Part shown: in pieces, positions 1-64,000 of the stretch
How positions within the stretch are numbered: the stretch's first letter is position 1
Layout: each line of letters starts with the position of its first letter
From: Arthrobacter pullicola
GTDB taxonomy: Bacteria > Actinomycetota > Actinomycetes > Actinomycetales > Micrococcaceae
Direction: 5' to 3'
DNA length: 64,000 bases
Assembly: GCF_014836875.1 (NCBI RefSeq)
Contig: NZ_JACSQC010000003.1
Span: forward strand, 170,619-234,618
Position numbers and translations under genes: made by a program
Notes under the pieces: generated by a model
The model's database searches: none
Seen by the model: only the letters and a program-made list of their open reading frames with translations
What the model was told of the DNA's origin: nothing

Positions 1-2
1 GC

Positions 3-530
3 GGAATCGGCCTGGTTCCGCTGCGGGTTAACGCCGGATTGGCGGCTTTCGCCGCGCCGCGGCTCATCCGCACCGGACCGGTGGAAGAGGACATCCTGGC
101 CCGGGTCACCGCGGCACTGGGCCTCACGGCGAACCAGGTGAACGGCCACCAATGGGTGGATAACGGTCCGGGCTGGCTGGGGCTGCTGCTCCCCGACGCC
201 GAGACGGTGCTTTCACTGCGGCCGGACCACGCGGCGCTCGGCAGCCTGCGGGTCGGTGTGATCGGTCCACAGCCTGAGACTGCTGAAACGGACTTCGAGG
301 TACGTGCCTTTGCCCCCGGCCTGGGGGTGTCCGAGGATCCTGTCACCGGCAGCCTGAATGCCGGCCTGGCCCAGTGGCTGATCGGAGAAGGCCTAGCCGG
401 GGAGCGCTACACGGTCACGCAGGGCACAGCGGTCCACCGGTCCGGGCTGGTTCGGGTCTTTATGCGCGAAGGCCGGATCTGGGTGGGCGGGGAGTCCGTG
501 ACCTGCGTCGACGGATCGGTTTCGCTCTGA
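3..530 (+). CDS. PhzF-family isomerase-like protein (5' truncated by window edge)
   Basis: The reading frame is open from the first bases of the window, so only the C-terminal part of about 175 residues is present and the true start lies outside. PhzF-family proteins have two similar alpha/beta-barrel halves and act as isomerases or epimerases; PhzF itself works in phenazine synthesis. The stretch EDPVTGSLNAGLAQWL followed by a QG..VHRSG segment is the family's characteristic C-half signature. No other phenazine gene is nearby, so this is probably one of the many PhzF homologues of unknown substrate. The frame ends in TGA 75 nt before rarA. Confidence 0.8.
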   Translation, partial: GIGLVPLRVNAGLAAFAAPRLIRTGPVEEDILARVTAALGLTANQVNGHQWVDNGPGWLGLLLPDAETVLSLRPDHAALGSLRVGVIGPQPETAETDFEVRAFAPGLGVSEDPVTGSLNAGLAQWLIGEGLAGERYTVTQGTAVHRSGLVRVFMREGRIWVGGESVTCVDGSVSL

Positions 531-592
531 GCGCTGCCCTGAGGAACCGGCTGCCCGGACCCCGGGCGGCAAGGGCAGGGGGAGGGCGCGGG

Positions 593-598
593 TAGCCT
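593..598 (+). promoter_or_regulatory. Candidate -10 box for a leaderless rarA transcript
   Basis: TAGCCT lies 7 nt before the rarA GTG. A start site at the usual distance would put the 5' end at or next to the start codon. No good -35 element was identified. Confidence 0.35.
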
Positions 599-605
599 TG
601 AGACC

Positions 606-2006
606 GTGAGTGACTTGTTCAGCAGCGATGAGGACGCGGACCTCGATGACGTCGATGCCCCGGGGGAGCGCGACGACGACAATGCGCGCAAACGTCCGCG
701 CAGTCCGCTGGCGGTGCGGATGCGTCCGCGCAGCCTCGATGAGGTAGTCGGCCAGCAGCACCTGCTGGCACCCGGTTCCCCGCTGCGCACCCTGGCCGAA
801 AGTCCGCAGAGCGGCCCGGCGGGACCCTCATCCGTCATGCTCTGGGGGCCTCCCGGTACCGGCAAGACCACCCTGGCCCACGTCGTGGCCCGCGGATCGG
901 GACGGAAGTTCGTGGAACTCTCCGCCATCACCTCAGGTGTCAAGGACGTCCGGAGGGTCATGGACGATGCTCTGACGGCCAGGGACCTGCACGGCCTGAC
1001 CACAGTACTGTTCCTGGACGAAATCCACCGGTTCAACAAGGCCCAGCAGGATGCCCTGCTGCCCGGCGTGGAGAACCGCTGGGTGGTGCTGATTGCCGCG
1101 ACCACCGAGAATCCGTCCTTTTCCGTGGTCTCGCCCCTGCTTTCCCGGTCACTGCTCCTGACGCTGAAGCCGCTGACCGAGGCGGACATCTCCAACCTTC
1201 TGCTCCGCGCCGTAGCCGATGAGCGTGGCCTCGCCGGACGGATCAAACTCAGCGACGAGGCCCTGGAGCATCTGGTCCGGCTCGCTGCCGGGGACGCCCG
1301 CCGCGGACTGACCGCGCTGGAAGCCGCTGCCGGCGTCGCTTATTCCGAGCGCGGCCCGGACGAAGAGGTGCCTACCGTCCTGCTTTCCCATGCCGAGCAG
1401 GCCCTGGACGTTGCCGCCCTGCGTTATGACCGGGCAGGGGACCAGCACTATGACGTCACCAGCGCGTTCATCAAGTCACTGCGGGGATCCGACGTCGACG
1501 CCGCCCTGCACTACCTGGCGAAAATGCTCGAAGCGGGGGAGGACCCGCGCTTCATCTCCCGGCGCCTGATGATTTCCGCAGCGGAGGACGTTGGCATGGC
1601 GGACCCGACGGCGCTGCAGACGGCGGTTGCCGCAGCCCAGGCGGTGCAGATGATCGGCATGCCGGAGGGCCGCCTGATCCTGGCGGAAGCAGTGGTCCAC
1701 ATAGCAACGGCGCCCAAATCCAATGCCGCATACAAGGCAATTGGTGCTGCAACAGCCGATGTGCGGGCCGGCTACGGCGCCGGGGTGCCGGCCCACCTGC
1801 GGGACGCTCATTACCCGGGGGCGAAACAGCTGGGCCACGGCAAAGGCTACGTCTACTCGCACGACGAACCGCACGGCGTCGCCAAGCAGCAGTATGCCCC
1901 CGATGACCTGGTGGGCAAGGATTACTACAAGCCCACCGCCAATGGTGCCGAACGGGATATTTCGGCGCGGCTGGAACGCCTGCGCGGGATCATCCGCGGG
2001 CAGTGA
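606..2006 (+). CDS. rarA: Replication-associated recombination protein A (AAA+ ATPase)
   Basis: RarA/MgsA is a clamp-loader-like AAA+ ATPase that acts at stalled replication forks in the cytoplasm. The 466-residue product has an acidic N-terminal extension (residues 1-25), Walker A GPPGTGKT at 81-88, Walker B LFLDEIHR at about 135-142, and a C-terminal half typical of the MgsA tetramerisation region. Length is normal for actinobacteria. The GTG start is preceded by TAGCCT at 593-598, 7 nt away, and the nearest purine-rich stretch is about 20 nt upstream, so a leaderless message is plausible. Gene assignment is firm; transcript structure is inferred. Confidence 0.95.
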
Positions 2007-2059
2007 CGGGCAATAATCCAGCCTCGCCACGGTGCCGCGGCTGGCGGGTCCGCCCATGC

Positions 2060-2065
2060 TAGGAT
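2060..2065 (+). promoter_or_regulatory. Candidate -10 box for rpsD
   Basis: TAGGAT fits the actinobacterial TANNNT -10 consensus and sits in the 279-nt gap between rarA and rpsD. It would give a leader of about 215 nt. No convincing -35 hexamer was found. Confidence 0.3.
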
Positions 2066-2219
2066 TGATGGTTGACTGGCAAGCGTTCTGCCGGACACTC
2101 CAATTCTGCTTCAGCCGGTTCATCCCGGCAGGTCAGAGGCGTGTCAGGACAGCAGCGTTGCAGCGGAAGGCAGCGGTTGGCCGGAGCTCTCCCTAATGGA
2201 GGCCAGTGACTACGTATCA

Positions 2220-2257
2220 GCTGCGGAAACGCCGGGTTGTCCCGGCGCAGACGCAGC
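2220..2257 (+). promoter_or_regulatory. Two-tier hairpin in the rpsD 5' leader
   Basis: An outer 6-bp stem (GCTGCG 2220-2225 with CGCAGC 2252-2257) encloses a perfect 7-bp stem (CGCCGGG 2230-2236 with CCCGGCG 2241-2247) with a TTGT loop. It ends about 15 nt before the Shine-Dalgarno stretch AAAGGTGA. Ribosomal protein S4 represses its own message in other phyla, so this could be an S4 target, but no known S4 leader consensus was recognised. Confidence 0.4.
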
Positions 2258-2285
2258 GAAACCGCCAAAACAGTGAAAGGTGAAC

Positions 2286-2912
2286 GTGGCTAATTCAACA
2301 CGTGCACGCCGTCAGGCCCGCGCTTCGCGCGCCCTCGGCATTGCTTTGACCCCCAAGGCAGCAAAGTACTTCGAGCGTCGGCCTTACCCCCCGGGTGAGC
2401 ACGGCCGCGCCCGCCGCAAGCAGGACAGCGACTACGCAGTACGTCTGCGTGAAAAGCAGCGTCTGCGTGCACAGTACGGCATCCGCGAAGCACAGATGAC
2501 CCGTGTCTTCGAAGAAGCCCGCCGCACCGCCGGCCTGACCGGTGAAAACCTGATCGAGCTTCTCGAGATGCGTCTTGACGCCCTCGTGCTGCGTGCCGGC
2601 TTCGCCCGGACGATCGCCCAGGCCCGCCAGCTTGTTGTGCACCGCCACATCATGGTTGACGGCGCCCGCGTGGACCGCCCGTCGTTCCGCGTGTCCGAAG
2701 GCCAGCTCATCCATGTGCACCAGCGCAGCGAGACCATGACGCCGTTCCAGGTTGCCGCTGCCGGCGCCCACCGCGACGTCCTGCCCGCTGTTCCGGGTTA
2801 CCTGGATGTCTCCCTGGACAAGCTGCAGGCCCGCCTGGTTCGCCGCCCGAAGCGCTCGGAAATCCCCGTGACCTGCGAAGAGCAGCTCGTGGTGGAATAC
2901 TACGCACGCTAA
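2286..2912 (+). CDS. rpsD: 30S ribosomal protein S4
   Basis: S4 is a primary 16S rRNA-binding protein that nucleates 30S assembly. The product begins (M)ANSTRARRQARASRALG and contains the conserved GEHGRARRKQDSDYAVRLR stretch, with the S4 RNA-binding domain at roughly residues 95-160. GTG at 2286 is chosen over the in-frame GTG at 2280 because it gives the canonical N-terminus and leaves AAAGGTGA as ribosome binding site. The 208-residue length is normal. The gene stands apart from the alpha operon and is followed directly by a strong hairpin terminator, so it is probably monocistronic. Confidence 0.97.
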   Translation: MANSTRARRQARASRALGIALTPKAAKYFERRPYPPGEHGRARRKQDSDYAVRLREKQRLRAQYGIREAQMTRVFEEARRTAGLTGENLIELLEMRLDALVLRAGFARTIAQARQLVVHRHIMVDGARVDRPSFRVSEGQLIHVHQRSETMTPFQVAAAGAHRDVLPAVPGYLDVSLDKLQARLVRRPKRSEIPVTCEEQLVVEYYAR

Positions 2913-2955
2913 TTCGACTGCGTTCCCGGTTCCCGGGGACACAAGGCGAAACCGG

Positions 2956-2995
2956 AACAGCCCGCGGCCCCCGTGCCGCGGGCTGTTTCGTTTGT
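2956..2995 (+). terminator. Rho-independent terminator of rpsD
   Basis: A perfect 12-bp stem (AACAGCCCGCGG 2956-2967 with CCGCGGGCTGTT 2976-2987) with an 8-nt loop is followed by a T-rich stretch (TCGTTTGTT), 43 nt after the rpsD stop. Confidence 0.85.
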
Positions 2996-3066
2996 TCCAG
3001 CCGCACAGGGCTGGACGCAACCGCAGTCCCGCAGCATGCGAGTGAGTGTCCCGGCCCGTGAATGGG

Positions 3067-3072
3067 TAAGGT
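3067..3072 (+). promoter_or_regulatory. Candidate -10 box for the DUF948-alaS gene group
   Basis: TAAGGT lies 40 nt before the DUF948 start codon, just downstream of the rpsD terminator, where a new transcript must begin. The -35 region is weak. Confidence 0.3.
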
Positions 3073-3112
3073 ACATAGCGGAAATGTCTTCGAACCGATC
3101 CCAAGGAGAACC

Positions 3113-3487
3113 ATGTCAGGTGGAGATATCGCCGGTCTGATCGCAGCCGGTGTATTTGCCGTGCTGGTTGCACTGCTGGCCGTACCCATCATCAAACTTG
3201 GGAAGGTCTTCGATGAACTTCGCGGATCCATCAAGACCCTCAGTGACGAGACCACTCCGTTGATCGACGAAGTGACCACCACCGTTTCCACCACCAACCT
3301 GCAGCTGCAGAAGGTGGACGGCATTTCCTCGAACGTCTCCGATGCGTCCGCGAACGTCTCGGCACTGACATCGCTGATCGCGGCTACCGTCGGCTCCCCG
3401 CTGATCAAGGTCTCCGCTTTCACCTACGGTGTACGTACAGCGCTGGCTGCCCGCCGGCCCGCCGGCCGCGGCCGCCGCAGCCGCTAG
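3113..3487 (+). CDS. DUF948 domain-containing membrane protein
   Basis: The 124-residue product has one N-terminal transmembrane helix (about residues 6-28, AGLIAAGVFAVLVALLAVPI). A polar segment predicted to be helical follows, rich in Thr/Ser/Val with regularly spaced hydrophobics (about 35-90), and the basic tail is RRPAGRGRRSR. This matches the DUF948 family, whose function is unknown. The ATG at 3113 is supported by AAGGAG a few bases upstream; an earlier in-frame ATG at 3062 lacks such a site and would precede the membrane helix with an unlikely extension. It lies before a DUF6167-type gene and alaS, an arrangement common in actinobacteria. Confidence 0.8.
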   Translation: MSGGDIAGLIAAGVFAVLVALLAVPIIKLGKVFDELRGSIKTLSDETTPLIDEVTTTVSTTNLQLQKVDGISSNVSDASANVSALTSLIAATVGSPLIKVSAFTYGVRTALAARRPAGRGRRSR

Positions 3488-3524
3488 GCCTGACCGCCCC
3501 ACACAGCCCACCACAGGAGCAGCC

Positions 3525-3779
3525 ATGATTAAGCGTGTGTTTTGGATGTCGATCGGCATCACCATCGGCGTCATCGCCGTCCGCCGCCTTTCGGAGGCCA
3601 GGGAAACGCTGGGTCCCGCCGGGCTCAACCGCGCCGTTGGCAGTGCCTCCGACGCCGTTCACCACTTCACCGACGCGTTCCGCGACGCCATGAACCAGCG
3701 GGAGGGCGAGCTCCGCTCCGCCCTGGGGCTGGAAACCACTGACACCGTCGCCGACACCATGTCAGCTGCGCGCCGCTGA
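3525..3779 (+). CDS. Small DUF6167-type membrane-associated protein
   Basis: This 84-residue protein starts MIKRVFWMSIGITIGVIAVRR, a short hydrophobic segment ending in arginines. An amphipathic C-terminal half containing LGPAGLNRAVGS and MNQREGELRSALG follows. The pattern matches the small DUF6167 proteins encoded just upstream of alaS in many actinobacteria; their function is unknown. The ATG at 3525 is used because it begins the conserved segment and is preceded by AGGAGCAGCC; the longer frame upstream has no family resemblance. It lies 37 nt after the DUF948 gene and 61 nt before alaS, probably in one transcript. Confidence 0.75.
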   Translation: MIKRVFWMSIGITIGVIAVRRLSEARETLGPAGLNRAVGSASDAVHHFTDAFRDAMNQREGELRSALGLETTDTVADTMSAARR

Positions 3780-3840
3780 CTTTTCCCCCGCGTGCAGCTG
3801 CCCTGCGCGTGCCTGATTTACCAGAAGGGTAAGAAACACC

Positions 3841-6534
<2,694 letters not shown>

Positions 6535-6542
6535 CACCGCTG

Positions 6543-7112
6543 ATGCCGGACTATCCCCGCGGACCAAAGCTCGGCGTCGACGTCGGTCTGGCGCGCGTCG
6601 GGGTCGCAACCTGTGACCCCGACGCGCTCCTGGCCACGCCGGTCCGGACGCTCAAGCGGGACGCGAAGAAAAACAGCGACATTGCCGTGCTGGTGCGCGA
6701 AGCGGCCGAACGGGGTGCCGTTCAGGTTTTTGTGGGCCTGCCCCAAAGCATGCGCGGCACCGAAACCGCCTCGACGGCGATGGCCCGCGGCTACGCCCAG
6801 GCCCTTGCCGAAGCACTCGACCGGGCAGGCCTGGACGTCCCGGTACGCCTGATTGATGAGCGGCTGAGTACGGTCAGCGCCCACCGCTCGTTAAGAGAAG
6901 CTGGCTTGGACACCAGAAATCACCGTAGAGTGGTAGACCAAGTGGCCGCTGTGGGTATATTGCAGCAGGCCATTGATATGCAGCGTTCCCTTGGACGCGA
7001 TGTGGGGGCATCGGTCACATTTCGCCGAAGCGCGCGACCCGCGGCTTCGGCCCCAGACGAGGAGCTAACTATTTCCGAGGAAAGCCGCCCCGAAAGCGAT
7101 TCAGCGCCGTGA
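6543..7112 (+). CDS. ruvX: Putative Holliday junction resolvase RuvX (YqgF family)
   Basis: RuvX/YqgF proteins have an RNase H-like fold and act in pre-16S rRNA 5'-end maturation and possibly in recombination. The 189-residue product shows the N-terminal strand LGVDVGLARVGVA with the first catalytic Asp, then FVGLPQSMRGTETAST and the C-terminal acidic motif VRLIDERLSTVSAH. The last 45 residues (Arg/Ser/Glu-rich) extend past the usual domain and are probably disordered. It starts 8 nt after alaS and overlaps mltG by 4 nt, indicating translational coupling; alaS-ruvX-mltG-aroE is a conserved actinobacterial order. Confidence 0.9.
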   Translation: MPDYPRGPKLGVDVGLARVGVATCDPDALLATPVRTLKRDAKKNSDIAVLVREAAERGAVQVFVGLPQSMRGTETASTAMARGYAQALAEALDRAGLDVPVRLIDERLSTVSAHRSLREAGLDTRNHRRVVDQVAAVGILQQAIDMQRSLGRDVGASVTFRRSARPAASAPDEELTISEESRPESDSAP

Positions 7113-8431
7113 GCCACAGGTATCCCGACCATCGTCCGCCGGGACAGGAACCGGAATACGATCCAAGTGCGGGCGGATCTGCCGGCGAGGGTGCTCCGGA
7201 GCAGGGATACGGTCCAGCCGACGGCCACCAGGACGCCTACGCCGGCGCCCATGAAAGCCTGCAGCACGTTGGAGCCGAACAAGGCTATGAGCCCGCGCCC
7301 GTAGTCCAGACCTTCTTTGCCGATGAAGCACCAAGCCGGCGCAGCCGGCGGCCTTCCCGTGACAAGCAGCGCAGGCGCCGCCGGCGCACGCTGGTGATGG
7401 TCGTTGTCCTTGCGGTCTTTGCCGGAGTCGTGTTCGGCCTGACGCTGTTCCTGCGGGACCTGCTCGGAATGAACGAGACCAAGGACTACCCGGGTCCGGG
7501 CGAGGGAACAGTCTCCTTCGTGGTCCATCCGGGTGAGGGGCCGCTGCTGATCGGGGAGAGCCTCGCAGCACAGGACATTGTGGCCACGGGCAAAAAGTTC
7601 GTCGAAGTCTTCCAGCAGGAAGCAGACGGGCGCGAAATCCAGCCAGGCACCTACGAAATGCGGCTCCAGATGTCGGCCTCCGGAGCGGTCACCGCACTGC
7701 TCGGCGACGGCGGAACGGCCGTGCACTACGCCGCGATCGCCCGGGATCTCCGGCAAAGCGAAACCTTCGACATCCTGGTTGAGTCCACCGGTATCCCGCT
7801 GACGGAATTCGAAGCCCTGGCAGCCAGCCCGCAGGACTTTGGCCTGCCGGCAGAGGCCGTGAGCCTGGAGGGTTACCTCTTCCCCGGTGAATACCGTTTC
7901 CCGGTTGACAGCACCGCCACGGAAATCGTCACCGAGATGGTGGACAACGCATTCTCCGCCCTGGAGGAAAGCGGTGTGAGCGACGCTGCCGCCCAGTACG
8001 ACGTCCTGACCAAGGCCAGCATCATCCAGGCCGAGGCCGGCGAAGCGGATTACGCCACGGTCGCCGGTGCCATCGAAAACCGGCTCCGTGCTGACAACAC
8101 CGAAACCAACGGGCTGATCCAGTCTGACGCCACGGTCACTTACGGCCTGGGCCGCAAGAGCTACAACCTCACGCCGGAGGAGAAGGCAGATAAGGGTAAC
8201 CGGTACAACACGTACGCGAATCCGGGTCTGCCGGTGGGCCCGATCGGCTCACCGAGTATCGAGGCTATCGAGGCCGCGGCAAACCCTGCCGACGTTCCGT
8301 ACTTCTACTGGGTCACCGTCAACCTGGACAGCGGGAAGACAGAGTTCTCCTCGACCCTGGCCGAGCATGCCCGCTATGTTGCCGAATACCAGGAGTGGTG
8401 CGGAACGCAGGAAGCGGGAAGGTGCGAGTAG
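7109..8431 (+). CDS. mltG: Endolytic murein transglycosylase MltG (YceG-like)
   Basis: MltG cleaves nascent glycan strands at the membrane and helps terminate peptidoglycan synthesis. The 440-residue protein has a long hydrophilic cytoplasmic N-terminus (1-90) ending in RRRRRR, one transmembrane helix (about 94-115), then the YceG domain. The active-site segment ASIIQAEAG places the catalytic Glu at residue 309, and the C-terminal LPVGPIGSPSIEAIEAA signature is intact. The GTG start overlaps the ruvX stop (GTGA). The stop codon is followed immediately by the aroE start codon. Confidence 0.93.
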   Translation: MSHRYPDHRPPGQEPEYDPSAGGSAGEGAPEQGYGPADGHQDAYAGAHESLQHVGAEQGYEPAPVVQTFFADEAPSRRSRRPSRDKQRRRRRRTLVMVVVLAVFAGVVFGLTLFLRDLLGMNETKDYPGPGEGTVSFVVHPGEGPLLIGESLAAQDIVATGKKFVEVFQQEADGREIQPGTYEMRLQMSASGAVTALLGDGGTAVHYAAIARDLRQSETFDILVESTGIPLTEFEALAASPQDFGLPAEAVSLEGYLFPGEYRFPVDSTATEIVTEMVDNAFSALEESGVSDAAAQYDVLTKASIIQAEAGEADYATVAGAIENRLRADNTETNGLIQSDATVTYGLGRKSYNLTPEEKADKGNRYNTYANPGLPVGPIGSPSIEAIEAAANPADVPYFYWVTVNLDSGKTEFSSTLAEHARYVAEYQEWCGTQEAGRCE

Positions 8432-9310
8432 TTGTCTGCCATCACCCGCCGCGCAGCGGTTCTGGGGCATCCCATTGCCCACTCGCGCTCACCTGAGCTG
8501 CACCGTGCCGCATACCGGTACCTGGAATTCGACTGCGACTACGCTGCAATCGATGTGGAAGAGGAGGCCGCGGCGGACTTCGCCGCGGCCGTCCGGCAGG
8601 AACCGGGCTGGAACGGGCTGTCCGTCACCATGCCCCTGAAGAGTGCCATGGCAGCCGCCGTCGACACACTGGATCCACTGGCTGAAGCGCTTGGCGTCAT
8701 CAACACGGTCACGTTCGAGCCCGGCGCCGGCGGAACGGTGCTGACCGGCTGGAACACCGACGTCGCGGGGCTGGTCAACGCCTTGCGCCATGCGGGTGCC
8801 GGTGACGCCCCAAAGGCGGCCGTACTGGGCGCCGGAGGCACCGCAACAGCTGCCGTGGCGGCCCTGACGGAACTCGGCTGCAGCAGTGTGGACATTTACG
8901 CCCGCAGTTTCCGGGGCGACGCCGGCGGGCAGCCGGCAGTCCAGGAAGTGGGCAGCCGGCTGGGCACCGACGTTGCGCTTCACGGCTGGGACATGGCCGC
9001 CGCCGCCTGCGCGGAAGCCGACGTCGTGATCTGCACCCTGCCGCCGCGCGGCGCGGACGGGATTGCCGGCGAATTCGCGGACCTGGGCCGCCGGCGCGAC
9101 GGCGCGGTGCTGCTGGACGCGGCTTACGATCCCTGGCCCAGCGCCATTGCCGCTGCCTGGCAGGCGGCCGGGGGAACGATCGTGCCGGGGCTGGAAATGC
9201 TCCTCTACCAGGCTGTGGAACAGGTCCGCCTTTTCACCAGGGACGCCTTCCGCGACGAACGTGCCGTCATAAACGTGATGTGTGACGCAGTGGGGCTGCC
9301 TCAGCGCTGA
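8432..9310 (+). CDS. aroE: Shikimate dehydrogenase (NADP+)
   Basis: AroE reduces 3-dehydroshikimate to shikimate. The 292-residue protein starts with the substrate-binding motif [16 protein letters not shown], has GLSVTMPLK with the catalytic Lys, NTDVAGL, and an NADP-binding glycine motif [15 protein letters not shown] in the middle. The TTG start abuts the mltG TAG stop with no gap; GAAGGTGCGAG lies upstream as ribosome binding site. Arrangement with aroC, aroK and aroB downstream gives four consecutive steps of the chorismate pathway. Confidence 0.95.
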
Positions 9311-9342
9311 AGCCACCTGCCGGACATGGCAGTATTGAAGCC

Positions 9343-10554
9343 ATGTTGCGTTGGTTGACCGCCGGTGAGTCCCATGGGCCTGCACTGGTTGGAATTGTTG
9401 AGGGCGTCCCCGCCGGCGTCGAGGTAAGCACGCCGTCCATCCAGGAGGCGCTGGCCCGCCGGCGGCTCGGCTATGGCCGCGGCGCCAGGATGAAGTTTGA
9501 GCAGGACGAGGTGCGGATCCTCGGAGGTGTGCGGCACGGACTGACCCAGGGCGGCCCCATCGCCATCGAGATCGCCAACACCGAATGGCCCAAGTGGGAG
9601 CAGATCATGGCATCTGACCCGGTGGACCCGGAGGTCCTGGCCGACCAGGCCCGCAACGCACCGCTGACCCGGCCCCGTCCGGGCCACGCAGATTTCACCG
9701 GTATGCAGAAGTACGGTTTCGACGAGGCCCGTCCCGTCCTTGAACGGGCCAGCGCCCGCGAAACGGCTGCCCGGGTTGCCCTCGGAGCCGTCGCCGCCGC
9801 GTTCCTGAAGGAGCTCGGCATCGAGCTCGTGAGCCACACCGTGGCGATCGCCGGCGTCAGCTCGCCGGAGGGATCGGCCCTGCCTGTCCCCGGTGATGTT
9901 GCCGCCCTGGACGCAAACCCCATGCGCTGCTTCGATCCTGCGGTCACCGAAGCGATGGTTGCTGAGGTGGACGCCGCCCACAAGGAGGGCGAGACCCTTG
10001 GCGGTGTCGTCGAGGTACTCGCCTACGGCCTGCCGCCGGGACTCGGCAGCTACGTCCATTGGGACCGCCGGCTGGACTCGCGGATTGCAGGCGCACTGAT
10101 GGGCATCCAGGCGATCAAGGGCGTAGAGGTCGGAGACGGTTTCCTGACCGCCACGCGCCGTGGATCAGCCGCCCATGACGAAATCCTGAAGGACGAAAAC
10201 GGACAGGTTGTCCGTTCGGGCAACCGGGCCGGCGGAATCGAAGGCGGCATGAGCATTGGTGAGGTCCTGCGGGTCCGCGCTGCCATGAAGCCCATTGCCA
10301 CGGTTCCGCGGGCACTGAAGACCATTGACGTGAGCACCGGCCAAGCTGCACGGGCCCACCACCAGCGCTCGGATGTCTGCGCCGTGCCGGCGGCCGGCGT
10401 GGTCGCGGAGGCCATGGTTGCCCTGGTCCTGGCCGAAGCCGTCACGGAGAAATTCGGCGGCGATTCAGTGGCGGAGACTGCACGGAACCTGCGCACCTAC
10501 CTCGAGAACATCCCGGCGTCCCTCGGATCAATCGGCACCGGCACCGGTGCCTGA
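9343..10554 (+). CDS. aroC: Chorismate synthase
   Basis: AroC converts EPSP to chorismate using reduced FMN. The 403-residue product begins [21 protein letters not shown], the family signature with the catalytic His, and contains [14 protein letters not shown] and [12 protein letters not shown]. The gene starts 32 nt after aroE; its last 8 nt overlap aroK, suggesting coupled translation. Length is normal for actinobacteria. Confidence 0.97.
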
Positions 10555-11062
10555 GCAGCATCTGGTCCTGATCGGGCTGATGGCTGCCGGCAAATCCGTC
10601 GTCGGCCGTTCCTTTGCCTCCCGCCATGGGCTGCCCTATGTGGACACCGATCAGCTGGTAGTGGACGAACACGGGCCCATCCCCGAAATTTTCGCCAGCC
10701 ACAGCGAGGCCTACTTCCGCGAGGTGGAGGCACGCGCCGTGGCCGCCGCCCTGGACTCACCGGTCCGTTCGGTGATCTCCCTGGGGGGCGGGGCCGTGCT
10801 GGACGCCGGCACACAGCAGCTCCTGCAGCACGCTACCGTGGTGTTCCTGGACACCGACCTGGCTACCGTCCTGCCGCGGATTTCACGGTCCGGCCACCGG
10901 CCGCTGCTGGCCGGGGATCCGGTGGTCCGCTGGTCCGCGCTGGCCCAGGCACGCCGCCCGCTGTATGAATCGCTGGCAGACATTGTTATAGACACCAGGG
11001 GACTGGCCGTTCCGGAAGTCGTGGAACGTATCACCGCCGCCCTGGACGAAGGAGAACACTAA
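10547..11062 (+). CDS. aroK: Shikimate kinase
   Basis: AroK phosphorylates shikimate at O-3. The 171-residue NMP-kinase-like protein has a P-loop GLMAAGKS at residues 10-17, a DTD motif for substrate binding, [10 protein letters not shown] in the middle and RPLL near the lid. GTG at 10547, which overlaps the aroC stop by 8 nt, is chosen because it gives a standard N-terminus; longer in-frame starts only add antisense-like sequence inside aroC. The stop codon overlaps the aroB ATG by one base (TAATG). Confidence 0.92.
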
Positions 11063-12183
11063 TGCCCGCTGAACCCACCGTTATCAAGGTGACGGGCGAT
11101 AAGCCCGCCGAAAATTACGACGTCGTCATCGGCAATGGCCTGCTGGGCCGCCTTCCCGGCATGCTGGGGGAGCGCGTCCGCCGTGTCCTGGTGATCCACC
11201 CGCGTGCCCTGCGCACCACGGGCGACACGGTCCGGGACGAACTGGCCGCGGCCGGTCTCACGGCGCTCACCGCGGAAATCCCGGACGCCGAAGAAGGCAA
11301 GCACATCCAGGTGGCGTCCTTCTGCTGGCAGGTTCTTGGCCAGAATGACTTCACCCGTTCCGACGCGGTTGTCGCCGTGGGCGGGGGAGCGGTCACCGAC
11401 GTCGCCGGTTTCGTGGCCGCGACCTGGCTCCGCGGTATCAAAGTAGTGCACGTACCCACCAGCCTGCTCGGCATGGTGGACGCCTCCGTAGGCGGCAAGA
11501 CCGGAATCAACACCGCCGAGGGCAAGAACCTGGTCGGCGCGTTCCACCCGCCCGCCGGCGTCCTGGCAGACCTGGATGCGCTGGGATCCCTGCCAAAGAA
11601 CGAACTGCTCAGCGGTATGGCAGAAGTGGTCAAGTGCGGTTTCATCGCCGACCCGGCCATCCTGGACCTCATTGAGGCCAACCCGGAAGCCGTGGCGGAC
11701 GGGAGCTCAGGCGTTGTCCGCGAGCTCGTTGAGCGCGCTGTGCGGGTTAAGGCCGAGGTGGTTTCCGGTGACCTGCGTGAGGCAGGGCGCCGGGAATTCC
11801 TGAACTACGGCCACACCCTGGGGCACTCGATCGAACTGGCCGAGCGCTACCAGTGGCGGCATGGTGCTGCGGTCTCCGTGGGCCTGGTCTTCGCGGCCGA
11901 GCTCGGCCGGATGGTCGGCCGGCTCGATGATGCCACGGCTGACCGGCACAAGGCCGTCCTCACCTCCCTCGGATTGCCGGTGACCTACCGGAAGGACCGC
12001 TGGAGCGCCCTGCTTGACGGTATGCGCCGGGATAAGAAGTCCCGCGGGGACCTGCTTCGCTTCGTGGTCCTGGACGGCCTGGCTAAACCGTCCATCCTGG
12101 AAGTGCCGGACACCTCGCTGCTGTTCGCTGCGTACCAGGAGATCGCCTCGGAGCCCGACGGCGGGATCCGGCTCAGCCTGTAG
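11062..12183 (+). CDS. aroB: 3-dehydroquinate synthase
   Basis: AroB cyclises DAHP to 3-dehydroquinate with NAD+ and a divalent metal. The 373-residue product contains the NAD-binding [19 protein letters not shown] stretch, [18 protein letters not shown], the metal-ligand region GFIADP...EAV and the [11 protein letters not shown] motif with two zinc-binding histidines. It overlaps aroK by 1 nt. AroK-AroB adjacency is almost universal. efp follows after an 88-nt gap with its own candidate promoter. Confidence 0.97.
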
Positions 12184-12217
12184 CCTCCGGGCATCGTGGG
12201 CGGATTCGCCGAACAGG

Positions 12218-12223
12218 TAGAAT
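12218..12223 (+). promoter_or_regulatory. Candidate -10 box for efp-nusB
   Basis: TAGAAT lies in the 88-nt aroB-efp gap, 48 nt before the efp start, implying a leader of about 42 nt. The -35 region is poor, and read-through from aroB remains possible. Confidence 0.45.
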
Positions 12224-12271
12224 GGTCGACGGACAAGACACGTAGTTACGCGAAACGACGAAAGAGAAACT

Positions 12272-12835
12272 GTGGCAACGACCAACGACATCAAGAACGG
12301 CACGGTGCTGAAGCTTGAAGGCAACCTCTGGAGCATCATTGAGTTCCAGCACGTAAAGCCGGGCAAGGGTGGTGCGTTCGTCCGTACCAAAATGCGCAAC
12401 GTCCGTTCGGGCAAGGTCGTCGATAAGACGTTCAACGCCGGCATCAAGATCGAAACTGCCACTGTTGACCGCCGCGACTACCAGTACCTGTACAAGGACG
12501 GCGATGACTACGTGTTCATGGACACGTCGGACTACGACCAGCTCACGGTACCGGGCGCAATCGTCGGCGACTACGCCAACTTCATGCTCGAGTCCATGAT
12601 GGTCACCATCGCCATCCACGAGGGTTCCCCGCTCTACATCGAACTGCCGGCGTCGGTGGTTCTGGAAATCACGTACACCGAGCCGGGCCTGCAGGGCGAC
12701 CGCTCCACCGGCGGCACCAAGCCCGCCACCGTGGAAACCGGCTACGAAATCCAGGTGCCGCTGTTCCTGGAGCAGGGCACCAAGGTCAAGGTTGATACCC
12801 GCACCGGCGACTACCTGGGACGCGTTAACGAGTGA
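12272..12835 (+). CDS. efp: Translation elongation factor P
   Basis: EF-P enters the ribosomal E site and relieves stalling at polyproline stretches. The 187-residue protein has three beta-barrel domains; the loop VKPGKGGAF carries the tip lysine (K32) that contacts the P-site tRNA. The C-terminus ends [11 protein letters not shown], typical of the family. The GTG start follows GAAAGAGAAACT. The final 4 nt overlap the nusB GTG, so the two are co-translated. Confidence 0.97.
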
Positions 12836-13242
12836 GTGCACGCAGTAAAGCCCGGACCAGGGCACTTGAAGTGCTCTTCGAAGCGGAGCAGCGATCCATG
12901 TCTCCGCTTGAGTCCCTCCGTTCCCGCCGGGAGCAGACGGACCAGGTCATTAACCCGTACACCATGGACCTGGTGGAAGGCGTTATTGCCAAGCAGGCAC
13001 AGATCGATGAGTTCCTGAGCACCTACTCGCAGGGCTGGGCGCTGGACCGGATGCCGGCCGTTGACCGCATCATCCTGCGCATCGGCAGCTGGGAGCTGCT
13101 CTACAACGAGGACGTTCCGGACAAGGTCGCCATCAGCGAAGCCGTCGAACTGGCCAAGACCCTCTCCACCGATGAATCACCCGCATTCATCAACGGGCTG
13201 CTGGGCCGGCTGCACCAGCTTAAGGACTCACTGCTGGCCTAG
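12832..13242 (+). CDS. nusB: Transcription antitermination factor NusB
   Basis: NusB with S10 (NusE) binds boxA RNA and supports antitermination in rRNA operons. The 136-residue all-helical product starts [18 protein letters not shown] and has the conserved core [35 protein letters not shown] and FINGLLGRL (quoted in parts). It overlaps efp by 4 nt. A strong hairpin follows 38 nt after the stop. Confidence 0.95.
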
Positions 13243-13279
13243 AGGCCATGCAGTCCTTCCGCCGCAGTACATTTGTCCC

Positions 13280-13308
13280 AATGCCCGGCAGGTTTCCTGC
13301 CGGGCATT
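13280..13308 (+). terminator. Hairpin terminator after nusB
   Basis: A perfect 13-bp inverted repeat (AATGCCCGGCAGG 13280-13292, CCTGCCGGGCATT 13296-13308) with a 3-nt TTT gap. There is no U-tract, which is common in high-G+C actinobacteria. Confidence 0.7.
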
Positions 13309-13361
13309 GTGCTGTCCAGGGGCTGTCCAAGGCCGTCCGGCGCTGGCCGGGGCTGTGTGTG

Positions 13362-13433
13362 CTCAGTACCGGGGGCCTCAGTACCGGGGGACCTCAGTAC
13401 CGGGGGTCTCAGTACCGCCCGGACTCAGGACCG
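13362..13433 (+). repeat. Short tandem repeat at the nusB/prsW convergent junction
   Basis: The unit CTCAGTACCGGGGG plus one or two variable bases recurs at 13362, 13377, 13393 and 13408 (the last ends CGCCCGGA), with a partial fifth copy at 13424. Period is 15-16 bp. The array overlaps the last codons of the prsW-like gene on the minus strand. Confidence 0.85.
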
Positions 13434-14621
13434 TTGCGGCGCGCCCGCCGTCTGCAGGAGGCGGGTCCGGGTCCGGGTCAGCGCGTCCAGGATCCGGTCT
13501 TCGCGGGCGGCATTGGCGCGCGGGTCCCGCCCGCTCACCAGCTGCTGCCGGGTGAGGGCAAGGTTCGTCGCCTCCCGGATGAAGGTCCGCATGGTGGGCC
13601 TGCCCCCAAAACCACCGGCCCAGCGCAGGGCCTGCCGCCGGCCGGACCGGGTGGCGAGCATATCCACCTCCGCAGCGGTGAACCAGCCGGCCGCCGCGTA
13701 TTCATCCAGCCGCTCCCGCGTCAAGCGCTGCTCGGCTCGGCGAAGATAGGCGACCCCGGTGAGGGCCAGGGCGAACAGTGGGACCTGGAGCAGGAAGTAG
13801 AACAGGAAGAAGTCGTCATAGACCAGTGCCATGCCGCCGTTCCAGAACATGTGCCCCAGGACCGCGGCGGCCAGGCCGGCAATAAAGCCGATGAGGATCC
13901 GAACACCGCCCGGCTTCCTGACGGCGAGTCCAAGGGCCGCTCCCAGCGCTGCCGTGAAGAGCACATGGGCGAAGGGGGAGAAGAGCCCGCGCAGCACAAA
14001 CACGAAGCCCAGCTGCAGGCTCACGCCTCCGGTTTCGAAGAGCGCGGCACTGAAGTAGAGGATGTTCTCGGTGAAGGCAAAACCGGCACCGACCGTGCCC
14101 GCATAGACAATCCCGTCCAGCGGGCCGTCGAAGTGGCTGCGCCGCACGAAGACCAGCAGCAGCACTCCCAGGCCTTTGGCTGCCTCCTCAACCAGCGGAG
14201 CCTGGACCACCGTGGCAATGACATCTGCCGGGGTGAGCGGCAGCAGGGTCATCAGGACCTCGTTGACCATGCTCCCCAGCAGCAGGGTGATGGCCACGGA
14301 GACCCCTGCGCCCCAGAGGAAAGCGAACAGCAGGGCAGCCCGCGGTTCCGGTTCCCACCGGTCGATCCAATGAAGCCCCAGCAGGCAGATGCCCAGCGGG
14401 ATCAGTGCCAGAAAACCGCACAGGATGAACGCTTCGCTGCCCAGTGCGGCAAAAAGAAAGAACCCCACCAGCACCACGACCACCGAGGCTGCAGTGATAA
14501 GCAGCACATTGAGCACCGTGCCGCTTCCGGCCCGGGGTGCGGGGGGAACCTGGAGGGGTGCGACGCCGTCTGCCGGCTGCCCGGGCAGCCCCGGAAAGCC
14601 CGGTCCGGACTGCGGGATCAT
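13425..14621 (-). CDS. PrsW-family intramembrane glutamic-type protease
   Basis: PrsW proteins are multi-pass membrane proteases related to CAAX proteases; the founder cleaves an anti-sigma factor. This 398-residue product has a proline/glycine-rich N-terminus (1-35), then about eight hydrophobic helices. The motifs are present: APLVEEAAKGLG (EE at 145-146, K149), GFAFTEN and an AHVLF histidine motif. The C-terminal cytosolic tail is Arg-rich. The start at 14621 is favoured because the extra 22 residues from the ATG at 14687 look non-coding, but that ATG has a fair AAAGG site. The substrate is unknown and no sigma/anti-sigma pair is nearby. It converges on nusB. Confidence 0.85.
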   Translation of the reverse strand: MIPQSGPGFPGLPGQPADGVAPLQVPPAPRAGSGTVLNVLLITAASVVVVLVGFFLFAALGSEAFILCGFLALIPLGICLLGLHWIDRWEPEPRAALLFAFLWGAGVSVAITLLLGSMVNEVLMTLLPLTPADVIATVVQAPLVEEAAKGLGVLLLVFVRRSHFDGPLDGIVYAGTVGAGFAFTENILYFSAALFETGGVSLQLGFVFVLRGLFSPFAHVLFTAALGAALGLAVRKPGGVRILIGFIAGLAAAVLGHMFWNGGMALVYDDFFLFYFLLQVPLFALALTGVAYLRRAEQRLTRERLDEYAAAGWFTAAEVDMLATRSGRRQALRWAGGFGGRPTMRTFIREATNLALTRQQLVSGRDPRANAAREDRILDALTRTRTRLLQTAGAPQRS

Positions 14622-14700
14622 GTGCGGTTGCCTGTCATGGACCCAACAATATCCGGGCCGGTCTGCTGTGATAGCTTTGAAGGGCATTCAACCTTTAAGT

Positions 14701-14717
14701 CCGTCCTGTGAGGCGGG
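14701..14717 (+). promoter_or_regulatory. Candidate PyrR-binding loop in the pyr leader
   Basis: The pattern TCCTGTGAGGCGGG (14704-14717) resembles the PyrR-binding consensus UCCNGNGAGGCU. It can form CCG(U)CC/GGCGG with one bulged U and a UGUGA loop, placed just before the GGAGG ribosome binding site (14721-14725) of pyrR. No terminator lies between this loop and pyrR. PyrR-dependent translational repression of a similar leader is established for Mycobacterium smegmatis; here it is inferred. Confidence 0.5.
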
Positions 14718-14734
14718 GAAGGAGGAAGCAGAAT

Positions 14735-15316
14735 ATGGATCTTAGCGATCCCACGCAGGCCGCAGCGCCTGCCCGCACCGTTCTGGCTTCAGCTGACATT
14801 GACCGCGCCCTGACGCGGATCGCCCACGAAATTCTCGAGGCGAACAAGGGTGGCACCGACCTGGTCCTGATGGGCATTCCGCGCCGCGGATATCCCCTGG
14901 CCCTGCGTCTCGCCGCCAAAATCGCCGCCGCCGATCCCACCGTGGACGCCGGCGCCATCACCGGCCAGCTTGACGTCACGATGTTCCGTGACGATCTGGC
15001 CCACCAGCCCACCCGGTCCCCGTACCCCACCGAACTTCCGGCCTGCGGCATTGACGGCAAAGTCGTGGTCCTCGTGGACGACGTCCTCTATTCCGGCCGC
15101 ACCATCCGTGCCGCCCTTGACGCGCTCGTTGACCTGGGCCGCCCCCGCGCCGTACGGCTGGCCGTGCTGGTGGACCGGGGCCACCGCGAACTGCCCATCC
15201 GCGCCGACCACGTGGGTAAGAACCTGCCCACCGCAGCCGTGGAAAAAGTCCGTGTCCGGCTGGTCGAAACGGACCTTCCCGCGGCAGACGAAGTCGTGAT
15301 CGAAGGCTCTGCATGA
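14735..15316 (+). CDS. pyrR: Bifunctional pyr operon regulator / uracil phosphoribosyltransferase PyrR
   Basis: PyrR binds pyr mRNA in a UMP/UTP-dependent manner and has some uracil phosphoribosyltransferase activity. The 193-residue product has the PRPP-binding motif [20 protein letters not shown] and the early LMGIPRRG loop. ATG 14735 is preceded by AAGGAGG at good spacing, which decides against the earlier in-frame ATG at 14708. It is the first gene of the UMP operon and overlaps pyrB by 4 nt. Confidence 0.95.
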
Positions 15317-16311
15317 AACACCTGCTCTCCACCCTGGACCTCTCCCACCAGGATGCGATTTCCATCCTGGATACTGCGGAGACCATGGCCGCAGTAGGGG
15401 AGCGGGAAGTGAAAAAGCTCCCTGCCCTGCGCGGCCGCACAGTCGTCAACCTGTTCTTCGAAGACTCCACCCGCACCCGGATTTCCTTCGAGGCCGCAGC
15501 CAAGCGCCTCTCCGCCGACGTCATCAATTTCTCCGCGAAGGGCTCCTCGGTCTCCAAGGGCGAATCGCTCAAGGACACCGCCCAGACTCTCGCCGCCATC
15601 GGTGCCGACGCCGTCGTCATCCGCCACGGCGCTTCCGGCGCCCCGGCCCGGCTGGCGAACTCCGGCTGGATCGATGCCGCAGTCCTCAACGCCGGCGACG
15701 GAACGCACGAGCATCCCACCCAGGCCCTGCTGGACGCGTTCACCATGCGCCGGCACTGGGCCCGGCTGCACGGTACACCGTCCCAGGGCACCGACCTTTC
15801 CGGAATGCGCGTGGCGATCGTCGGGGACATCCTGCACTCCCGCGTGGCGCGCTCCGACCTCTGGCTGCTGAAAACCCTCGGGGCCGAGGTGACGCTCGTG
15901 GCCCCGCCCACGCTGCTTCCCTTCGGCGTGGAGTCCTGGCCCTGCAAGGTCAGCTACTCACTCGATGAGACGCTGGAGTCCAAGCCCGACGCCGTGATGA
16001 TGCTCCGGGTCCAGGCAGAGCGCATGCATTCGGCGTTCTTCCCGACCGTCCGGGAATACTCCCGCCGGTGGGGATTTGACGATGTCCGGCTGGACCGCCT
16101 GGATGCGCTTGGCCTGGACGATACGATCCTGCTGCATCCCGGTCCTATGAACCGCGGGCTGGAGATTTCCTCCCGCGCCGCCGATTCACCGCGTTCGACC
16201 GTCCTGGCCCAGGTCAGCAACGGCGTTTCCGTCCGGATGGCGGCCCTCTACCTTCTGCTCTCCGGTGAGGGCAGCTCCCAGCGAACACCACAGGAAGTTT
16301 CCGCACAGTGA
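15313..16311 (+). CDS. pyrB: Aspartate carbamoyltransferase catalytic subunit
   Basis: PyrB joins carbamoyl phosphate and aspartate. The 332-residue protein has the carbamoyl-phosphate motif STRTR at 52-56, [12 protein letters not shown] (80s loop) and HPTQALLD with His134. There is no pyrI next to it, as usual in actinobacteria. ATGA overlap with pyrR upstream and GTGA overlap with pyrC downstream indicate coupled translation. Confidence 0.97.
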
Positions 16312-17708
16312 ACACCGCAACACACACTGCAACTACAGCAGCGCCCGCGCCCGCCGCGCAGCCGACCCTGTCCCCGAACGGCGCCTACCTGATCCGCGGT
16401 GCCTCGCTGCTGGGGAAAGAGCGTGCCGACCTCCTCATTCAGGACGGACTGATCGCCGCCGTCGGCCAGGACCTCACTGGCCCTGAAGGCGCACTGGTCA
16501 TCGACGCCGACGGCCTGATTGCCCTTCCCGGCATGGTGGACCTGCACACCCACCTCCGTGAGCCGGGCCGGGAAGACGCGGAAACGGTGGAGACGGGCAC
16601 CCGTGCCGCTGCGCTTGGCGGGTTCACCTCGGTGCACGCGATGGCGAACTCCAATCCCGTCGCTGACACCGCCGGCGTCGTGGAGCAGGTCTACAGCCTG
16701 GGCCTGAAGTCCGGCTGGGTGGACGTCCGCCCGGTCGGTGCCGTCACCGTGGGGCTCAAGGGGGAACGGATGGCCGAGCTCGGTGCCATGGCCGACTCCC
16801 GTGCCCGGGTCCGCGTCTTCTCCGACGACGGCATGTGCGTCCACGACCCGATCCTGATGCGCCGTGCCCTGGAATATGTCAAGGCGTTCGACGGCGTGAT
16901 CGCGCAGCACGCGCAGGAGCCGCGGATGACCGACGGCGCGCAGATGCACGAGGGTGATGTCAGCGCCGTCCTCGGTCTGCCCGGCTGGCCCGCCGTCGCC
17001 GAGGAATCCATCATTGCCCGTGACGTCCTGCTGGCCCAGCACACGGGTTCCCGGCTGCACATCTGCCATGTCTCGACCGCCGGTTCCGTGGAAATCATCC
17101 GCTGGGCGAAGGAACGCGGCATCAACGTCACCGCAGAGGTCACCCCGCACCACCTGCTCCTGACCGACGAATCCGTGCGCAGCTACGACCCCGTTTACAA
17201 GGTCAACCCGCCGCTGCGCACCGAATCCGATGTCGAGGCACTGCGCCGCGGCCTGGCCGACGGCACCATCGACATCGTCGGTACTGATCACGCGCCGCAC
17301 CCCAGCGAGCATAAGGAATGCGAGTGGGCGCAGGCTGCCATGGGCATGACCGGCCTGGAAACGGCGCTCTCAGTGGTCCAGGCAACCATGATCGACACCG
17401 GTCTGATGACCTGGGCGGACTTCGCGCGGGTAACCTCCGCCGCCCCTGCCGAGATTGGCCGCGTTGCCACCCAGGGCCGGCCGCTGGAACCGGGCGAACC
17501 GGCCAACGTCATATTGGTTGACCCGGCTGCGCGCCGCACGGTCGACCCCCATAAGATGGCAACCATGGGCAGGAACAGTCCTTTTGCAGGGCTGGAACTG
17601 CCCGGCGTGGTGCGGACCAATTTCTTTGCCGGCCATCCGACCGTCCTTGACGGAGTACTGAACACGCCGCGCCCCGCGGCTGCGGAGGAGACACCATGGA
17701 TTGGCTGA
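16308..17708 (+). CDS. pyrC: Dihydroorotase
   Basis: PyrC cyclises carbamoyl-aspartate to dihydroorotate. The 466-residue type I enzyme has zinc ligands in HTH at 80-82 ([11 protein letters not shown]), the substrate motif [13 protein letters not shown], and the catalytic Asp327 in GTDHAPH. The first 25 residues are Ala/Pro/Thr-rich and probably dispensable; a start nearer [11 protein letters not shown] cannot be excluded. The gene overlaps pyrB by 4 nt and the next gene by 13 nt. Confidence 0.95.
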
Positions 17709-18214
17709 TCTTCCTGTTCTGCGCCCTGGCCGGCGCAGTGCTCCTGCTCGGGCTGTTCGCCCTGGGCTGGCGGGGACGCCGCCGCCGCCAATCAGACATT
17801 CCCCGGCCGCGCCCGCTCCCGGACGACCTGGAAATGCCCCGTTTCCAGGCTGAAGGGCAGTACGTCGCCACCACCACGGCAGGCGACTGGCTGGACCGGG
17901 TTGCCGTCTACGGCCTGGGGGTGAAGTCAACTGCCACCGCGGCTGTCTTCCCGGAGGGCCTCTTTTTCGCCCGCAGCGGCGCCCCCGACGTCTGGATTGA
18001 CCGCGCTGACCTGCGCAGCGTCCGCCTGGAACGCGGCATGGCCGGCAAATTCGTTGAAAAGGACGGGCTGGTCATGGTGACCTGGCAGCTCGGACCCAAA
18101 ACCGTCGACACCGGGTTCCGCACCCGGTCCGCGGACCACAAGACCCCCCTGGTTTCGGCCATCAAGGCACTGCTGCCGGAATCATCTGCAACATCTAGCG
18201 AGGAACAACTGTGA
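17696..18214 (+). CDS. PH-like-domain membrane protein embedded in the pyr operon
   Basis: The 172-residue protein has an N-terminal transmembrane helix (about 3-25) followed by RGRRRRQ, so the rest is probably cytosolic. The soluble part (about 50-160) is rich in beta-strand-like segments, with [21 protein letters not shown] and [19 protein letters not shown], and resembles the bacterial PH-like proteins found between pyrC and carA in actinobacteria. No enzymatic motif is visible and its role is unknown. The ATG lies inside pyrC (13-nt overlap) and the stop overlaps carA by 4 nt, so it is translated with the pathway genes. Confidence 0.8.
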
Positions 18215-19389
18215 CAGTGAACCAAACTCCCGCCCCGACCACAGCTGTCCTCATGCTCGAGGACGGCCGCAGCTTCCGCGGCCGCAGCTACGGAGCAACC
18301 GGGTCGGCCCTGGGTGAGGCCGTCTTCGCCACCGGCATGACCGGCTACCAGGAGACCATCACCGATCCCTCCTACGCGCGCCAGCTGGTTGTCCAGACGG
18401 CTCCGCACATCGGTAACACCGGCGTGAACAACGACGACGCCGAGTCCCGCCGCATCTGGGTCGCCGGCTACATCGTCCGCGACGCCGCCCGCCGGCCCTC
18501 CAACTGGCGCTCCGAACGGACGCTGGACGAAGAGCTCGAAGCCCAGGGCGTCGTCGGTATTTCCGGCGTTGATACCCGTGCCGTCACCCGGCACCTGCGC
18601 GAACGCGGCGCCATGAAAGCCGGCATCTTCTCCGGCGAAGCAGCACAGCGCACCGACGCCGAACTGCTGGCCGATGTACGTGCACAGGAATCCATGGCCG
18701 GCGCCCGGCTGGCTGAAGAAGTCAGCATCGACGCCGCCTACACCGTGGAGCCGTCCGCCCACGGCTGGGACGGGGAACCGCTGTTCACCGTCGCCGCCCT
18801 TGACCTCGGGATCAAGTCGATGACCCCGGTCCGCTTCGCCGAACGCGGCGTGCGTGTCCACGTCCTGCCGGCCTCCGCCACCCTGGCTGACGTCCAGGCA
18901 GTGAACCCGGACGGCGTGTTTATGTCCAACGGACCCGGCGACCCCGCCACCGCCGATGACCAGGTCAAGCTGCTGCGCGATGTCCTGGACAGCGGAGTGC
19001 CGTTCTTCGGCATCTGCTTCGGCAACCAGATCCTCGGCCGCGCGCTGGGCTTCGGCACCTACAAGCTGCCCTACGGCCACCGCGGCATCAACCAGCCGGT
19101 CCTGGACCGGCGCACCGGCAAGGTGGAAATCACCAGCCAAAACCACGGCTTCGCCGTCGACGCACCTCTGGACGGCCCGGTAACCGCTCCCGAAGCGCGC
19201 TTCGGGCAGGTCGAGGTCAGCCACATCAGCCTCAACGACAACGTGGTGGAAGGCCTGGCGTGCCTGGACATCCCCGCGTTCTCCGTCCAGTACCACCCCG
19301 AAGCTGCTTCCGGACCCCATGACTCCGCCTACCTCTTCGACCGCTTCGTCGACCTGATGGCCGCCAGCAAGAACAAGGAATCCAACTAA
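18211..19389 (+). CDS. carA: Carbamoyl phosphate synthase small (glutaminase) subunit
   Basis: CarA hydrolyses glutamine and passes ammonia to CarB. The 392-residue product has an N-terminal CPSase domain ([28 protein letters not shown]) and a class I glutamine amidotransferase domain with FFGICFGNQ (catalytic Cys269) and a C-terminal [12 protein letters not shown] supplying His and Glu. It overlaps the PH-like gene by 4 nt and carB by 1 nt (TAATG). Confidence 0.97.
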
Positions 19390-22300
19390 TGCCCCGCAGA
19401 ACCGATCTCAAGTCCGTCCTGGTGATCGGCTCCGGCCCGATCGTTATTGGCCAGGCCGCCGAATTCGACTACTCAGGCACGCAGGCTCTCCGCGTCCTGA
19501 AGGAGGAAGGCCTGCGGGTCATCCTGGTCAACTCCAACCCGGCCACCATCATGACCGATCCGGAGTTCGCTGACGCCACCTATGTTGAGCCGATTACCCC
19601 GGAGGTGGTCGAGAAGATCATCGCCAAGGAGCGCCCCGACGCCGTCCTGCCGACCCTGGGCGGCCAGACCGCGCTGAACACCGCGATTGCCCTGGACAAG
19701 AACGGTGTGCTGGAGAAGTACAACGTCGAACTCATCGGCGCCAACATCGAAGCCATTGAGCTCGGTGAGGACCGGGAGAAGTTCAAGGGCGTCGTCGAGC
19801 GCTGCGGTGCCGAATCCGCGGAATCCATCATCGTGCACAGCATGGACGAGGCCTTCGCCGCCGCGGAAAAGCTTGGCTATCCGATGGTCGTCCGTCCGTC
19901 CTTCACCATGGGCGGGCTCGGCTCAGGCCTCGCCTACAACGCCGAGGACCTCCGCCGGATTGCCGGCGCCGGCATCCAGTACAGCCCGACCTCCGAGGTA
20001 TTGCTCGAAGAGAGCATCCTCGGCTGGAAGGAATATGAGCTGGAGATGATGCGGGACAAGAACGACAACGTGGTTGTCGTCTGTTCCATCGAGAACTTCG
20101 ACCCGGTAGGCGTGCACACCGGCGACTCCATCACCGTCGCCCCGGCCATGACGCTGACCGACCGCGAATACCAGAAGCTGCGGGACATCGCGATCGCCGT
20201 GATCCGCGAAGTCGGCGTTGACACCGGCGGCTGCAACATCCAGTTCGCCATCGAACCGGACACCGGCCGCGTCGTCGTGATTGAAATGAACCCGCGTGTT
20301 TCGCGTTCCTCGGCACTGGCCTCCAAGGCCACCGGTTTTGCGATCGCCAAGATCGCCACGAAGCTCTCGCTGGGCTACACCCTGGACGAGATCCCGAACG
20401 ACATCACCAAGAAGACCCCGGCGTCCTTCGAACCGACCCTGGACTACGTCGTCGTGAAGGTGCCGCGCTTCGCCTTCGAGAAGTTCCCGGCCGCCGATCC
20501 CACGCTGACCACCACCATGAAGTCGGTCGGCGAGGCGATGGCGATCGGCCGTAACTTCACCGAAGCCCTGCAGAAGGCACTGCGCTCCCTGGAACAGAAG
20601 GGTGCCCAGCTCACGTTCGACCCGGTGGACCCCGCTGATGTTCCTGCCCTGATCGAGGCAGCCAAGCGCCCCACCACGGACCGGCTGGCCCAGGTCCAGC
20701 AGGCACTGCTGGGCGGCGCCACCAACGAGCAGCTCTACGAGGCCACGGGCATCGATCCGTGGTACCTGGACCAGCTGGAACTGATCAACGAGGTCGCCGC
20801 CGAAATCCGCAGCGCCCCGCAGGTCACCGAGGACGTCCTGCGGCTGGCGAAGCGCCACGGTTTTTCCGACGAGCAGATCGGCAAGCTCACCAACCAGTCC
20901 GAATCCGTGATCCGCGGCGTCCGGCACGTGCTGGGCATCCGTCCGGTCTACAAGACGGTTGATACCTGCGCCGCCGAATTCGCCGCGTACACCCCGTACC
21001 ACTACTCGTCCTATGACGAGGAGGACGAGGTTGCGCAGCACGCCAAGCCGTCCGTGATCATCCTCGGCTCCGGTCCGAACCGGATTGGGCAGGGCATCGA
21101 GTTCGACTACTCCTGCGTCCACGCGACCATGGCCCTGCGTGAAGCCGGCCACGAGACCGTGATGATCAACTGCAACCCGGAAACCGTGTCCACGGACTAC
21201 GACATCTCCGACCGGCTCTACTTCGAACCGCTGACGCTTGAAGACGTGCTGGAAGTCATCCACGCGGAGCAGCGCACCGGCGGCGTGCTGGGCGTCTTCG
21301 TCCAGCTCGGCGGCCAGACTCCGCTGAAGCTGTCCCAGGCCCTGGCCGACGCCGGCATCCCGATCCTGGGCACGTCCCCGGAAGCGATTGACCTGGCCGA
21401 ACACCGCGGCGCCTTCCAGCACGTGCTGGATGAAGGCGGCCTGATCGCCCCGAAGAACGGCACAGCGGTGTCCTTCGACGAGGCGAAGAAGATCGCCGAC
21501 GAGATCGGCTACCCGGTCCTGGTCCGCCCGTCCTACGTGCTCGGCGGCCGCGGCATGGAAATCGTCTATGACGAAGCCAACCTCTCGCGTTACATCGCCA
21601 ACGCCACGGAAATCACCCCGGACCATCCCGTCCTGGTGGACCGGTTCCTGGAAGACGCGATCGAGATCGACGTCGACGCCCTCTTCGACGGCACCGACCT
21701 GTACGTCGGCGGGATCATGGAACACATCGAGGAAGCCGGCATCCACTCCGGTGACTCCTCCTGTGTGCTGCCTCCGATCACCCTGGGTGCCGACGTGACC
21801 GACCGCGTGGTTGAAGCCACCCGGGCCATCGCCTCCGGCGTCGGCGTGCGCGGCCTGATCAACATCCAGTTCGCCCTGGCCTCGGATGTGCTCTACGTGA
21901 TCGAAGCGAACCCGCGGGCTTCCCGCACGGTCCCGTTCGTCTCCAAGGCGACCGGCGTTCAGCTGGCCAAGGCAGCCGCCCTGATCGGCATGGGAACCAC
22001 CATCGCCGAGCTGCGTGCGGCCGGGAAGCTGAAGGCCACCGGCGACGGTTCGGTCCTGCCCCTGGACGCCCCCGTGGCAGTCAAGGAAGCCGTGCTGCCG
22101 TTCAGCCGGTTCCGCACGCCCGAAGGCACCGTCGTTGACTCCCTGCTCGGCCCGGAAATGCGTTCCACCGGTGAAGTCATGGGCATCGACAAGTACTTCG
22201 ACACCGCGTTCGCCAAGTCCCAGGCTGCAGCCAACTCCGCGCTGCCCACCTCGGGGAAGATCTTCGTGTCAGTCGCCAACCGGGACAAGCGCTCCATCAT

Positions 22301-22685
22301 CATGCCGGTGAAGCTCATGGTGGACCTCGGCTTCGAGATCCTCTCCACCGGCGGCACCGCTGAGGTGCTGCGCCGCAACGGCATCCAGGCCACCACCGTC
22401 CGCAAGGTCGGCGAAGGCAGCGGGCCGGACGGCGAAGGCACCGTGGTGGACCTGATCACCGCCGGTGACATCAACATGGTGATCAACACTCCCTCCGGCG
22501 GCCAGGCCCGCGGCGACGGTTATGAAATCCGGGCAGCGGCCACCTCGATCGGCTGCCCGGTTATGACCACCGTGTCCGAGTTCGGTGCGGCGGTGCAGGC
22601 TATCGAAGCCATGCGCTCCTACGAATGGGATGTCTGCTCGCTGCAGGAATACGCTGCCAAGCTGCAGGCTTCCACCGGTGCCTGA
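19389..22685 (+). CDS. carB: Carbamoyl phosphate synthase large subunit
   Basis: CarB makes carbamoyl phosphate for both pyrimidine and arginine synthesis. The 1098-residue protein has two homologous ATP-grasp halves: the first begins [21 protein letters not shown], the second [20 protein letters not shown] at about residue 555. A connecting helical domain lies between them and a C-terminal MGS-like allosteric domain starts near [12 protein letters not shown] (about 957). Length is normal. The pyrF start lies inside its last 8 nt. Confidence 0.98.
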
Positions 22686-23553
22686 GCAGCAGGCCCGCGG
22701 CAATCATGATGCCGTCCCCGGGCGCGCACTCTTCGGTGCGCGCCTGCGGGCGGCGATGGATGCCCGCGGCCCGCTGTGCGTCGGAATTGATCCGCACCCG
22801 GCCCTTCTTGCCGCCTGGGGATTGAACGACGACGCCGCCGGGCTGGAGCGCTTTTCCCTCACGGTCCTGGAGGCGGTGGGGGAGCAGGCTGCTGCCCTGA
22901 AGCCGCAGGTGGCGCTGTACGAGCGCCATGGTTCGGCCGGTATGGCCGTGCTGGAGAAGCTGCTTGCCGCCTGCACCGGGGCCGGTGTGCTGTCCATCGC
23001 CGACGCCAAGCGGGGGGACATCGGTTCCACGATGGCCGCCTACGCGGACGCCTGGCTCCGGAACGGCTCGCCACTGGCGGCCGACTCGGTGACGCTGAGC
23101 CCGTACCTGGGCTTCGAGTCGCTGCGTCCGGCGCTGGATCTGGCGGCGGAGACCGGCCGCGGAGTTTTTGTCCTGGGCCTGACTTCCAACCCGGAGGGTG
23201 CCTCCGTGCAGCATGTGGGTGCTGACCGGTCGGTCGCGGCCCGCATTGTCGACTCGGCCGCGGCGGAGAACTCCGCCGCGGGCACGCTGGGCTCCACCGG
23301 CCTGGTGATAGGGGCAACCGTGGGAACGGCGCTGGCGGATCTGGGCATCAACCTGGCCGCCGCGAACGCGCCGATCCTGGCGCCCGGGCTGGGAGCCCAG
23401 GGCGCCACCGGCGAGGACCTGCGGAGGACCTTCGGTGCCGCCTATGCCAATGTGCTGGCGACATCGAGCCGGGACATCCTCAAAGCGGGCCCGGACCGGG
23501 CGTCGCTGCAGGCCGCGGCTGCACGGACGCTGGAAGGACTGCCCCGCGCATAG
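22678..23553 (+). CDS. pyrF: Orotidine 5'-phosphate decarboxylase
   Basis: PyrF makes UMP, the last step of the operon. The 291-residue product is of the longer actinobacterial type, with GIDPHP near residue 40 and the catalytic [10 protein letters not shown] (Lys111). The GTG start overlaps carB by 8 nt; longer in-frame starts lie inside carB and are not supported. pyrD and pyrE are absent here, as expected in this group. A GC-rich hairpin follows directly. Confidence 0.95.
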
Positions 23554-23554
23554 C

Positions 23555-23584
23555 GGTGCCGGCGGGGGTTTCCCCGCCGGTATC
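23555..23584 (+). terminator. Hairpin after pyrF
   Basis: A perfect 9-bp core (CCGGCGGGG 23559-23567 with CCCCGCCGG 23572-23580, loop GTTT) extendable by four weaker pairs. It starts right after the pyrF stop and has no U-tract; it probably ends the UMP operon before the mihF promoter. Confidence 0.55.
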
Positions 23585-23586
23585 CG

Positions 23587-23615
23587 TTGCAAAGCGGGAC
23601 CCTTGCGGATAGGTT
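23587..23615 (+). promoter_or_regulatory. Promoter of mihF
   Basis: TTGCAA (23587-23592), a 17-nt spacer and TAGGTT (23610-23615) form the best sigma-70-type promoter found in the window. It lies just after the pyrF hairpin and would give a leader of about 70 nt for mihF. Confidence 0.6.
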
Positions 23616-23693
23616 CGGACACTAGCCCAAGTAACCGAAAGACCGCCGGCGGCACCCGTGCCTGAGCGGTTCGTCTTCGCCCGGGAGAGTCAA

Positions 23694-24011
23694 TTGAACC
23701 TCAAACCACTGACTGAAGAAGAGCGCACCAGGGCGCGGGAGAAAGCCACAGCCGCGCGCACTGTGCGGGCCGAGATTAAGTCCAAAATCAAGTCCGGTGA
23801 ACTCTCCATCGAAGAGGTCATCGTTTCGCGCGCCGGCGAGGAAGCGGTGGGCCGGCTGAAGGTGGTCGACCTGCTGCGCGCCCTGCCCGGTGTGGGGGAA
23901 CGCCGCGCAGCTGGAATAATGGCTACGGTGGGTATCGCCCCAACCCGCCGTGTGCGGGGGCTCGGCGTCCACCAGCGCAAGGCGCTGATCGAATTACTGG
24001 AGTCCGACTAA
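23694..24011 (+). CDS. mihF: Integration host factor, actinobacterial type (mIHF)
   Basis: mIHF is a small nucleoid-associated protein unrelated to the alpha/beta IHF of proteobacteria; it bends DNA through a helix-two turns-helix (H2TH-like) domain. The 105-residue product starts MNLKPLTEEERTRAREKA and contains LLRALPGVGERRAAGIMATVG and RRVRGLGVHQRKAL. The TTG at 23694 is preferred because it matches the usual family N-terminus and has GGGAGAG 7 nt upstream; GTG 23658 would add 12 residues. Position between pyrF and gmk is conserved in actinobacteria. Confidence 0.9.
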   Translation: MNLKPLTEEERTRAREKATAARTVRAEIKSKIKSGELSIEEVIVSRAGEEAVGRLKVVDLLRALPGVGERRAAGIMATVGIAPTRRVRGLGVHQRKALIELLESD

Positions 24012-24072
24012 GGCTGTTCCGCATACTGCGGGCAGCGGCGTCGGACCGAAACCCTAAACAAGTGAGGTCTAC

Positions 24073-24642
24073 GTGTCGCAACCGCGGCTGACAGTTCTGG
24101 CAGGTCCCACCGCCGTTGGCAAAGGCACTGTGTCCACCTACATCCGGGACAACTATCCCGAGGTCTGGCTCTCCGTTTCCGCCACCACCCGGGCCCCGCG
24201 CCCGGGTGAGGAAAACGGCGTGCACTACTTCTTCGTCACCGCCGAGGAGTTCGATGAGCTGGTTGCCGAAGGGCAGATGCTCGAATGGGCCGTTGTCCAC
24301 GGGCGCAACCGCTACGGCACCCTGCGGCGGACCGTGGAGGCCGCCATGGCCGACGGGAAGTCTGTGCTGCTGGAGATAGACCTGCAGGGCGCACGCCAGG
24401 TCAAGGAGTCCATGCCGGAGGCGAATTTCGTGTTCCTGGCTCCGCCGTCCTGGGATGAAATGGTCCGCCGGCTGGTCGGCCGCGGCACGGAAACACCCGA
24501 AGAGCAGCAGCAGCGGCTGGAAACCGCTAAACTGGAACTTGCTGCCGAGTCCGAGTTCAATCACACTGTCATCAACGATGACGTTCAGCGGGCTGCAGCA
24601 GAGCTCGTATCACTCATGGGGATCAGTCCCCGCCCACGCTGA
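24073..24642 (+). CDS. gmk: Guanylate kinase
   Basis: Gmk phosphorylates GMP to GDP. The 189-residue protein has the P-loop GPTAVGKGT at 11-19, the GMP-binding stretch [19 protein letters not shown] and [12 protein letters not shown]-like [12 protein letters not shown]. The GTG start follows a weak GTGAGG. It lies 61 nt after mihF and 54 nt before rpoZ; mihF-gmk-rpoZ-coaBC is a standard actinobacterial cluster. Confidence 0.96.
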
Positions 24643-24696
24643 TCTGCTCTGGCGCAGGCGCAACCTACTGACCCGCACGAATACTTTGGAGATCTT

Positions 24697-24957
24697 TTGT
24701 CTACCCAGCCTGAAGGCATTATCAACCCGCCGATCGACGACCTGCTGACGGCCGCCGACTCGAAGTACGCCCTGGTCATCTACGGTGCCAAGCGTGCCCG
24801 CCAGATCAACGCGTACTACTCCCAGCTGCACGAAGGCCTCTTCGAGTACGTTGGCCCGCTGGTGGAAACCAAGCTCAATGAAAAGCCGCTCTCCATCGCC
24901 CTGCGCGAGATCAATGACGGCATGCTGGTCTGCCGCGCCAACGAAACCGCCGAGTAA
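24697..24957 (+). CDS. rpoZ: RNA polymerase omega subunit
   Basis: Omega helps fold and hold the beta' subunit. The 86-residue product has the family core [20 protein letters not shown] and [13 protein letters not shown], then [15 protein letters not shown]. The TTG start is preceded by TTTGGAGA. Its place between gmk and coaBC is the usual one. Confidence 0.95.
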
Positions 24958-24994
24958 CTAACGGCTTAGCGCTGCAAGGGGAGGTAGGACAGGC

Positions 24995-26281
24995 GTGCGC
25001 ATTGTCCTGGGGGTAGGCGGCGGCATCGCCGCCTACAAGTCGGCATCGCTGCTGCGCCTGTTCACGGAGGCCGGACACAGTGTCCAGGTCATCCCCACGG
25101 AAGCGTCCACCAGGTTTGTTGGCATAGCCACCTGGGAAGCGCTCTCCGGACACCCCGTGAGCACCTCGGTGTTCGACGCCGTTGACACGGTCAACCACGT
25201 CCGGCTGGGCCACGAGGCAGACCTGATCGTAGTGGCACCGGCCACGGCCGACCTGCTGGCGCGGGCGGCTGCCGGCCTGGCCTCCGATCTGCTGACCAAC
25301 ACGCTGCTGATGGCGCGCGGGCCGGTGTTTTTTGCCCCCGCCATGCACACCGAAATGTGGAACCATCCGGCCACCCAGGCGAATGTGGCCACCCTGCGTT
25401 CACGCGGCGCCATTGTCATGGAGCCGGCCTCCGGGCGGCTTACCGGTAAAGATTCCGGTCCGGGCCGCCTCCCTGAACCCGATGACATCTTCGCCGCGGC
25501 CCTTGCGGCCGCTGGAGTAACCAAGGCTGAAAAGTCCGCCGCTGAAAACACGGACCAGGACAATTCCACGAACAGCGGCAGGCTCGCCGGCAAGACCGTG
25601 ACGGTTACGGCGGGCGGCACCCGCGAACCCCTGGACCCGGTACGTTTCCTGGGCAACCGCTCCTCCGGCAAACAGGGCGCAGCCATCGCTGAAGCAGCCC
25701 TTGCCGCCGGTGCCCGGGTGCGCTTCATTGCGGCCCACCTGGAAACGCCCGTGCCCTCCGGCGTCGACCTGGTCCAGGTGGAAACCGCGCTGGAACTGCG
25801 CGAGGCAGTGCACGCTGCGGCGGCCTCCACCGACGTCCTGGTGATGTCTGCCGCCGTGGCGGACTTCCGTCCCGGCGAAAACGCCGAGACCAAAATCAAG
25901 AAGCGTGACGACGGCGCGGACCCCGTGATCACCCTGGTCCGCAACCCGGACATCCTGCAGGAGGCCGTGCAGTGCCGGGCCGAATCCGGCACGGGGCCAG
26001 CACTTATCGTCGGTTTCGCCGCCGAAACAGGAGACGGTTCTGCCTCGGTCCTGGAGTACGGCCGCCGCAAGCTGGAACGCAAAGGCTGCGACCTTTTGGT
26101 CCTGAATCAGGTGGGCCGGTCCCTGGTGTTTGGCCAGGACAACACCGAAGTCCGTATCCTCTCCCCGCAGGACGCGCCGGGCTCCGAGCCGGAGGCCGTC
26201 GCCGGCAGCAAGGCAGACGTTGCCCGCCACCTCGTGGACCGCATTGCGGAAGAACTTGACGCCGCACTGCCCTCGGTTTAG
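24995..26281 (+). CDS. coaBC: Bifunctional phosphopantothenoylcysteine decarboxylase / phosphopantothenate-cysteine ligase
   Basis: CoaBC performs two steps of coenzyme A synthesis. The 428-residue protein has the N-terminal flavoprotein CoaC domain (VLGVGGGIAAYKS, active-site His in VNHVRLGHEAD, clamp PAMHTEMW) and the C-terminal CoaB domain (VTVTAGGTREPLDPVRFLGN, NRSSGKQG). An unconserved linker of about 20 residues joins them. At the place where E. coli Dfp has its ACGD.GPGR cysteine motif this protein reads LTGKDSGPGR, without Cys. GTG start with GGGAGG upstream. Confidence 0.95.
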   Translation: MRIVLGVGGGIAAYKSASLLRLFTEAGHSVQVIPTEASTRFVGIATWEALSGHPVSTSVFDAVDTVNHVRLGHEADLIVVAPATADLLARAAAGLASDLLTNTLLMARGPVFFAPAMHTEMWNHPATQANVATLRSRGAIVMEPASGRLTGKDSGPGRLPEPDDIFAAALAAAGVTKAEKSAAENTDQDNSTNSGRLAGKTVTVTAGGTREPLDPVRFLGNRSSGKQGAAIAEAALAAGARVRFIAAHLETPVPSGVDLVQVETALELREAVHAAAASTDVLVMSAAVADFRPGENAETKIKKRDDGADPVITLVRNPDILQEAVQCRAESGTGPALIVGFAAETGDGSASVLEYGRRKLERKGCDLLVLNQVGRSLVFGQDNTEVRILSPQDAPGSEPEAVAGSKADVARHLVDRIAEELDAALPSV

Positions 26282-26381
26282 CCAGAAGAAGTTAGATGAC
26301 TGTGGATTGCTGTGCATTGCAGCCGCACGGCATTCGAACAGCTACGCACCTCCCCGCACGGGGACTGTCCCCGGAACGAAG

Positions 26382-26387
26382 TAGAGT
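26382..26387 (+). promoter_or_regulatory. -10 box for a leaderless metK transcript
   Basis: TAGAGT is separated from the metK GTG by exactly 6 nt (AAACCC). No Shine-Dalgarno sequence precedes the GTG, so transcription probably starts at its first base. Confidence 0.6.
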
Positions 26388-26393
26388 AAACCC

Positions 26394-27617
26394 GTGACTT
26401 CCAGCAATTCTCCCGCCAGCGCCGAGCGCCCGCTCCGGCTGTTCACCTCCGAGTCCGTGACCGAGGGACACCCGGACAAAATCTGTGACCAGATCAGCGA
26501 TGCCATCCTGGACGGCCTGCTCAAGGCCGATCCCGAGTCCCGCGTCGCCGTAGAGACCCTTGTGACCACCGGGCTGGTCCACGTCGCAGGCGAGGTCACC
26601 ACCGAGGGTTACGTAGAGATCCCGCAGCTGGTCCGCGACACGATCCTTGAGATTGGCTACGATTCCTCTGCCAACGGCTTCGACGGAGCCCGCTGCGGTG
26701 TCTCCGTGTCGATCGGACAGCAGTCCCCGGAAATCGCCTCGCGGGTCTTCAACTCGGTGGAGAACCGGTCCGGCAGCGCCGTTGATCCCCTCGACGCGCA
26801 GGGCGCAGGCGACCAGGGAATTATGTTCGGCTTCGCCAGCGACGAAACCAGCGTCCTGATGCCCACCCCGATCTGGCTGGCGCACCGGCTCTCCGAGCGG
26901 CTGACCCAGGTCCGCAAGGACGGGACACTTCCGTACCTGCGCCCGGACGGCAAGACCCAGGTGACCATTGGCTACGACGGCGACCGGCCGGTTTCGGTGG
27001 ACTCCGTGGTGGTCTCCACCCAGCACGCCGCCGATCTTGACCAGGAACAGCTGCACCAGGACATGATTGCCCAGGTAGTGAAGCCCGTCCTGGCCGGCAT
27101 CGACCTGGACACTTCCAATGTCCGCCACATCATCAACCCGGGCGGCCCGTTCGTGATCGGCGGCCCGGTGGGCGACGCCGGCCTGACCGGACGCAAGATC
27201 ATTGTGGATACCTACGGCGGGTTCTCCCGCCACGGCGGCGGCGCCTTCAGCGGTAAGGATCCCAGCAAGGTGGACCGTTCCGCTGCCTACGCCATGCGCT
27301 GGGTCGCCAAGAACGTGGTTGCGGCCGGCCTGGCCCGCCGCGCGGAAATCCAGATCGCCTACGCAATCGGCATGGCGCGTCCGGTCGGCATCTACGTGGA
27401 GACCTTCGGGACCGAAACCGTAGACCCGATGCGCATTGCGGCGGCCATCAACGAGGTCTTCGACCTTCGTCCGCTGGGGATCATCAACGCCCTGGACCTC
27501 AAGCGCCCCATCTATCAGAAGACGGCAGCACACGGTCACTTCGGCCGCGAAGAGGAAGGCTTCACCTGGGAGCGCCTCGACAAGGTCGAGGACCTGCGCA
27601 GCTACTTCAACGCCTGA
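26394..27617 (+). CDS. metK: S-adenosylmethionine synthetase
   Basis: MetK makes S-adenosylmethionine from methionine and ATP. The 407-residue product has [20 protein letters not shown] at the N-terminus, the signature [12 protein letters not shown], and [19 protein letters not shown] with metal- and phosphate-binding residues. No SAM riboswitch-like leader exists; the -10 box lies 6 nt before the GTG. It follows coaBC by 112 nt and is followed by priA after 5 nt. Confidence 0.97.
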
Positions 27618-27622
27618 TCCGG

Positions 27623-29872
27623 ATGGGACAGCGGCCGGAAGGGGAAGCCCGGAACGGTGAGGCCGTGCAGCTTTCACTGCTCCACGGCTTCACGCCACCG
27701 GCGGCTCCGGTGGGCAAGACCCAGCCGGCCCTGCATCTGCCGATTGCACGGGTTCTCCTGGACTCGCCGCTGCCGCACCTAGACCGGCCCTTCGACTACC
27801 TGGTAGCGGCGGAGTACGACGCCGTTGCCCGGCCCGGCGTCCGGGTCAAGGTGCGGTTCGGCGGCCAGGAGCTGCCGGGATATCTGACCGCACGGCTGGA
27901 GTCCACGGACACCACCGCCCGCCTGATCGCCCTGGGTAAAGTGGTATCGCCCGTCCCGGTCCTGAGCCAGCAGGTCCTGCAGCTGGCTGAGGCAGTAGCT
28001 CTCCGGTACGCCGGTTCCGTTCACGATGTGCTCCGGGTGGCCGTGCCGCCCCGCGTGGCGCGGGTGGAAAAGGAGTTCGCCGGCCGCGGGGTACCGGAAT
28101 CACCGGACGTGACGGATGCTCCGGACATACCGAATGCGCCGGAAAGAGCGGAAACTCCGGAAACTCCGGATGTTCCGGATGTACCGGCGGCAGCGGACCA
28201 GGACACGGTGGATTCCACTCTGGCTGCCCCCGGTGAACCCGCTGAACCGGGCAAACCCAGTGAACCCAGCGAACCCGTTGCCCCTTCCCCCTTCCGGCGG
28301 TATCCCCATGGACCCCGGTTCCTTGGCCACCTGGCTGCCGGACACAGCCCGCGGGCCGTGCTGTCTTCCCTGCGCGGCTACGGACCCGACGCCTGGCCGG
28401 CCGAAATCGCCGCCGCCGTCGAGGCGACCGTGCGCTCAGGCCGCGGCGCCGTCGTCGTCGTCCCGGACCAGAAGGACCTGGCCCGCGTGATGGCAGCCCT
28501 GGAGCCCCGCCTGGCGGACGGCACAGCAGTGCGGCTGACCGCCGAAGACGGACCGACCCCGCGTTACCGCAGCTTCCTGCAGCTGCTCTACGGAGATGCC
28601 ACGGTGGCGGTGGGTACGCGCTCGGCAGCATATGCGCCGGTGGCGAACCTGGGCCTGGTCTGCATCTGGGACGACGCCGATGACCTGCATGCCGAACAGC
28701 GGGCACCGTACCAGCACGCCCGCGACGTCCTGCTGCTGCGGGCTGAGGCCGCCGGCGCCGCAATGCTCGTTGCCTCCCATACCCGAAGCACCGAGGCACA
28801 GCGCCTGGTGGAATCGGGCTGGGCTGCTGCACTCACCGCTGATCGAACGCTGGTCCGCGAGTCCACACCCCGGGTCATGAGCACTGCCGACACGTTCAAC
28901 ATGGAGCGTGATCCGCTGGCCGCCCGCGCCCGGATCCCGCACGCGGCGTGGAAGGCTGCCCAGGATGGGCTGAAGCGTGGCCCGGTGCTGGTGCAGGTTG
29001 CACGGACCGGCTTCTCACCTGCACTGTCCTGCCAGGACTGCCGTGAGCCGGCCCGGTGCAGCCAGTGCCAGGGCCCGATGGCCCAGGCCGGCCGCAATGC
29101 CCTGCCCGCCTGCCGCTGGTGTGCCCGTCCCGAACCGCGCTGGCACTGCCCGTCCTGCGGCAGTTTCCGGCTCCGGGCCTCCACCGCAGGCGCCGGCCGG
29201 ACAGCCGAGGAGCTGGGCCGTGCCTTCCCGTCAGTGACCGTGGTGTCCTCGGCCGGGGATCACATCCGGACCGAGGTCCCGGACGCGCCGGCACTGGTGG
29301 TGGCGACCCCCGGTGCCGAACCCGTCGCGCCGTCGGGCTATGCGGCAGCGCTGCTGCTGGACGGTACCGCGATGCTCTCGCGGCAGTCCCTGGACGCGCA
29401 GGAAGAAACGCTGCGCCGCTGGCTGACCGCCGCGGCCCTGGTCCGTCCTGCCAGGGACGGGGGAGTGGTGGTTGTGACGGCGGATGACACCGCAACCGTC
29501 GGCCATCTGCTCCGCTGGGATCCCGCGGGCGCCGCGGAACGTGAACTTGCCCTCCGACGCGAGCTCGGACTCCCGCCGGCCGTCCGGTACGCCGAGCTGA
29601 CCGGTTCCCGGGAGGGCCTGGAAGGTTTTGTGTCCAGACTGAGCCTCCCGGAGCGTGCCCGGATCGTGGGACCCGCACCGGTGGAGGAGTCGTTCCGCGG
29701 GGAAGAGCCCGGCACCCTGAACGGCACAGGCCGCTGGCGCACCCTGTGCTTCTTCCCCTACGGGGACGCTCCAGCCGTCACGGCGGCCATGCGGGCCGCG
29801 AAGGCCGCGCTTTCCGCCCGCCGCACCGGTGATCCCGTTTATGTCCGGGTTGACGGCCCGGACATCCTGTAG
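27623..29872 (+). CDS. priA: Primosomal protein N' (PriA), actinobacterial type without helicase motifs
   Basis: PriA directs replication restart. The 749-residue product has an N-terminal DNA-binding domain (RVLLDSPLPHLDRPFDY at about 40-58), the Cys cluster CQDCREPARCSQC ... CRWC ... CPSC (about 470-515) and a C-terminal region ending VYVRVDGPDIL. No Walker A GKT or DEEH box is present: the corresponding places read SGRGAVVVVPDQKD and IWDDADD. That loss is known for actinobacterial PriA. Two blocks of tripeptide repeats (about residues 159-188 and 204-221) form a Pro/acidic linker. Start is uncertain: a GTG at 27665 (VQLSLLHGF) also fits. Confidence 0.9.
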   Translation: MGQRPEGEARNGEAVQLSLLHGFTPPAAPVGKTQPALHLPIARVLLDSPLPHLDRPFDYLVAAEYDAVARPGVRVKVRFGGQELPGYLTARLESTDTTARLIALGKVVSPVPVLSQQVLQLAEAVALRYAGSVHDVLRVAVPPRVARVEKEFAGRGVPESPDVTDAPDIPNAPERAETPETPDVPDVPAAADQDTVDSTLAAPGEPAEPGKPSEPSEPVAPSPFRRYPHGPRFLGHLAAGHSPRAVLSSLRGYGPDAWPAEIAAAVEATVRSGRGAVVVVPDQKDLARVMAALEPRLADGTAVRLTAEDGPTPRYRSFLQLLYGDATVAVGTRSAAYAPVANLGLVCIWDDADDLHAEQRAPYQHARDVLLLRAEAAGAAMLVASHTRSTEAQRLVESGWAAALTADRTLVRESTPRVMSTADTFNMERDPLAARARIPHAAWKAAQDGLKRGPVLVQVARTGFSPALSCQDCREPARCSQCQGPMAQAGRNALPACRWCARPEPRWHCPSCGSFRLRASTAGAGRTAEELGRAFPSVTVVSSAGDHIRTEVPDAPALVVATPGAEPVAPSGYAAALLLDGTAMLSRQSLDAQEETLRRWLTAAALVRPARDGGVVVVTADDTATVGHLLRWDPAGAAERELALRRELGLPPAVRYAELTGSREGLEGFVSRLSLPERARIVGPAPVEESFRGEEPGTLNGTGRWRTLCFFPYGDAPAVTAAMRAAKAALSARRTGDPVYVRVDGPDIL
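28097..28285 (+). repeat. 9-bp in-frame repeats encoding [D/E]-x-P tripeptides in priA
   Basis: Ten 9-bp units run from 28097 to 28186 (ESP, DVT, DAP, DIP, NAP, ERA, ETP, ETP, DVP, DVP). Six more run from 28232 to 28285 (GEP, AEP, GKP, SEP, SEP, VAP). Adjacent units GAAACTCCG are identical, indicating recent slippage within a coding sequence. Confidence 0.85.
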
Positions 29873-29885
29873 CGGTTCTGTCCAC

Positions 29886-29891
29886 TACAGT
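29886..29891 (+). promoter_or_regulatory. -10 box for a leaderless DinB-like transcript
   Basis: TACAGT, then exactly 6 nt (GTGCAG), then ATG at 29898. It starts 13 nt after the priA stop. Confidence 0.55.
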
Positions 29892-29897
29892 GTGCAG

Positions 29898-30419
29898 ATG
29901 GTCATAACCCCCGATACCAAAAACTGGACCTGGGTCCTGGAACGGCCGTGCCCCGAGTGCGGATTCGACGCCGCTGCCACGGCCTTCGGCGACGTTCCGG
30001 ACCTGCTGCGCGGCAGCGCGGAACAATGGCAGGGAATTCTCGCCGCCCCGGGTGCCGCGCGCCGCCCGGATGACGCTACCTGGTCACCCCTGGAATACGC
30101 AGCCCATGTCCGGGACCTGTGCCGGGTCTACCGGATGCGGCTGAACCTGATGCTCGCGACCGACGGCGCCGGGTTCGCAGACTGGGACCAGGACGCCACC
30201 GCGGTTGCCGAGCGGTACGGCGAGCAGGACCCGGCGGTGGTCGCCGCCGAACTGGCAGCGCAGGCCGAGGCCACCGCGGCGGCTTTCGCTGCCGTCGAAC
30301 CCTGGCAGCTCTCCCGGCGCGGGCTGCGTTCCGACGGCAGCGCCTTCACCGTGGATTCCCTGGCCCGCTACTTCCTTCACGACGCGCTCCATCACCTCTG
30401 GGACGTCCGTCCCCGGTAG
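29898..30419 (+). CDS. DinB-superfamily protein
   Basis: DinB-like proteins are four-helix metal-binding enzymes; many actinobacterial ones are thiol (mycothiol) transferases, but the substrate here cannot be told. The 173-residue product starts MVITPDTKNWTWVLERPCPECGFDA. The family's His ligands fit EYAAHVRDLC (helix 2) and LHDALHHLWDV (helix 4). The PCPECGF motif near the N-terminus is common to this subfamily. ATG 29898 is chosen because a -10 box lies 6 nt upstream and the homologous part starts there; the longer frame runs into priA. Confidence 0.8.
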   Translation: MVITPDTKNWTWVLERPCPECGFDAAATAFGDVPDLLRGSAEQWQGILAAPGAARRPDDATWSPLEYAAHVRDLCRVYRMRLNLMLATDGAGFADWDQDATAVAERYGEQDPAVVAAELAAQAEATAAAFAAVEPWQLSRRGLRSDGSAFTVDSLARYFLHDALHHLWDVRPR

Positions 30420-30432
30420 GGGCTCCGTCCCG

Positions 30433-30474
30433 CAGTCTGAGTCCCACAGGCTGAGTCCCGCAGGCTGAGTCCCG
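30433..30474 (+). repeat. 14-bp tandem repeat at a convergent junction
   Basis: Three head-to-tail units: CAGTCTGAGTCCCA (30433), CAGGCTGAGTCCCG (30447) and an identical CAGGCTGAGTCCCG (30461). They fill the gap between the DinB-like gene and the convergent ABC permease gene. Confidence 0.8.
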
Positions 30475-30481
30475 CCGCCGG

Positions 30482-31216
30482 CTACGGGGTCCGGCGGCGC
30501 AGCGTCACCGAACCCAGCACCAGGAAGGCCACGGTAAAAGCCGCCAGGATCCCCACTTCACGCAGGACGTCTGGCGCTGCATCCGTCTCGGTTGAGACGT
30601 CCTGGAGCGCTGAGATCGTGTGGGAGAGGGGCAGCCAATCGGAGACTGCCGCCAGGACATCGGGCATCTGGTCGCGGGGAATGAATATCCCGCCCAGGAG
30701 GATCTGTGGAAAAACGATGGCAGGCATGAACTGGATCACCTGGAACTCGGTGCGGGCAAAAGCACTGGCGAACAGGCCCAGGGTGGTGCCCAGGAGGGCA
30801 TTCATCACGGCCACGAAGACCAGCAGCCACGGCGGGGAACTCACTTCAAGGCCGCAGACCCACACGGAAAAGCCGGCCGCGATCAGTGACTGCACGGTTC
30901 CCAGGAGTCCAAACGCGACCGCGTAACCTGCTATCAGGTCGAATTTGCCCACCGGCAGCGTCATCAGCCGTTCCAGCGTCCCCGAGCGCCGCTCCCGCAG
31001 GGTGGTGATGCTGGTTACGAGGAACATGACCACAAAAGGGAAAAGACCCAGCAGGGCCGGCCCCACCTGCCCAAACACCGAAGTGTCCACGAAGATCCAG
31101 GACATCAGGCCGATCAGCAGGATGGGCATCACCAGGAGCAGGACGATGGTGCGGGGATCATGCCGGACCTGCCGGAGGACGCGGACAGCGGTGGCCAGGG
31201 CCGGCCGGGGCTTCAC
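30482..31216 (-). CDS. ABC-2 type transporter permease
   Basis: This is the membrane half of an exporter. The 244-residue product has six predicted transmembrane helices, starting with RTIVLLLVMPILLIGLMSWIF, with the ABC-2 motif FPQILLGGIFIPRDQMP before the last pair of helices. The cytosolic loop TLRERRSGTLERLMTLPV is typical of drug/antibiotic-type permeases. Its start overlaps the end of the ATPase gene by 4 nt, so the pair forms one two-gene operon. The substrate is unknown. Confidence 0.9.
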   Translation of the reverse strand: MKPRPALATAVRVLRQVRHDPRTIVLLLVMPILLIGLMSWIFVDTSVFGQVGPALLGLFPFVVMFLVTSITTLRERRSGTLERLMTLPVGKFDLIAGYAVAFGLLGTVQSLIAAGFSVWVCGLEVSSPPWLLVFVAVMNALLGTTLGLFASAFARTEFQVIQFMPAIVFPQILLGGIFIPRDQMPDVLAAVSDWLPLSHTISALQDVSTETDAAPDVLREVGILAAFTVAFLVLGSVTLRRRTP

Positions 31217-31929
31217 GGTTCTCCGCCGAGCAGGACAAGGAAAGCCCGGTCAGCGTCGCGTGCCCCGGTCTGTTCCAGGAGCTCCATGGGGGTCAGGTCA
31301 GCCAGCAGCCGGCCTTTGTGCAGCAGGAGCAGGCGTCCACAGCGGCTGGCCTCATCCATGACATGGCTGCTCACCAGCAGGCTGGTGCCGCGTTCGGCGA
31401 GCTGCGCGAACAGCTTCCAGAGCTCCTGGCGCAGCAGCGGATCGAGTCCCACGGTTGGCTCGTCGAGCACCAGCAGGTCCGGGTTGCCGACCAGTGCGGC
31501 CGCCAGCGAGACCCTGCTGCGCTGGCCGCCACTGAGGCCGGACACGGGCCGGTGGGCTTCGGGTCCGAGATTAACCTCACGGATGGCCTGCTCCACGGCG
31601 TCCCTCCCGCGTCCCAGCAGCCGCGCAAAGTAGGCCAGGTTCTCCGCTGCCGTGAGATCGTCGTAGACGCTGGGCGCCTGGGTCATATAGCCGATCCGGC
31701 CGCGCAGCTGGGCCGAACCGGCCGGCTGACCCAGCACAGTGACCACTCCGCCGCTGGTTATCTGGGTGCCTGCCACGGACCGCAGGAGCGTTGTTTTGCC
31801 GCTGCCGCTTGGACCCATCAGGCCAACCACCTGGCCGCGTGGAACCTCCAGCGACAATCCGCTGAACACTTCCCTCCCGCCGCGCCGCACGGCGAGGTTC
31901 TGCACGGACACCGCTGATAGTCTTTCCAT
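31213..31929 (-). CDS. ABC transporter ATP-binding protein
   Basis: The 238-residue ATPase has Walker A GPSGSGKTT (about 39-47), the Q-loop YMTQAP, signature LSGGQRSR, Walker B LLVLDEPTVGLD and the switch His in SSHVMDEA. It powers the permease encoded immediately downstream. Similarity is to exporter (DrrA/CcmA-like) ATPases. On its strand TATCCT lies 8 nt before the ATG, so little or no leader is expected. It is divergent from the curA-like gene across a 75-nt gap. Confidence 0.92.
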   Translation of the reverse strand: MERLSAVSVQNLAVRRGGREVFSGLSLEVPRGQVVGLMGPSGSGKTTLLRSVAGTQITSGGVVTVLGQPAGSAQLRGRIGYMTQAPSVYDDLTAAENLAYFARLLGRGRDAVEQAIREVNLGPEAHRPVSGLSGGQRSRVSLAAALVGNPDLLVLDEPTVGLDPLLRQELWKLFAQLAERGTSLLVSSHVMDEASRCGRLLLLHKGRLLADLTPMELLEQTGARDADRAFLVLLGGEP

Positions 31930-32004
31930 GGCACTCAGGATAGACAGGGTGCTTATGAAATACTCGGGCGCCCGTCATTAGAGGGCGTCCCACGAAGGAG
32001 ATCG

Positions 32005-33018
32005 ATGTCCTACCCCCAGACAAGCCGCGAAATCCACCTGGCCTCCCGTCCCGAAGGGTGGCCCGTTGACGGGAACTTCCGGCTGACCGAAGTTCCCGTG
32101 CCTGAACTGCAGGACGGCCAGGTCCTGGTTCGGAACACGGCAATGTCGGTTGACCCCTACATGCGCGGCCGGATGAATGATGTGAAGTCTTATGTTCCGC
32201 CCTTCCAGCTCGATCAGCCGCTCGACGGCGGCGCCGTCGGTGAAGTCATCGAGTCCCGTTCCGACGCCCTCAAGCCCGGCGACACCGTTCTGCATGGCCT
32301 GGGCTGGCGGGACTACGCCGTCCTGGACGGCGCACGTGCCCGCAGGATCGATACCAGCCTGGCCCCGGCCAGCGCTTACCTCGGCGCTTTGGGCCTGACC
32401 GGCCTGACCGCCTACGCCGGCCTGACCAAGGTGGCTGAATTCAAGGAAGGCGACACCGTCTTCGTTTCAGGCGCTGCCGGCGCCGTGGGATCCCTGGTTG
32501 GCCAGATCGCCAAGGCACTGGGCGCACGCCGGGTAATCGGAAGCGCCGGTTCCGCGGAGAAGGTGGAGCGGCTGCTGGAACTGGGCTTCGACGCCGCCTT
32601 CAATTATCACGACGGTCCCGTCAAGGAGCAGCTGGCACAGGCCGCCGGTGCCGAAGGTATCGACGTCTACTTTGACAATGTCGGCGGAGATCATCTTGAA
32701 GCCGCGATTTCGGTGCTGAACAAGTTCGGGCGGATTGCCATGTGCGGCGCGATTTCGCAGTACAACACCACCGAAAAGCCCACCGGACCGCGCAACCTGG
32801 CGCTGGCGATCGGCAAGGAACTGACGCTGCGTGGATTCATTGCGAGCAGCTACAACCAGTACGCGGACGAATTCGCCGCGCTGATGGCCGGTTGGCTGCG
32901 CGACGGCCAGGTCAGCTATGACGAGACCTTTGTCGACGGCCTGGAGAACGCACCGCAGGCGTTCATCGACCTGATGAAGGGCGCCAACAAGGGCAAAATG
33001 GTGGTCCGGCTGGGCTAG
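32005..33018 (+). CDS. NADP-dependent oxidoreductase (CurA / leukotriene B4 12-dehydrogenase type)
   Basis: These zinc-free MDR enzymes reduce activated double bonds of enones with NADPH. The 337-residue product starts with the family segment IHLASRPEGWPV, has SVDPYMRGRM, TGLTAYAGL, the nucleotide-binding VSGAAGAVGSLVGQIAK and YFDNVGGDHLEAAI, then CGAISQYN. No zinc-ligand cysteines are seen. GAAGGAG precedes the ATG. The gene is divergent from the ABC exporter and convergent with the glycosyltransferase. The physiological substrate is unknown; detoxification of reactive enones is a fair guess. Confidence 0.9.
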   Translation: MSYPQTSREIHLASRPEGWPVDGNFRLTEVPVPELQDGQVLVRNTAMSVDPYMRGRMNDVKSYVPPFQLDQPLDGGAVGEVIESRSDALKPGDTVLHGLGWRDYAVLDGARARRIDTSLAPASAYLGALGLTGLTAYAGLTKVAEFKEGDTVFVSGAAGAVGSLVGQIAKALGARRVIGSAGSAEKVERLLELGFDAAFNYHDGPVKEQLAQAAGAEGIDVYFDNVGGDHLEAAISVLNKFGRIAMCGAISQYNTTEKPTGPRNLALAIGKELTLRGFIASSYNQYADEFAALMAGWLRDGQVSYDETFVDGLENAPQAFIDLMKGANKGKMVVRLG

Positions 33019-33043
33019 CCCGGAGCACCGGGGTTCACCCGGG

Positions 33044-33077
33044 CACCCCGGTTTAGCGGATCACCCGGTTTAGCGGG
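33044..33077 (+). repeat. Direct repeat at the curA-like/glycosyltransferase convergent junction
   Basis: CACCCCGGTTTAGCGGAT (33044-33061) is followed by CACCCGGTTTAGCGGG (33062-33077), with a weaker related GCACCGGGGTTCACCCGG just before. The array overlaps the stop codon of the minus-strand glycosyltransferase. Confidence 0.7.
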
Positions 33078-34167
33078 CCCTGCGGCGTTTCCTCGCCGCG
33101 AACAGGCGGGAGGCCTCCGCTGCCGCGTCAACGAGCTGCTTTGCTGAGGCATCCCAGCCGTATTCGCCGGCCCGGCGCAGCCCGGCGGCGGCGGTCGCCT
33201 CCCAGCACCCCGGATCCGTAAGATCATTGACTGCTGCCGCGAAGGCTTCCGGCCTGTCCGGATCAACCAGAAGGGCCGCCCCGCCGGACACCTCGCGGAA
33301 AATGGGGATGTCACTGGCAATCACGGGTGTCCCGGCCGCCATGGCTTCGATCACGGGCAGTCCGTAACCCTCCGCCTTGGACAGAGTGACCAGCGCAGTG
33401 GCCCGGCGGAGCAGGGCATCGTATTCCTCATCGGTTACCCCGTTGTGGAAGACCAGCCGGGACGGTTCCGCGGCCAGCGCTGCCAGCTCGGACTGCCTGT
33501 CCGGGCTGATCCTGCTGAGCAGGTGAAGGGTGTAACCGGGCAGGGCGGACATGCCGCGAACGATCGTCTCAACATTCTTGTACGGCATGAAGGAACCCAT
33601 GTAGAGCAGGAACGGTTCCGGCGCGGAACCGGCCGCACGCGGCACGGTCCCGGGCTGCGGGGCGTTGGAGACCAGCCGGACCGGACGGCGGGTCAGGCGG
33701 TGCCGTTTGATCAGGTCAGCCGTGGTGTGGCTGATGGTGGCGACGACGTCGGCCCGGTTCAGGAGCACGCGCTGTGGCCAGTAGGCCAGGTGGTAGAGCC
33801 GCCACAGCAGCCGCACCGGCAGCGGCAGGAAACCCGGCGGCGTCGGATTCTGGTAGTAGATCAGGTCGTGCAGGGTCAGAATCAGCGGGTAGTTCCGCCC
33901 CCAGCTGCCCATGGTCTGCATCGGGCTGACCACCGCATCGGCGTCGAACCGGTTAAGCCTGCGCGCGACGAAAAGCTCAGCGGGGGAGAGTGGGGAATTA
34001 ACCTTGACCCAGGGCACATCCGGGAGCAGCGCCAGCTGTCTCTCGTCACTGATCAGCATCTGCACCTGCGCATGCCGGGACACGGCCTCGATAAGGCTGG
34101 CACCGTACCGGCTGATCCCGTCGTGCTGATCAGTGCGCGTGAACCGGGCATCGAACAGAATTTTCAT
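33070..34167 (-). CDS. GT4-type glycosyltransferase
   Basis: The 365-residue protein has the GT-B fold order: N-terminal MKILFDARFTRTDQHDGISRYG, then TLHDLIYY, and a C-terminal half with LLYMGSFMPYKNVETIVRGM and the donor-binding motif SKAEGYGLPVIEAMAAGTPVIASD (quoted from the GT4 E-x7-E region). It probably transfers a sugar from a nucleotide sugar to an envelope or polysaccharide acceptor in the cytosol or at the inner membrane face. The start overlaps the upstream hydrolase by 4 nt. Acceptor and donor cannot be inferred. Confidence 0.88.
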   Translation of the reverse strand: MKILFDARFTRTDQHDGISRYGASLIEAVSRHAQVQMLISDERQLALLPDVPWVKVNSPLSPAELFVARRLNRFDADAVVSPMQTMGSWGRNYPLILTLHDLIYYQNPTPPGFLPLPVRLLWRLYHLAYWPQRVLLNRADVVATISHTTADLIKRHRLTRRPVRLVSNAPQPGTVPRAAGSAPEPFLLYMGSFMPYKNVETIVRGMSALPGYTLHLLSRISPDRQSELAALAAEPSRLVFHNGVTDEEYDALLRRATALVTLSKAEGYGLPVIEAMAAGTPVIASDIPIFREVSGGAALLVDPDRPEAFAAAVNDLTDPGCWEATAAAGLRRAGEYGWDASAKQLVDAAAEASRLFAARKRRRAR

Positions 34168-35090
34168 GCCCGGTGCCTCCGGTCCAGGAAGCCGGCGATC
34201 AGGGCCGCCGCCGCGTCCGGGGCCTCGTAGTGCACCAGGTGCCCGCAGCCCTCGATGATCTCCAGCTCCGAGTCCGGGATCATGCCGGCGAGCCTGCGCT
34301 GGGCGGGAACCGACCCGAGATCATCCCGGTCCGCCGCGATCAGCAGGACGGGCATCCGCAGCGCCGCAGCGGAGTCCCGCACGGTCTCGGAAATGGAGGA
34401 ACGGAACGCTTCTAGTACGACGGCGCGGGAAGCGAAGGCGCTGAAGTAGGCATCGTGCTGGGCATGGATCCAGCGGCGCAGCCCCGGATCGGACGTCTTT
34501 GCCATCATGATGCTCGTGCCCCGCACGATGAGGGGATGGGCCAGCAGGGCATGCCCGGCAGCCTCCGGCAGCTTCGCCGCGGCCCGGTAATACAGTTCGG
34601 CTGCCTTGCTGGTGATGCCCTTCGGCCCCTCCAACGCCGGTTCGCAGATCGGGTTGACCAAAACGAGTTCGCTGATCAGTTCCGGCGATTCCGCCGCGGT
34701 CCGTGCCGCGACGATCGAACCGAAGGAATGGCCCAGCAGGACCGTGTCGCTGCCCAGCCCGAGTTCACTGAAACTGGCGCGGACAAAGTCCGCGTAGGCC
34801 GCCGCGTCATGGGTGCCCGGAAGGACGGCGCCCTGGCCAAATCCAGGCAGGTCCGGGACGATCACGCGGTGGTTCGGCAGGGCCTCGGCGATGCGGAGCA
34901 GGCCGTGGTGGTCGCCCCGGAAACCATGCACCATAAAAATGGGCGGCGCGTCCGGAGCCCCGCCAAGCTGGGGGAAGTCCCAGCACCGCTGGGCCGTCCC
35001 CTGGACCCGGTAGGTACGGACATCCGCTTCGCGCGTGAACGGTCCGGGAGCACCCATTCCGGCGGTGCCGGGCCGGCGCAGCAGCCGCAT
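34164..35090 (-). CDS. Alpha/beta-fold hydrolase
   Basis: The 308-residue protein has the oxyanion region FMVHGFRGDHHG, the nucleophile elbow GHSFGS, an acid in RDDLGSVPA and the catalytic His in EGCGHLVHYE. A variable helical cap (about 150-220) lies between strands 6 and 7. No signal peptide is seen. It begins one base after the stop codon of the aldo/keto reductase and overlaps the glycosyltransferase by 4 nt, so AKR-hydrolase-glycosyltransferase are one operon. The substrate is unknown. Confidence 0.88.
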   Translation of the reverse strand: MRLLRRPGTAGMGAPGPFTREADVRTYRVQGTAQRCWDFPQLGGAPDAPPIFMVHGFRGDHHGLLRIAEALPNHRVIVPDLPGFGQGAVLPGTHDAAAYADFVRASFSELGLGSDTVLLGHSFGSIVAARTAAESPELISELVLVNPICEPALEGPKGITSKAAELYYRAAAKLPEAAGHALLAHPLIVRGTSIMMAKTSDPGLRRWIHAQHDAYFSAFASRAVVLEAFRSSISETVRDSAAALRMPVLLIAADRDDLGSVPAQRRLAGMIPDSELEIIEGCGHLVHYEAPDAAAALIAGFLDRRHRA

Positions 35091-35927
35091 CTAGTTCACC
35101 TCACGGGGGTCTGAGCCGGTGCGCTGACCGCGGTCGAGTGCGTTGAGGGAGGCCATCTGGGCGGCGTCGAGCTCGAAGGAAAACACGTCGAGGTTCCCGG
35201 CGATCCGGTCCTCGCTGCTGGCCTTGGGAATCACGGTGTTCCCGGACTGGATATGCCAGCGCAGCACCACCTGTGCAGGTGTCCGTCCCAGATCAGCTGA
35301 CATCTCTTCGATCACTGGATCGGCCAGGACGGCGCCCCGTCCCAGGGGACTCCAGGCAACCGTGCGGATGCCGTACGCGTCGTGGAAGGCCCGCAGTCCG
35401 GCCTGCGCCAGCCACGGATGAAGCTCCACCTGGTTTACCGCGGGCACGATTCCGGTGGCTGCGGCCAGTTCCTCGAGGTGCTCCTGGTTGAAATTCGAGA
35501 CGCCGATGGCGCGCACCCGTCCGGACGCATAGATCTCCTCCAGCGCCCGGTAGGTTTCGACGAACAGTCCCCGTCCGGGGCAGGGCCAGTGGATGAGATA
35601 GAGGTCAAGGTATTCGAACCCCAGCCGGTCCAGCGAGGCATCAAAGGCGCGGAAGGCGGCATCGTACCCCTGGTCGGTGTTCCAGAGCTTGGACGTGACG
35701 AACAGGTCGTCGCGGACCACATGCCCTGCGGCTGTGAAGTTCCGGACCGCAGCGCCGACGCCTTCCTCGTTGCCGTACAGGGCGGCAGTGTCGATGTGCC
35801 GGTAACCGGCGTCCAGGGCGGAGGTGACCAGTTCCGCGGCCTCCCTCGGCGGGACTTTGTACGTGCCGAATCCGGCCTGGTCCATCTCCACGCCGTTGTT
35901 CAAGGTCAGTTTTGGGGCCCGTTGCAT
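35091..35927 (-). CDS. Aldo/keto reductase
   Basis: The 278-residue TIM-barrel protein has the catalytic tetrad motifs DTAALYG (Asp, Tyr), TSKLW (Lys) and LIHWP (His), and the cofactor-binding region VIPKASSEDRI near the C-terminus, which favours NADPH. It resembles 2,5-diketo-gluconate-reductase-type AKR5 enzymes. ATG 35927 is preferred over the TTG two codons earlier because TAGAGT lies exactly 6 nt upstream on this strand, the same arrangement as at metK. First gene of a three-gene operon; divergent from glpF. Confidence 0.9.
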   Translation of the reverse strand: MQRAPKLTLNNGVEMDQAGFGTYKVPPREAAELVTSALDAGYRHIDTAALYGNEEGVGAAVRNFTAAGHVVRDDLFVTSKLWNTDQGYDAAFRAFDASLDRLGFEYLDLYLIHWPCPGRGLFVETYRALEEIYASGRVRAIGVSNFNQEHLEELAAATGIVPAVNQVELHPWLAQAGLRAFHDAYGIRTVAWSPLGRGAVLADPVIEEMSADLGRTPAQVVLRWHIQSGNTVIPKASSEDRIAGNLDVFSFELDAAQMASLNALDRGQRTGSDPREVN

Positions 35928-35933
35928 GCTCAA

Positions 35934-35939
35934 ACTCTA
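35934..35939 (-). promoter_or_regulatory. -10 box for a leaderless aldo/keto reductase transcript
   Basis: Read on the minus strand, TAGAGT is followed by 6 nt (TTGAGC) and then the ATG at 35927. No Shine-Dalgarno sequence is present. Confidence 0.55.
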
Positions 35940-36020
35940 CCGAGATCAGCCCGCGGGGTTAGCAACGAGGTGGTGCGGGTCCCTGACCACGGCTTATTAG
36001 ACTTGCTGACCTGCAGTTTT

Positions 36021-36051
36021 AAAGTTTTCGTGGCGCTAAACGTAAAAGCTT
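36021..36051. promoter_or_regulatory. AT-rich imperfect palindrome upstream of glpF
   Basis: AGTTTTCG (36023-36030) and CGTAAAAGCT (36041-36050) are related inversely around a 10-nt centre in the least GC-rich part of the 248-nt gap upstream of glpF. It could be an operator for a glycerol regulator. No promoter hexamers could be placed with confidence. Confidence 0.25.
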
Positions 36052-36175
36052 GATTCCATAGGCCTACAGTGCGCCGAGCTGGAAGGCCCCCGCCTGCGCT
36101 ACATCCCGCTCTCAGAGTCACGGTCACGCCATGAGAACCTAAACAGAACAACAAACAATGGATCGGAGGGAGTCG

Positions 36176-36922
36176 ATGGTGACTCTAGGAGAGATATTCG
36201 TCAGCGAAATGATGGGTACAGCAGCCCTGATCGTCCTGGGCTGCGGCGTCGTCGCAAACGTGGCCTTGGTGAAGACCAAAGGCAATGGCGGCGGCTTCCT
36301 GATGGTGAACTGGGGGTGGGGGCTCGGCGTGTTCGCCGGCGTCTATCTGGCAGCGGTTTCCGGCGCCCACATCAACCCCGCAGTGACCGTCGGCATCATC
36401 ACCAGCGGCGCGGAGGAGTTCGTTCCCGGCATCGACGTGACCTTCGGCTCCACGCTGACCTACTTCGGCGGGCAGCTGCTCGGGGCAATGATCGGCGCCT
36501 TCGCAGCCTGGCTGGCCTACAAGAAACAGTTCGACGAAGAGCCGGATCCGGCCAACATCCTTGGTGTGTTCTCCACCGGGCCTGCCATCCGGTCCTATGG
36601 CTGGAACCTCGTGACCGAAGTTATCGGCACCTTCATGCTGATGGTCGTTATCGTGGCCTTCGCCGGCACTCCTTCGGGGCTGGGGCCGTTGGCTGTGGCG
36701 CTGCTGGTCGTCGGCATTGGTGCCTCCCTCGGCGGTCCGACAGGCTACGCCATTAACCCGGCGCGTGACCTCGGCCCCCGCATCGTCCACGCCCTGCTGC
36801 CGATCCGCAACAAGGGAAACAGCGACTGGGCCTATGCCTGGGTGCCTGTTCTCGGGCCCCTGGTCGGCGGAGCGCTCGGCGGCTGGGTAGGCTCGATTAT
36901 TCCACTGCCGGCAATCCTCTAA
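36176..36922 (+). CDS. glpF: Glycerol facilitator (aquaglyceroporin, MIP family)
   Basis: GlpF lets glycerol cross the membrane. The 248-residue protein has six hydrophobic helices and both pore motifs: GAHINPAVTVG with N67 and GYAINPARDLGPR with N194. Asp198 after the second NPAR marks glycerol channels rather than strict aquaporins. ATG 36176 is chosen over 36158 because GGAGGG lies 5 nt upstream. glpK follows after 45 nt, giving uptake plus trapping of glycerol. Confidence 0.93.
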   Translation: MVTLGEIFVSEMMGTAALIVLGCGVVANVALVKTKGNGGGFLMVNWGWGLGVFAGVYLAAVSGAHINPAVTVGIITSGAEEFVPGIDVTFGSTLTYFGGQLLGAMIGAFAAWLAYKKQFDEEPDPANILGVFSTGPAIRSYGWNLVTEVIGTFMLMVVIVAFAGTPSGLGPLAVALLVVGIGASLGGPTGYAINPARDLGPRIVHALLPIRNKGNSDWAYAWVPVLGPLVGGALGGWVGSIIPLPAIL

Positions 36923-36967
36923 CCGGTCCCGGGTCCCACGATCCACTCACCTCGAAGGAGAGACCAA

Positions 36968-38494
36968 GTGTCAGACAGCAAGCAGCAGTACGTCATCGCG
37001 ATCGATCAGGGCACCACGAGCAGCCGGGCGATTGTCTTCGACCACACCGGCAGCATCGTCTCGTCCGGACAAAAAGAACATGAGCAGATCTTTCCCCGCG
37101 CCGGCTGGGTGGAGCACAACCCCGAAGAGATCTGGACCAATGTCCGCGAAGTCGTCGGAACCGCCCTCTCCAAGGCGAACCTCACCCGGCACGACATCGC
37201 CGCCGTGGGAATCACCAACCAGCGCGAAACCGCGGTGGTCTGGGACCGCTACACCGGCAAACCCGTCTACAATGCGATCGTCTGGCAGGACACCAGAACC
37301 CAGCCCATCGTGGATGAACTGGCCAAGGACGGCGGGATGGACCGGTTCAAGTCCAAAGTGGGCCTGCCGCTGGCAACCTACTTCTCCGGCACCAAGATCA
37401 AATGGATCCTCGATAATGTTGACGGTGCCCGGGAAAAGGCCGAAAAGGGCGAGCTGATGTTCGGGAACACGGACTCCTGGGTCGTCTGGAACCTCACCGG
37501 AGGGGTTGAGGGCGGGGTCCATATCACTGACGTCAGCAACGCCTCGCGGACCATGTTCATGGACCTGGACACGCTGCAGTGGGACGACTCGATCCTGGAG
37601 GTCTTCGGTGTTCCGAAGTCGATGCTCCCCGAGATCCGGTCCTCGTCCGAAGTCTACGGAGCGGTGCACGGTTCCCAGCTGCTCCGTGAAGTCCCGGTAG
37701 CGGGCATTCTGGGCGATCAGCAGGCCGCGACCTTTGGGCAGGCAGCCTTTGGGATCGGGGACGCAAAAAACACTTACGGCACCGGCAACTTCCTGATCTT
37801 CAATACCGGTGAAGAGAAGGTCATGTCGCAGAACGGCCTCCTCACCACGGTGGCCTACAAAATCGGGGACAGGCCTCAGGTCTATGCGCTCGAAGGGTCC
37901 ATCGCCGTCACCGGTTCATTGGTCCAGTGGCTGCGGGACAACCTCGGCATCATCAAGAGCGCCCCGGAAATCGAAAAGCTGGCCGAGGCGGTGGAGGATA
38001 ACGGCGGCGTGTACATCGTCCCCGCGTTCTCCGGCCTCTTCGCGCCGCACTGGCGCGCTGACGCCCGCGGTGTGATCGTCGGCCTGACCCGGTTCGTGAA
38101 CAAGAACCATATTGCCCGGGCCGCACTGGAAGCCACGGCCTTCCAGACCCGGGAAGTGCTCGACGCCGTCAATGCCGACTCCGGTGTTCCGCTCACCGAA
38201 CTGCGGGTCGACGGCGGCATGGTCGCCAACGACGCGCTGATGCAGTTCCAAGCTGACATCCTGGGCGTTGACGTTGTCCGCCCCGAGGTCGTGGAAACCA
38301 CGGCGCTCGGAGCTGCGTACGCCGCCGGCCTCGCCGTCGGCTTCTGGAATGACACCGCGGAACTCGCGTCAAACTGGAAGGAAGACAAGCGCTGGACCCC
38401 GCAGATGGAGCCGGCGGAGCGCGACCGCCAGATGCGGCTGTGGAACAAGGCCGTCACGCGCACCTTCGATTGGGTGGACGAAGACGTGCGTTAA
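36968..38494 (+). CDS. glpK: Glycerol kinase
   Basis: GlpK phosphorylates glycerol to glycerol 3-phosphate. The 508-residue FGGY-family protein has [15 protein letters not shown] at the N-terminus, [27 protein letters not shown] and the C-terminal [15 protein letters not shown] with [10 protein letters not shown]-like [20 protein letters not shown] precedes the GTG. Partner glpF is upstream; a long hairpin follows. glpD is not in the window. Confidence 0.97.
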
Positions 38495-38530
38495 GGTCCG
38501 GTTCCCTGTCCGGAGGGACATGCGCCAGGA

Positions 38531-38569
38531 CCGGGAATGCCGTTTTCCACCGGAAAACGGCATTCCCGG
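38531..38569 (+). terminator. 18-bp perfect hairpin after glpK
   Basis: CCGGGAATGCCGTTTTCC (38531-38548) pairs perfectly with GGAAAACGGCATTCCCGG (38552-38569), leaving a 3-nt ACC gap. It is 36 nt after the glpK stop. No U-tract follows, but the stem is by far long enough to act as an intrinsic-type terminator and to isolate the leuS leader. Confidence 0.75.
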
Positions 38570-38637
38570 TGTCTGCATGGGTCCGTAACCGGGCGCGCGG
38601 CACCTGTTCCGCTGCCGCCGTCGGGCACTGCCTGTTG

Positions 38638-38643
38638 TAAAGT
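38638..38643 (+). promoter_or_regulatory. -10 box of the leuS leader transcript
   Basis: TAAAGT is followed by exactly 6 nt (GGATAA) and then the ATG of the leader peptide, so the leader peptide message is probably leaderless. The -35 region is weak. Confidence 0.55.
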
Positions 38644-38649
38644 GGATAA

Positions 38650-38676
38650 ATGACCGCTTTGCTCCTCCTTAGATAG
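38650..38676 (+). CDS. Leucine-rich leader peptide of leuS (MTALLLLR)
   Basis: The 9-codon ORF ATG-ACC-GCT-TTG-CTC-CTC-CTT-AGA-TAG encodes MTALLLLR. Four consecutive codons specify leucine, the substrate of the enzyme encoded downstream. It is too short for ordinary gene finding. The stop codon abuts a 9-bp hairpin and lies 22 nt before an intrinsic terminator. This is the layout of ribosome-mediated transcription attenuators such as those of leucine and tryptophan operons: scarce Leu-tRNA should stall the ribosome on the Leu run. Existence of the ORF is seen; its role is inferred. Confidence 0.75.
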   Translation: MTALLLLR

Positions 38677-38727
38677 CCGCGTTGATGCACAACGCGGCAG
38701 CCCCTTGCATTTGACGAGGGGCTTTTG
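38676..38727 (+). promoter_or_regulatory. leuS attenuator: competing hairpins and terminator
   Basis: Three structures can be drawn. Hairpin 1 is a perfect 9-bp stem (GCCGCGTTG 38676-38684 / CAACGCGGC 38690-38698). The terminator is AGCCCCT 38699-38705 / AGGGGCT 38717-38723, followed by TTTG. The alternative stem pairs 38680-38689 with 38706-38716 (10 pairs, two of them G-U, one bulged T). The alternative stem cannot coexist with hairpin 1 or the terminator. A ribosome stalled on the Leu codons would cover about up to 38680, block hairpin 1 and leave the alternative stem free. No T-box sequence is present. Confidence 0.65.
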
Positions 38728-38820
38728 TGTGTCTGGGAAGAGTTAACAGCGCAGGCGGAACCGGCGGCATGCCGGAGACCGCGGATCACCAGGATTCATT
38801 GAGGACAGAGGCGAAGCATA

Positions 38821-41319
38821 GTGAGCACGCAGTCACAGACTGACCAGTCGGAAGATGCCGTATACAGTTTCGCGGCCATGGAGCAGAAGTGGCCGGCCGT
38901 CTGGGACGATCTTGGCGTCTTCACGCCCGCCGACGACGGAAGCCGTGAACGCCGCTACGTCCTGGACATGTTCCCGTACCCCTCGGGTGACCTGCACATG
39001 GGCCATGCTGAAGCATTCGCCATGGGCGACGTTGTTGCCCGCTACTGGCGCCAGCTCGGCTTCGACGTGCTGCACCCAATCGGCTGGGACTCCTTCGGCC
39101 TGCCCGCTGAAAACGCGGCCATCAAGCACAACGCCCACCCCAGCGAGTGGACGTACCGCAACATCGATACCCAGGCTGAGTCCTTCAAGCGCTACGCGAT
39201 CAGCGTGGACTGGTCCCGGCGCCTGCACACCTCGGATCCCGGCTACTACCGGTGGACGCAGTGGCTGTTCACCCGCTTCTACGAGCGTGGACTGGCCTAC
39301 CGGAAAAACTCCCCGGTCAACTGGTGCCCCAAGGACCAGACCGTGCTGGCCAACGAGCAGGTTGTCAACGGCGCCTGTGAACGCTGCGGCACCCAGGTCA
39401 CCAAGAAGTCGCTGAACCAGTGGTACTTCAAGATCACCGACTACGCCGACCGGCTCCTGGATGACATGGAACAGCTCAAGGGCTACTGGCCGGAGCGTGT
39501 TCTGGCTATGCAGAAGAACTGGATCGGCCGCTCCGAAGGCGCCCACGTCCGCTTCAATATCGAAGCCGCCGGCGGCAAGCCCGAAGAGCAGGTCACCGTC
39601 TTCACCACACGTCCGGACACCCTGTACGGAGCAACCTTCTTCGTGGTCGCTGCCGACGCGCCGCTGGCACTGGACCTGGTGACCGAAGAGCACCGTGAGG
39701 CCCTGCTGGAATACCGCGAGCAGGTCAAGGCCCTCTCCGACATCGAACGCCAGGCCACCGACCGCACGAAGACCGGTGTCTTTACCGGCCGCTATGCAGT
39801 CAACCCGCTCAACGGCGAAAAGCTGCCGGTCTGGGCCGCCGACTACGTGCTGGCCGACTACGGCACCGGCGCCATCATGGCCGTCCCGGCACATGACCAG
39901 CGAGACCTGGACTTCGCCAAGGCCTTCGGCCTGCCCGTGCGTGCCGTCCTCGACACCGGCGAAGAAGACCCCGCCGTCTCCGGCACCGCCACCACCGGCG
40001 AGGGAACCCTGGTGAACTCCGGCAGCCTGGACGGGCTGCCGAAGGCGGAGGCTATTCCCGCTGCCATCCGCGTGCTGGAGGAGAAGGGCACCGGCGAGAA
40101 GTTCGTGAACTTCCGGCTGCGGGACTGGCTGCTCTCCCGGCAGCGCTTCTGGGGAACCCCCATCCCGATCATCCACTGCGAAAAGTGCGGCGAGGTTCCG
40201 GTTCCGGATGACCAGCTGCCGGTGACCCTGCCGGACAACCTGAAGGGCGAGGCACTGGCGCCCAAGGGCACCTCTCCGCTGGCTTCGGTTGAGGAATGGG
40301 TCAACGTCCCGTGCCCGTCCTGCGATGGTCCGGCCAAGCGGGACACGGACACCATGGACACGTTCGTGGACTCCTCCTGGTACTTCATGCGCTTCGTTTC
40401 CCCGCACTACACCGAGGGTCCCTTCGATCCCGAAGCCGTGCGGAACTGGATGCCGGTGGGGCAGTACGTGGGCGGTGTGGAGCACGCCATTCTGCACCTG
40501 CTTTACTCCCGGTTCTTCACCAAGGTGGTCAAGGACATGGGCCTCATTGAGGCCGACGAGCCGTTCAGCGCCCTGCTGAACCAGGGCCAGGTGCTCAACG
40601 GCGGCAAGGCCATGTCCAAGTCGCTGGGCAACGGTGTGGACCTGGGCCAGCAGCTGGATAAATACGGTGTCGACGCCGTGCGCCTCACCATGATCTTCGC
40701 GTCTCCGCCGGAGGACGACGTCGACTGGGCGGATGTTTCGCCGTCGGGCTCCGCCAAGTTCCTGGCCCGCGCCTGGCGCCTGGGCCAGGACATCACCAGC
40801 GAGCCCGGAGCCGATGTCGCCGCGGGTGATAAAAAGCTGCGCGCGGTTACGCACCGCACGGTCGCGGACGCCGCCGATCTGCTGGATGCCGGCAAGTTCA
40901 ACGTCGTCATTGCCAAGCTGATGGAACTGGTCAATGCCACCCGCAAGACCATCGATTCCGGTGCCGGCGCAGCCGACCCGGCCGTCCGCGAGGCTGCTGA
41001 AGCCGTGGCCGTGATCCTGAGCCTCTTCGCGCCGTACACGGCGGAAGACCTCTGGAACGCGCTGGGCCACCCGGCCTCCGTGGCGAACGCCGGCTGGCCG
41101 GCAGTCGACCCGGAGCTGCTCGTACAGGACAGAGTGACTGCCATCGTCCAGGTCAAGGGCAAGGTCCGCGACCGGCTCGAGGTTCCGGCCGACATCACCG
41201 AGGATGCCCTGCGCGAACTGGCACTTTCCTCGGAGCAGATCATCAAGGTCCTCGACGGAGCCGGGATCCGCACGGTGATCGTCAAGGCACCCAAGCTCGT
41301 GAACATCGTGCCGGCCTAG
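38821..41319 (+). CDS. leuS: Leucyl-tRNA synthetase
   Basis: LeuRS charges tRNA-Leu and hydrolyses mischarged products. The 832-residue class Ia protein has the HIGH-type motif HMGH at 59-62 ([12 protein letters not shown]), the CP1 editing domain ([13 protein letters not shown] and [15 protein letters not shown]), the zinc-binding CEKCG region, and the KMSKS-type AMSKSLGNG at about 597-604. The C-terminal anticodon-binding and tail domains end LVNIVPA. Length is normal. It is preceded by a leucine attenuator and a 94-nt leader beyond the terminator. Confidence 0.97.
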
Positions 41320-41330
41320 GACTGCGCTCC

Positions 41331-42455
41331 ATGGACTGGACGGCGCTGCGCGGACGGTGGTTCAAGCCCCGGGCAACCGGGGCGGACACCGTGCCGCCGC
41401 CGCGCATCGCCGTCGTCACGGATTCATCCTGCTCGCTGCCCAGCGGCTGGGCGGAGTCGGAACGCGTCGCCGCCCTGGTCCGGGTCGTTTCCATGCCCGT
41501 GATGATCGGCGACCAGATCTACGGTGAGGGCACCGACAAAATGATCGGTGCCCTGGCCCTGGCTCTCGCGCAGGGACAGGACGTCCGCACGTCACGCCCG
41601 GCGCCGGGGCAGTTTGAGGCGGTGTACGCCGAACTCGCCGACGCCGGCTACGCAGCCATTGTCTCCGTCCACCTTTCCGGCAAACTCTCCGGAACCGTGG
41701 ACTCGGCCCGCCTGGCGGCCCGGACGGCAAAAATCCCGGTCCACGTTGTAGATACTGCGTCCGTGGCCATGGGACTGGGATTCGCGGTGGAGGCCGCGGC
41801 GGAAGCGGCGGCAGCGGGTGCGGACGCTCAGAGCGTGGCGTTGGCTGCCACGTCCCGGGCTGCCGCAGGTGACATCCTCTTTTACGTCCCCAGCCTCGAA
41901 CAGCTCCGCCGCGGCGGCCGGATCGGGGCTGCCGCCGGATGGTTCGGCACCCTGCTGGCGGTCAAACCGATCCTGGCCATCCGGGACGGACTGGTGGTCC
42001 CGATCGAACGTGTCCGCACTGCCCCGAAGGCCCTGGCCCGGCTGGAAGAGCTCTGCCGCGCGGAGCTCGCTGCCAGAACCGGACCGGTCCGTGTGGCAGT
42101 GCACCATTTCGGCAACGAAGCGGAGGCCGAGCGGCTGGCGTCGGCGGTGATCCGTGAACGTGCCGATGCAACGGTGTTGCTGTGTCCGCTGCCCGCTGTG
42201 CTGGCCGCCCACGCCGGTCTTGGTGTGCTGGCGGTGGCTATTGCGGCGGCGGTGGATCCAGGGCCTGCTGAAACAGGCACGAATGCCAGCGGGCCGGCCG
42301 GTCCCGGACCGGCAGAAACAAAGGATGCCGGCCAGCAGGATCCCGGACCGTCCCGCGGTCAGCGGCCGGATGCCGCCGGGCAGGGAACGGATCCCGCTCC
42401 GGTGAGCGGCTCAGCATCAGTGCGTGACTTGGATCCGGACACGGACATCGACTGA
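41331..42455 (+). CDS. DegV-family fatty-acid-binding protein
   Basis: DegV (FakB-type) proteins bind a single fatty acid and in Firmicutes present it to the kinase FakA. The 374-residue product has RIAVVTDSSCSLPS at the N-terminus, TSRPAPGQFEAVY, IVSVHLSGKLSGT, VDTASVAMGLG and RRGGRIGAA, all typical of the fold. Residues from about 298 on form a Pro/Gly/Ala-rich tail not found in the core family. It starts 11 nt after leuS. Its final codons and stop are part of a sequence duplicated at 45090. Confidence 0.88.
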   Translation: MDWTALRGRWFKPRATGADTVPPPRIAVVTDSSCSLPSGWAESERVAALVRVVSMPVMIGDQIYGEGTDKMIGALALALAQGQDVRTSRPAPGQFEAVYAELADAGYAAIVSVHLSGKLSGTVDSARLAARTAKIPVHVVDTASVAMGLGFAVEAAAEAAAAGADAQSVALAATSRAAAGDILFYVPSLEQLRRGGRIGAAAGWFGTLLAVKPILAIRDGLVVPIERVRTAPKALARLEELCRAELAARTGPVRVAVHHFGNEAEAERLASAVIRERADATVLLCPLPAVLAAHAGLGVLAVAIAAAVDPGPAETGTNASGPAGPGPAETKDAGQQDPGPSRGQRPDAAGQGTDPAPVSGSASVRDLDPDTDID

Positions 42456-42596
42456 CCCTCCACAACTTCCGGCAGGTACCGGTACGGCCCGAAGGCATCC
42501 ACAACGGCTTCGGTTGAACCGGCAGGACAGGCTGCCCGGGCTAGGTTTCAGGGATGGCCGCACACCGCTGGGACACCGAACCTGCACAAATCCTGC
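42431..42596 (+). repeat. Copy A of the duplicated degV-3'/comEA-5' junction
   Basis: This segment covers the last codons of degV, the 98-nt gap and the first 14 codons of comEA. It aligns with copy B at 45090-45256. The first 31 nt differ at 6 positions. The distance from that block to the ATG is 92 nt in A and 93 nt in B, and the first 14 codons give MAAHRWDTEPAQIL versus MTANRWDVEPANTL (9 of 14 identical). Confidence 0.7.
42542..42547 (+). promoter_or_regulatory. -10 box for a leaderless comEA transcript
   Basis: TAGGTT, exactly 6 nt (TCAGGG), then ATG at 42554. The same arrangement is kept in duplicate copy B (TAACTT at 45202). Confidence 0.5.
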
Positions 42597-43561
42597 CCTC
42601 GCGCCTCACAGTCCGCCGCCGGAGGGAACGGCAGGCCGCTGGTCTGCCGCCGGAATCAGCTGGCAGGCGGTTGGACAGCGCCCTTCCGGACGAGACCCCG
42701 GACGGTATCCAGGCTGCTGAGCAACCGGCTGCCCTTCCCCGACGGTGGCGGTTTCCGCTGCGTGCTGCCGTTATGTTTGCGTGCCTGCTGGTGGCGGCAG
42801 CCGTCGCCATACCCCTGATCCAGAATCGTGAGCCACACGAAACCATTGCCGTGGAACTTGGTGCCGGCGTGGACACCGCGGAGGGTGGCGTCACATCCAT
42901 TCCTGGATCGGACCAGCCTGCGTTGGGCCTGCCGGGAACGGATTTAGCCACGGGACCGGCCCAGAACCCGTCGGATGGCGCGCCACCGGGTGAGCTGCCC
43001 GGGTCGCCGGAACGGACAACAGCCACCAGCCCTGAATTCGTGGTCCACGTGGCCGGAGCCGTTGCCGCCCCGGGAATCGTGCGTATCAAGTCCGGTGGCA
43101 GGGTGGCCGACGCGGTTGGGGCGGCAGGCGGGGCCCTGCCCGAAGCTGACCTCACCCTGGTGAACCTCGCCGCACTCATGGAAGACGGAAGCATGGTGGT
43201 GATCCCCGCGATTGGCTCGGACGCCGCGGGACCGGCAGTCGCTTCGGCCCCCTTTGGTCCATCTGGGCCTGAAAACCCATCCGGGCCGGGGGTGGGTTAC
43301 ACGCCGGGGTATGCATCTGGGGTGGGTGGTGGCGCAGCGGGAGGTGTAACCGGCGGCAGACCAGCTGCGGGGCCGGTAAACCTCAACACCGCCACCGATG
43401 CTGAACTACAGACTCTTCCCCGTGTGGGGCCGGTCCTGGCAGCACGGATCGTAGCCTGGCGGACCGACCACGGCAGGTATACGCGGCCGGAAGACCTGGA
43501 TGCCGTACCGGGAATCGGGGAGGCCATGCTCGCAGCGCTTCTGCCATTGGTTACGGTCTGA
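42554..43561 (+). CDS. comEA: ComEA-type DNA-binding competence protein
   Basis: ComEA binds incoming DNA at the cell surface and passes it to the ComEC channel. The 335-residue protein has a basic cytosolic N-terminus (1-68), one transmembrane helix (about 71-89), a Gly/Pro-rich spacer and an SLBB domain (about 161-217, FVVHVAGAVAAPGIVRI). A second flexible spacer precedes the C-terminal helix-hairpin-helix pair (273-335, VNLNTATDAELQTLPRVG and VPGIGEAML). Normally comEC follows directly; here a low-G+C gene of about 1.3 kb intervenes. Confidence 0.92.
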   Translation: MAAHRWDTEPAQILPSRLTVRRRRERQAAGLPPESAGRRLDSALPDETPDGIQAAEQPAALPRRWRFPLRAAVMFACLLVAAAVAIPLIQNREPHETIAVELGAGVDTAEGGVTSIPGSDQPALGLPGTDLATGPAQNPSDGAPPGELPGSPERTTATSPEFVVHVAGAVAAPGIVRIKSGGRVADAVGAAGGALPEADLTLVNLAALMEDGSMVVIPAIGSDAAGPAVASAPFGPSGPENPSGPGVGYTPGYASGVGGGAAGGVTGGRPAAGPVNLNTATDAELQTLPRVGPVLAARIVAWRTDHGRYTRPEDLDAVPGIGEAMLAALLPLVTV

Positions 43562-43635
43562 CCCCTGTGGGACCTGCCCCCGGGCGCGGGCGTTGAGGCG
43601 GCTAGCCCCGGTAATGAGGAGCCTGTTTTAGCCGC

Positions 43636-43641
43636 TACTAT
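43636..43641 (+). promoter_or_regulatory. -10 box for a leaderless HNH-like gene transcript
   Basis: TACTAT, then exactly 6 nt (TTCAGA), then ATG at 43648. No Shine-Dalgarno sequence. Confidence 0.55.
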
Positions 43642-43647
43642 TTCAGA

Positions 43648-44940
43648 ATGCCCACTGAGCCCATCCCCGAAGATTTATGGTTCGAACCTAGTGTTCAGCT
43701 GGAGGGGAGTGGCATAGTTATCCGCCCTGCTTTACGTCTTCTCACCCTTGCAACATTGGAAGAAAGCATCAGTGGAATGGCTGCCGATGTCGCGGGGAGG
43801 CCGCGTACAAGCTGTGTGCCCTTTGTGATCATCCAGAATTGGAGCGCATTGTTTCCGGACCTGGGGCCAGCCAACTATACGCTGAGCGAAAGTCGATTCT
43901 ATTTTCCCTTGGCGCTTGAATTTGATAACCGGGCCTCCTTCGACATAACCGAACTGCAGGGTGTAATAATATTACTGATTTCTGCAAACGGTAAGCGCCT
44001 GGAACTTCCGATAAGCCGATTATTTGCAGATTTCATCCTTCTGACAGAGACTCTCGGGATGATGCTTCAAGCGGCCGGAGATAATACCTTCAGAGTATTG
44101 TCTGTGCCTCAGGAGGGCTCCGATGTGAAAGTGCCACAAGTAGCCGACACGGGTGCTCTAATGTCCCAGGCAAATTTTGACAGGATTCTGAAATCTCCAA
44201 GGGCTTGGCGGGCTAAGATCAGCGCAAATCCTCGACTTTATGTCGATCAAGCTAATGATTCGGTCACTTACGAACACTACTTTATTGACCCGGTGGACAG
44301 GCGAGTCTCAAAAACACTCGTTCAGGAGATATGCCTTCTCTGTTTAACAACCGAAAATATAACGCGGGAGCACTGCACGCCGAACTGGCTGATGAAAAAA
44401 ATGCAACTTCAACCAATTGTGGCATCGGTTTTGTGTGAAACATGCAACAACGAGCAAGGTCGTAAACTTGAGTCTCCAATTGAGCAGGCGTTTATCGCAG
44501 GCAGTTTCCTCAGTGATGAGAAACTGACAAATATGTGGGCGCTAAAAACCGCTCTCACGCTCGCGGCTTCCCAGAATATTCACGTCCCGCGCGTATTGGC
44601 GGAGGCTGTTCGCGCTGGTGACACTAGCCTGGGCGGAGCCCAGGTGCTGGCGCTTCGTGATCAAGGTTCTTCGCCGAAAAGAGAGTTTAGATTCGTAGTG
44701 GCATCACTCAGCGATGAAGATCGTGAGAATGGCCGATTTGCACTCCTGTTTACCTTCTTGGACTTTAGTTTCCTTGTGCTGCGCTGGAAGCATGCCAGTC
44801 CTTCATTGGAAACACTCGTGCGTGATATAACTTCCACACAATATCCCGAAGTATCGCATCTGGGAGTGATGCACATATTGCTTGAAAGATTGAGTGGTAC
44901 GAGGTTGGTGGCCAAATTGCCAGGGGAGACTTGGTTGTAA
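43648..44940 (+). CDS. Low-G+C protein with an HNH-like zinc motif, unknown function
   Basis: The family is not recognised. The 430-residue product has no signal peptide or membrane helix. Residues 229-268 form an HNH-type zinc ribbon: C229-x2-C232, TREH with E241-H242, TPNWL, then C263-x2-C266-N267. The E-H-x2-P-x-W-L and C-x2-C-N pattern is seen in a class of HNH nucleases (CxxC ... EH.xP.WL ... CxxCN). The N-terminal 200 residues look like mixed alpha/beta without a known motif. Base composition differs strongly: the 60-nt lines at 43921 and 44341 contain 25 and 27 G+C, against 43 at 45661 in comEC. It is probably acquired; nuclease activity is a guess. Confidence 0.7.
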   Translation: MPTEPIPEDLWFEPSVQLEGSGIVIRPALRLLTLATLEESISGMAADVAGRPRTSCVPFVIIQNWSALFPDLGPANYTLSESRFYFPLALEFDNRASFDITELQGVIILLISANGKRLELPISRLFADFILLTETLGMMLQAAGDNTFRVLSVPQEGSDVKVPQVADTGALMSQANFDRILKSPRAWRAKISANPRLYVDQANDSVTYEHYFIDPVDRRVSKTLVQEICLLCLTTENITREHCTPNWLMKKMQLQPIVASVLCETCNNEQGRKLESPIEQAFIAGSFLSDEKLTNMWALKTALTLAASQNIHVPRVLAEAVRAGDTSLGGAQVLALRDQGSSPKREFRFVVASLSDEDRENGRFALLFTFLDFSFLVLRWKHASPSLETLVRDITSTQYPEVSHLGVMHILLERLSGTRLVAKLPGETWL

Positions 44941-45213
44941 CGTCGCTTGACCGCGCACATCCTGGACCAAACCCAACCGGTGTTCTAAGCGGCGACGTCG
45001 AAAAGACCGGGTGGCCGCTGCCATTGCCTCGGATCCTCTGCATCAGTGACGAACCGGTTGAAGGCAATCAATGAGTGCCCTGTTGGCACGGATCTGGATT
45101 CGGCCATCAACTGGCCCTCCACACGGTCTGTCCGGGCACGGTATCGGTGGTAGGTATCCGCATCGTCCGGGGACCGGGGGCAGGTCAGGGCAACAGATGC
45201 CTAACTTAGCGGA
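44941..45213 (+). other. Non-coding gap after the HNH-like gene
   Basis: The first 150 nt show no gene, terminator hairpin or repeat that could be supported. From 45090 onward the sequence is copy B of the degV-3'/comEA-5' junction, in which the degV stop TGA has become TGG. Confidence 0.6.
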
Positions 45214-45256
45214 ATGACCGCGAACCGCTGGGATGTCGAACCCGCCAATACCCTGG
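45090..45256 (+). repeat. Copy B of the duplicated degV-3'/comEA-5' junction
   Basis: A diverged copy of 42431-42596 in the same orientation, about 2.66 kb downstream. It keeps a TANNNT box (TAACTT 45202-45207), the 6-nt spacing, the ATG (45214) and the RWDxEPA codons, then loses similarity to comEA. Confidence 0.7.
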
Positions 45257-45345
45257 GAACCTGGCTCGCTGCACATCACTGGGAATGGTTTCCTGGCCGG
45301 CCCCAGGGGACCCTCCTCCGCCGAACCGGCCGGGACCGGGGGTGA
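45214..45345 (+). CDS. Small ORF with a ComEA-like N-terminus, coupled to comEC
   Basis: The 43-codon ORF starts MTANRWDVEPANTL, matching the first residues of ComEA, then continues GTWLAAHHWEWFPGRP without similarity. Its TGA overlaps a GTG that opens the comEC frame (GTGA), the usual form of translational coupling. TAACTT lies 6 nt before the ATG. It is either a remnant of a second comEA deleted internally or a short translated leader for comEC. Whether the peptide is functional is unknown. Confidence 0.4.
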   Translation: MTANRWDVEPANTLGTWLAAHHWEWFPGRPQGTLLRRTGRDRG

Positions 45346-48047
45346 GGCGGCGCAGCCGCTGGGACCGCTACACATCAGCCGCCGTCTCTCAGTCCTCCGC
45401 AGGTGGCCCGCCCGGCCTGACCGGCCCGCACCTGTCGGCGCCGCCGCGGCCCGGCTCAGATCAGGCTCACCAACCAGGTTCGCGCCCCCACGAGCTGGCA
45501 GCTTCGCCGACAGTCTTAGGGCTCACACGGGCAGGGATGGAACGTACCGGCGGTCTAGCTGAACGGTTGCTTGGTTCTTCCGGGCCGCTGCCGACACCCT
45601 TGACCGAGCTTCGCCTCGTGCCGGTCGCCGCGGCCGCGTGGGCCACCGCTGCGGCAGCCATCCGCCTGCCGGCACCAACTGTCTTCCTCGCAGCAGGCGC
45701 CGGGGCAGCCTTGCTGCTGGTGCTCGGGACTGCGATCTTTTTCCGGCGCAGCGGTGCGGTGCGAAGCGTGGCAGCCGCGTGCCTTGCACCGCTGGCGGTC
45801 GTCGTGCTGGTTGCTGCCGCCGCTGGAACATCCCTCCTGCACCGCACCGGCGGCCCGATCGACGACGCGATTGCCGGGCAAGCTGTCATCTCGGGAGAGT
45901 TTCGTGCCGCGGGGGATGCCCGGGCGGGGACGCCGGACCGCTTTAGCGGCGAGCCGCGCTACCTGGTGTCCGCACGGCTGGAGAGTTTCACCCTGGATGG
46001 CACCCGCTCGACTGCCCAGGCGCCAGTGCTGGTCATTGGAAGCAACGCGTATGCGCACATACGGCTCGGCGACAGTTTCACCACCTCCGGCACGCTTTCA
46101 GCCACCGGTGCAGGCGATCCGGCCGCAGCGGTGCTCCGGGCCGGCCGAGCGCCGGCCGTGATCCGTGCCGCGGGTCTCTATGGAACGGCGACGGCCCTCC
46201 GCACAAACTTCACGGAACAATCCAAAGAGCTGGGACGTACGGATGCCTCGGGCCTGCTGCCCGGGATGGTACTGGGAGACCGGGCAGCACTTGCAGACGA
46301 TCTTGCAACCGCCATGAAGGACACCGGGCTGACACACCTCACGGCTGTGTCAGGGGCCAACTGCAGCTATCTGCTGGCCTTCGTCGTCCTGGCCGCGCGG
46401 GTGCTGCGGCTGCCGAGGTTCTGGGCGGCGGCAGCAGGTCTTATGGTCCTGGCCGCCTTCGTCCTGGTGGTGCGTCCGGACCCCAGCGTCCTGCGCGCCG
46501 CGGTGATGGGATCCATCGGAACGGCAGCGGTGCTGACCGGGCGGGGCAAGGTTCCGGCCTCCCTGCTCTGCCTGTGCATAACGGTTCTCCTGGTCATTGA
46601 TCCGTGGCTCAGCGGGAGTTACGCCTTCATACTCTCGGTGTGCGCCACCTCCGGGCTCATTGTGCTGGGACCAAGGTTCGCAGCGGCGCTCGAACGGGTA
46701 CTGCCGCAGCCGCTGGCAGTGCTCACGGCCGTGCCATTGGCGGCCCAGGTTGCCTGCGCACCGGTCCTGATTCTGCTGCAGCCCGATGTGCCGCTGTATT
46801 CGGTGCCCGCCAATATCGCAGCTGCGCCGGTGGTGCCGATGATCACCATCTTGGGCATGGCAGCTGTCGTCCTGGCCTCCGTGTTTCCGGCGCTGGCCAT
46901 CGTTCCGCTGTGGGCAGCCGGTGCCGGCGCAGGCTGGGTGGCGCTGGTCGCGCGCTTCTTCGCCGGCGCGCCCGGTGCGCTGCTGCCATGGCTGCCCGGG
47001 GCTGTGGGGGCTGCACTGATGGCCGTAGCCAGTGCAGCCGTGGTGGGAGGCAGCCTGCTGATCGGCAGGAGCCAGGTGGGGGACCCGGCCGGTGAACCGG
47101 CGGTGCGTACTGGCCGCGGGACCTGGAGCAGACGCTGGCTGACTGCCGGGGCCGTTGTGCTGTTGGCCGTGACAGCGTTCCTCTGGTGGCGGCCCGGTGC
47201 GCGGGCCCCCGCGGCCGGAGACTGGGCTGCGGCGGCCTGCGACGTGGGGCAGGGCGACGCAATGGTGATCAGGACCGGTCCCGCCGCGGCGGTCGTCATC
47301 GACGCCGGGCCCGAACCCAAAGCGATGGACAGCTGCCTTGATGACCTCCGGATCGATACCGTGGACCTCCTCGTCATCAGCCACGTCCACGCCGATCACT
47401 ACGCCGGCGCTGATGCAGCGGGGGATGGCCGGCACGTTCACGGCCTGGCCTTTTCCTCAGCAGAAACGGAGCTGCCCCGGGAGATCGCCGGGCTGGCGGC
47501 TGGTCTGGGCCTGGAGCCGCAGCGGCTTTTCCGCGGGATGCACGGCGAAAGCGGAGCCGTGCGGTGGCAGGTCCTCTGGCCACCAGCCAGCGGCACACTG
47601 GCCGGCGCCGGCTCCGGTGCCGGCGCCGGTGACCAGAACGGCGCAGGAATGCTCCCGGGAACGATCACGAACGAGAACGATGCCAGTGCTGTGCTGCTGC
47701 TCCAGACCGCGGGCCTGACCTTTCTCTTTACGGGAGACATCGAAGCGGACGCCGCGGTCCGCCTGCTGCAGACCACGCCAGCACTGCGGGAGACGCGGAT
47801 CGATGTCCTGAAAGTCGCACATCACGGCGCCCGCAACGGCGGCGCAGCACTGCCGGCTGCCGTCCGGCCCAAGCTGGCGCTCATCTCGGTGGGAGCCGAA
47901 AACACCTACGGGCATCCGTCCCTCGACACCTTGGATGCCCTGGAAGCGGCCGGTGCGCAGGTTGCCCGCACTGATCTGCTGGGAACCTTCACCCTGCGGA
48001 CCGACGGTAACCGCTTGATCGTTGAACGGCTGCTGGGCGGTGGGTAG
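45342..48047 (+). CDS. comEC: ComEC/Rec2-type DNA uptake channel protein
   Basis: ComEC forms the membrane channel for single-stranded DNA in transformation. From GTG 45342 the product is 901 residues. A hydrophilic N-terminal stretch precedes the first helices (TELRLVPVAAAAWATAAAAI), then the Competence domain with LTAVSGANCSYLLAFVVLAA and many helices. The C-terminal metallo-beta-lactamase-like domain has CDVGQGDAMVI and SHVHADHYAGA with metal-ligand-type residues. The start is uncertain: GTG 45342 is coupled to the small ORF, while ATG 45537 (836 residues) gives a more usual N-terminus. It is separated from comEA by the HNH-like gene. Confidence 0.9.
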   Translation: MRRRSRWDRYTSAAVSQSSAGGPPGLTGPHLSAPPRPGSDQAHQPGSRPHELAASPTVLGLTRAGMERTGGLAERLLGSSGPLPTPLTELRLVPVAAAAWATAAAAIRLPAPTVFLAAGAGAALLLVLGTAIFFRRSGAVRSVAAACLAPLAVVVLVAAAAGTSLLHRTGGPIDDAIAGQAVISGEFRAAGDARAGTPDRFSGEPRYLVSARLESFTLDGTRSTAQAPVLVIGSNAYAHIRLGDSFTTSGTLSATGAGDPAAAVLRAGRAPAVIRAAGLYGTATALRTNFTEQSKELGRTDASGLLPGMVLGDRAALADDLATAMKDTGLTHLTAVSGANCSYLLAFVVLAARVLRLPRFWAAAAGLMVLAAFVLVVRPDPSVLRAAVMGSIGTAAVLTGRGKVPASLLCLCITVLLVIDPWLSGSYAFILSVCATSGLIVLGPRFAAALERVLPQPLAVLTAVPLAAQVACAPVLILLQPDVPLYSVPANIAAAPVVPMITILGMAAVVLASVFPALAIVPLWAAGAGAGWVALVARFFAGAPGALLPWLPGAVGAALMAVASAAVVGGSLLIGRSQVGDPAGEPAVRTGRGTWSRRWLTAGAVVLLAVTAFLWWRPGARAPAAGDWAAAACDVGQGDAMVIRTGPAAAVVIDAGPEPKAMDSCLDDLRIDTVDLLVISHVHADHYAGADAAGDGRHVHGLAFSSAETELPREIAGLAAGLGLEPQRLFRGMHGESGAVRWQVLWPPASGTLAGAGSGAGAGDQNGAGMLPGTITNENDASAVLLLQTAGLTFLFTGDIEADAAVRLLQTTPALRETRIDVLKVAHHGARNGGAALPAAVRPKLALISVGAENTYGHPSLDTLDALEAAGAQVARTDLLGTFTLRTDGNRLIVERLLGGG

Positions 48048-48098
48048 CCGAAGTGGAGGGTGGCGGTGGGCACGCCGAAACAAGCAAAAGGATGCTGC

Positions 48099-49076
48099 TC
48101 AGGACCTCCGCCGCCACCGGAGCGTAGCGACCGCCACCCCGGCCAGGGCCAGGGCTCCGCCGAACAATGCCGCGGCCGGCGGCACTTCGCCCAGCAGCAG
48201 CCAGGACAGCAGCACAACCACGGCCGGTACGGCGTAAGTCGACGCAGCGGTGCGCCCGGCGCTGGACCGGGAAAGAACGTAGCCCCACGTCGTGAAGGCG
48301 ATCGCCGTCGGGAATATGCCCAGGTACACGACAGCGAGGGTGGAGGACAGCGGAGCACTGCCAAGCGCCTGCAGCAGCTGCGGCGTGAACGGCAGGCAGG
48401 CGATCGTTCCGGCGAGGCAGCCGATCCAGGTCATGGTGGGAGCATCCACCTGCCGCAGGAGGCTTTTCTGCAGTGTCGCCGCGCTTCCGTAGAGAACGGC
48501 GGCCACCAGCCCCAGGATCACGCCAAGGGAATCGAACTTTCCCGTGGACGTCGACACCGCGATGAACAGGACGCCGATGAGCGCGATGAACATCCCGGTG
48601 ATCAGCCGCCGCGGAAAACCCTCACCCAGGAACAAACCGGCAAGGACGGCAACGATCATCGGCGCCAGATTGACCAGTAGGGCGGCGGTTCCGGCATCAA
48701 TGTGCTGCTCGGCAGCATTCAGCGCCACGTTGTAGGCCCCGAACCAGGCCACGCCCCAAATAAGAATGAGCGCCAGGAGCCGGCCCCGCGGAAAACGCGT
48801 ACCCGGCGCCGCTGCCTGCGGCGTGGAGCGCCTGCGGCCCAGCGCCCGGGTTGCGGGAAGCATCAGTGCCAGGGTTAGGGTTCCCACGGCGATCCGGCCC
48901 AGGGTCAGGGCACCGGGGGAATAATCGGCGGCGGCAGCCCGGATACCGACGAAGGCTGAGGCCCAGAGAACCACGGTCACCGCGATGGCCGCCCACACGA
49001 GCCTCCCACTGCCGGCCTTGTCCCTGGTGGTGGCGGAGGGAGGCGCTGGTGTCATGGAAGAATCATCGCCGGTCAT
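48099..49076 (-). CDS. EamA-family (DMT) transporter
   Basis: The protein of about 325 residues has ten predicted transmembrane helices in two EamA halves: the first starts LVWAAIAVTVVLWASAFVGIR, the second near FDSLGVILGLVAAVLYGSAATL. Such drug/metabolite transporters export amino acids or small metabolites; the substrate is unknown. Two ATGs (49076 and 49055) are equally possible, neither with a clear ribosome binding site; the much longer upstream frame overlaps holA and is not coding. It converges on comEC and diverges from holA. Confidence 0.85.
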   Translation of the reverse strand: MTGDDSSMTPAPPSATTRDKAGSGRLVWAAIAVTVVLWASAFVGIRAAAADYSPGALTLGRIAVGTLTLALMLPATRALGRRRSTPQAAAPGTRFPRGRLLALILIWGVAWFGAYNVALNAAEQHIDAGTAALLVNLAPMIVAVLAGLFLGEGFPRRLITGMFIALIGVLFIAVSTSTGKFDSLGVILGLVAAVLYGSAATLQKSLLRQVDAPTMTWIGCLAGTIACLPFTPQLLQALGSAPLSSTLAVVYLGIFPTAIAFTTWGYVLSRSSAGRTAASTYAVPAVVVLLSWLLLGEVPPAAALFGGALALAGVAVATLRWRRRS

Positions 49077-49236
49077 GGGAGGGGGCGCCAACTTCAGTCC
49101 TGATGTGTCCTGGCCGGCAGCAGCGTCCCCCGGCAGGATGTGGCTGAAACGACCGCCGGGGGAGTTGGCCCCAGGCGCGCCGCGTGGCAATGTTGGGAGT
49201 GATCGATCCCAACCCGAGCCCAGGAGCAGCACACCC

Positions 49237-50256
49237 GTGAATCCGGCCGTACCTAAGAAGTCTTCCGCGAAGCCGGCGGCCGGAACGATCTCCTGGCGGG
49301 AGGTGCAGCCGGCGCCCGTGGTGCTGCTGACCGGGCCGGAGGAATACCTTGCCGGGCGGGCTATGGAAAGCATCCGCAGGCAGAGCCGCAGCGCGGCGCC
49401 GGACACTGAAGTCATCCGGATCGATGCCGCCGCCTATACGGCCGGAGAGCTGACGCTCATCGCCAGCCCATCGCTGTTTGGTGAAGCCAAGCTCATCGAG
49501 GTGGCCAACCTGGCTCACATGAGCGAGGACTTCCTTCTTGACACCCTGGCCTATCTCCGGGATCCGGCACCCGAGACGGTGCTGGTCCTGCACCATTCCG
49601 GCGGTAACCGCGGCAAGAAACTCCTTGAGGCGGTGAAGGCGGCGAAGGCGCCGGTGGTGGACTGCCAGCCCTTCAAGAAGGACGCTGACAAGATCGACTT
49701 TGTGACCCAGGAATTCCGGTCGGCGAAGCGCAGGATCGACAGCGGTGCCGTCCGGGCGCTGGTCAGCGCCGTCGGTTCAAGCCTGTCCGAACTGGCGGCT
49801 GCCTGCCAGCAGCTGATGAACGATTCCAGTGGGGCAATCACCGAGGAAACCGTCGAGAAGTACTATGGCGGCCGGGTGGAAGCCACCGCCTTCAAGGTGG
49901 CCGACGCCGCGCTGGCCGGACGTGCCGGTGCCGCCCTGTCCATGCTGCGCCACGCCCTGGCCACCGGGGTTGATCCGGTACCGCTGGTGGCTGCGCTGGC
50001 AATGAAGGTCCGGGCCGTGGCACGGGTCGCTGACCTCCGGGGATCCTCTGCGTCCCTGGCCAAGGACCTGGGCATGGCTCCCTGGCAGGTTGACCAGGCC
50101 CGCCGAGACGCCCAGCGTTTCTCCTCCGAGTCCCTGGTCAAAGCGGTCCAGGTCCTCGCCGAAGCCGATGCCCAGGTCAAGGGTGCCGGGCGGGACCCGG
50201 TCTACGCCGTTGAGCGCGCCGTCACCGTGATCGCCCTGGCCGCTTCCGGCCGCTGA
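49237..50256 (+). CDS. holA: DNA polymerase III delta subunit
   Basis: Delta opens the beta clamp within the clamp loader. The 339-residue product has the N-terminal AAA-like domain (APVVLLTGPEEYLAGRAMESI) with no intact P-loop, as usual for delta, and the C-terminal collar region (VADAALAGRAGAALSMLRHAL, PWQVDQARRDAQRFS). GTG 49237 is chosen because AGGAG lies 10 nt upstream and the conserved part begins soon after. comEC-holA-rpsT proximity is the common actinobacterial arrangement, here interrupted by several genes. Confidence 0.9.
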   Translation: MNPAVPKKSSAKPAAGTISWREVQPAPVVLLTGPEEYLAGRAMESIRRQSRSAAPDTEVIRIDAAAYTAGELTLIASPSLFGEAKLIEVANLAHMSEDFLLDTLAYLRDPAPETVLVLHHSGGNRGKKLLEAVKAAKAPVVDCQPFKKDADKIDFVTQEFRSAKRRIDSGAVRALVSAVGSSLSELAAACQQLMNDSSGAITEETVEKYYGGRVEATAFKVADAALAGRAGAALSMLRHALATGVDPVPLVAALAMKVRAVARVADLRGSSASLAKDLGMAPWQVDQARRDAQRFSSESLVKAVQVLAEADAQVKGAGRDPVYAVERAVTVIALAASGR

Positions 50257-50295
50257 CCGGCCCCGGAGAACAAGAAGATCAGCAGACAGGACGAC

Positions 50296-50955
50296 ATGGC
50301 CCGGAAAACTCTCCATCCTCCGCGGATCAGCGGCATCACGCTCCCGGCCCTGGTCCAGGGAGACCCGGAACGCCTGCGGGCCCACGGACAGTACGACGGC
50401 GAGAGCTACTCGGATGCCGATCTCACCGGCCAGCTTCTGGACGGAATCTCCTTCAGCGAATGCGAACTGATCGGTGCGGACGCCCACGAGGCCAGTCTCC
50501 GCAACGCACGCTTCCTGGATACGAAAGTGGAGCGGCTCAACGCTCCGGTCCTCACAGCACCCGGACTGGTTCTCCGCGATGTCTCGATCGGAGCGTCACG
50601 GATCGGCTCTGCCGAGGCCTTTTCGGCGGAGTGGAATGCCGTGAGCATTGACGGCAGCAAGCTGGACTTCCTCAACCTGCGGGGATCGGCACTCCGGGAC
50701 GTTTCGTTCAGCGACTGCGTTATTGGTGAGCTGGACCTCGGCGGAGCCAGGCTCACCCGGGCATCCTTTTCCAACACCCGGATCGACTCACTGCTCCTCG
50801 ATCAGGCCGTCCTGGAACACGTGGACCTGCGCGGCGCGTCCATCCGCGGGATCTCCGGAATCGGATCGCTCCGAGGGGCAACGCTGAGCTCCCTCCAGCT
50901 GGGTGAGTTCTCCGGCGCGCTGGCAAGCCATCTCGGGATCAGCATCCGGGACTAA
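50296..50955 (+). CDS. Pentapeptide-repeat protein
   Basis: The 219-residue protein contains many consecutive five-residue units of the form A-(D/N)-L-x-x and variants, for example DADLTGQLLDGISFSECEL, LRNARFLDT, LDFLNLRGSALRDVSF and LEHVDLRGASIRG. These fold as a right-handed beta-helix. Some pentapeptide proteins mimic DNA and protect gyrase, but nothing here shows that role. It begins 39 nt after holA and may be co-transcribed. Confidence 0.85.
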   Translation: MARKTLHPPRISGITLPALVQGDPERLRAHGQYDGESYSDADLTGQLLDGISFSECELIGADAHEASLRNARFLDTKVERLNAPVLTAPGLVLRDVSIGASRIGSAEAFSAEWNAVSIDGSKLDFLNLRGSALRDVSFSDCVIGELDLGGARLTRASFSNTRIDSLLLDQAVLEHVDLRGASIRGISGIGSLRGATLSSLQLGEFSGALASHLGISIRD

Positions 50956-50995
50956 ACAATCCAAGCACGGGCTGGGGCAGCGAACCGGCGGGGTC

Positions 50996-51535
50996 CTACC
51001 CAGCGTCCTTGGCGGAAAGAACCTGGAACTGGACGCTGGCTGAGCCCTCAGCCCGCGTGAAGGTGACGGTCCAGCAACCTGGCGCGTCGAAGACCACACC
51101 GGAACCGTACTCCTCTCCGGGACGGTCATAGTTGCTGCCGTAGTGGAGCCGTGGTCCCCAATCCAGGGCGTCGGCCTCCGCCGACGGGCCGGTCACTGTC
51201 ATCACCGGATCCCCCGTGCCGGTGACCCGCCAAATGATCTTTTTGGTCTCCCCAGAAGCCGACAAAGGGTCGGGGTCCTGCAGTTCTCCGAACAGGGTAA
51301 GCCCCTGAGCGGAGGTGCCGACCACTTCGACCAGGCCGGAGGAGTCCAGAATCTCGGAGGGTGCAGGACATGTCTTCGAGAGCACAGGGACGGTTGGGTG
51401 GATAGGGTTCCCTCCGCCGGGCGTGCAGGCAGACAGCGGGAGTGCTGCGAGGAGTATCGCCGCCGCCAGTCCTTTCGGCAGGCGGACAGGACAATGCCGA
51501 TGATGTGACGGGGGCTCTATCGTCAGACCGGGCAT
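50996..51535 (-). CDS. Putative lipoprotein, unknown function
   Basis: The 179-residue product starts MPGLTIEPPSHHRHCPVRLPKG, then a hydrophobic stretch AAAILLAALPLSAC ending in a lipobox whose Cys would be lipidated. The mature part is small, with GYG-like beta-strand character (LHYGSNYDRPGEEYGSGVVF, CWTVTFTRAEGSASVQFQVL) and two further cysteines that could form a disulfide. No family is recognised. CAGGAT lies 6 nt before the ATG. It converges on the pentapeptide gene. Confidence 0.7.
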   Translation of the reverse strand: MPGLTIEPPSHHRHCPVRLPKGLAAAILLAALPLSACTPGGGNPIHPTVPVLSKTCPAPSEILDSSGLVEVVGTSAQGLTLFGELQDPDPLSASGETKKIIWRVTGTGDPVMTVTGPSAEADALDWGPRLHYGSNYDRPGEEYGSGVVFDAPGCWTVTFTRAEGSASVQFQVLSAKDAG

Positions 51536-51592
51536 GCAGGCATCCTGCCACACCGTACGGAGGCCCGCACCCGGACATTCCGGGCCCGAGGA

Positions 51593-52576
51593 TCAGGGCT
51601 GTTCAGCCGCGAGGAGCCCGAGCAGCTCAAGCTCCTCTTCCCGGCTGAGTCCGGATCTGCGCGGCCGGTCCAGCCCGCGCTCCCGTTCATCCATCAGGAC
51701 CCGGTCCACGGTGTCGCCGAGGGCAGACACTTCGCCGCCGGCGGCGTGGAAGGCGGCATTGTTCCGCTGGGCAAATCCGGCGTCCACCGCGGGAAGCCAC
51801 AGGGGCAGCGACCGGGGACCGGCCCAGTAGCGGACGTCCTTTCCCAGCAGCGAGTTCTCCGGGGCACTGACCAGCTTACCGTCAAAACCGGCAGCATCGG
51901 CGGCCCGGGTCAGGACTTCCCGGAGGGGATAGCTGTCTCCGGTGGCATTGAACACACCGGTCCGTCCGTCAGCGCCCGCGGCCACCAGCCAGGATGCCAG
52001 GTCAGCTGCCTCGAGGACCTGGACGTAGCGCCCGTCGAGCTCCGGCACCAGAACAGGTCCGCTCCCGGCCAGGGCGAATCGGGCGGGCCAGTAGCCAAAC
52101 CGGTCGCTGATGTCACCCGGACCCGCCAGCAGCCCAGGCCGGACGATCAGCAGCCGATCGCCGAGAATATCCGAGCTCATGCGTTCCGCGGCAGCTTTTG
52201 CTCCTGCGTAATCCTCTGCGCCTACCGACTCGACCAGGGCCGCGGACTCGTCCGCATCCGGTGTTGAGTCGCCGGCATAAACCGAGACTGAGGAAATCAG
52301 TGTCCAGTGCGCCGCCGTCGGACCGACCGCCTCCAGTGCGCCGGAGACCAATGTTGCCTCATACCCCAGTTCGATCACTTCATCCCAGGGCTGTCCCTCG
52401 ACGGCGGCATAGGCATCCGGGAGGAGCCGGTCACTTCGGATGAAGGTGGCACCTTCGGGCACCTGGCCGGACTCGCCCCGCGCCAGGCAGGTGACGGCAT
52501 CGCCGCGGTCCAGCAACGCTCCGGCGATTTCGCGGCCAAGCCAGGCGGTCCCGCCAAGAATGAGTACTCTGCGCAT
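51593..52576 (-). CDS. NAD(P)-dependent epimerase/dehydratase (extended SDR-like)
   Basis: The 327-residue protein has a Rossmann glycine motif VLILGGTAWLGREIA at the N-terminus, the serine-containing LISSVSVYAG and the YAGAK segment that fits the SDR Tyr-x3-Lys catalytic pair. The C-terminal half (GVFNATGDSYPLREVL) resembles the substrate domain of reductases related to isoflavone and nucleoside-sugar enzymes. The substrate is unknown. It lies downstream of rpsT on the same strand but behind a terminator. Confidence 0.85.
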   Translation of the reverse strand: MRRVLILGGTAWLGREIAGALLDRGDAVTCLARGESGQVPEGATFIRSDRLLPDAYAAVEGQPWDEVIELGYEATLVSGALEAVGPTAAHWTLISSVSVYAGDSTPDADESAALVESVGAEDYAGAKAAAERMSSDILGDRLLIVRPGLLAGPGDISDRFGYWPARFALAGSGPVLVPELDGRYVQVLEAADLASWLVAAGADGRTGVFNATGDSYPLREVLTRAADAAGFDGKLVSAPENSLLGKDVRYWAGPRSLPLWLPAVDAGFAQRNNAAFHAAGGEVSALGDTVDRVLMDERERGLDRPRRSGLSREEELELLGLLAAEQP

Positions 52577-52629
52577 GGTGCCAGTAAAGCATCATGCCGG
52601 CACCGTGATGCAGGCAGCCGATAAAGCGC

Positions 52630-52671
52630 GTTAAAAGCGGCATGGCCGGTCCCGAAGGACCGGCCATGCCG
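52630..52671 (-). terminator. Rho-independent terminator of rpsT
   Basis: Perfect 15-bp stem (52638-52652 with 52657-52671) with a 4-nt loop. Read on the minus strand the stem is followed by CTTTTAA, 22 nt after the rpsT stop. Confidence 0.85.
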
Positions 52672-52693
52672 GGTAAGACTAAAGCCGCAACGC

Positions 52694-52954
52694 TTAGAGT
52701 GCGTTGACCTTCTTGGAGATGGCCGACTTGCGGTTAGCAGCGTTGTTCTTGTGGATAACGCCCTTGCTGACAGCCTTGTCCAGCTTGCGGGTCGCAGCCT
52801 GCAGCGCTGCCTGAGCGGCATCCTTGTCAGCTGAGGTGACAGCGGTATCCACGTTGCGGATAAGCGTCTTCAGCTCGGACTTCACCGAGTTGTTGCGCTG
52901 GCGCGCCTTCTCGTTGGTGAGGATGCGCTTCTTCTGGGACTTAATATTGGCCAC
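52694..52954 (-). CDS. rpsT: 30S ribosomal protein S20
   Basis: S20 is a primary 16S rRNA-binding protein. The 86-residue product starts [20 protein letters not shown] and contains [19 protein letters not shown], both diagnostic. The GTG start is preceded by AAAGAGAG. Monocistronic, with its own terminator. Confidence 0.97.
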
Positions 52955-53146
52955 TTATAAACTCTCTTTGTATTGCGGACTTGGTCGGTGAGGGAATTTC
53001 AGACCAGACATTGACTGAGCGGCGTGGGGATACCGTAATGGCGCCCGGCCTGAAGTGCCCGTCGACCTGCGCGGACACACAGCAATAAATGTTAGCAGAA
53101 CTTTGGTCCGGATGTGTGATCCGGCGGCACGCGGAAGCCGTGGCCG

Positions 53147-53719
53147 CTATTCCCAGCCGGAACGGGCGGCCAGGCGTGCCGCCACTTTCTCAAAGACCGC
53201 ACGGCCAACGACGGCGCCCTCCCGCCGCACCGAGCCGGGGTCCAGCTGCAGGACCCGGTCCAGCTTTACTTCACTGGGCCGTCCCTTGCTGTCCCAGGCG
53301 CCGGTGCCGATGTCGACATAGTCCGGATCGGCACCGAAGGCATTGTTACGGTCCCGGGAGGTGAGCATCAGCCCCAGCAGGTTCCGTCCGGAACGGCCGA
53401 TCAGCAGGACCGGACGGTCCTTGCCTTGGGCTGGATCCTCCTCATACGGTACCCAGGCCCACACCACTTCGCCGGGATCCGGAGAGCCGTCAGGCTGCGG
53501 GGCATACACCGGCGAGACCGGGCCCCTGTAGTCACCGGCGTAGTGCCGGCTTCCGCGGGAAGCGCCGGAAGGCAGCGGTGCTGCCGGGGGAGAGGTCCGG
53601 GGGCCGGTGCGGGCAGGACCAGTTGGCCGGGACGGCCCGGCCGGTCCCGGGGAGAGGGAACGGGCTGCACGCAGCACCGTCCGGGCAAGTCCGATCAGGT
53701 TCCGGGAAGAAAACGCCAT
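53147..53719 (-). CDS. PemK/MazF-family protein without adjacent antitoxin
   Basis: PemK/MazF toxins are sequence-specific mRNA interferases. The 190-residue product has a basic, Pro/Gly/Ser-rich N-terminal extension (1-80) and then the SH3-like fold: GEVVWAWVPYEEDPAQGKDRPVLLIG, LMLTSRD and WDSKGRPSEVKLDRVLQL (quoted in parts). No small antitoxin ORF is visible within 200 nt on either side. The extension and solitary position resemble actinobacterial PemK-like proteins of unknown role. TAAGAT lies exactly 6 nt before the ATG. It converges on nothing nearby and is divergent from lepA. Confidence 0.82.
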   Translation of the reverse strand: MAFSSRNLIGLARTVLRAARSLSPGPAGPSRPTGPARTGPRTSPPAAPLPSGASRGSRHYAGDYRGPVSPVYAPQPDGSPDPGEVVWAWVPYEEDPAQGKDRPVLLIGRSGRNLLGLMLTSRDRNNAFGADPDYVDIGTGAWDSKGRPSEVKLDRVLQLDPGSVRREGAVVGRAVFEKVAARLAARSGWE

Positions 53720-53725
53720 AGATGC

Positions 53726-53731
53726 ATCTTA
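53726..53731 (-). promoter_or_regulatory. -10 box for a leaderless PemK-like transcript
   Basis: On the minus strand TAAGAT is followed by 6 nt (GCATCT) and the ATG at 53719. Confidence 0.55.
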
Positions 53732-53757
53732 GGGCGGGCTTCGACGCCCTGCCGGGA

Positions 53758-53780
53758 CCGCCGGAGTTCGGGTCCGGCGG
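53758..53780. other. Hairpin in the PemK-lepA divergent region
   Basis: An 8-bp inverted repeat (CCGCCGGA 53758-53765, TCCGGCGG 53773-53780) with a 7-nt loop lies in the 220-nt gap, next to a smaller 6-bp one (53731-53750). No function can be assigned; it could be part of the lepA leader or a DNA site. Confidence 0.3.
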
Positions 53781-53939
53781 GGTAAACGTGGGAGACTGTT
53801 AATTTAGAAAACCCATCTTTTCCACCAACCCCTGCGCGCAGGTCCACACCCGCCCGGACAGCTAACGGCCCACAGCACAACAGCCGCCGGCTGACGGCCC
53901 GGAAGCGGACACGGCGCAAACAGCAAAGGAACCGCCACA

Positions 53940-55793
53940 GTGTCACCCATGGCCCGCTTCTCACCGGTGCCTGCCGCGACGGATCCGGCGATCATCAGAA
54001 ACTTCTGCATCATCGCCCACATCGACCACGGCAAGTCCACCCTGGCCGACCGCATGCTCCAGTCGACGGGCGTCGTCGAGCACCGGAACATGAAGGCCCA
54101 GTACCTGGACCGGATGGATATCGAGCGTGAGCGCGGAATCACCATCAAGTCGCAGGCCGTGCGGATGCCGTGGGAGCTCGACGGCGAGTCCTATGCCCTG
54201 AACATGATCGACACCCCGGGTCACGTGGACTTCACCTACGAGGTTTCACGGTCCCTGGCCGCCTGCGAAGGCGCGGTGCTGCTGGTTGACGCAGCCCAGG
54301 GCATTGAGGCCCAGACGCTGGCCAACCTCTACCTGGCGATGGAGAACGACCTCACCATCATTCCGGTCCTCAACAAAATCGACCTTCCGGCAGCGCAGCC
54401 GGAGAAGTACGCCGAGGAACTGGCGAAGCTGATCGGCGGCGATCCCGCGGACGTCCTGCGGGTCTCCGGCAAGACCGGTGTGGGCGTCGAGGCCCTGCTG
54501 GACCAGATTGTCCGCGACATTCCGGCGCCGGTGGGGGATCCCGACGCTCCGGCCCGCGCCATGATCTTCGACTCCGTGTATGACACCTACCGCGGCGTCG
54601 TCACCTATGTCCGTGTGGTGGACGGCAAGCTCTCGCCGCGGGAACGCATCCAGATGATGTCCACCCGGGCCAGCCACGAACTCCTCGAAATCGGTGTCAG
54701 CTCGCCCGAACCCACCCCGTCCAAGGGGCTGGGCGTCGGCGAGGTTGGCTATCTCATCACCGGTGTGAAGGACGTGCGGCTGTCCAAGGTGGGCGACACC
54801 GTCACCAACCTGGCCAAACCCGCATCCGAGTCCCTGCCCGGCTACGCCGATCCCAAGCCCATGGTGTTCTCCGGGCTGTACCCGATCGACGGCGCCGACT
54901 ACCCGGTGCTGCGCGACGCGCTGGAGAAGCTGATGCTCAACGACGCCGCCCTGGTGTACGAACCCGAGACCTCCGCGGCACTGGGCTTCGGTTTCCGCGT
55001 TGGTTTCCTGGGCCTGCTGCACCTGGAAATCACCCGCGAACGGCTCGAGCGCGAATACAACCTGGACCTGATCTCGACTGCCCCCAACGTGGAGTACGAG
55101 GTAACGCTGGAGGACAAGAAGGTCGTCACCGTGACCAACCCCAGCGAATACCCCACCGGAAAGATCGCCGAAGTCCGCGAGCCGATGGTGTCCGCCACCA
55201 TCCTGGCACCGAACGAATTCGTCGGCGCCATCATGGAGCTGTGCCAGACCCGCCGCGGCGTCCTGGGCGGCATGGACTACCTCTCCGAGGACCGGGTGGA
55301 AATCCGGTACCGCCTGCCGCTGGCCGAGATCGTCTTCGACTTCTTTGACATCCTCAAGTCCAAAACCCGGGGCTACGCCTCGCTGGACTGGAAGGCCGAC
55401 GGCGAGCAGGTTGCCGACCTGGTCAAGGTGGACATCCTGCTCCAGGGCGAACAGGTGGACGCGTTCAGCTCCATCACCCACAAGGACAAGGCGTACTCCT
55501 ACGGAGTGATGATGACCGGCAAGCTCCGCGAACTCATTCCACGGCAGCAGTTCGAGGTGCCGATCCAGGCGGCTATCGGCTCCCGCATCATCGCCCGCGA
55601 ATCCATCCGCGCCATCCGCAAGGATGTCCTCGCTAAGTGCTACGGCGGCGACATCAGCCGTAAGCGCAAACTGCTGGAAAAGCAGAAGGAAGGCAAGAAG
55701 CGCATGAAGATGGTCGGCCGCGTGGAAGTGCCGCAGGAAGCCTTCGTCGCCGCGCTGTCCTCCGATGAGTCCAAGGACAAATCCAAAAAGTGA
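53940..55793 (+). CDS. lepA: Elongation factor 4 (LepA)
   Basis: LepA is a ribosomal GTPase implicated in 30S biogenesis and back-translocation. The 617-residue product has the G1 motif AHIDHGKST at 26-34, [12 protein letters not shown]3 DTPGH, G4 NKID, EF-G-like domains II, III and V, and the LepA-specific C-terminal domain ending in a Lys-rich tail with [20 protein letters not shown]. The GTG start follows AAAGGA. The stop overlaps the hemW start by 4 nt. Confidence 0.97.
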
Positions 55794-57019
55794 CACCCAG
55801 CGCACTGCCCCTCGGAGATCCCGCTCCGAAGGACGGGATCCTTCCGGCCCAGGCCGCCGCCGCGGCGGCCGGGCGCCGGTTTGGCCTCTACGTCCACATT
55901 CCGTTCTGCGCCGTCCGCTGCGGCTACTGCGATTTCAACACCTACACCGCCACGGAACTGGGCGGCGGCGCCTCGCAGGTTGAATATGCGGCGACCGCGC
56001 AGCAGGAAGTCCGGTTCGCCGCCGGCGCGCTGGAAGCCTCCGGAGTCCCGCACCGCCCCATCGAGACGGTGTTCTTCGGCGGCGGGACACCCACTCTGCT
56101 TCCGGCGGAGGACCTCGCCGCAATCCTGGGCACCGCCGTCGAACAGTGGGGGCTGGCCCCGGGCGCTGAGGTGACCACCGAAGCCAATCCCGATTCCGTG
56201 ACCCCGGAATCGCTGCAGCTGCTCGCTGACGCGGGGTTCACCCGGGTGTCCTTCGGTATGCAGTCTGCCGTTCCGCACGTACTGGCGGTCCTGGACCGCA
56301 CGCACACACCGTCCCGCGTACCGCAGGCCGTGAAGTGGGCGCGCGACGCCGGCCTGAAAGTGAGCGTGGACCTGATCTACGGCACGCCGGGGGAGTCCCT
56401 GGCGGACTGGAAGTACTCGGTCGAGGAAGCGCTCAGCTACGAACCCGACCACATCTCCGCCTACGCGCTGATCATCGAAGACGGCACCAAGCTGGCGGCA
56501 CGCATCCGCCGCGGCGAAGTGCCCCCGATCGATGACGACGACCACGCGGACAAGTACCTGCTGGCGGAGGAACTGTTCTCGGCTGCCGGTCTCACCTGGT
56601 ACGAGGTCAGCAACTGGGCACGCACCCCGGCGGACGAATGCCGCCACAACATGGCCTACTGGCGCAGCGACGACTGGTGGGGAATCGGTCCTGGCGCACA
56701 CTCGCACGTCGGGGGTATCCGCTGGTGGAACGCCAAGCACCCCACTGCGTACGCGGGCCGCATCGCCGCCGGTGAGTCTCCCGCCGTCGGACGCGAAACC
56801 CTGGACGCGGACACCCGTTACCTCGAAGACGTGATGCTGCGTGCCCGGCTGGCCGAAGGCATTGCCCGGGACCACCTACGTCCGGAGGGACGCCTGGCCA
56901 TCGCCGGCCTGATCGCGGACGGGCTTGTCGAGCCGCGGGCAGCCTTCGCGGGCACCGTGGTCCTCACGCTCAAGGGCAGGCTCCTGGCCGACGCCGTGGT
57001 GCGAAGGCTGCTGCCCTAG
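55790..57019 (+). CDS. hemW: Radical SAM heme chaperone HemW
   Basis: HemW binds heme and a 4Fe-4S cluster and is thought to insert heme into target proteins; it was long annotated as coproporphyrinogen III oxidase. The 409-residue protein has [12 protein letters not shown] with C40, C44 and C47, [16 protein letters not shown] and DLIYGTPGE. The start codon (GTG) overlaps lepA. lepA-hemW-hrcA order is a common actinobacterial and Gram-positive arrangement. It ends before a strong bidirectional terminator. Confidence 0.93.
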
Positions 57020-57038
57020 GACAACAAGTGTCTGGCAC

Positions 57039-57078
57039 ACGGAAAAGCCCGCCATCATGTGATGGCGGGCTTTTCCGT
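57039..57078. terminator. Bidirectional terminator between hemW and the DUF4870 gene
   Basis: A near-continuous palindrome with a 19-bp stem (57039-57057 with 57060-57078) has AAAAG on one side and CTTTT on the other. It therefore reads as an intrinsic terminator for both convergent genes. Confidence 0.88.
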
Positions 57079-57085
57079 TGAGCGG

Positions 57086-57514
57086 CTAGCGGATCCGGCG
57101 CAGGTTGAAACGGTAGCGGTACGGGCGGCCGCGGTTGCATTCGATCCCGGCAATCACCGAAGCCACGGCAACGGTGATCCAGAGCAGTGCGTTGATAACG
57201 GCGAAGATGCCGCCAACCACCGGGATGAAGGACAGCAGCCAGGCCAGCAGCGCCAGCAGGGTGGGAGGCAGCGTGAAGTTCAGCGCTTCCTTCGATTCCT
57301 GGGCGGTGAACGGCCCGCGGTCCTTGAACACCAGGTAGATGATGAGGGAGGGCACAAAGCCGAGGATGCCGCCGAAGTGGGCCATCGTGGCCCACTGCCG
57401 GTCCTCGGAAGCGGTCAGGGGAAGGGCGTTGGCAGGGGCACCCTGATAGTCCGGGCGCGCCGGTGAACCCTGGTTCTCCGGTTGTGGCGGATGGTTCTGG
57501 CGTGTGTTGGACAC
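57086..57514 (-). CDS. DUF4870 (Tic20-like) small membrane protein
   Basis: The 142-residue protein starts MSNTRQNHPPQPENQG with a Pro/Gln-rich cytosolic N-terminus (1-40) and has three to four hydrophobic helices (MAHFGGILGFVPSLIIYLVF, LLALLAWLLSFIPVVGGIF, NALLWITVAVASVIAG). The motif DRGPFTAQESKEALNFTL between helices 1 and 2 is the DUF4870 signature. Function is unknown. GTG 57514 is chosen because AAGGA lies 9-10 nt upstream. Confidence 0.85.
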   Translation of the reverse strand: MSNTRQNHPPQPENQGSPARPDYQGAPANALPLTASEDRQWATMAHFGGILGFVPSLIIYLVFKDRGPFTAQESKEALNFTLPPTLLALLAWLLSFIPVVGGIFAVINALLWITVAVASVIAGIECNRGRPYRYRFNLRRIR

Positions 57515-57678
57515 GGTTGCATTCCTTAAACTCTCAGATGACGCTGGGTCTGCACCCACGGGTACCTGTTGTTCCATCTAGGGTACTGGGTCCGGCAGCG
57601 TGGACATGAACCGGCGGGTCCGCGTGGCGGAAGATGCCCGGAGCGGGCAGCCGCAGCGCTGCCGGGCGCAGCGGGCGG

Positions 57679-58521
57679 TCAGGGCACGGTGAGGAAATCG
57701 ATGACTTCCTCCACCCGGCCCAGCAGGGTCGGTTCCAAGTCCGCATAGGTGCGGACCGAGCCCAGCAGTTTCTTCCAGCCCAAAGCGATGTCTGTGTGGT
57801 CACGGTGCGGCCAGCCGAGGCCCTTGAGGATGCCGGTCTTCCAATCTTCGTGCCGCGGCACCACGGGCCAGGCCTGGAGGCCGATCACGTGCGGCTTGAT
57901 GGCCTGCCAGACGTCGACATAGGGATGCCCCACAATCAGTACGTTCCCGGCCGCACCCGGCACTGCCATCGCTTCGGCCGCGATCCTCGACTCCTTGGAG
58001 CCTGCCACCAGGTGGTCCACCAGGATGCCGAGCCGGCGTCCGGGGCCGGGCGCGAAGTCCCGGATGGCGGCGGCGAGGTCGTCCACCCCGTGGAGGGGTT
58101 CGACGACGATTCCTTCGACCCGCAGGTCATCACCCCAGACCTTTTCCACCAGTTCGGCGTCGTGCTTGCCTTCCACCCAAATCCGGCTGGCCCTGGCGGT
58201 GCGGGCGCGCTGGTTCGCGACGGCAACGGATCCCGAAGCGGTCCGCCGGAGAGCCGGAGCTGAGGCCTTAACGGCAGGAACCACTTCCACGGGCTCGCCC
58301 TCCAGCAGGAAGCCGAAGCCCAGTTCGAAGGATCTGGTCCGGCCGCGGCCGTCCTCCAGGACCATCAAATGCAGCCCGCCGGACTTTTCCGTGCGGATCA
58401 CGGCACCAACCCAGCCGGTCTGCACGTCCTCGAGCACCAGGCCCTTTTCTGCGCCAACCTGCCGCAGTGCCTTGCGGGAGGGTGCCGTAAAATCCTGCGG
58501 CCCCCACTGGTAATTCGACAC
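57679..58521 (-). CDS. DUF3097 family protein
   Basis: The 280-residue protein begins MSNYQWGPQDFTAPSRKALRQV. It contains a phosphate-loop-free alpha/beta region with WVEGKHDAELVEKVWGDDLR, EPLHGVDDL and GRRLGILVDHLVAGSKESRIA, reminiscent of a TOPRIM-like fold with acidic residues (E-x-KHDAEL, VDHL). That similarity is a visual impression, not a search result. The family is confined largely to actinobacteria and has no assigned function. GTG 58521 is chosen for its GAGGAAG site. It is divergent from hrcA. Confidence 0.8.
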   Translation of the reverse strand: MSNYQWGPQDFTAPSRKALRQVGAEKGLVLEDVQTGWVGAVIRTEKSGGLHLMVLEDGRGRTRSFELGFGFLLEGEPVEVVPAVKASAPALRRTASGSVAVANQRARTARASRIWVEGKHDAELVEKVWGDDLRVEGIVVEPLHGVDDLAAAIRDFAPGPGRRLGILVDHLVAGSKESRIAAEAMAVPGAAGNVLIVGHPYVDVWQAIKPHVIGLQAWPVVPRHEDWKTGILKGLGWPHRDHTDIALGWKKLLGSVRTYADLEPTLLGRVEEVIDFLTVP

Positions 58522-58611
58522 GGAATCTTCCTCATTCCTGGATGCGGTGCGCGGCACCGGCGAAGCTGCGGGCACGCGAAGTTCAATGCTAGCAACGCAA
58601 CCGGAAGGTAT

Positions 58612-58617
58612 TAGACT
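58612..58617 (+). promoter_or_regulatory. Candidate -10 box of hrcA-dnaJ
   Basis: TAGACT immediately precedes and touches the CIRCE element. A start site at normal distance would fall inside CIRCE, the usual layout of HrcA-repressed promoters. Confidence 0.5.
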
Positions 58618-58643
58618 TAGCACTTGACGGCACTGAGTGCTAA
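58617..58643 (+). promoter_or_regulatory. CIRCE operator (HrcA binding site)
   Basis: TTAGCACTT (58617-58625), 9-nt spacer, GAGTGCTAA (58635-58643): an exact match to the CIRCE inverted repeat bound by HrcA. It lies upstream of hrcA itself, so the operon is autorepressed and induced by heat or protein misfolding. Confidence 0.93.
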
Positions 58644-58674
58644 CGAGTGCTAACTAGTGCTAACGAGTGCTGAC
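58635..58674 (+). repeat. Four tandem copies of the CIRCE right half-site
   Basis: The 10-bp unit GAGTGCTAAC occurs at 58635, 58645, 58655 (TAGTGCTAAC) and 58665 (GAGTGCTGAC). Only the first belongs to the canonical CIRCE; the other three are head-to-tail additions between the operator and the hrcA ribosome binding site. Confidence 0.9.
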
Positions 58675-58721
58675 CAGCAAACGCGCAGAGATCTGCCGGA
58701 GACAACGAGGGAGGGAAACCA

Positions 58722-59735
58722 GTGAGCGAACCGCGCCGGCTCGAGGTGCTCCGGGCCATCGTTGAAGACTATGTCCATTCCCGTGAACCCGTTGGCTCCA
58801 AAGCACTGGTGGAACGGCACCAGCTGGGGGTCTCCTCAGCGACCATCCGCAACGACATGGCGGTCCTTGAAGAAGAGGGACTGATCGTGGCGCCGCATAC
58901 CTCGGCGGGGCGGATTCCCACGGACAAGGGCTACCGGCTCTTCGTGGACCAGCTTTCGGATGTGAAGCCGCTTTCCGCTGCAGAGCGCCGGGCGATCCAG
59001 ACGCTGCTCGAAGGCGCTGACGATATCGACGACATCCTGGACCGGACAGTGCGGCTGCTGGCCCAGCTCACCAACCAGGTGGCAGTGGTCCAGTACCCGC
59101 ACCTCGGAAATGCCAAGGTGCGGCACATTGAGTTCGTCCTGCTGGCTCCGTCCCAGGTGCTGGTGGTCCTGATCTCCACCACGGGACGCGTTGAGCAGCG
59201 GGTGACAACCATTCCTTCTCCCGTCAGTGAACCGTCGCTTCACGAACTGCGCCAGCACTTCCTGCAGGCACTGGCCGGGACCACGCTCACGCGGATTACC
59301 AGCCACCTCACGGACGCCCTCGCAACCGTGCCCGTCCAGCTGCGGGGGGTTGCCGGTTCACTCGGCCGCTGCCTGGAACAGCTGGCCGGCATCAACCGGG
59401 AAGACCGGATGGTCATGGCCGGAACGGCCAACCTGGCCCGTTCCACGGGCGACTTCCCGCTGACCATTGGTCCCATCCTTGAAGCACTCGAAGAGCAGGT
59501 CGTGATGCTGCGCCTGCTCTCGGAGATGGAGCAGGACGCCAGGGGTGTCTCGGTCCGGATTGGATCGGAAAATCCCTACGGCTCACTTTCGGAAGCATCC
59601 GTGGTCGCCACTGGGTATGGCCGGGACGCGTCCGCTATGGTAGGAGTCCTCGGTCCCACCCGGATGGACTATCCCAACACCATGTCTGCGGTGCGCGCCG
59701 TCGCCCGCTACCTTTCACGGGTCCTGAACAGCTGA
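58722..59735 (+). CDS. hrcA: Heat-inducible transcription repressor HrcA
   Basis: HrcA binds CIRCE and represses chaperone genes; GroE helps keep it active. The 337-residue protein has the N-terminal winged helix ([39 protein letters not shown]), then the inserted dimerising and GAF-like domains with [13 protein letters not shown] and GPTRMDYP near the end. GAGGGAGGG precedes the GTG. A CIRCE element with extra half-sites lies upstream. dnaJ follows after 100 nt. Confidence 0.96.
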
Positions 59736-59835
59736 GCATCTCAAGACCGGATAGAAGTGGCAGCTGCCGCGGCACTGCCGGTAAGTCAAGTTACCCCCGA
59801 GGCGGGGCACGCAATACAGGAAGCGATGTGCACGA

Positions 59836-60969
59836 GTGAGTGATCACTACCAGGTACTCGGCGTGAGCCGGGATGCCACCGGCGAGGAAATCAAGAAGGC
59901 CTACCGCAAGCTTGCCCGCAAGCTGCACCCCGACGTAAACACCGCCCCCGGCGCGGGCGACGAGTTCAAGGCCGTGACCCACGCCTACGAAGTCCTCTCC
60001 GATCCGCAGAAGCGGCGCGTCTACGACACAACGGGGCAGGAAAACGGGACCGATAACGGTTATGGCGGCGGCTTCAGCGGCCAGGGCTTCGGGTTCCAGG
60101 ACATTTTCGATACCTTCTTTGGCGGCGCAGGCGGCGGCAGGGGACCGGCATCCCGGACCCGGCGCGGCCAGGACGCCCTCATCAACGTCCGGATTGACCT
60201 CAAGGATGCCGTCTTCGGCACCAACAAGAAGATCGACGTCGAAACCGCCGTCGTCTGCCCCACCTGCGACGGATCCTGCTGCCAGCCCGGCACCTCGCCG
60301 CGCACCTGCGACATCTGCCATGGCAGCGGCCAGGTCCAGCGGGCCGTGCGCTCCATTCTCGGCCAGGTCATGACCACCGCGCCCTGCGGTTCCTGCCAGG
60401 GCTTCGGCACCGTCATCCCCGATCCCTGCCACGAATGCGCCGGCGAAGGCCGGATCCGCAGCCGCCGCACACTGACCATCAAGGTCCCCGCCGGCGTTGC
60501 CACCGGCACCCGCATCCAGCTCAGCGGCCAGGGCGAGGCCGGCACTGCCGGCGGTCCCCAGGGCGACCTGTACGTGGAGATCCGCGTCAACGCGGACCCC
60601 GTGTTCGTCCGCGACGGCGACGACCTGCACGCCACACTGACTGTCCCGATGACGGCGGCTGCCCTGGGCACCGTCATCAGCATGGACACCTTCGACGGCG
60701 CACGGGAGATCAGCATCAAGGCCGGTACCCAGTCCGGAGAGATCACCACGCTCAAGGGCCTGGGTGTCACGCACCTGCGCGGTTATGGCCGGGGGGACCT
60801 GATGGTCCACATCCAGGTCGAAACGCCGCAGAAGCTCGACGCCGAGCAGGAAGAGCTCCTGCGTCAGCTCGCCAGCCTGCGCGGTGAGGAGTTCGCCGAG
60901 GGCCGGGTCGGCAGCGGCAGCAGCACGGGCGTTTTCGCCAAGCTCCGCGACCGCCTGGGCAACCACTAA
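59836..60969 (+). CDS. dnaJ: Chaperone protein DnaJ (DnaJ2 type)
   Basis: DnaJ stimulates DnaK ATPase and delivers substrates. The 377-residue type I protein has the J domain with HPD at 31-33, a Gly/Phe-rich segment (about 70-100), and four zinc motifs [24 protein letters not shown] and CHECAGEG (the first with Cys in place of the last Gly). The C-terminal substrate-binding domains follow. As the copy linked to hrcA rather than to dnaK-grpE it corresponds to DnaJ2 of actinobacteria. GTG start. rsmE follows after 16 nt. Confidence 0.95.
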
Positions 60970-60985
60970 TACCGGTGACGAAGCA

Positions 60986-61771
60986 ATGACGAACCCGATC
61001 TTTTTCGGTGATCCGGAACAGGTCGCAGCGGCCGTTCCGGGCGGCGTTTTCGCGCTGACCGGGCCGGAGGCCAGGCATGCGGTGGCGGTCAAGCGCCTCG
61101 CCCCGGGGGAGGCCGTCGACATTGTCGACGGCGGCGGCCTCCGCCTCCGCGGCACCGTCCGATCCGCCGATGCGGCCCTGCTTGAAGTGGATATCCGGGA
61201 CATCGAGACCGAACCGGCAGCCGGGCAGGAACTGATCCTGGTCCAGGCCCTGGCCAAGGGGGACCGGGACGAGCAGGCCATCGAGGCGGCCACCGAGCTC
61301 GGGGTGGATACCGTCATCCCCTGGCAGTCGGACCGCAGCATCGTCCGTTGGCGCGCGGACAAAGCTGCCAAGGGCCGGGCGAAGTGGCAGGCCGTAGTGA
61401 CCTCCGCCGCCAAGCAGTCACGGCGGTCGCGCCTGCCCAAGGTCCTGGAAGTCACCGACAGCAAGGCCCTGCTCGGGAAGCTCGCCGGAGTGGACCTGGT
61501 GCTGGTTCTCCACGAGGAGGCCGACGCGCCGTTCGCCCAGGTCATCGATTCCATCCGGCGGGATCAAGCCACCGGATCAGTTGATGCGGACCAGCGGCTG
61601 TCCATCGCGGTGATTGTTGGTCCTGAGGGCGGGATCAGCCCCGCCGAGCTCGGCGCGCTGCGTGCATCCGGTGCCACAGCGGTCCGGCTTGGCCCGCACG
61701 TCCTGCGTTCCTCGAGCGCCGGACCGGCGGCCCTGGTTCTGCTGAACCACCTGCTCGGCCGCTGGTCCTGA
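60986..61771 (+). CDS. rsmE: 16S rRNA (uracil-1498-N3)-methyltransferase
   Basis: RsmE methylates U1498 of 16S rRNA. The 261-residue SPOUT-class protein has an N-terminal PUA-like domain (PIFFGDPEQVAAAVPGG, TGPEARHAVAVKRL) and a knotted C-terminal domain with the motif IVGPEGGISPAEL and LGPHVLRSSSAGPAAL. ATG 60986 is used since upstream residues in the frame overlap dnaJ. dnaJ-rsmE adjacency is common in Gram-positive bacteria. Confidence 0.93.
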   Translation: MTNPIFFGDPEQVAAAVPGGVFALTGPEARHAVAVKRLAPGEAVDIVDGGGLRLRGTVRSADAALLEVDIRDIETEPAAGQELILVQALAKGDRDEQAIEAATELGVDTVIPWQSDRSIVRWRADKAAKGRAKWQAVVTSAAKQSRRSRLPKVLEVTDSKALLGKLAGVDLVLVLHEEADAPFAQVIDSIRRDQATGSVDADQRLSIAVIVGPEGGISPAELGALRASGATAVRLGPHVLRSSSAGPAALVLLNHLLGRWS

Positions 61772-61830
61772 TCTGCCGCTGGCCCTGATCGGCAACCGGT
61801 CCTGATCTGCAACCGGTCCTGGCCGTCGCC
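61761..61830 (+). repeat. About 17-bp tandem repeat at the rsmE 3' end
   Basis: Units GCTGGTCCTGATCTGCC (61761), GCTGGCCCTGATCGGCAA (61778), CCGGTCCTGATCTGCAA (61796) and CCGGTCCTGGCCGTCG (61813) run head to tail. The first overlaps the rsmE stop codon; the array ends just before the convergent lipoprotein gene. Confidence 0.8.
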
Positions 61831-61832
61831 GG

Positions 61833-62720
61833 TCAGTAGACGGTAATCCGCTTAGAATCCTCGTTCGCACCCTCGCCGTGGAAGACCCGCAGGCTGTATT
61901 CACCGGGCTCCAGCTTGACCGGAACGTCAAACAGGGCTGTCTCTCCGGCGGATGCGTCCAGGCGGATGGTGCCCGAGGCAACCGGGGTGGTTTCCGGGCG
62001 TCCGTTGGTAATCGGCTCCACGCTCCACGAAAGCTGCTCGTCGCGGACTACCGCAGACCCGGAGATGGTCAGCGAGGTCTCGGTGGCCTCGCCCTCCTGG
62101 GGGGTGATGATCCAGATGGGAGCGGGCAGGGAAGCATCGCGCACCAGTGGCTGTTCCAGGCTCTCGTGCCCGAACGCCTGGTAGCCGGCCTTTCCGTCCA
62201 CCAGGACCACAACGCTCGCGCTGAACCCGGCGGTTGTCAGCCCGGCGTTGGCGGCGGCCGCGGTGGCCGTGTAGACCAGCTGCTGGACAGCACGGTGCGC
62301 CATGCCGGCATCCAGGGACGCTTTGAATGCATCGGAAGTGATGTCCACCGTGATGACATTCTTGCTGGAAATCGATGCAGTCACGTTCGACGCCGGATGC
62401 CAGGGAGTGAAGTAGTCGCCATCCCGCGGGGTTTCGACGGTCATCGCCCTGACGGCTTCACCGATCGGGTCACCCAGATTGTCCGAGGGCAGGAACTCAC
62501 GGTAAAGCTGCACGTCAGATTCGTTGAGCCCGAGCCAGTAAACCGGCATCACCACTTTGGACGCGGTGGCTTCCGCCGGAGCGGAGACCGCCATGGGGCG
62601 TCCCTCCGCGCTGGCGCTTCCGCTGAAGGAATTCGGCATGCTGGTGGTGGGAAGCTCGGCGACGACGCCGCAGCTGCCCAGCATCAGGGGCGCGGCTGCT
62701 GCCAGGAGCAACAGGGACAT
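61833..62720 (-). CDS. GerMN/Gmad2-domain lipoprotein
   Basis: The 295-residue product has a hydrophobic leader SLLLLAAAAPLMLGSCG with a lipobox Cys, a Ser/Ala-rich spacer, and a GerMN domain (VVMPVYWLGLNESDVQLYRE to about VVLVDGKAGYQAFG). A C-terminal Gmad2 immunoglobulin-like domain follows (IWIITPQEGEATETSLTISG ... GEYSLRVFHG). These domains occur in spore-germination proteins but also in envelope lipoproteins of non-sporulating actinobacteria such as LpqB. The start is uncertain: ATG 62720 lacks a positively charged n-region, and the in-frame residues before it (RNFGPGRR) suggest an upstream non-ATG start. Divergent from phoH. Confidence 0.78.
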   Translation of the reverse strand: MSLLLLAAAAPLMLGSCGVVAELPTTSMPNSFSGSASAEGRPMAVSAPAEATASKVVMPVYWLGLNESDVQLYREFLPSDNLGDPIGEAVRAMTVETPRDGDYFTPWHPASNVTASISSKNVITVDITSDAFKASLDAGMAHRAVQQLVYTATAAAANAGLTTAGFSASVVVLVDGKAGYQAFGHESLEQPLVRDASLPAPIWIITPQEGEATETSLTISGSAVVRDEQLSWSVEPITNGRPETTPVASGTIRLDASAGETALFDVPVKLEPGEYSLRVFHGEGANEDSKRITVY

Positions 62721-63117
62721 GCGGCGGCCGGGACCGAAATTGCGGTGCGGTGAGATGAACGGTCCCTGCCTTCCTCTGTCTTTGCTGCGGCCCGGAGACC
62801 GCGTCTGTGGTGGGGGTTCTGCCGGGGCGGGAACCGGCAGCACGCAATCCAGCTTGGCATACCGCCTGGCCGCAAACCGGGGGCTTAACTGTTCTGCGAC
62901 GGGACTGAAACCCGATTGAGACCCAGCCGATGCCAAGCCGAGACAATGGGTGTAACAGAGGTCACGAACACCAGCTGGCCGTGCGGCGGCTGCCTGCTTC
63001 TGGTAGGCATGCCGGAGGCACAGCCCCTTGGACATCAAGTAACATTAACCAGGGTGTGTGTAAGGCCGGTCAGGCCCTTGCCCACCCGGACTGCAACCCA
63101 ACTTCCTAAAAGGGGCG
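62721..63117. other. Divergent intergenic region between the GerMN/Gmad2 gene and phoH
   Basis: About 400 nt. The first part, read on the minus strand, keeps the GerMN/Gmad2 frame open with Arg-rich codons and may hold its real start (for example GTG at 62843). TAACAT (63040-63045) is a possible phoH -10 box without a clear -35. No repeat, RNA gene or strong hairpin was found. Confidence 0.4.
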
Positions 63118-63141
63118 ATGAGAGGCCGAGGGGCCGTATAT

Positions 63142-64000
<859 letters not shown>

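Follow-up and report, generated by a model that had tools for sequence, protein, structure and literature searches.

A short leucine-rich leader gene with a flush hairpin and terminator as a probable ribosome-controlled attenuator of leuS in Arthrobacter and its relatives

The DNA upstream of leuS in Arthrobacter pullicola raises two related questions: (i) whether a leucine-rich leader peptide gene and the RNA hairpins behind it regulate transcription of leucyl-tRNA synthetase in response to leucine; and (ii) if so, whether the decision is made by competing RNA stems. A reading of the sequence alone (the sequence-only reading) had answered yes to both. The window analysed here, a stretch of 64,000 nt, contains the ORF, -10 box, hairpin, terminator and alternative pairing at exactly the positions given in that reading.

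The features of the leader and leuS itself lie on the forward strand. The -10 hexamer TAAAGT (38638..38643) ends exactly 6 nt 5′ of an ATG, which predicts a leaderless start, and no promoter with a -35 element rose above the scan threshold at the leader. The ORF (38650..38676; ATG ACC GCT TTG CTC CTC CTT AGA TAG) encodes MTALLLLR in eight codons followed by TAG; its four Leu codons TTG CTC CTC CTT occupy 38659..38670, and the last of them, CTT, is the most conserved and the probable sensor codon. Hairpin 1 (38676..38698), with 9 bp formed by 38676-38684 and 38690-38698, opens on the last base of the stop codon, which is the sixth nucleotide past the last Leu codon. A single base separates it from the stem of an intrinsic terminator (38699..38732), in which 38700-38707 pairs with 38715-38722; with an additional A38699-U38723 pair the stem extends over 38699-38723. 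The stem is followed by UUUGUGUGU, within the U-rich tail UUUUGUGUGU, and this is the sole terminator-like site in the scanned interval 38490-38900. The presumed regulated gene, leuS (38821..41319, GTG start), matches TIGR00396 leuS_bact with 972.8 bits against a cut-off of 548.4, and the six nearest named LeuS N-termini, among the best 80 of 585 confirmed loci, are those of Arthrobacter (92-96% identity). The upstream neighbour is glpK (36968-38494). Behind it, at 38530-38570, is an inverted repeat with 19-bp arms, a 3-nt loop and no T run; it is probably the glpK terminator, and would insulate leuS from transcription of the glycerol gene.

Compared with dinucleotide shuffles, the 86-nt leader has a fold 4.9 sd lower in energy. 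Identity with a T-box or another Rfam family was rejected, because the sequences searched gave no match, whether the window at the gathering score or the leaders of loci L227, L171, L208 and L204 at E up to 1. No convincing second copy of the leader was found elsewhere in the genome, where there is one further 20-nt match (E 1.1).

The leader ORF is conserved as a protein. Mini-ORFs were sought as 6-10 codons with at least three consecutive Leu, at most 600 nt from leuS, with no promoter required. Such a Leu-triplet ORF precedes 67 of 80 named leuS loci, nearly all of them from Micrococcaceae and the best 80 of 585 confirmed. In all 67 a TANNNT hexamer stands 6-7 nt before the start (6 nt in 60, 7 nt in 7), compared with 85 of 1440 ATG or GTG triplets of the same DNA, a background in which the leaders are included. 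A leaderless-type Leu leader in front of leuS, as first read from the single sequence, is supported by its relatives. Twelve loci were missed by the first scan; 11 have an ORF without a Leu triplet (e.g. MTALLNLR, MHNFLPLS or, longer, MSALELSQPR), and the remaining one, Glutamicibacter L080, has MYSQFHLL.

Length and Leu positions are equally regular in 118 distinct family leaders, chosen for at least two Leu and a -10-like motif. Exactly eight residues are encoded in 109 of them, and in these scan-picked leaders Leu occupies codon 7 in 109/109, codon 5 in 104 and codon 6 in 99; a variant found by eye, L249 (MSAVLRPS), has another residue at codon 7. Three Leu, at codons 5-7, are the rule. The four consecutive Leu of the original reading are indeed present in the window, but are peculiar to it and some relatives, and in other relatives the Leu codons are down to one or two. 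CTT serves as the last Leu codon of 103 of the 118 leaders and CTA of 10, although CTT accounts for 6 and CTA for 1 of the 163 Leu codons across four window genes. At codons 5 and 6 synonymous Leu codons vary while the amino acids are kept, which, together with the mostly rare last codon, is the pattern expected of a leader that is translated and whose decisive codon is rare and probably slow. The comparison shows selection on the leader. We also observed that at L025 (Pseudarthrobacter sp. GA104) and L259 a sense codon stands in place of the TAG at the hairpin base, which extends the peptide (to MRAILLLSQPPGIRTNG and MRAILLLSQPPSVRTNG, respectively, each followed by a stop), and that at L098, L099 and L100, all of one genus, the leader is cut to MAYFLG and a stop, with no hairpin 1.

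In relatives hairpin 1 keeps the same ends and varies in length. Among 106 family leaders (105 parsed; L060 misparsed), 102 place the first base of hairpin 1 at the end of the stop codon and 103 leave 1-3 nt between it and the terminator, and its span is mostly 19 to 62 nt. It is missing at four loci, L080 and L098-L100, where leader and terminator are kept. Across these relatives hairpin 1 covaries. In 53 distinct family arm pairs, pairs 5-8 are paired more often than in any of 500 shuffles; because partners were taken from predicted folds, the count of paired positions is biased in that direction, while changes of pair type are not. For example, four distinct arm pairs have TAA as their stop codon, whose final A faces U, not C (G-C to A-U), and at pair 5 C-G gives way to U-A. 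The two hairpins have 99.5% of their cells paired in 12 congeners, and their covariation score is 0.182, compared with 0.064 in shuffles, none of the 500 reaching it; three pairs changed on both sides, a number not above shuffles (254/500 reach it). The terminator stem is invariant in these 12 sequences and therefore gives no information on covariation. Comparison supports both hairpins of the sequence-only reading. A separate observation concerns the tail, which is TTTTGTGTGT in 90 of the 106 family leaders and is unusually conserved past the first four U (38723-38732); by eye, tails ending CATGTC or GTGTGTC recur in other families.

The element is widespread. The family sample comprised 149 genomes, with upstream DNA examined for 109, of which 60 were chosen among the most divergent. 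The leader or a variant is present in 60 of the 109, 52 found by scan and eight by reading (L098-L100, L134, L249, L255, L260 and L266). It was not seen in the other 49, part of these negatives resting on the scan only and some contigs ending too near; the more divergent genera of the family mostly lack it. Outside the family, 70 leuS loci were sampled at the level of order and class (L177-L246), and 40 of them have a leader. In these, LL(L)-x-x-P-R is the usual reading of the ORF, followed by a stop that is most often UGA, and the 5′ arm, mostly GCCGCG, lies as far beyond the last Leu codon as it does in the window. For example, seven genomes of one genus (L227-L233) encode MRAVRLLLSEPR in six cases and MRAVRLLLSGPR, with an SGPR end, in one, and all have GCCGCG at this place and a flush terminator. 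The window's form corresponds to the longer form with a TAG stop before P-R. The same truncation, with TAG at the hairpin base, was noticed outside Micrococcaceae at L208, L242 and L245 (families f45, f17 and f11), three of the 40, which suggests either repeated truncation or an old form. Two types of LeuS occur in the order and class samples, most with ~62-79% identity to the query and others longer, with ~38-50%, and the leader precedes both (e.g. L204 and L227). Locus L012, labelled Sporosarcina beigongshangi, a name from another phylum, has an Arthrobacter-like leuS (89% identity) with the leader, and is probably from a mislabelled or contaminated assembly.

The spacing of the parts is constant. 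It was tabulated for 158 distinct leaders (118 from the family and 40 from the class level), selected by promoter and Leu criteria. Left out were L069 (masked), L080, L155, L156, L246 and L265 (hairpins but no clear ORF), identical leaders, the eight variants found by eye, and L105 (contig edge), which was replaced by L247. Hairpin 1 starts on the sixth nucleotide after the last Leu codon in 137/158 and on the 4th to 8th in 157/158, and the linker to the terminator is 0-3 nt in all 158, while hairpin 1 itself spans 18-69 nt, except in three misparsed leaders (L112-L114, with a hairpin of 13 nt in this count and 59 nt in other parses). With hairpin 1 folded, the free RNA between the last Leu codon and the terminator is 3-9 nt in 157/158. 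With hairpin 1 opened, the distance from stop to terminator is at least 20 nt in 146, or in 149 with L112-L114 correctly parsed; it is 20-26 nt in 56 leaders, 16-19 nt in seven, and 9 and 10 nt in L025 and L259, which have lost the stop at the hairpin base.

Taken whole, the region is probably a leucine-responsive, ribosome-controlled transcription attenuator of leuS, and the following sequence of events may be proposed. We infer that the 5′ end of the transcript is the A of the leader ATG, in which case a ribosome must load on a bare 5′ end. With ample Leu-tRNA, the ribosome would pass the Leu codons, reach the stop, open the base of hairpin 1 and be released; hairpin 1, now unfolded, would then act as a spacer, placing the terminator 22-23 nt from the stop in the window and allowing it to fold and transcription to end. 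With scarce Leu-tRNA, the ribosome would stall on the Leu codons, above all on the rare last one. A ribosome unwinds mRNA to ~11 nt after the first base of its P site, so that with the last Leu codon in the A site unwinding would reach the base before hairpin 1. Since hairpin 1 starts at the sixth nucleotide and would stay folded, only ~6 nt of free RNA would lead to the terminator; a ribosome stalled this close would keep the terminator from closing, and leuS would be transcribed. Opening of hairpin 1 would restore ~20 nt or more of slack.

The distances are comparable with those described for E. coli in PMC4824070, where termination fell from ~90% to <10% once a stop codon had been shifted to a site 5 bp before the terminator, removing translation abolished the repression of the terminator by the ribosome, and repression was gone beyond 27 nt, the authors inferring a need for 10-15 nt of free mRNA. 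It is from the constant geometry, these repression distances and the reach of ribosomal unwinding that we propose that hairpin 1 sets the distance between stalled ribosome and terminator. The limits of 10-15 and 27 nt are E. coli values, and the 56 leaders mentioned above have only 20-26 nt between stop and terminator, and seven more only 16-19 nt; moreover, adjacent hairpins have been proposed elsewhere to cause termination (PMC8355165), which counts against this step. The four loci that lack hairpin 1, and the two that lost the stop at its base, are further points against it. We offer the blocking of the terminator through the proximity of a Leu-stalled ribosome as a tentative model, one that could well be wrong. 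That it holds as a class-wide design, in which no antiterminator is used and hairpin 1 serves as a distance switch, is a yet more doubtful extension.

Two other readings share much of this evidence. In one, hairpin 1 is itself the antiterminator: folded flush against the terminator, it would block closure of the terminator base inside the RNA exit channel, and a ribosome would not be required. The geometry on which this relies is identical to that of the proximity model, including the linker of 0-3 nt in 158/158 leaders, and the basal pairs are G+C-rich. However, such a mechanism would predict full read-through when the leader is not translated; loci L080 and L098-L100, without hairpin 1, still have leader and terminator; and clusters of hairpins are reported in PMC8355165 as causing termination. 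We consider it unlikely that hairpin 1 acts alone.

In the other reading, hairpin 1 is mainly a pause hairpin that would hold RNA polymerase until a ribosome has loaded on the bare 5′ end, the read-through step being something else. Hairpin-stabilised pauses have a characteristic spacing, and a TG at that spacing, 10-12 nt past hairpin 1, is present, as raw counts, in 81 of the 118 family and 28 of the 40 class-level leaders, which is no more than suggestive. The TG is nevertheless not universal and is frequent also at 8-9 nt, and pausing alone does not settle termination. A role confined to pausing thus seems rather improbable, and the proximity model is retained as the preferred account of the read-through step.

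The classical alternative is the three-stem switch put forward in the sequence-only reading: a ribosome stalled at the Leu codons hides the 5′ arm of hairpin 1, so that 38680-38689 is free to pair with 38706-38716, which excludes the terminator. The stem can form in the window, with 10 pairs and one bulged U, and the duplex between hairpin 1 and terminator is stronger there (locus L081; -12.7 kcal/mol) than the shuffle mean (-10.5 kcal/mol). In Corynebacterium, moreover, the antiterminator proposed for ilvB-II joins the loop of the first stem to the 3′ side of the terminator (PMC10272879). The pairing is not conserved among relatives, however. In the 12 congeners 53.1% of its cells are paired, compared with 50.3% in shuffles (7/500 reach the observed value) and 16-46% with slid partners, and for seven of the ten pairs, 7 or more of the 12 sequences have a gap or do not pair. 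At 53% pairing against 99.5% for the hairpins, the alternative stem was rejected as a conserved antiterminator. Alignment with relatives thus bore out the Leu run and the covariation of hairpin 1 but not the third stem.

Nor does a replacement emerge when the positions are allowed to differ between leaders. Hairpin 1 and terminator form, on average, weaker duplexes than they do in shuffles that preserve hairpin 1, with a mean z of +0.36 in the 118 family leaders, where no excess is seen, and +0.71 in the 40 class-level leaders. In partial transcripts with varied ribosome masking, upstream pairing of the terminator 5′ arm was below the null in five of six settings and reached 0.096, with a null of 0.081, in the remaining one (158 leaders, or three fewer for one setting); an earlier run on 87 leaders was also at or below shuffles. 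Masking at equilibrium was rejected as an explanation, the terminator winning in nearly all 87 leaders with a mean P of at least 0.98. When the naked 86-nt leader is folded to minimum energy, the two hairpins give way to pairing of the Leu run with the 3′ arm of the terminator; as a switch this pairing was likewise rejected, occurring in only 6 of the 118 family and 1 of the 40 class-level leaders with a mean probability close to or below controls. By eye we noted that, once freed, the 3′ arm of hairpin 1 might lengthen the terminator through wobble pairs with the GUGUGU tail; both sides hardly vary. Adjoining arms cannot pair with each other, as a linker of 0-3 nt is too short to form a loop. 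In these comparisons no replacement antiterminator clearly exceeds shuffles, and the weak results for alternative stem, duplexes and kinetics indicate that the textbook switch is not what selection keeps. The leaders have the other parts of a three-stem attenuator, namely an ORF of regulated codons conserved as a protein and an intrinsic terminator before the gene, but no conserved antiterminator that excludes the terminator: the window's two such pairings, which may act locally, are both unconserved. As the general mechanism the three-stem switch is therefore very unlikely.

A constitutive tandem terminator, giving a fixed low level of leuS with a leader that no longer senses leucine, would suit the relatives with one or two Leu codons and the hairpin clusters reported as terminators (PMC8355165), but there is little to recommend it when codon 7 is Leu in 109/109, the rare codon is kept and the eight-residue length and spacing are mostly kept.

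It is most likely, judging from the genomes compared, that the tiny leucine-rich peptide gene and the transcription stop signal act together as a leucine sensor. Whatever the fate of the proximity step, the element can be taken as a candidate regulatory RNA for leuS, widespread and with no corresponding Rfam family in the sequences searched. If that step is true, amino-acid attenuation can operate with no competing RNA stems: the place at which a ribosome stalls, with a hairpin to set the distance, would suffice. This would provide a simple design rule for finding more attenuators, and might help to explain the Actinobacteria attenuators described in PMC1262725 as having missing components.

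The kind of element is already known, since leuS leaders of this type occur in Streptomyces. For S. coelicolor and S. avermitilis, attenuators of leuS were predicted in 2005 (PMC1262725); in 2021, RNA-seq of S. lividans revealed a leaderless leuL2 upstream of the same gene (PMC8079986). With these precedents, the sequence-only reading overstated its case in calling leader-peptide control of leuS less usual. The MRAVRLLLSEPR peptide of the six L227-L233 loci is the leaderless LeuL2 peptide of S. lividans as given in PMC8079986. The window has the traits of S. lividans leuL2-leuS, that is, the same gene directly downstream, the -10 spacing of a leaderless start, a Leu run containing the triplet, a hairpin and an intrinsic terminator. 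It differs from the Streptomyces form in that the ORF stops at the hairpin base (TAG versus GAG, GGG, CAG or similar) and does not run through the 5′ arm to a later stop. A further difference is that an antiterminator is named for Streptomyces in PMC1262725, and no conserved one was found in the present leaders, in which the textbook attenuator switch is not conserved. A literature search of an open library returned no paper on an Arthrobacter leuS leader peptide or on attenuator leader peptides of Micrococcaceae, and it is possible that Arthrobacter leuS was previously listed in Lopatovskaya 2010 on such operons.

Leaders with related properties are found elsewhere in the phylum. Canestrari 2020 is said to treat polycysteine leaderless short ORFs of mycobacteria as attenuators; these share with the window a leaderless short ORF with a run of a single residue, but belong to cysteine operons. 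According to PMC1262725, the mycobacterial cysteine operons have no conserved terminator hairpin, and the LEU element of leuA is a pseudoknot in which a Leu run is paired to the Shine-Dalgarno box. An ilvB1 attenuator has been described in M. tuberculosis (PMC13236596) and a leaderless ilvB leader in C. diphtheriae (PMC5784534); other related literature is PMC8269248 and PMC4833913.

In the classical attenuators of E. coli, trp, his and leu, a leader ORF rich in the regulated codon is followed by a nearby hairpin and an intrinsic terminator. The window shares with them the leader ORF, the hairpin near its end and the terminator; unlike them, its type conserves no pairing incompatible with the terminator, and its hairpin 1 lies flush against the terminator. 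Finally, we note a parallel with pyrBI-type attenuators, in which the signal is slow transcription. There, a close ribosome represses the terminator directly, with no antiterminator, as discussed in PMC4824070. We suggest that in the leuS leaders the corresponding signal could be a ribosome stalled at Leu codons together with a folded spacer hairpin.
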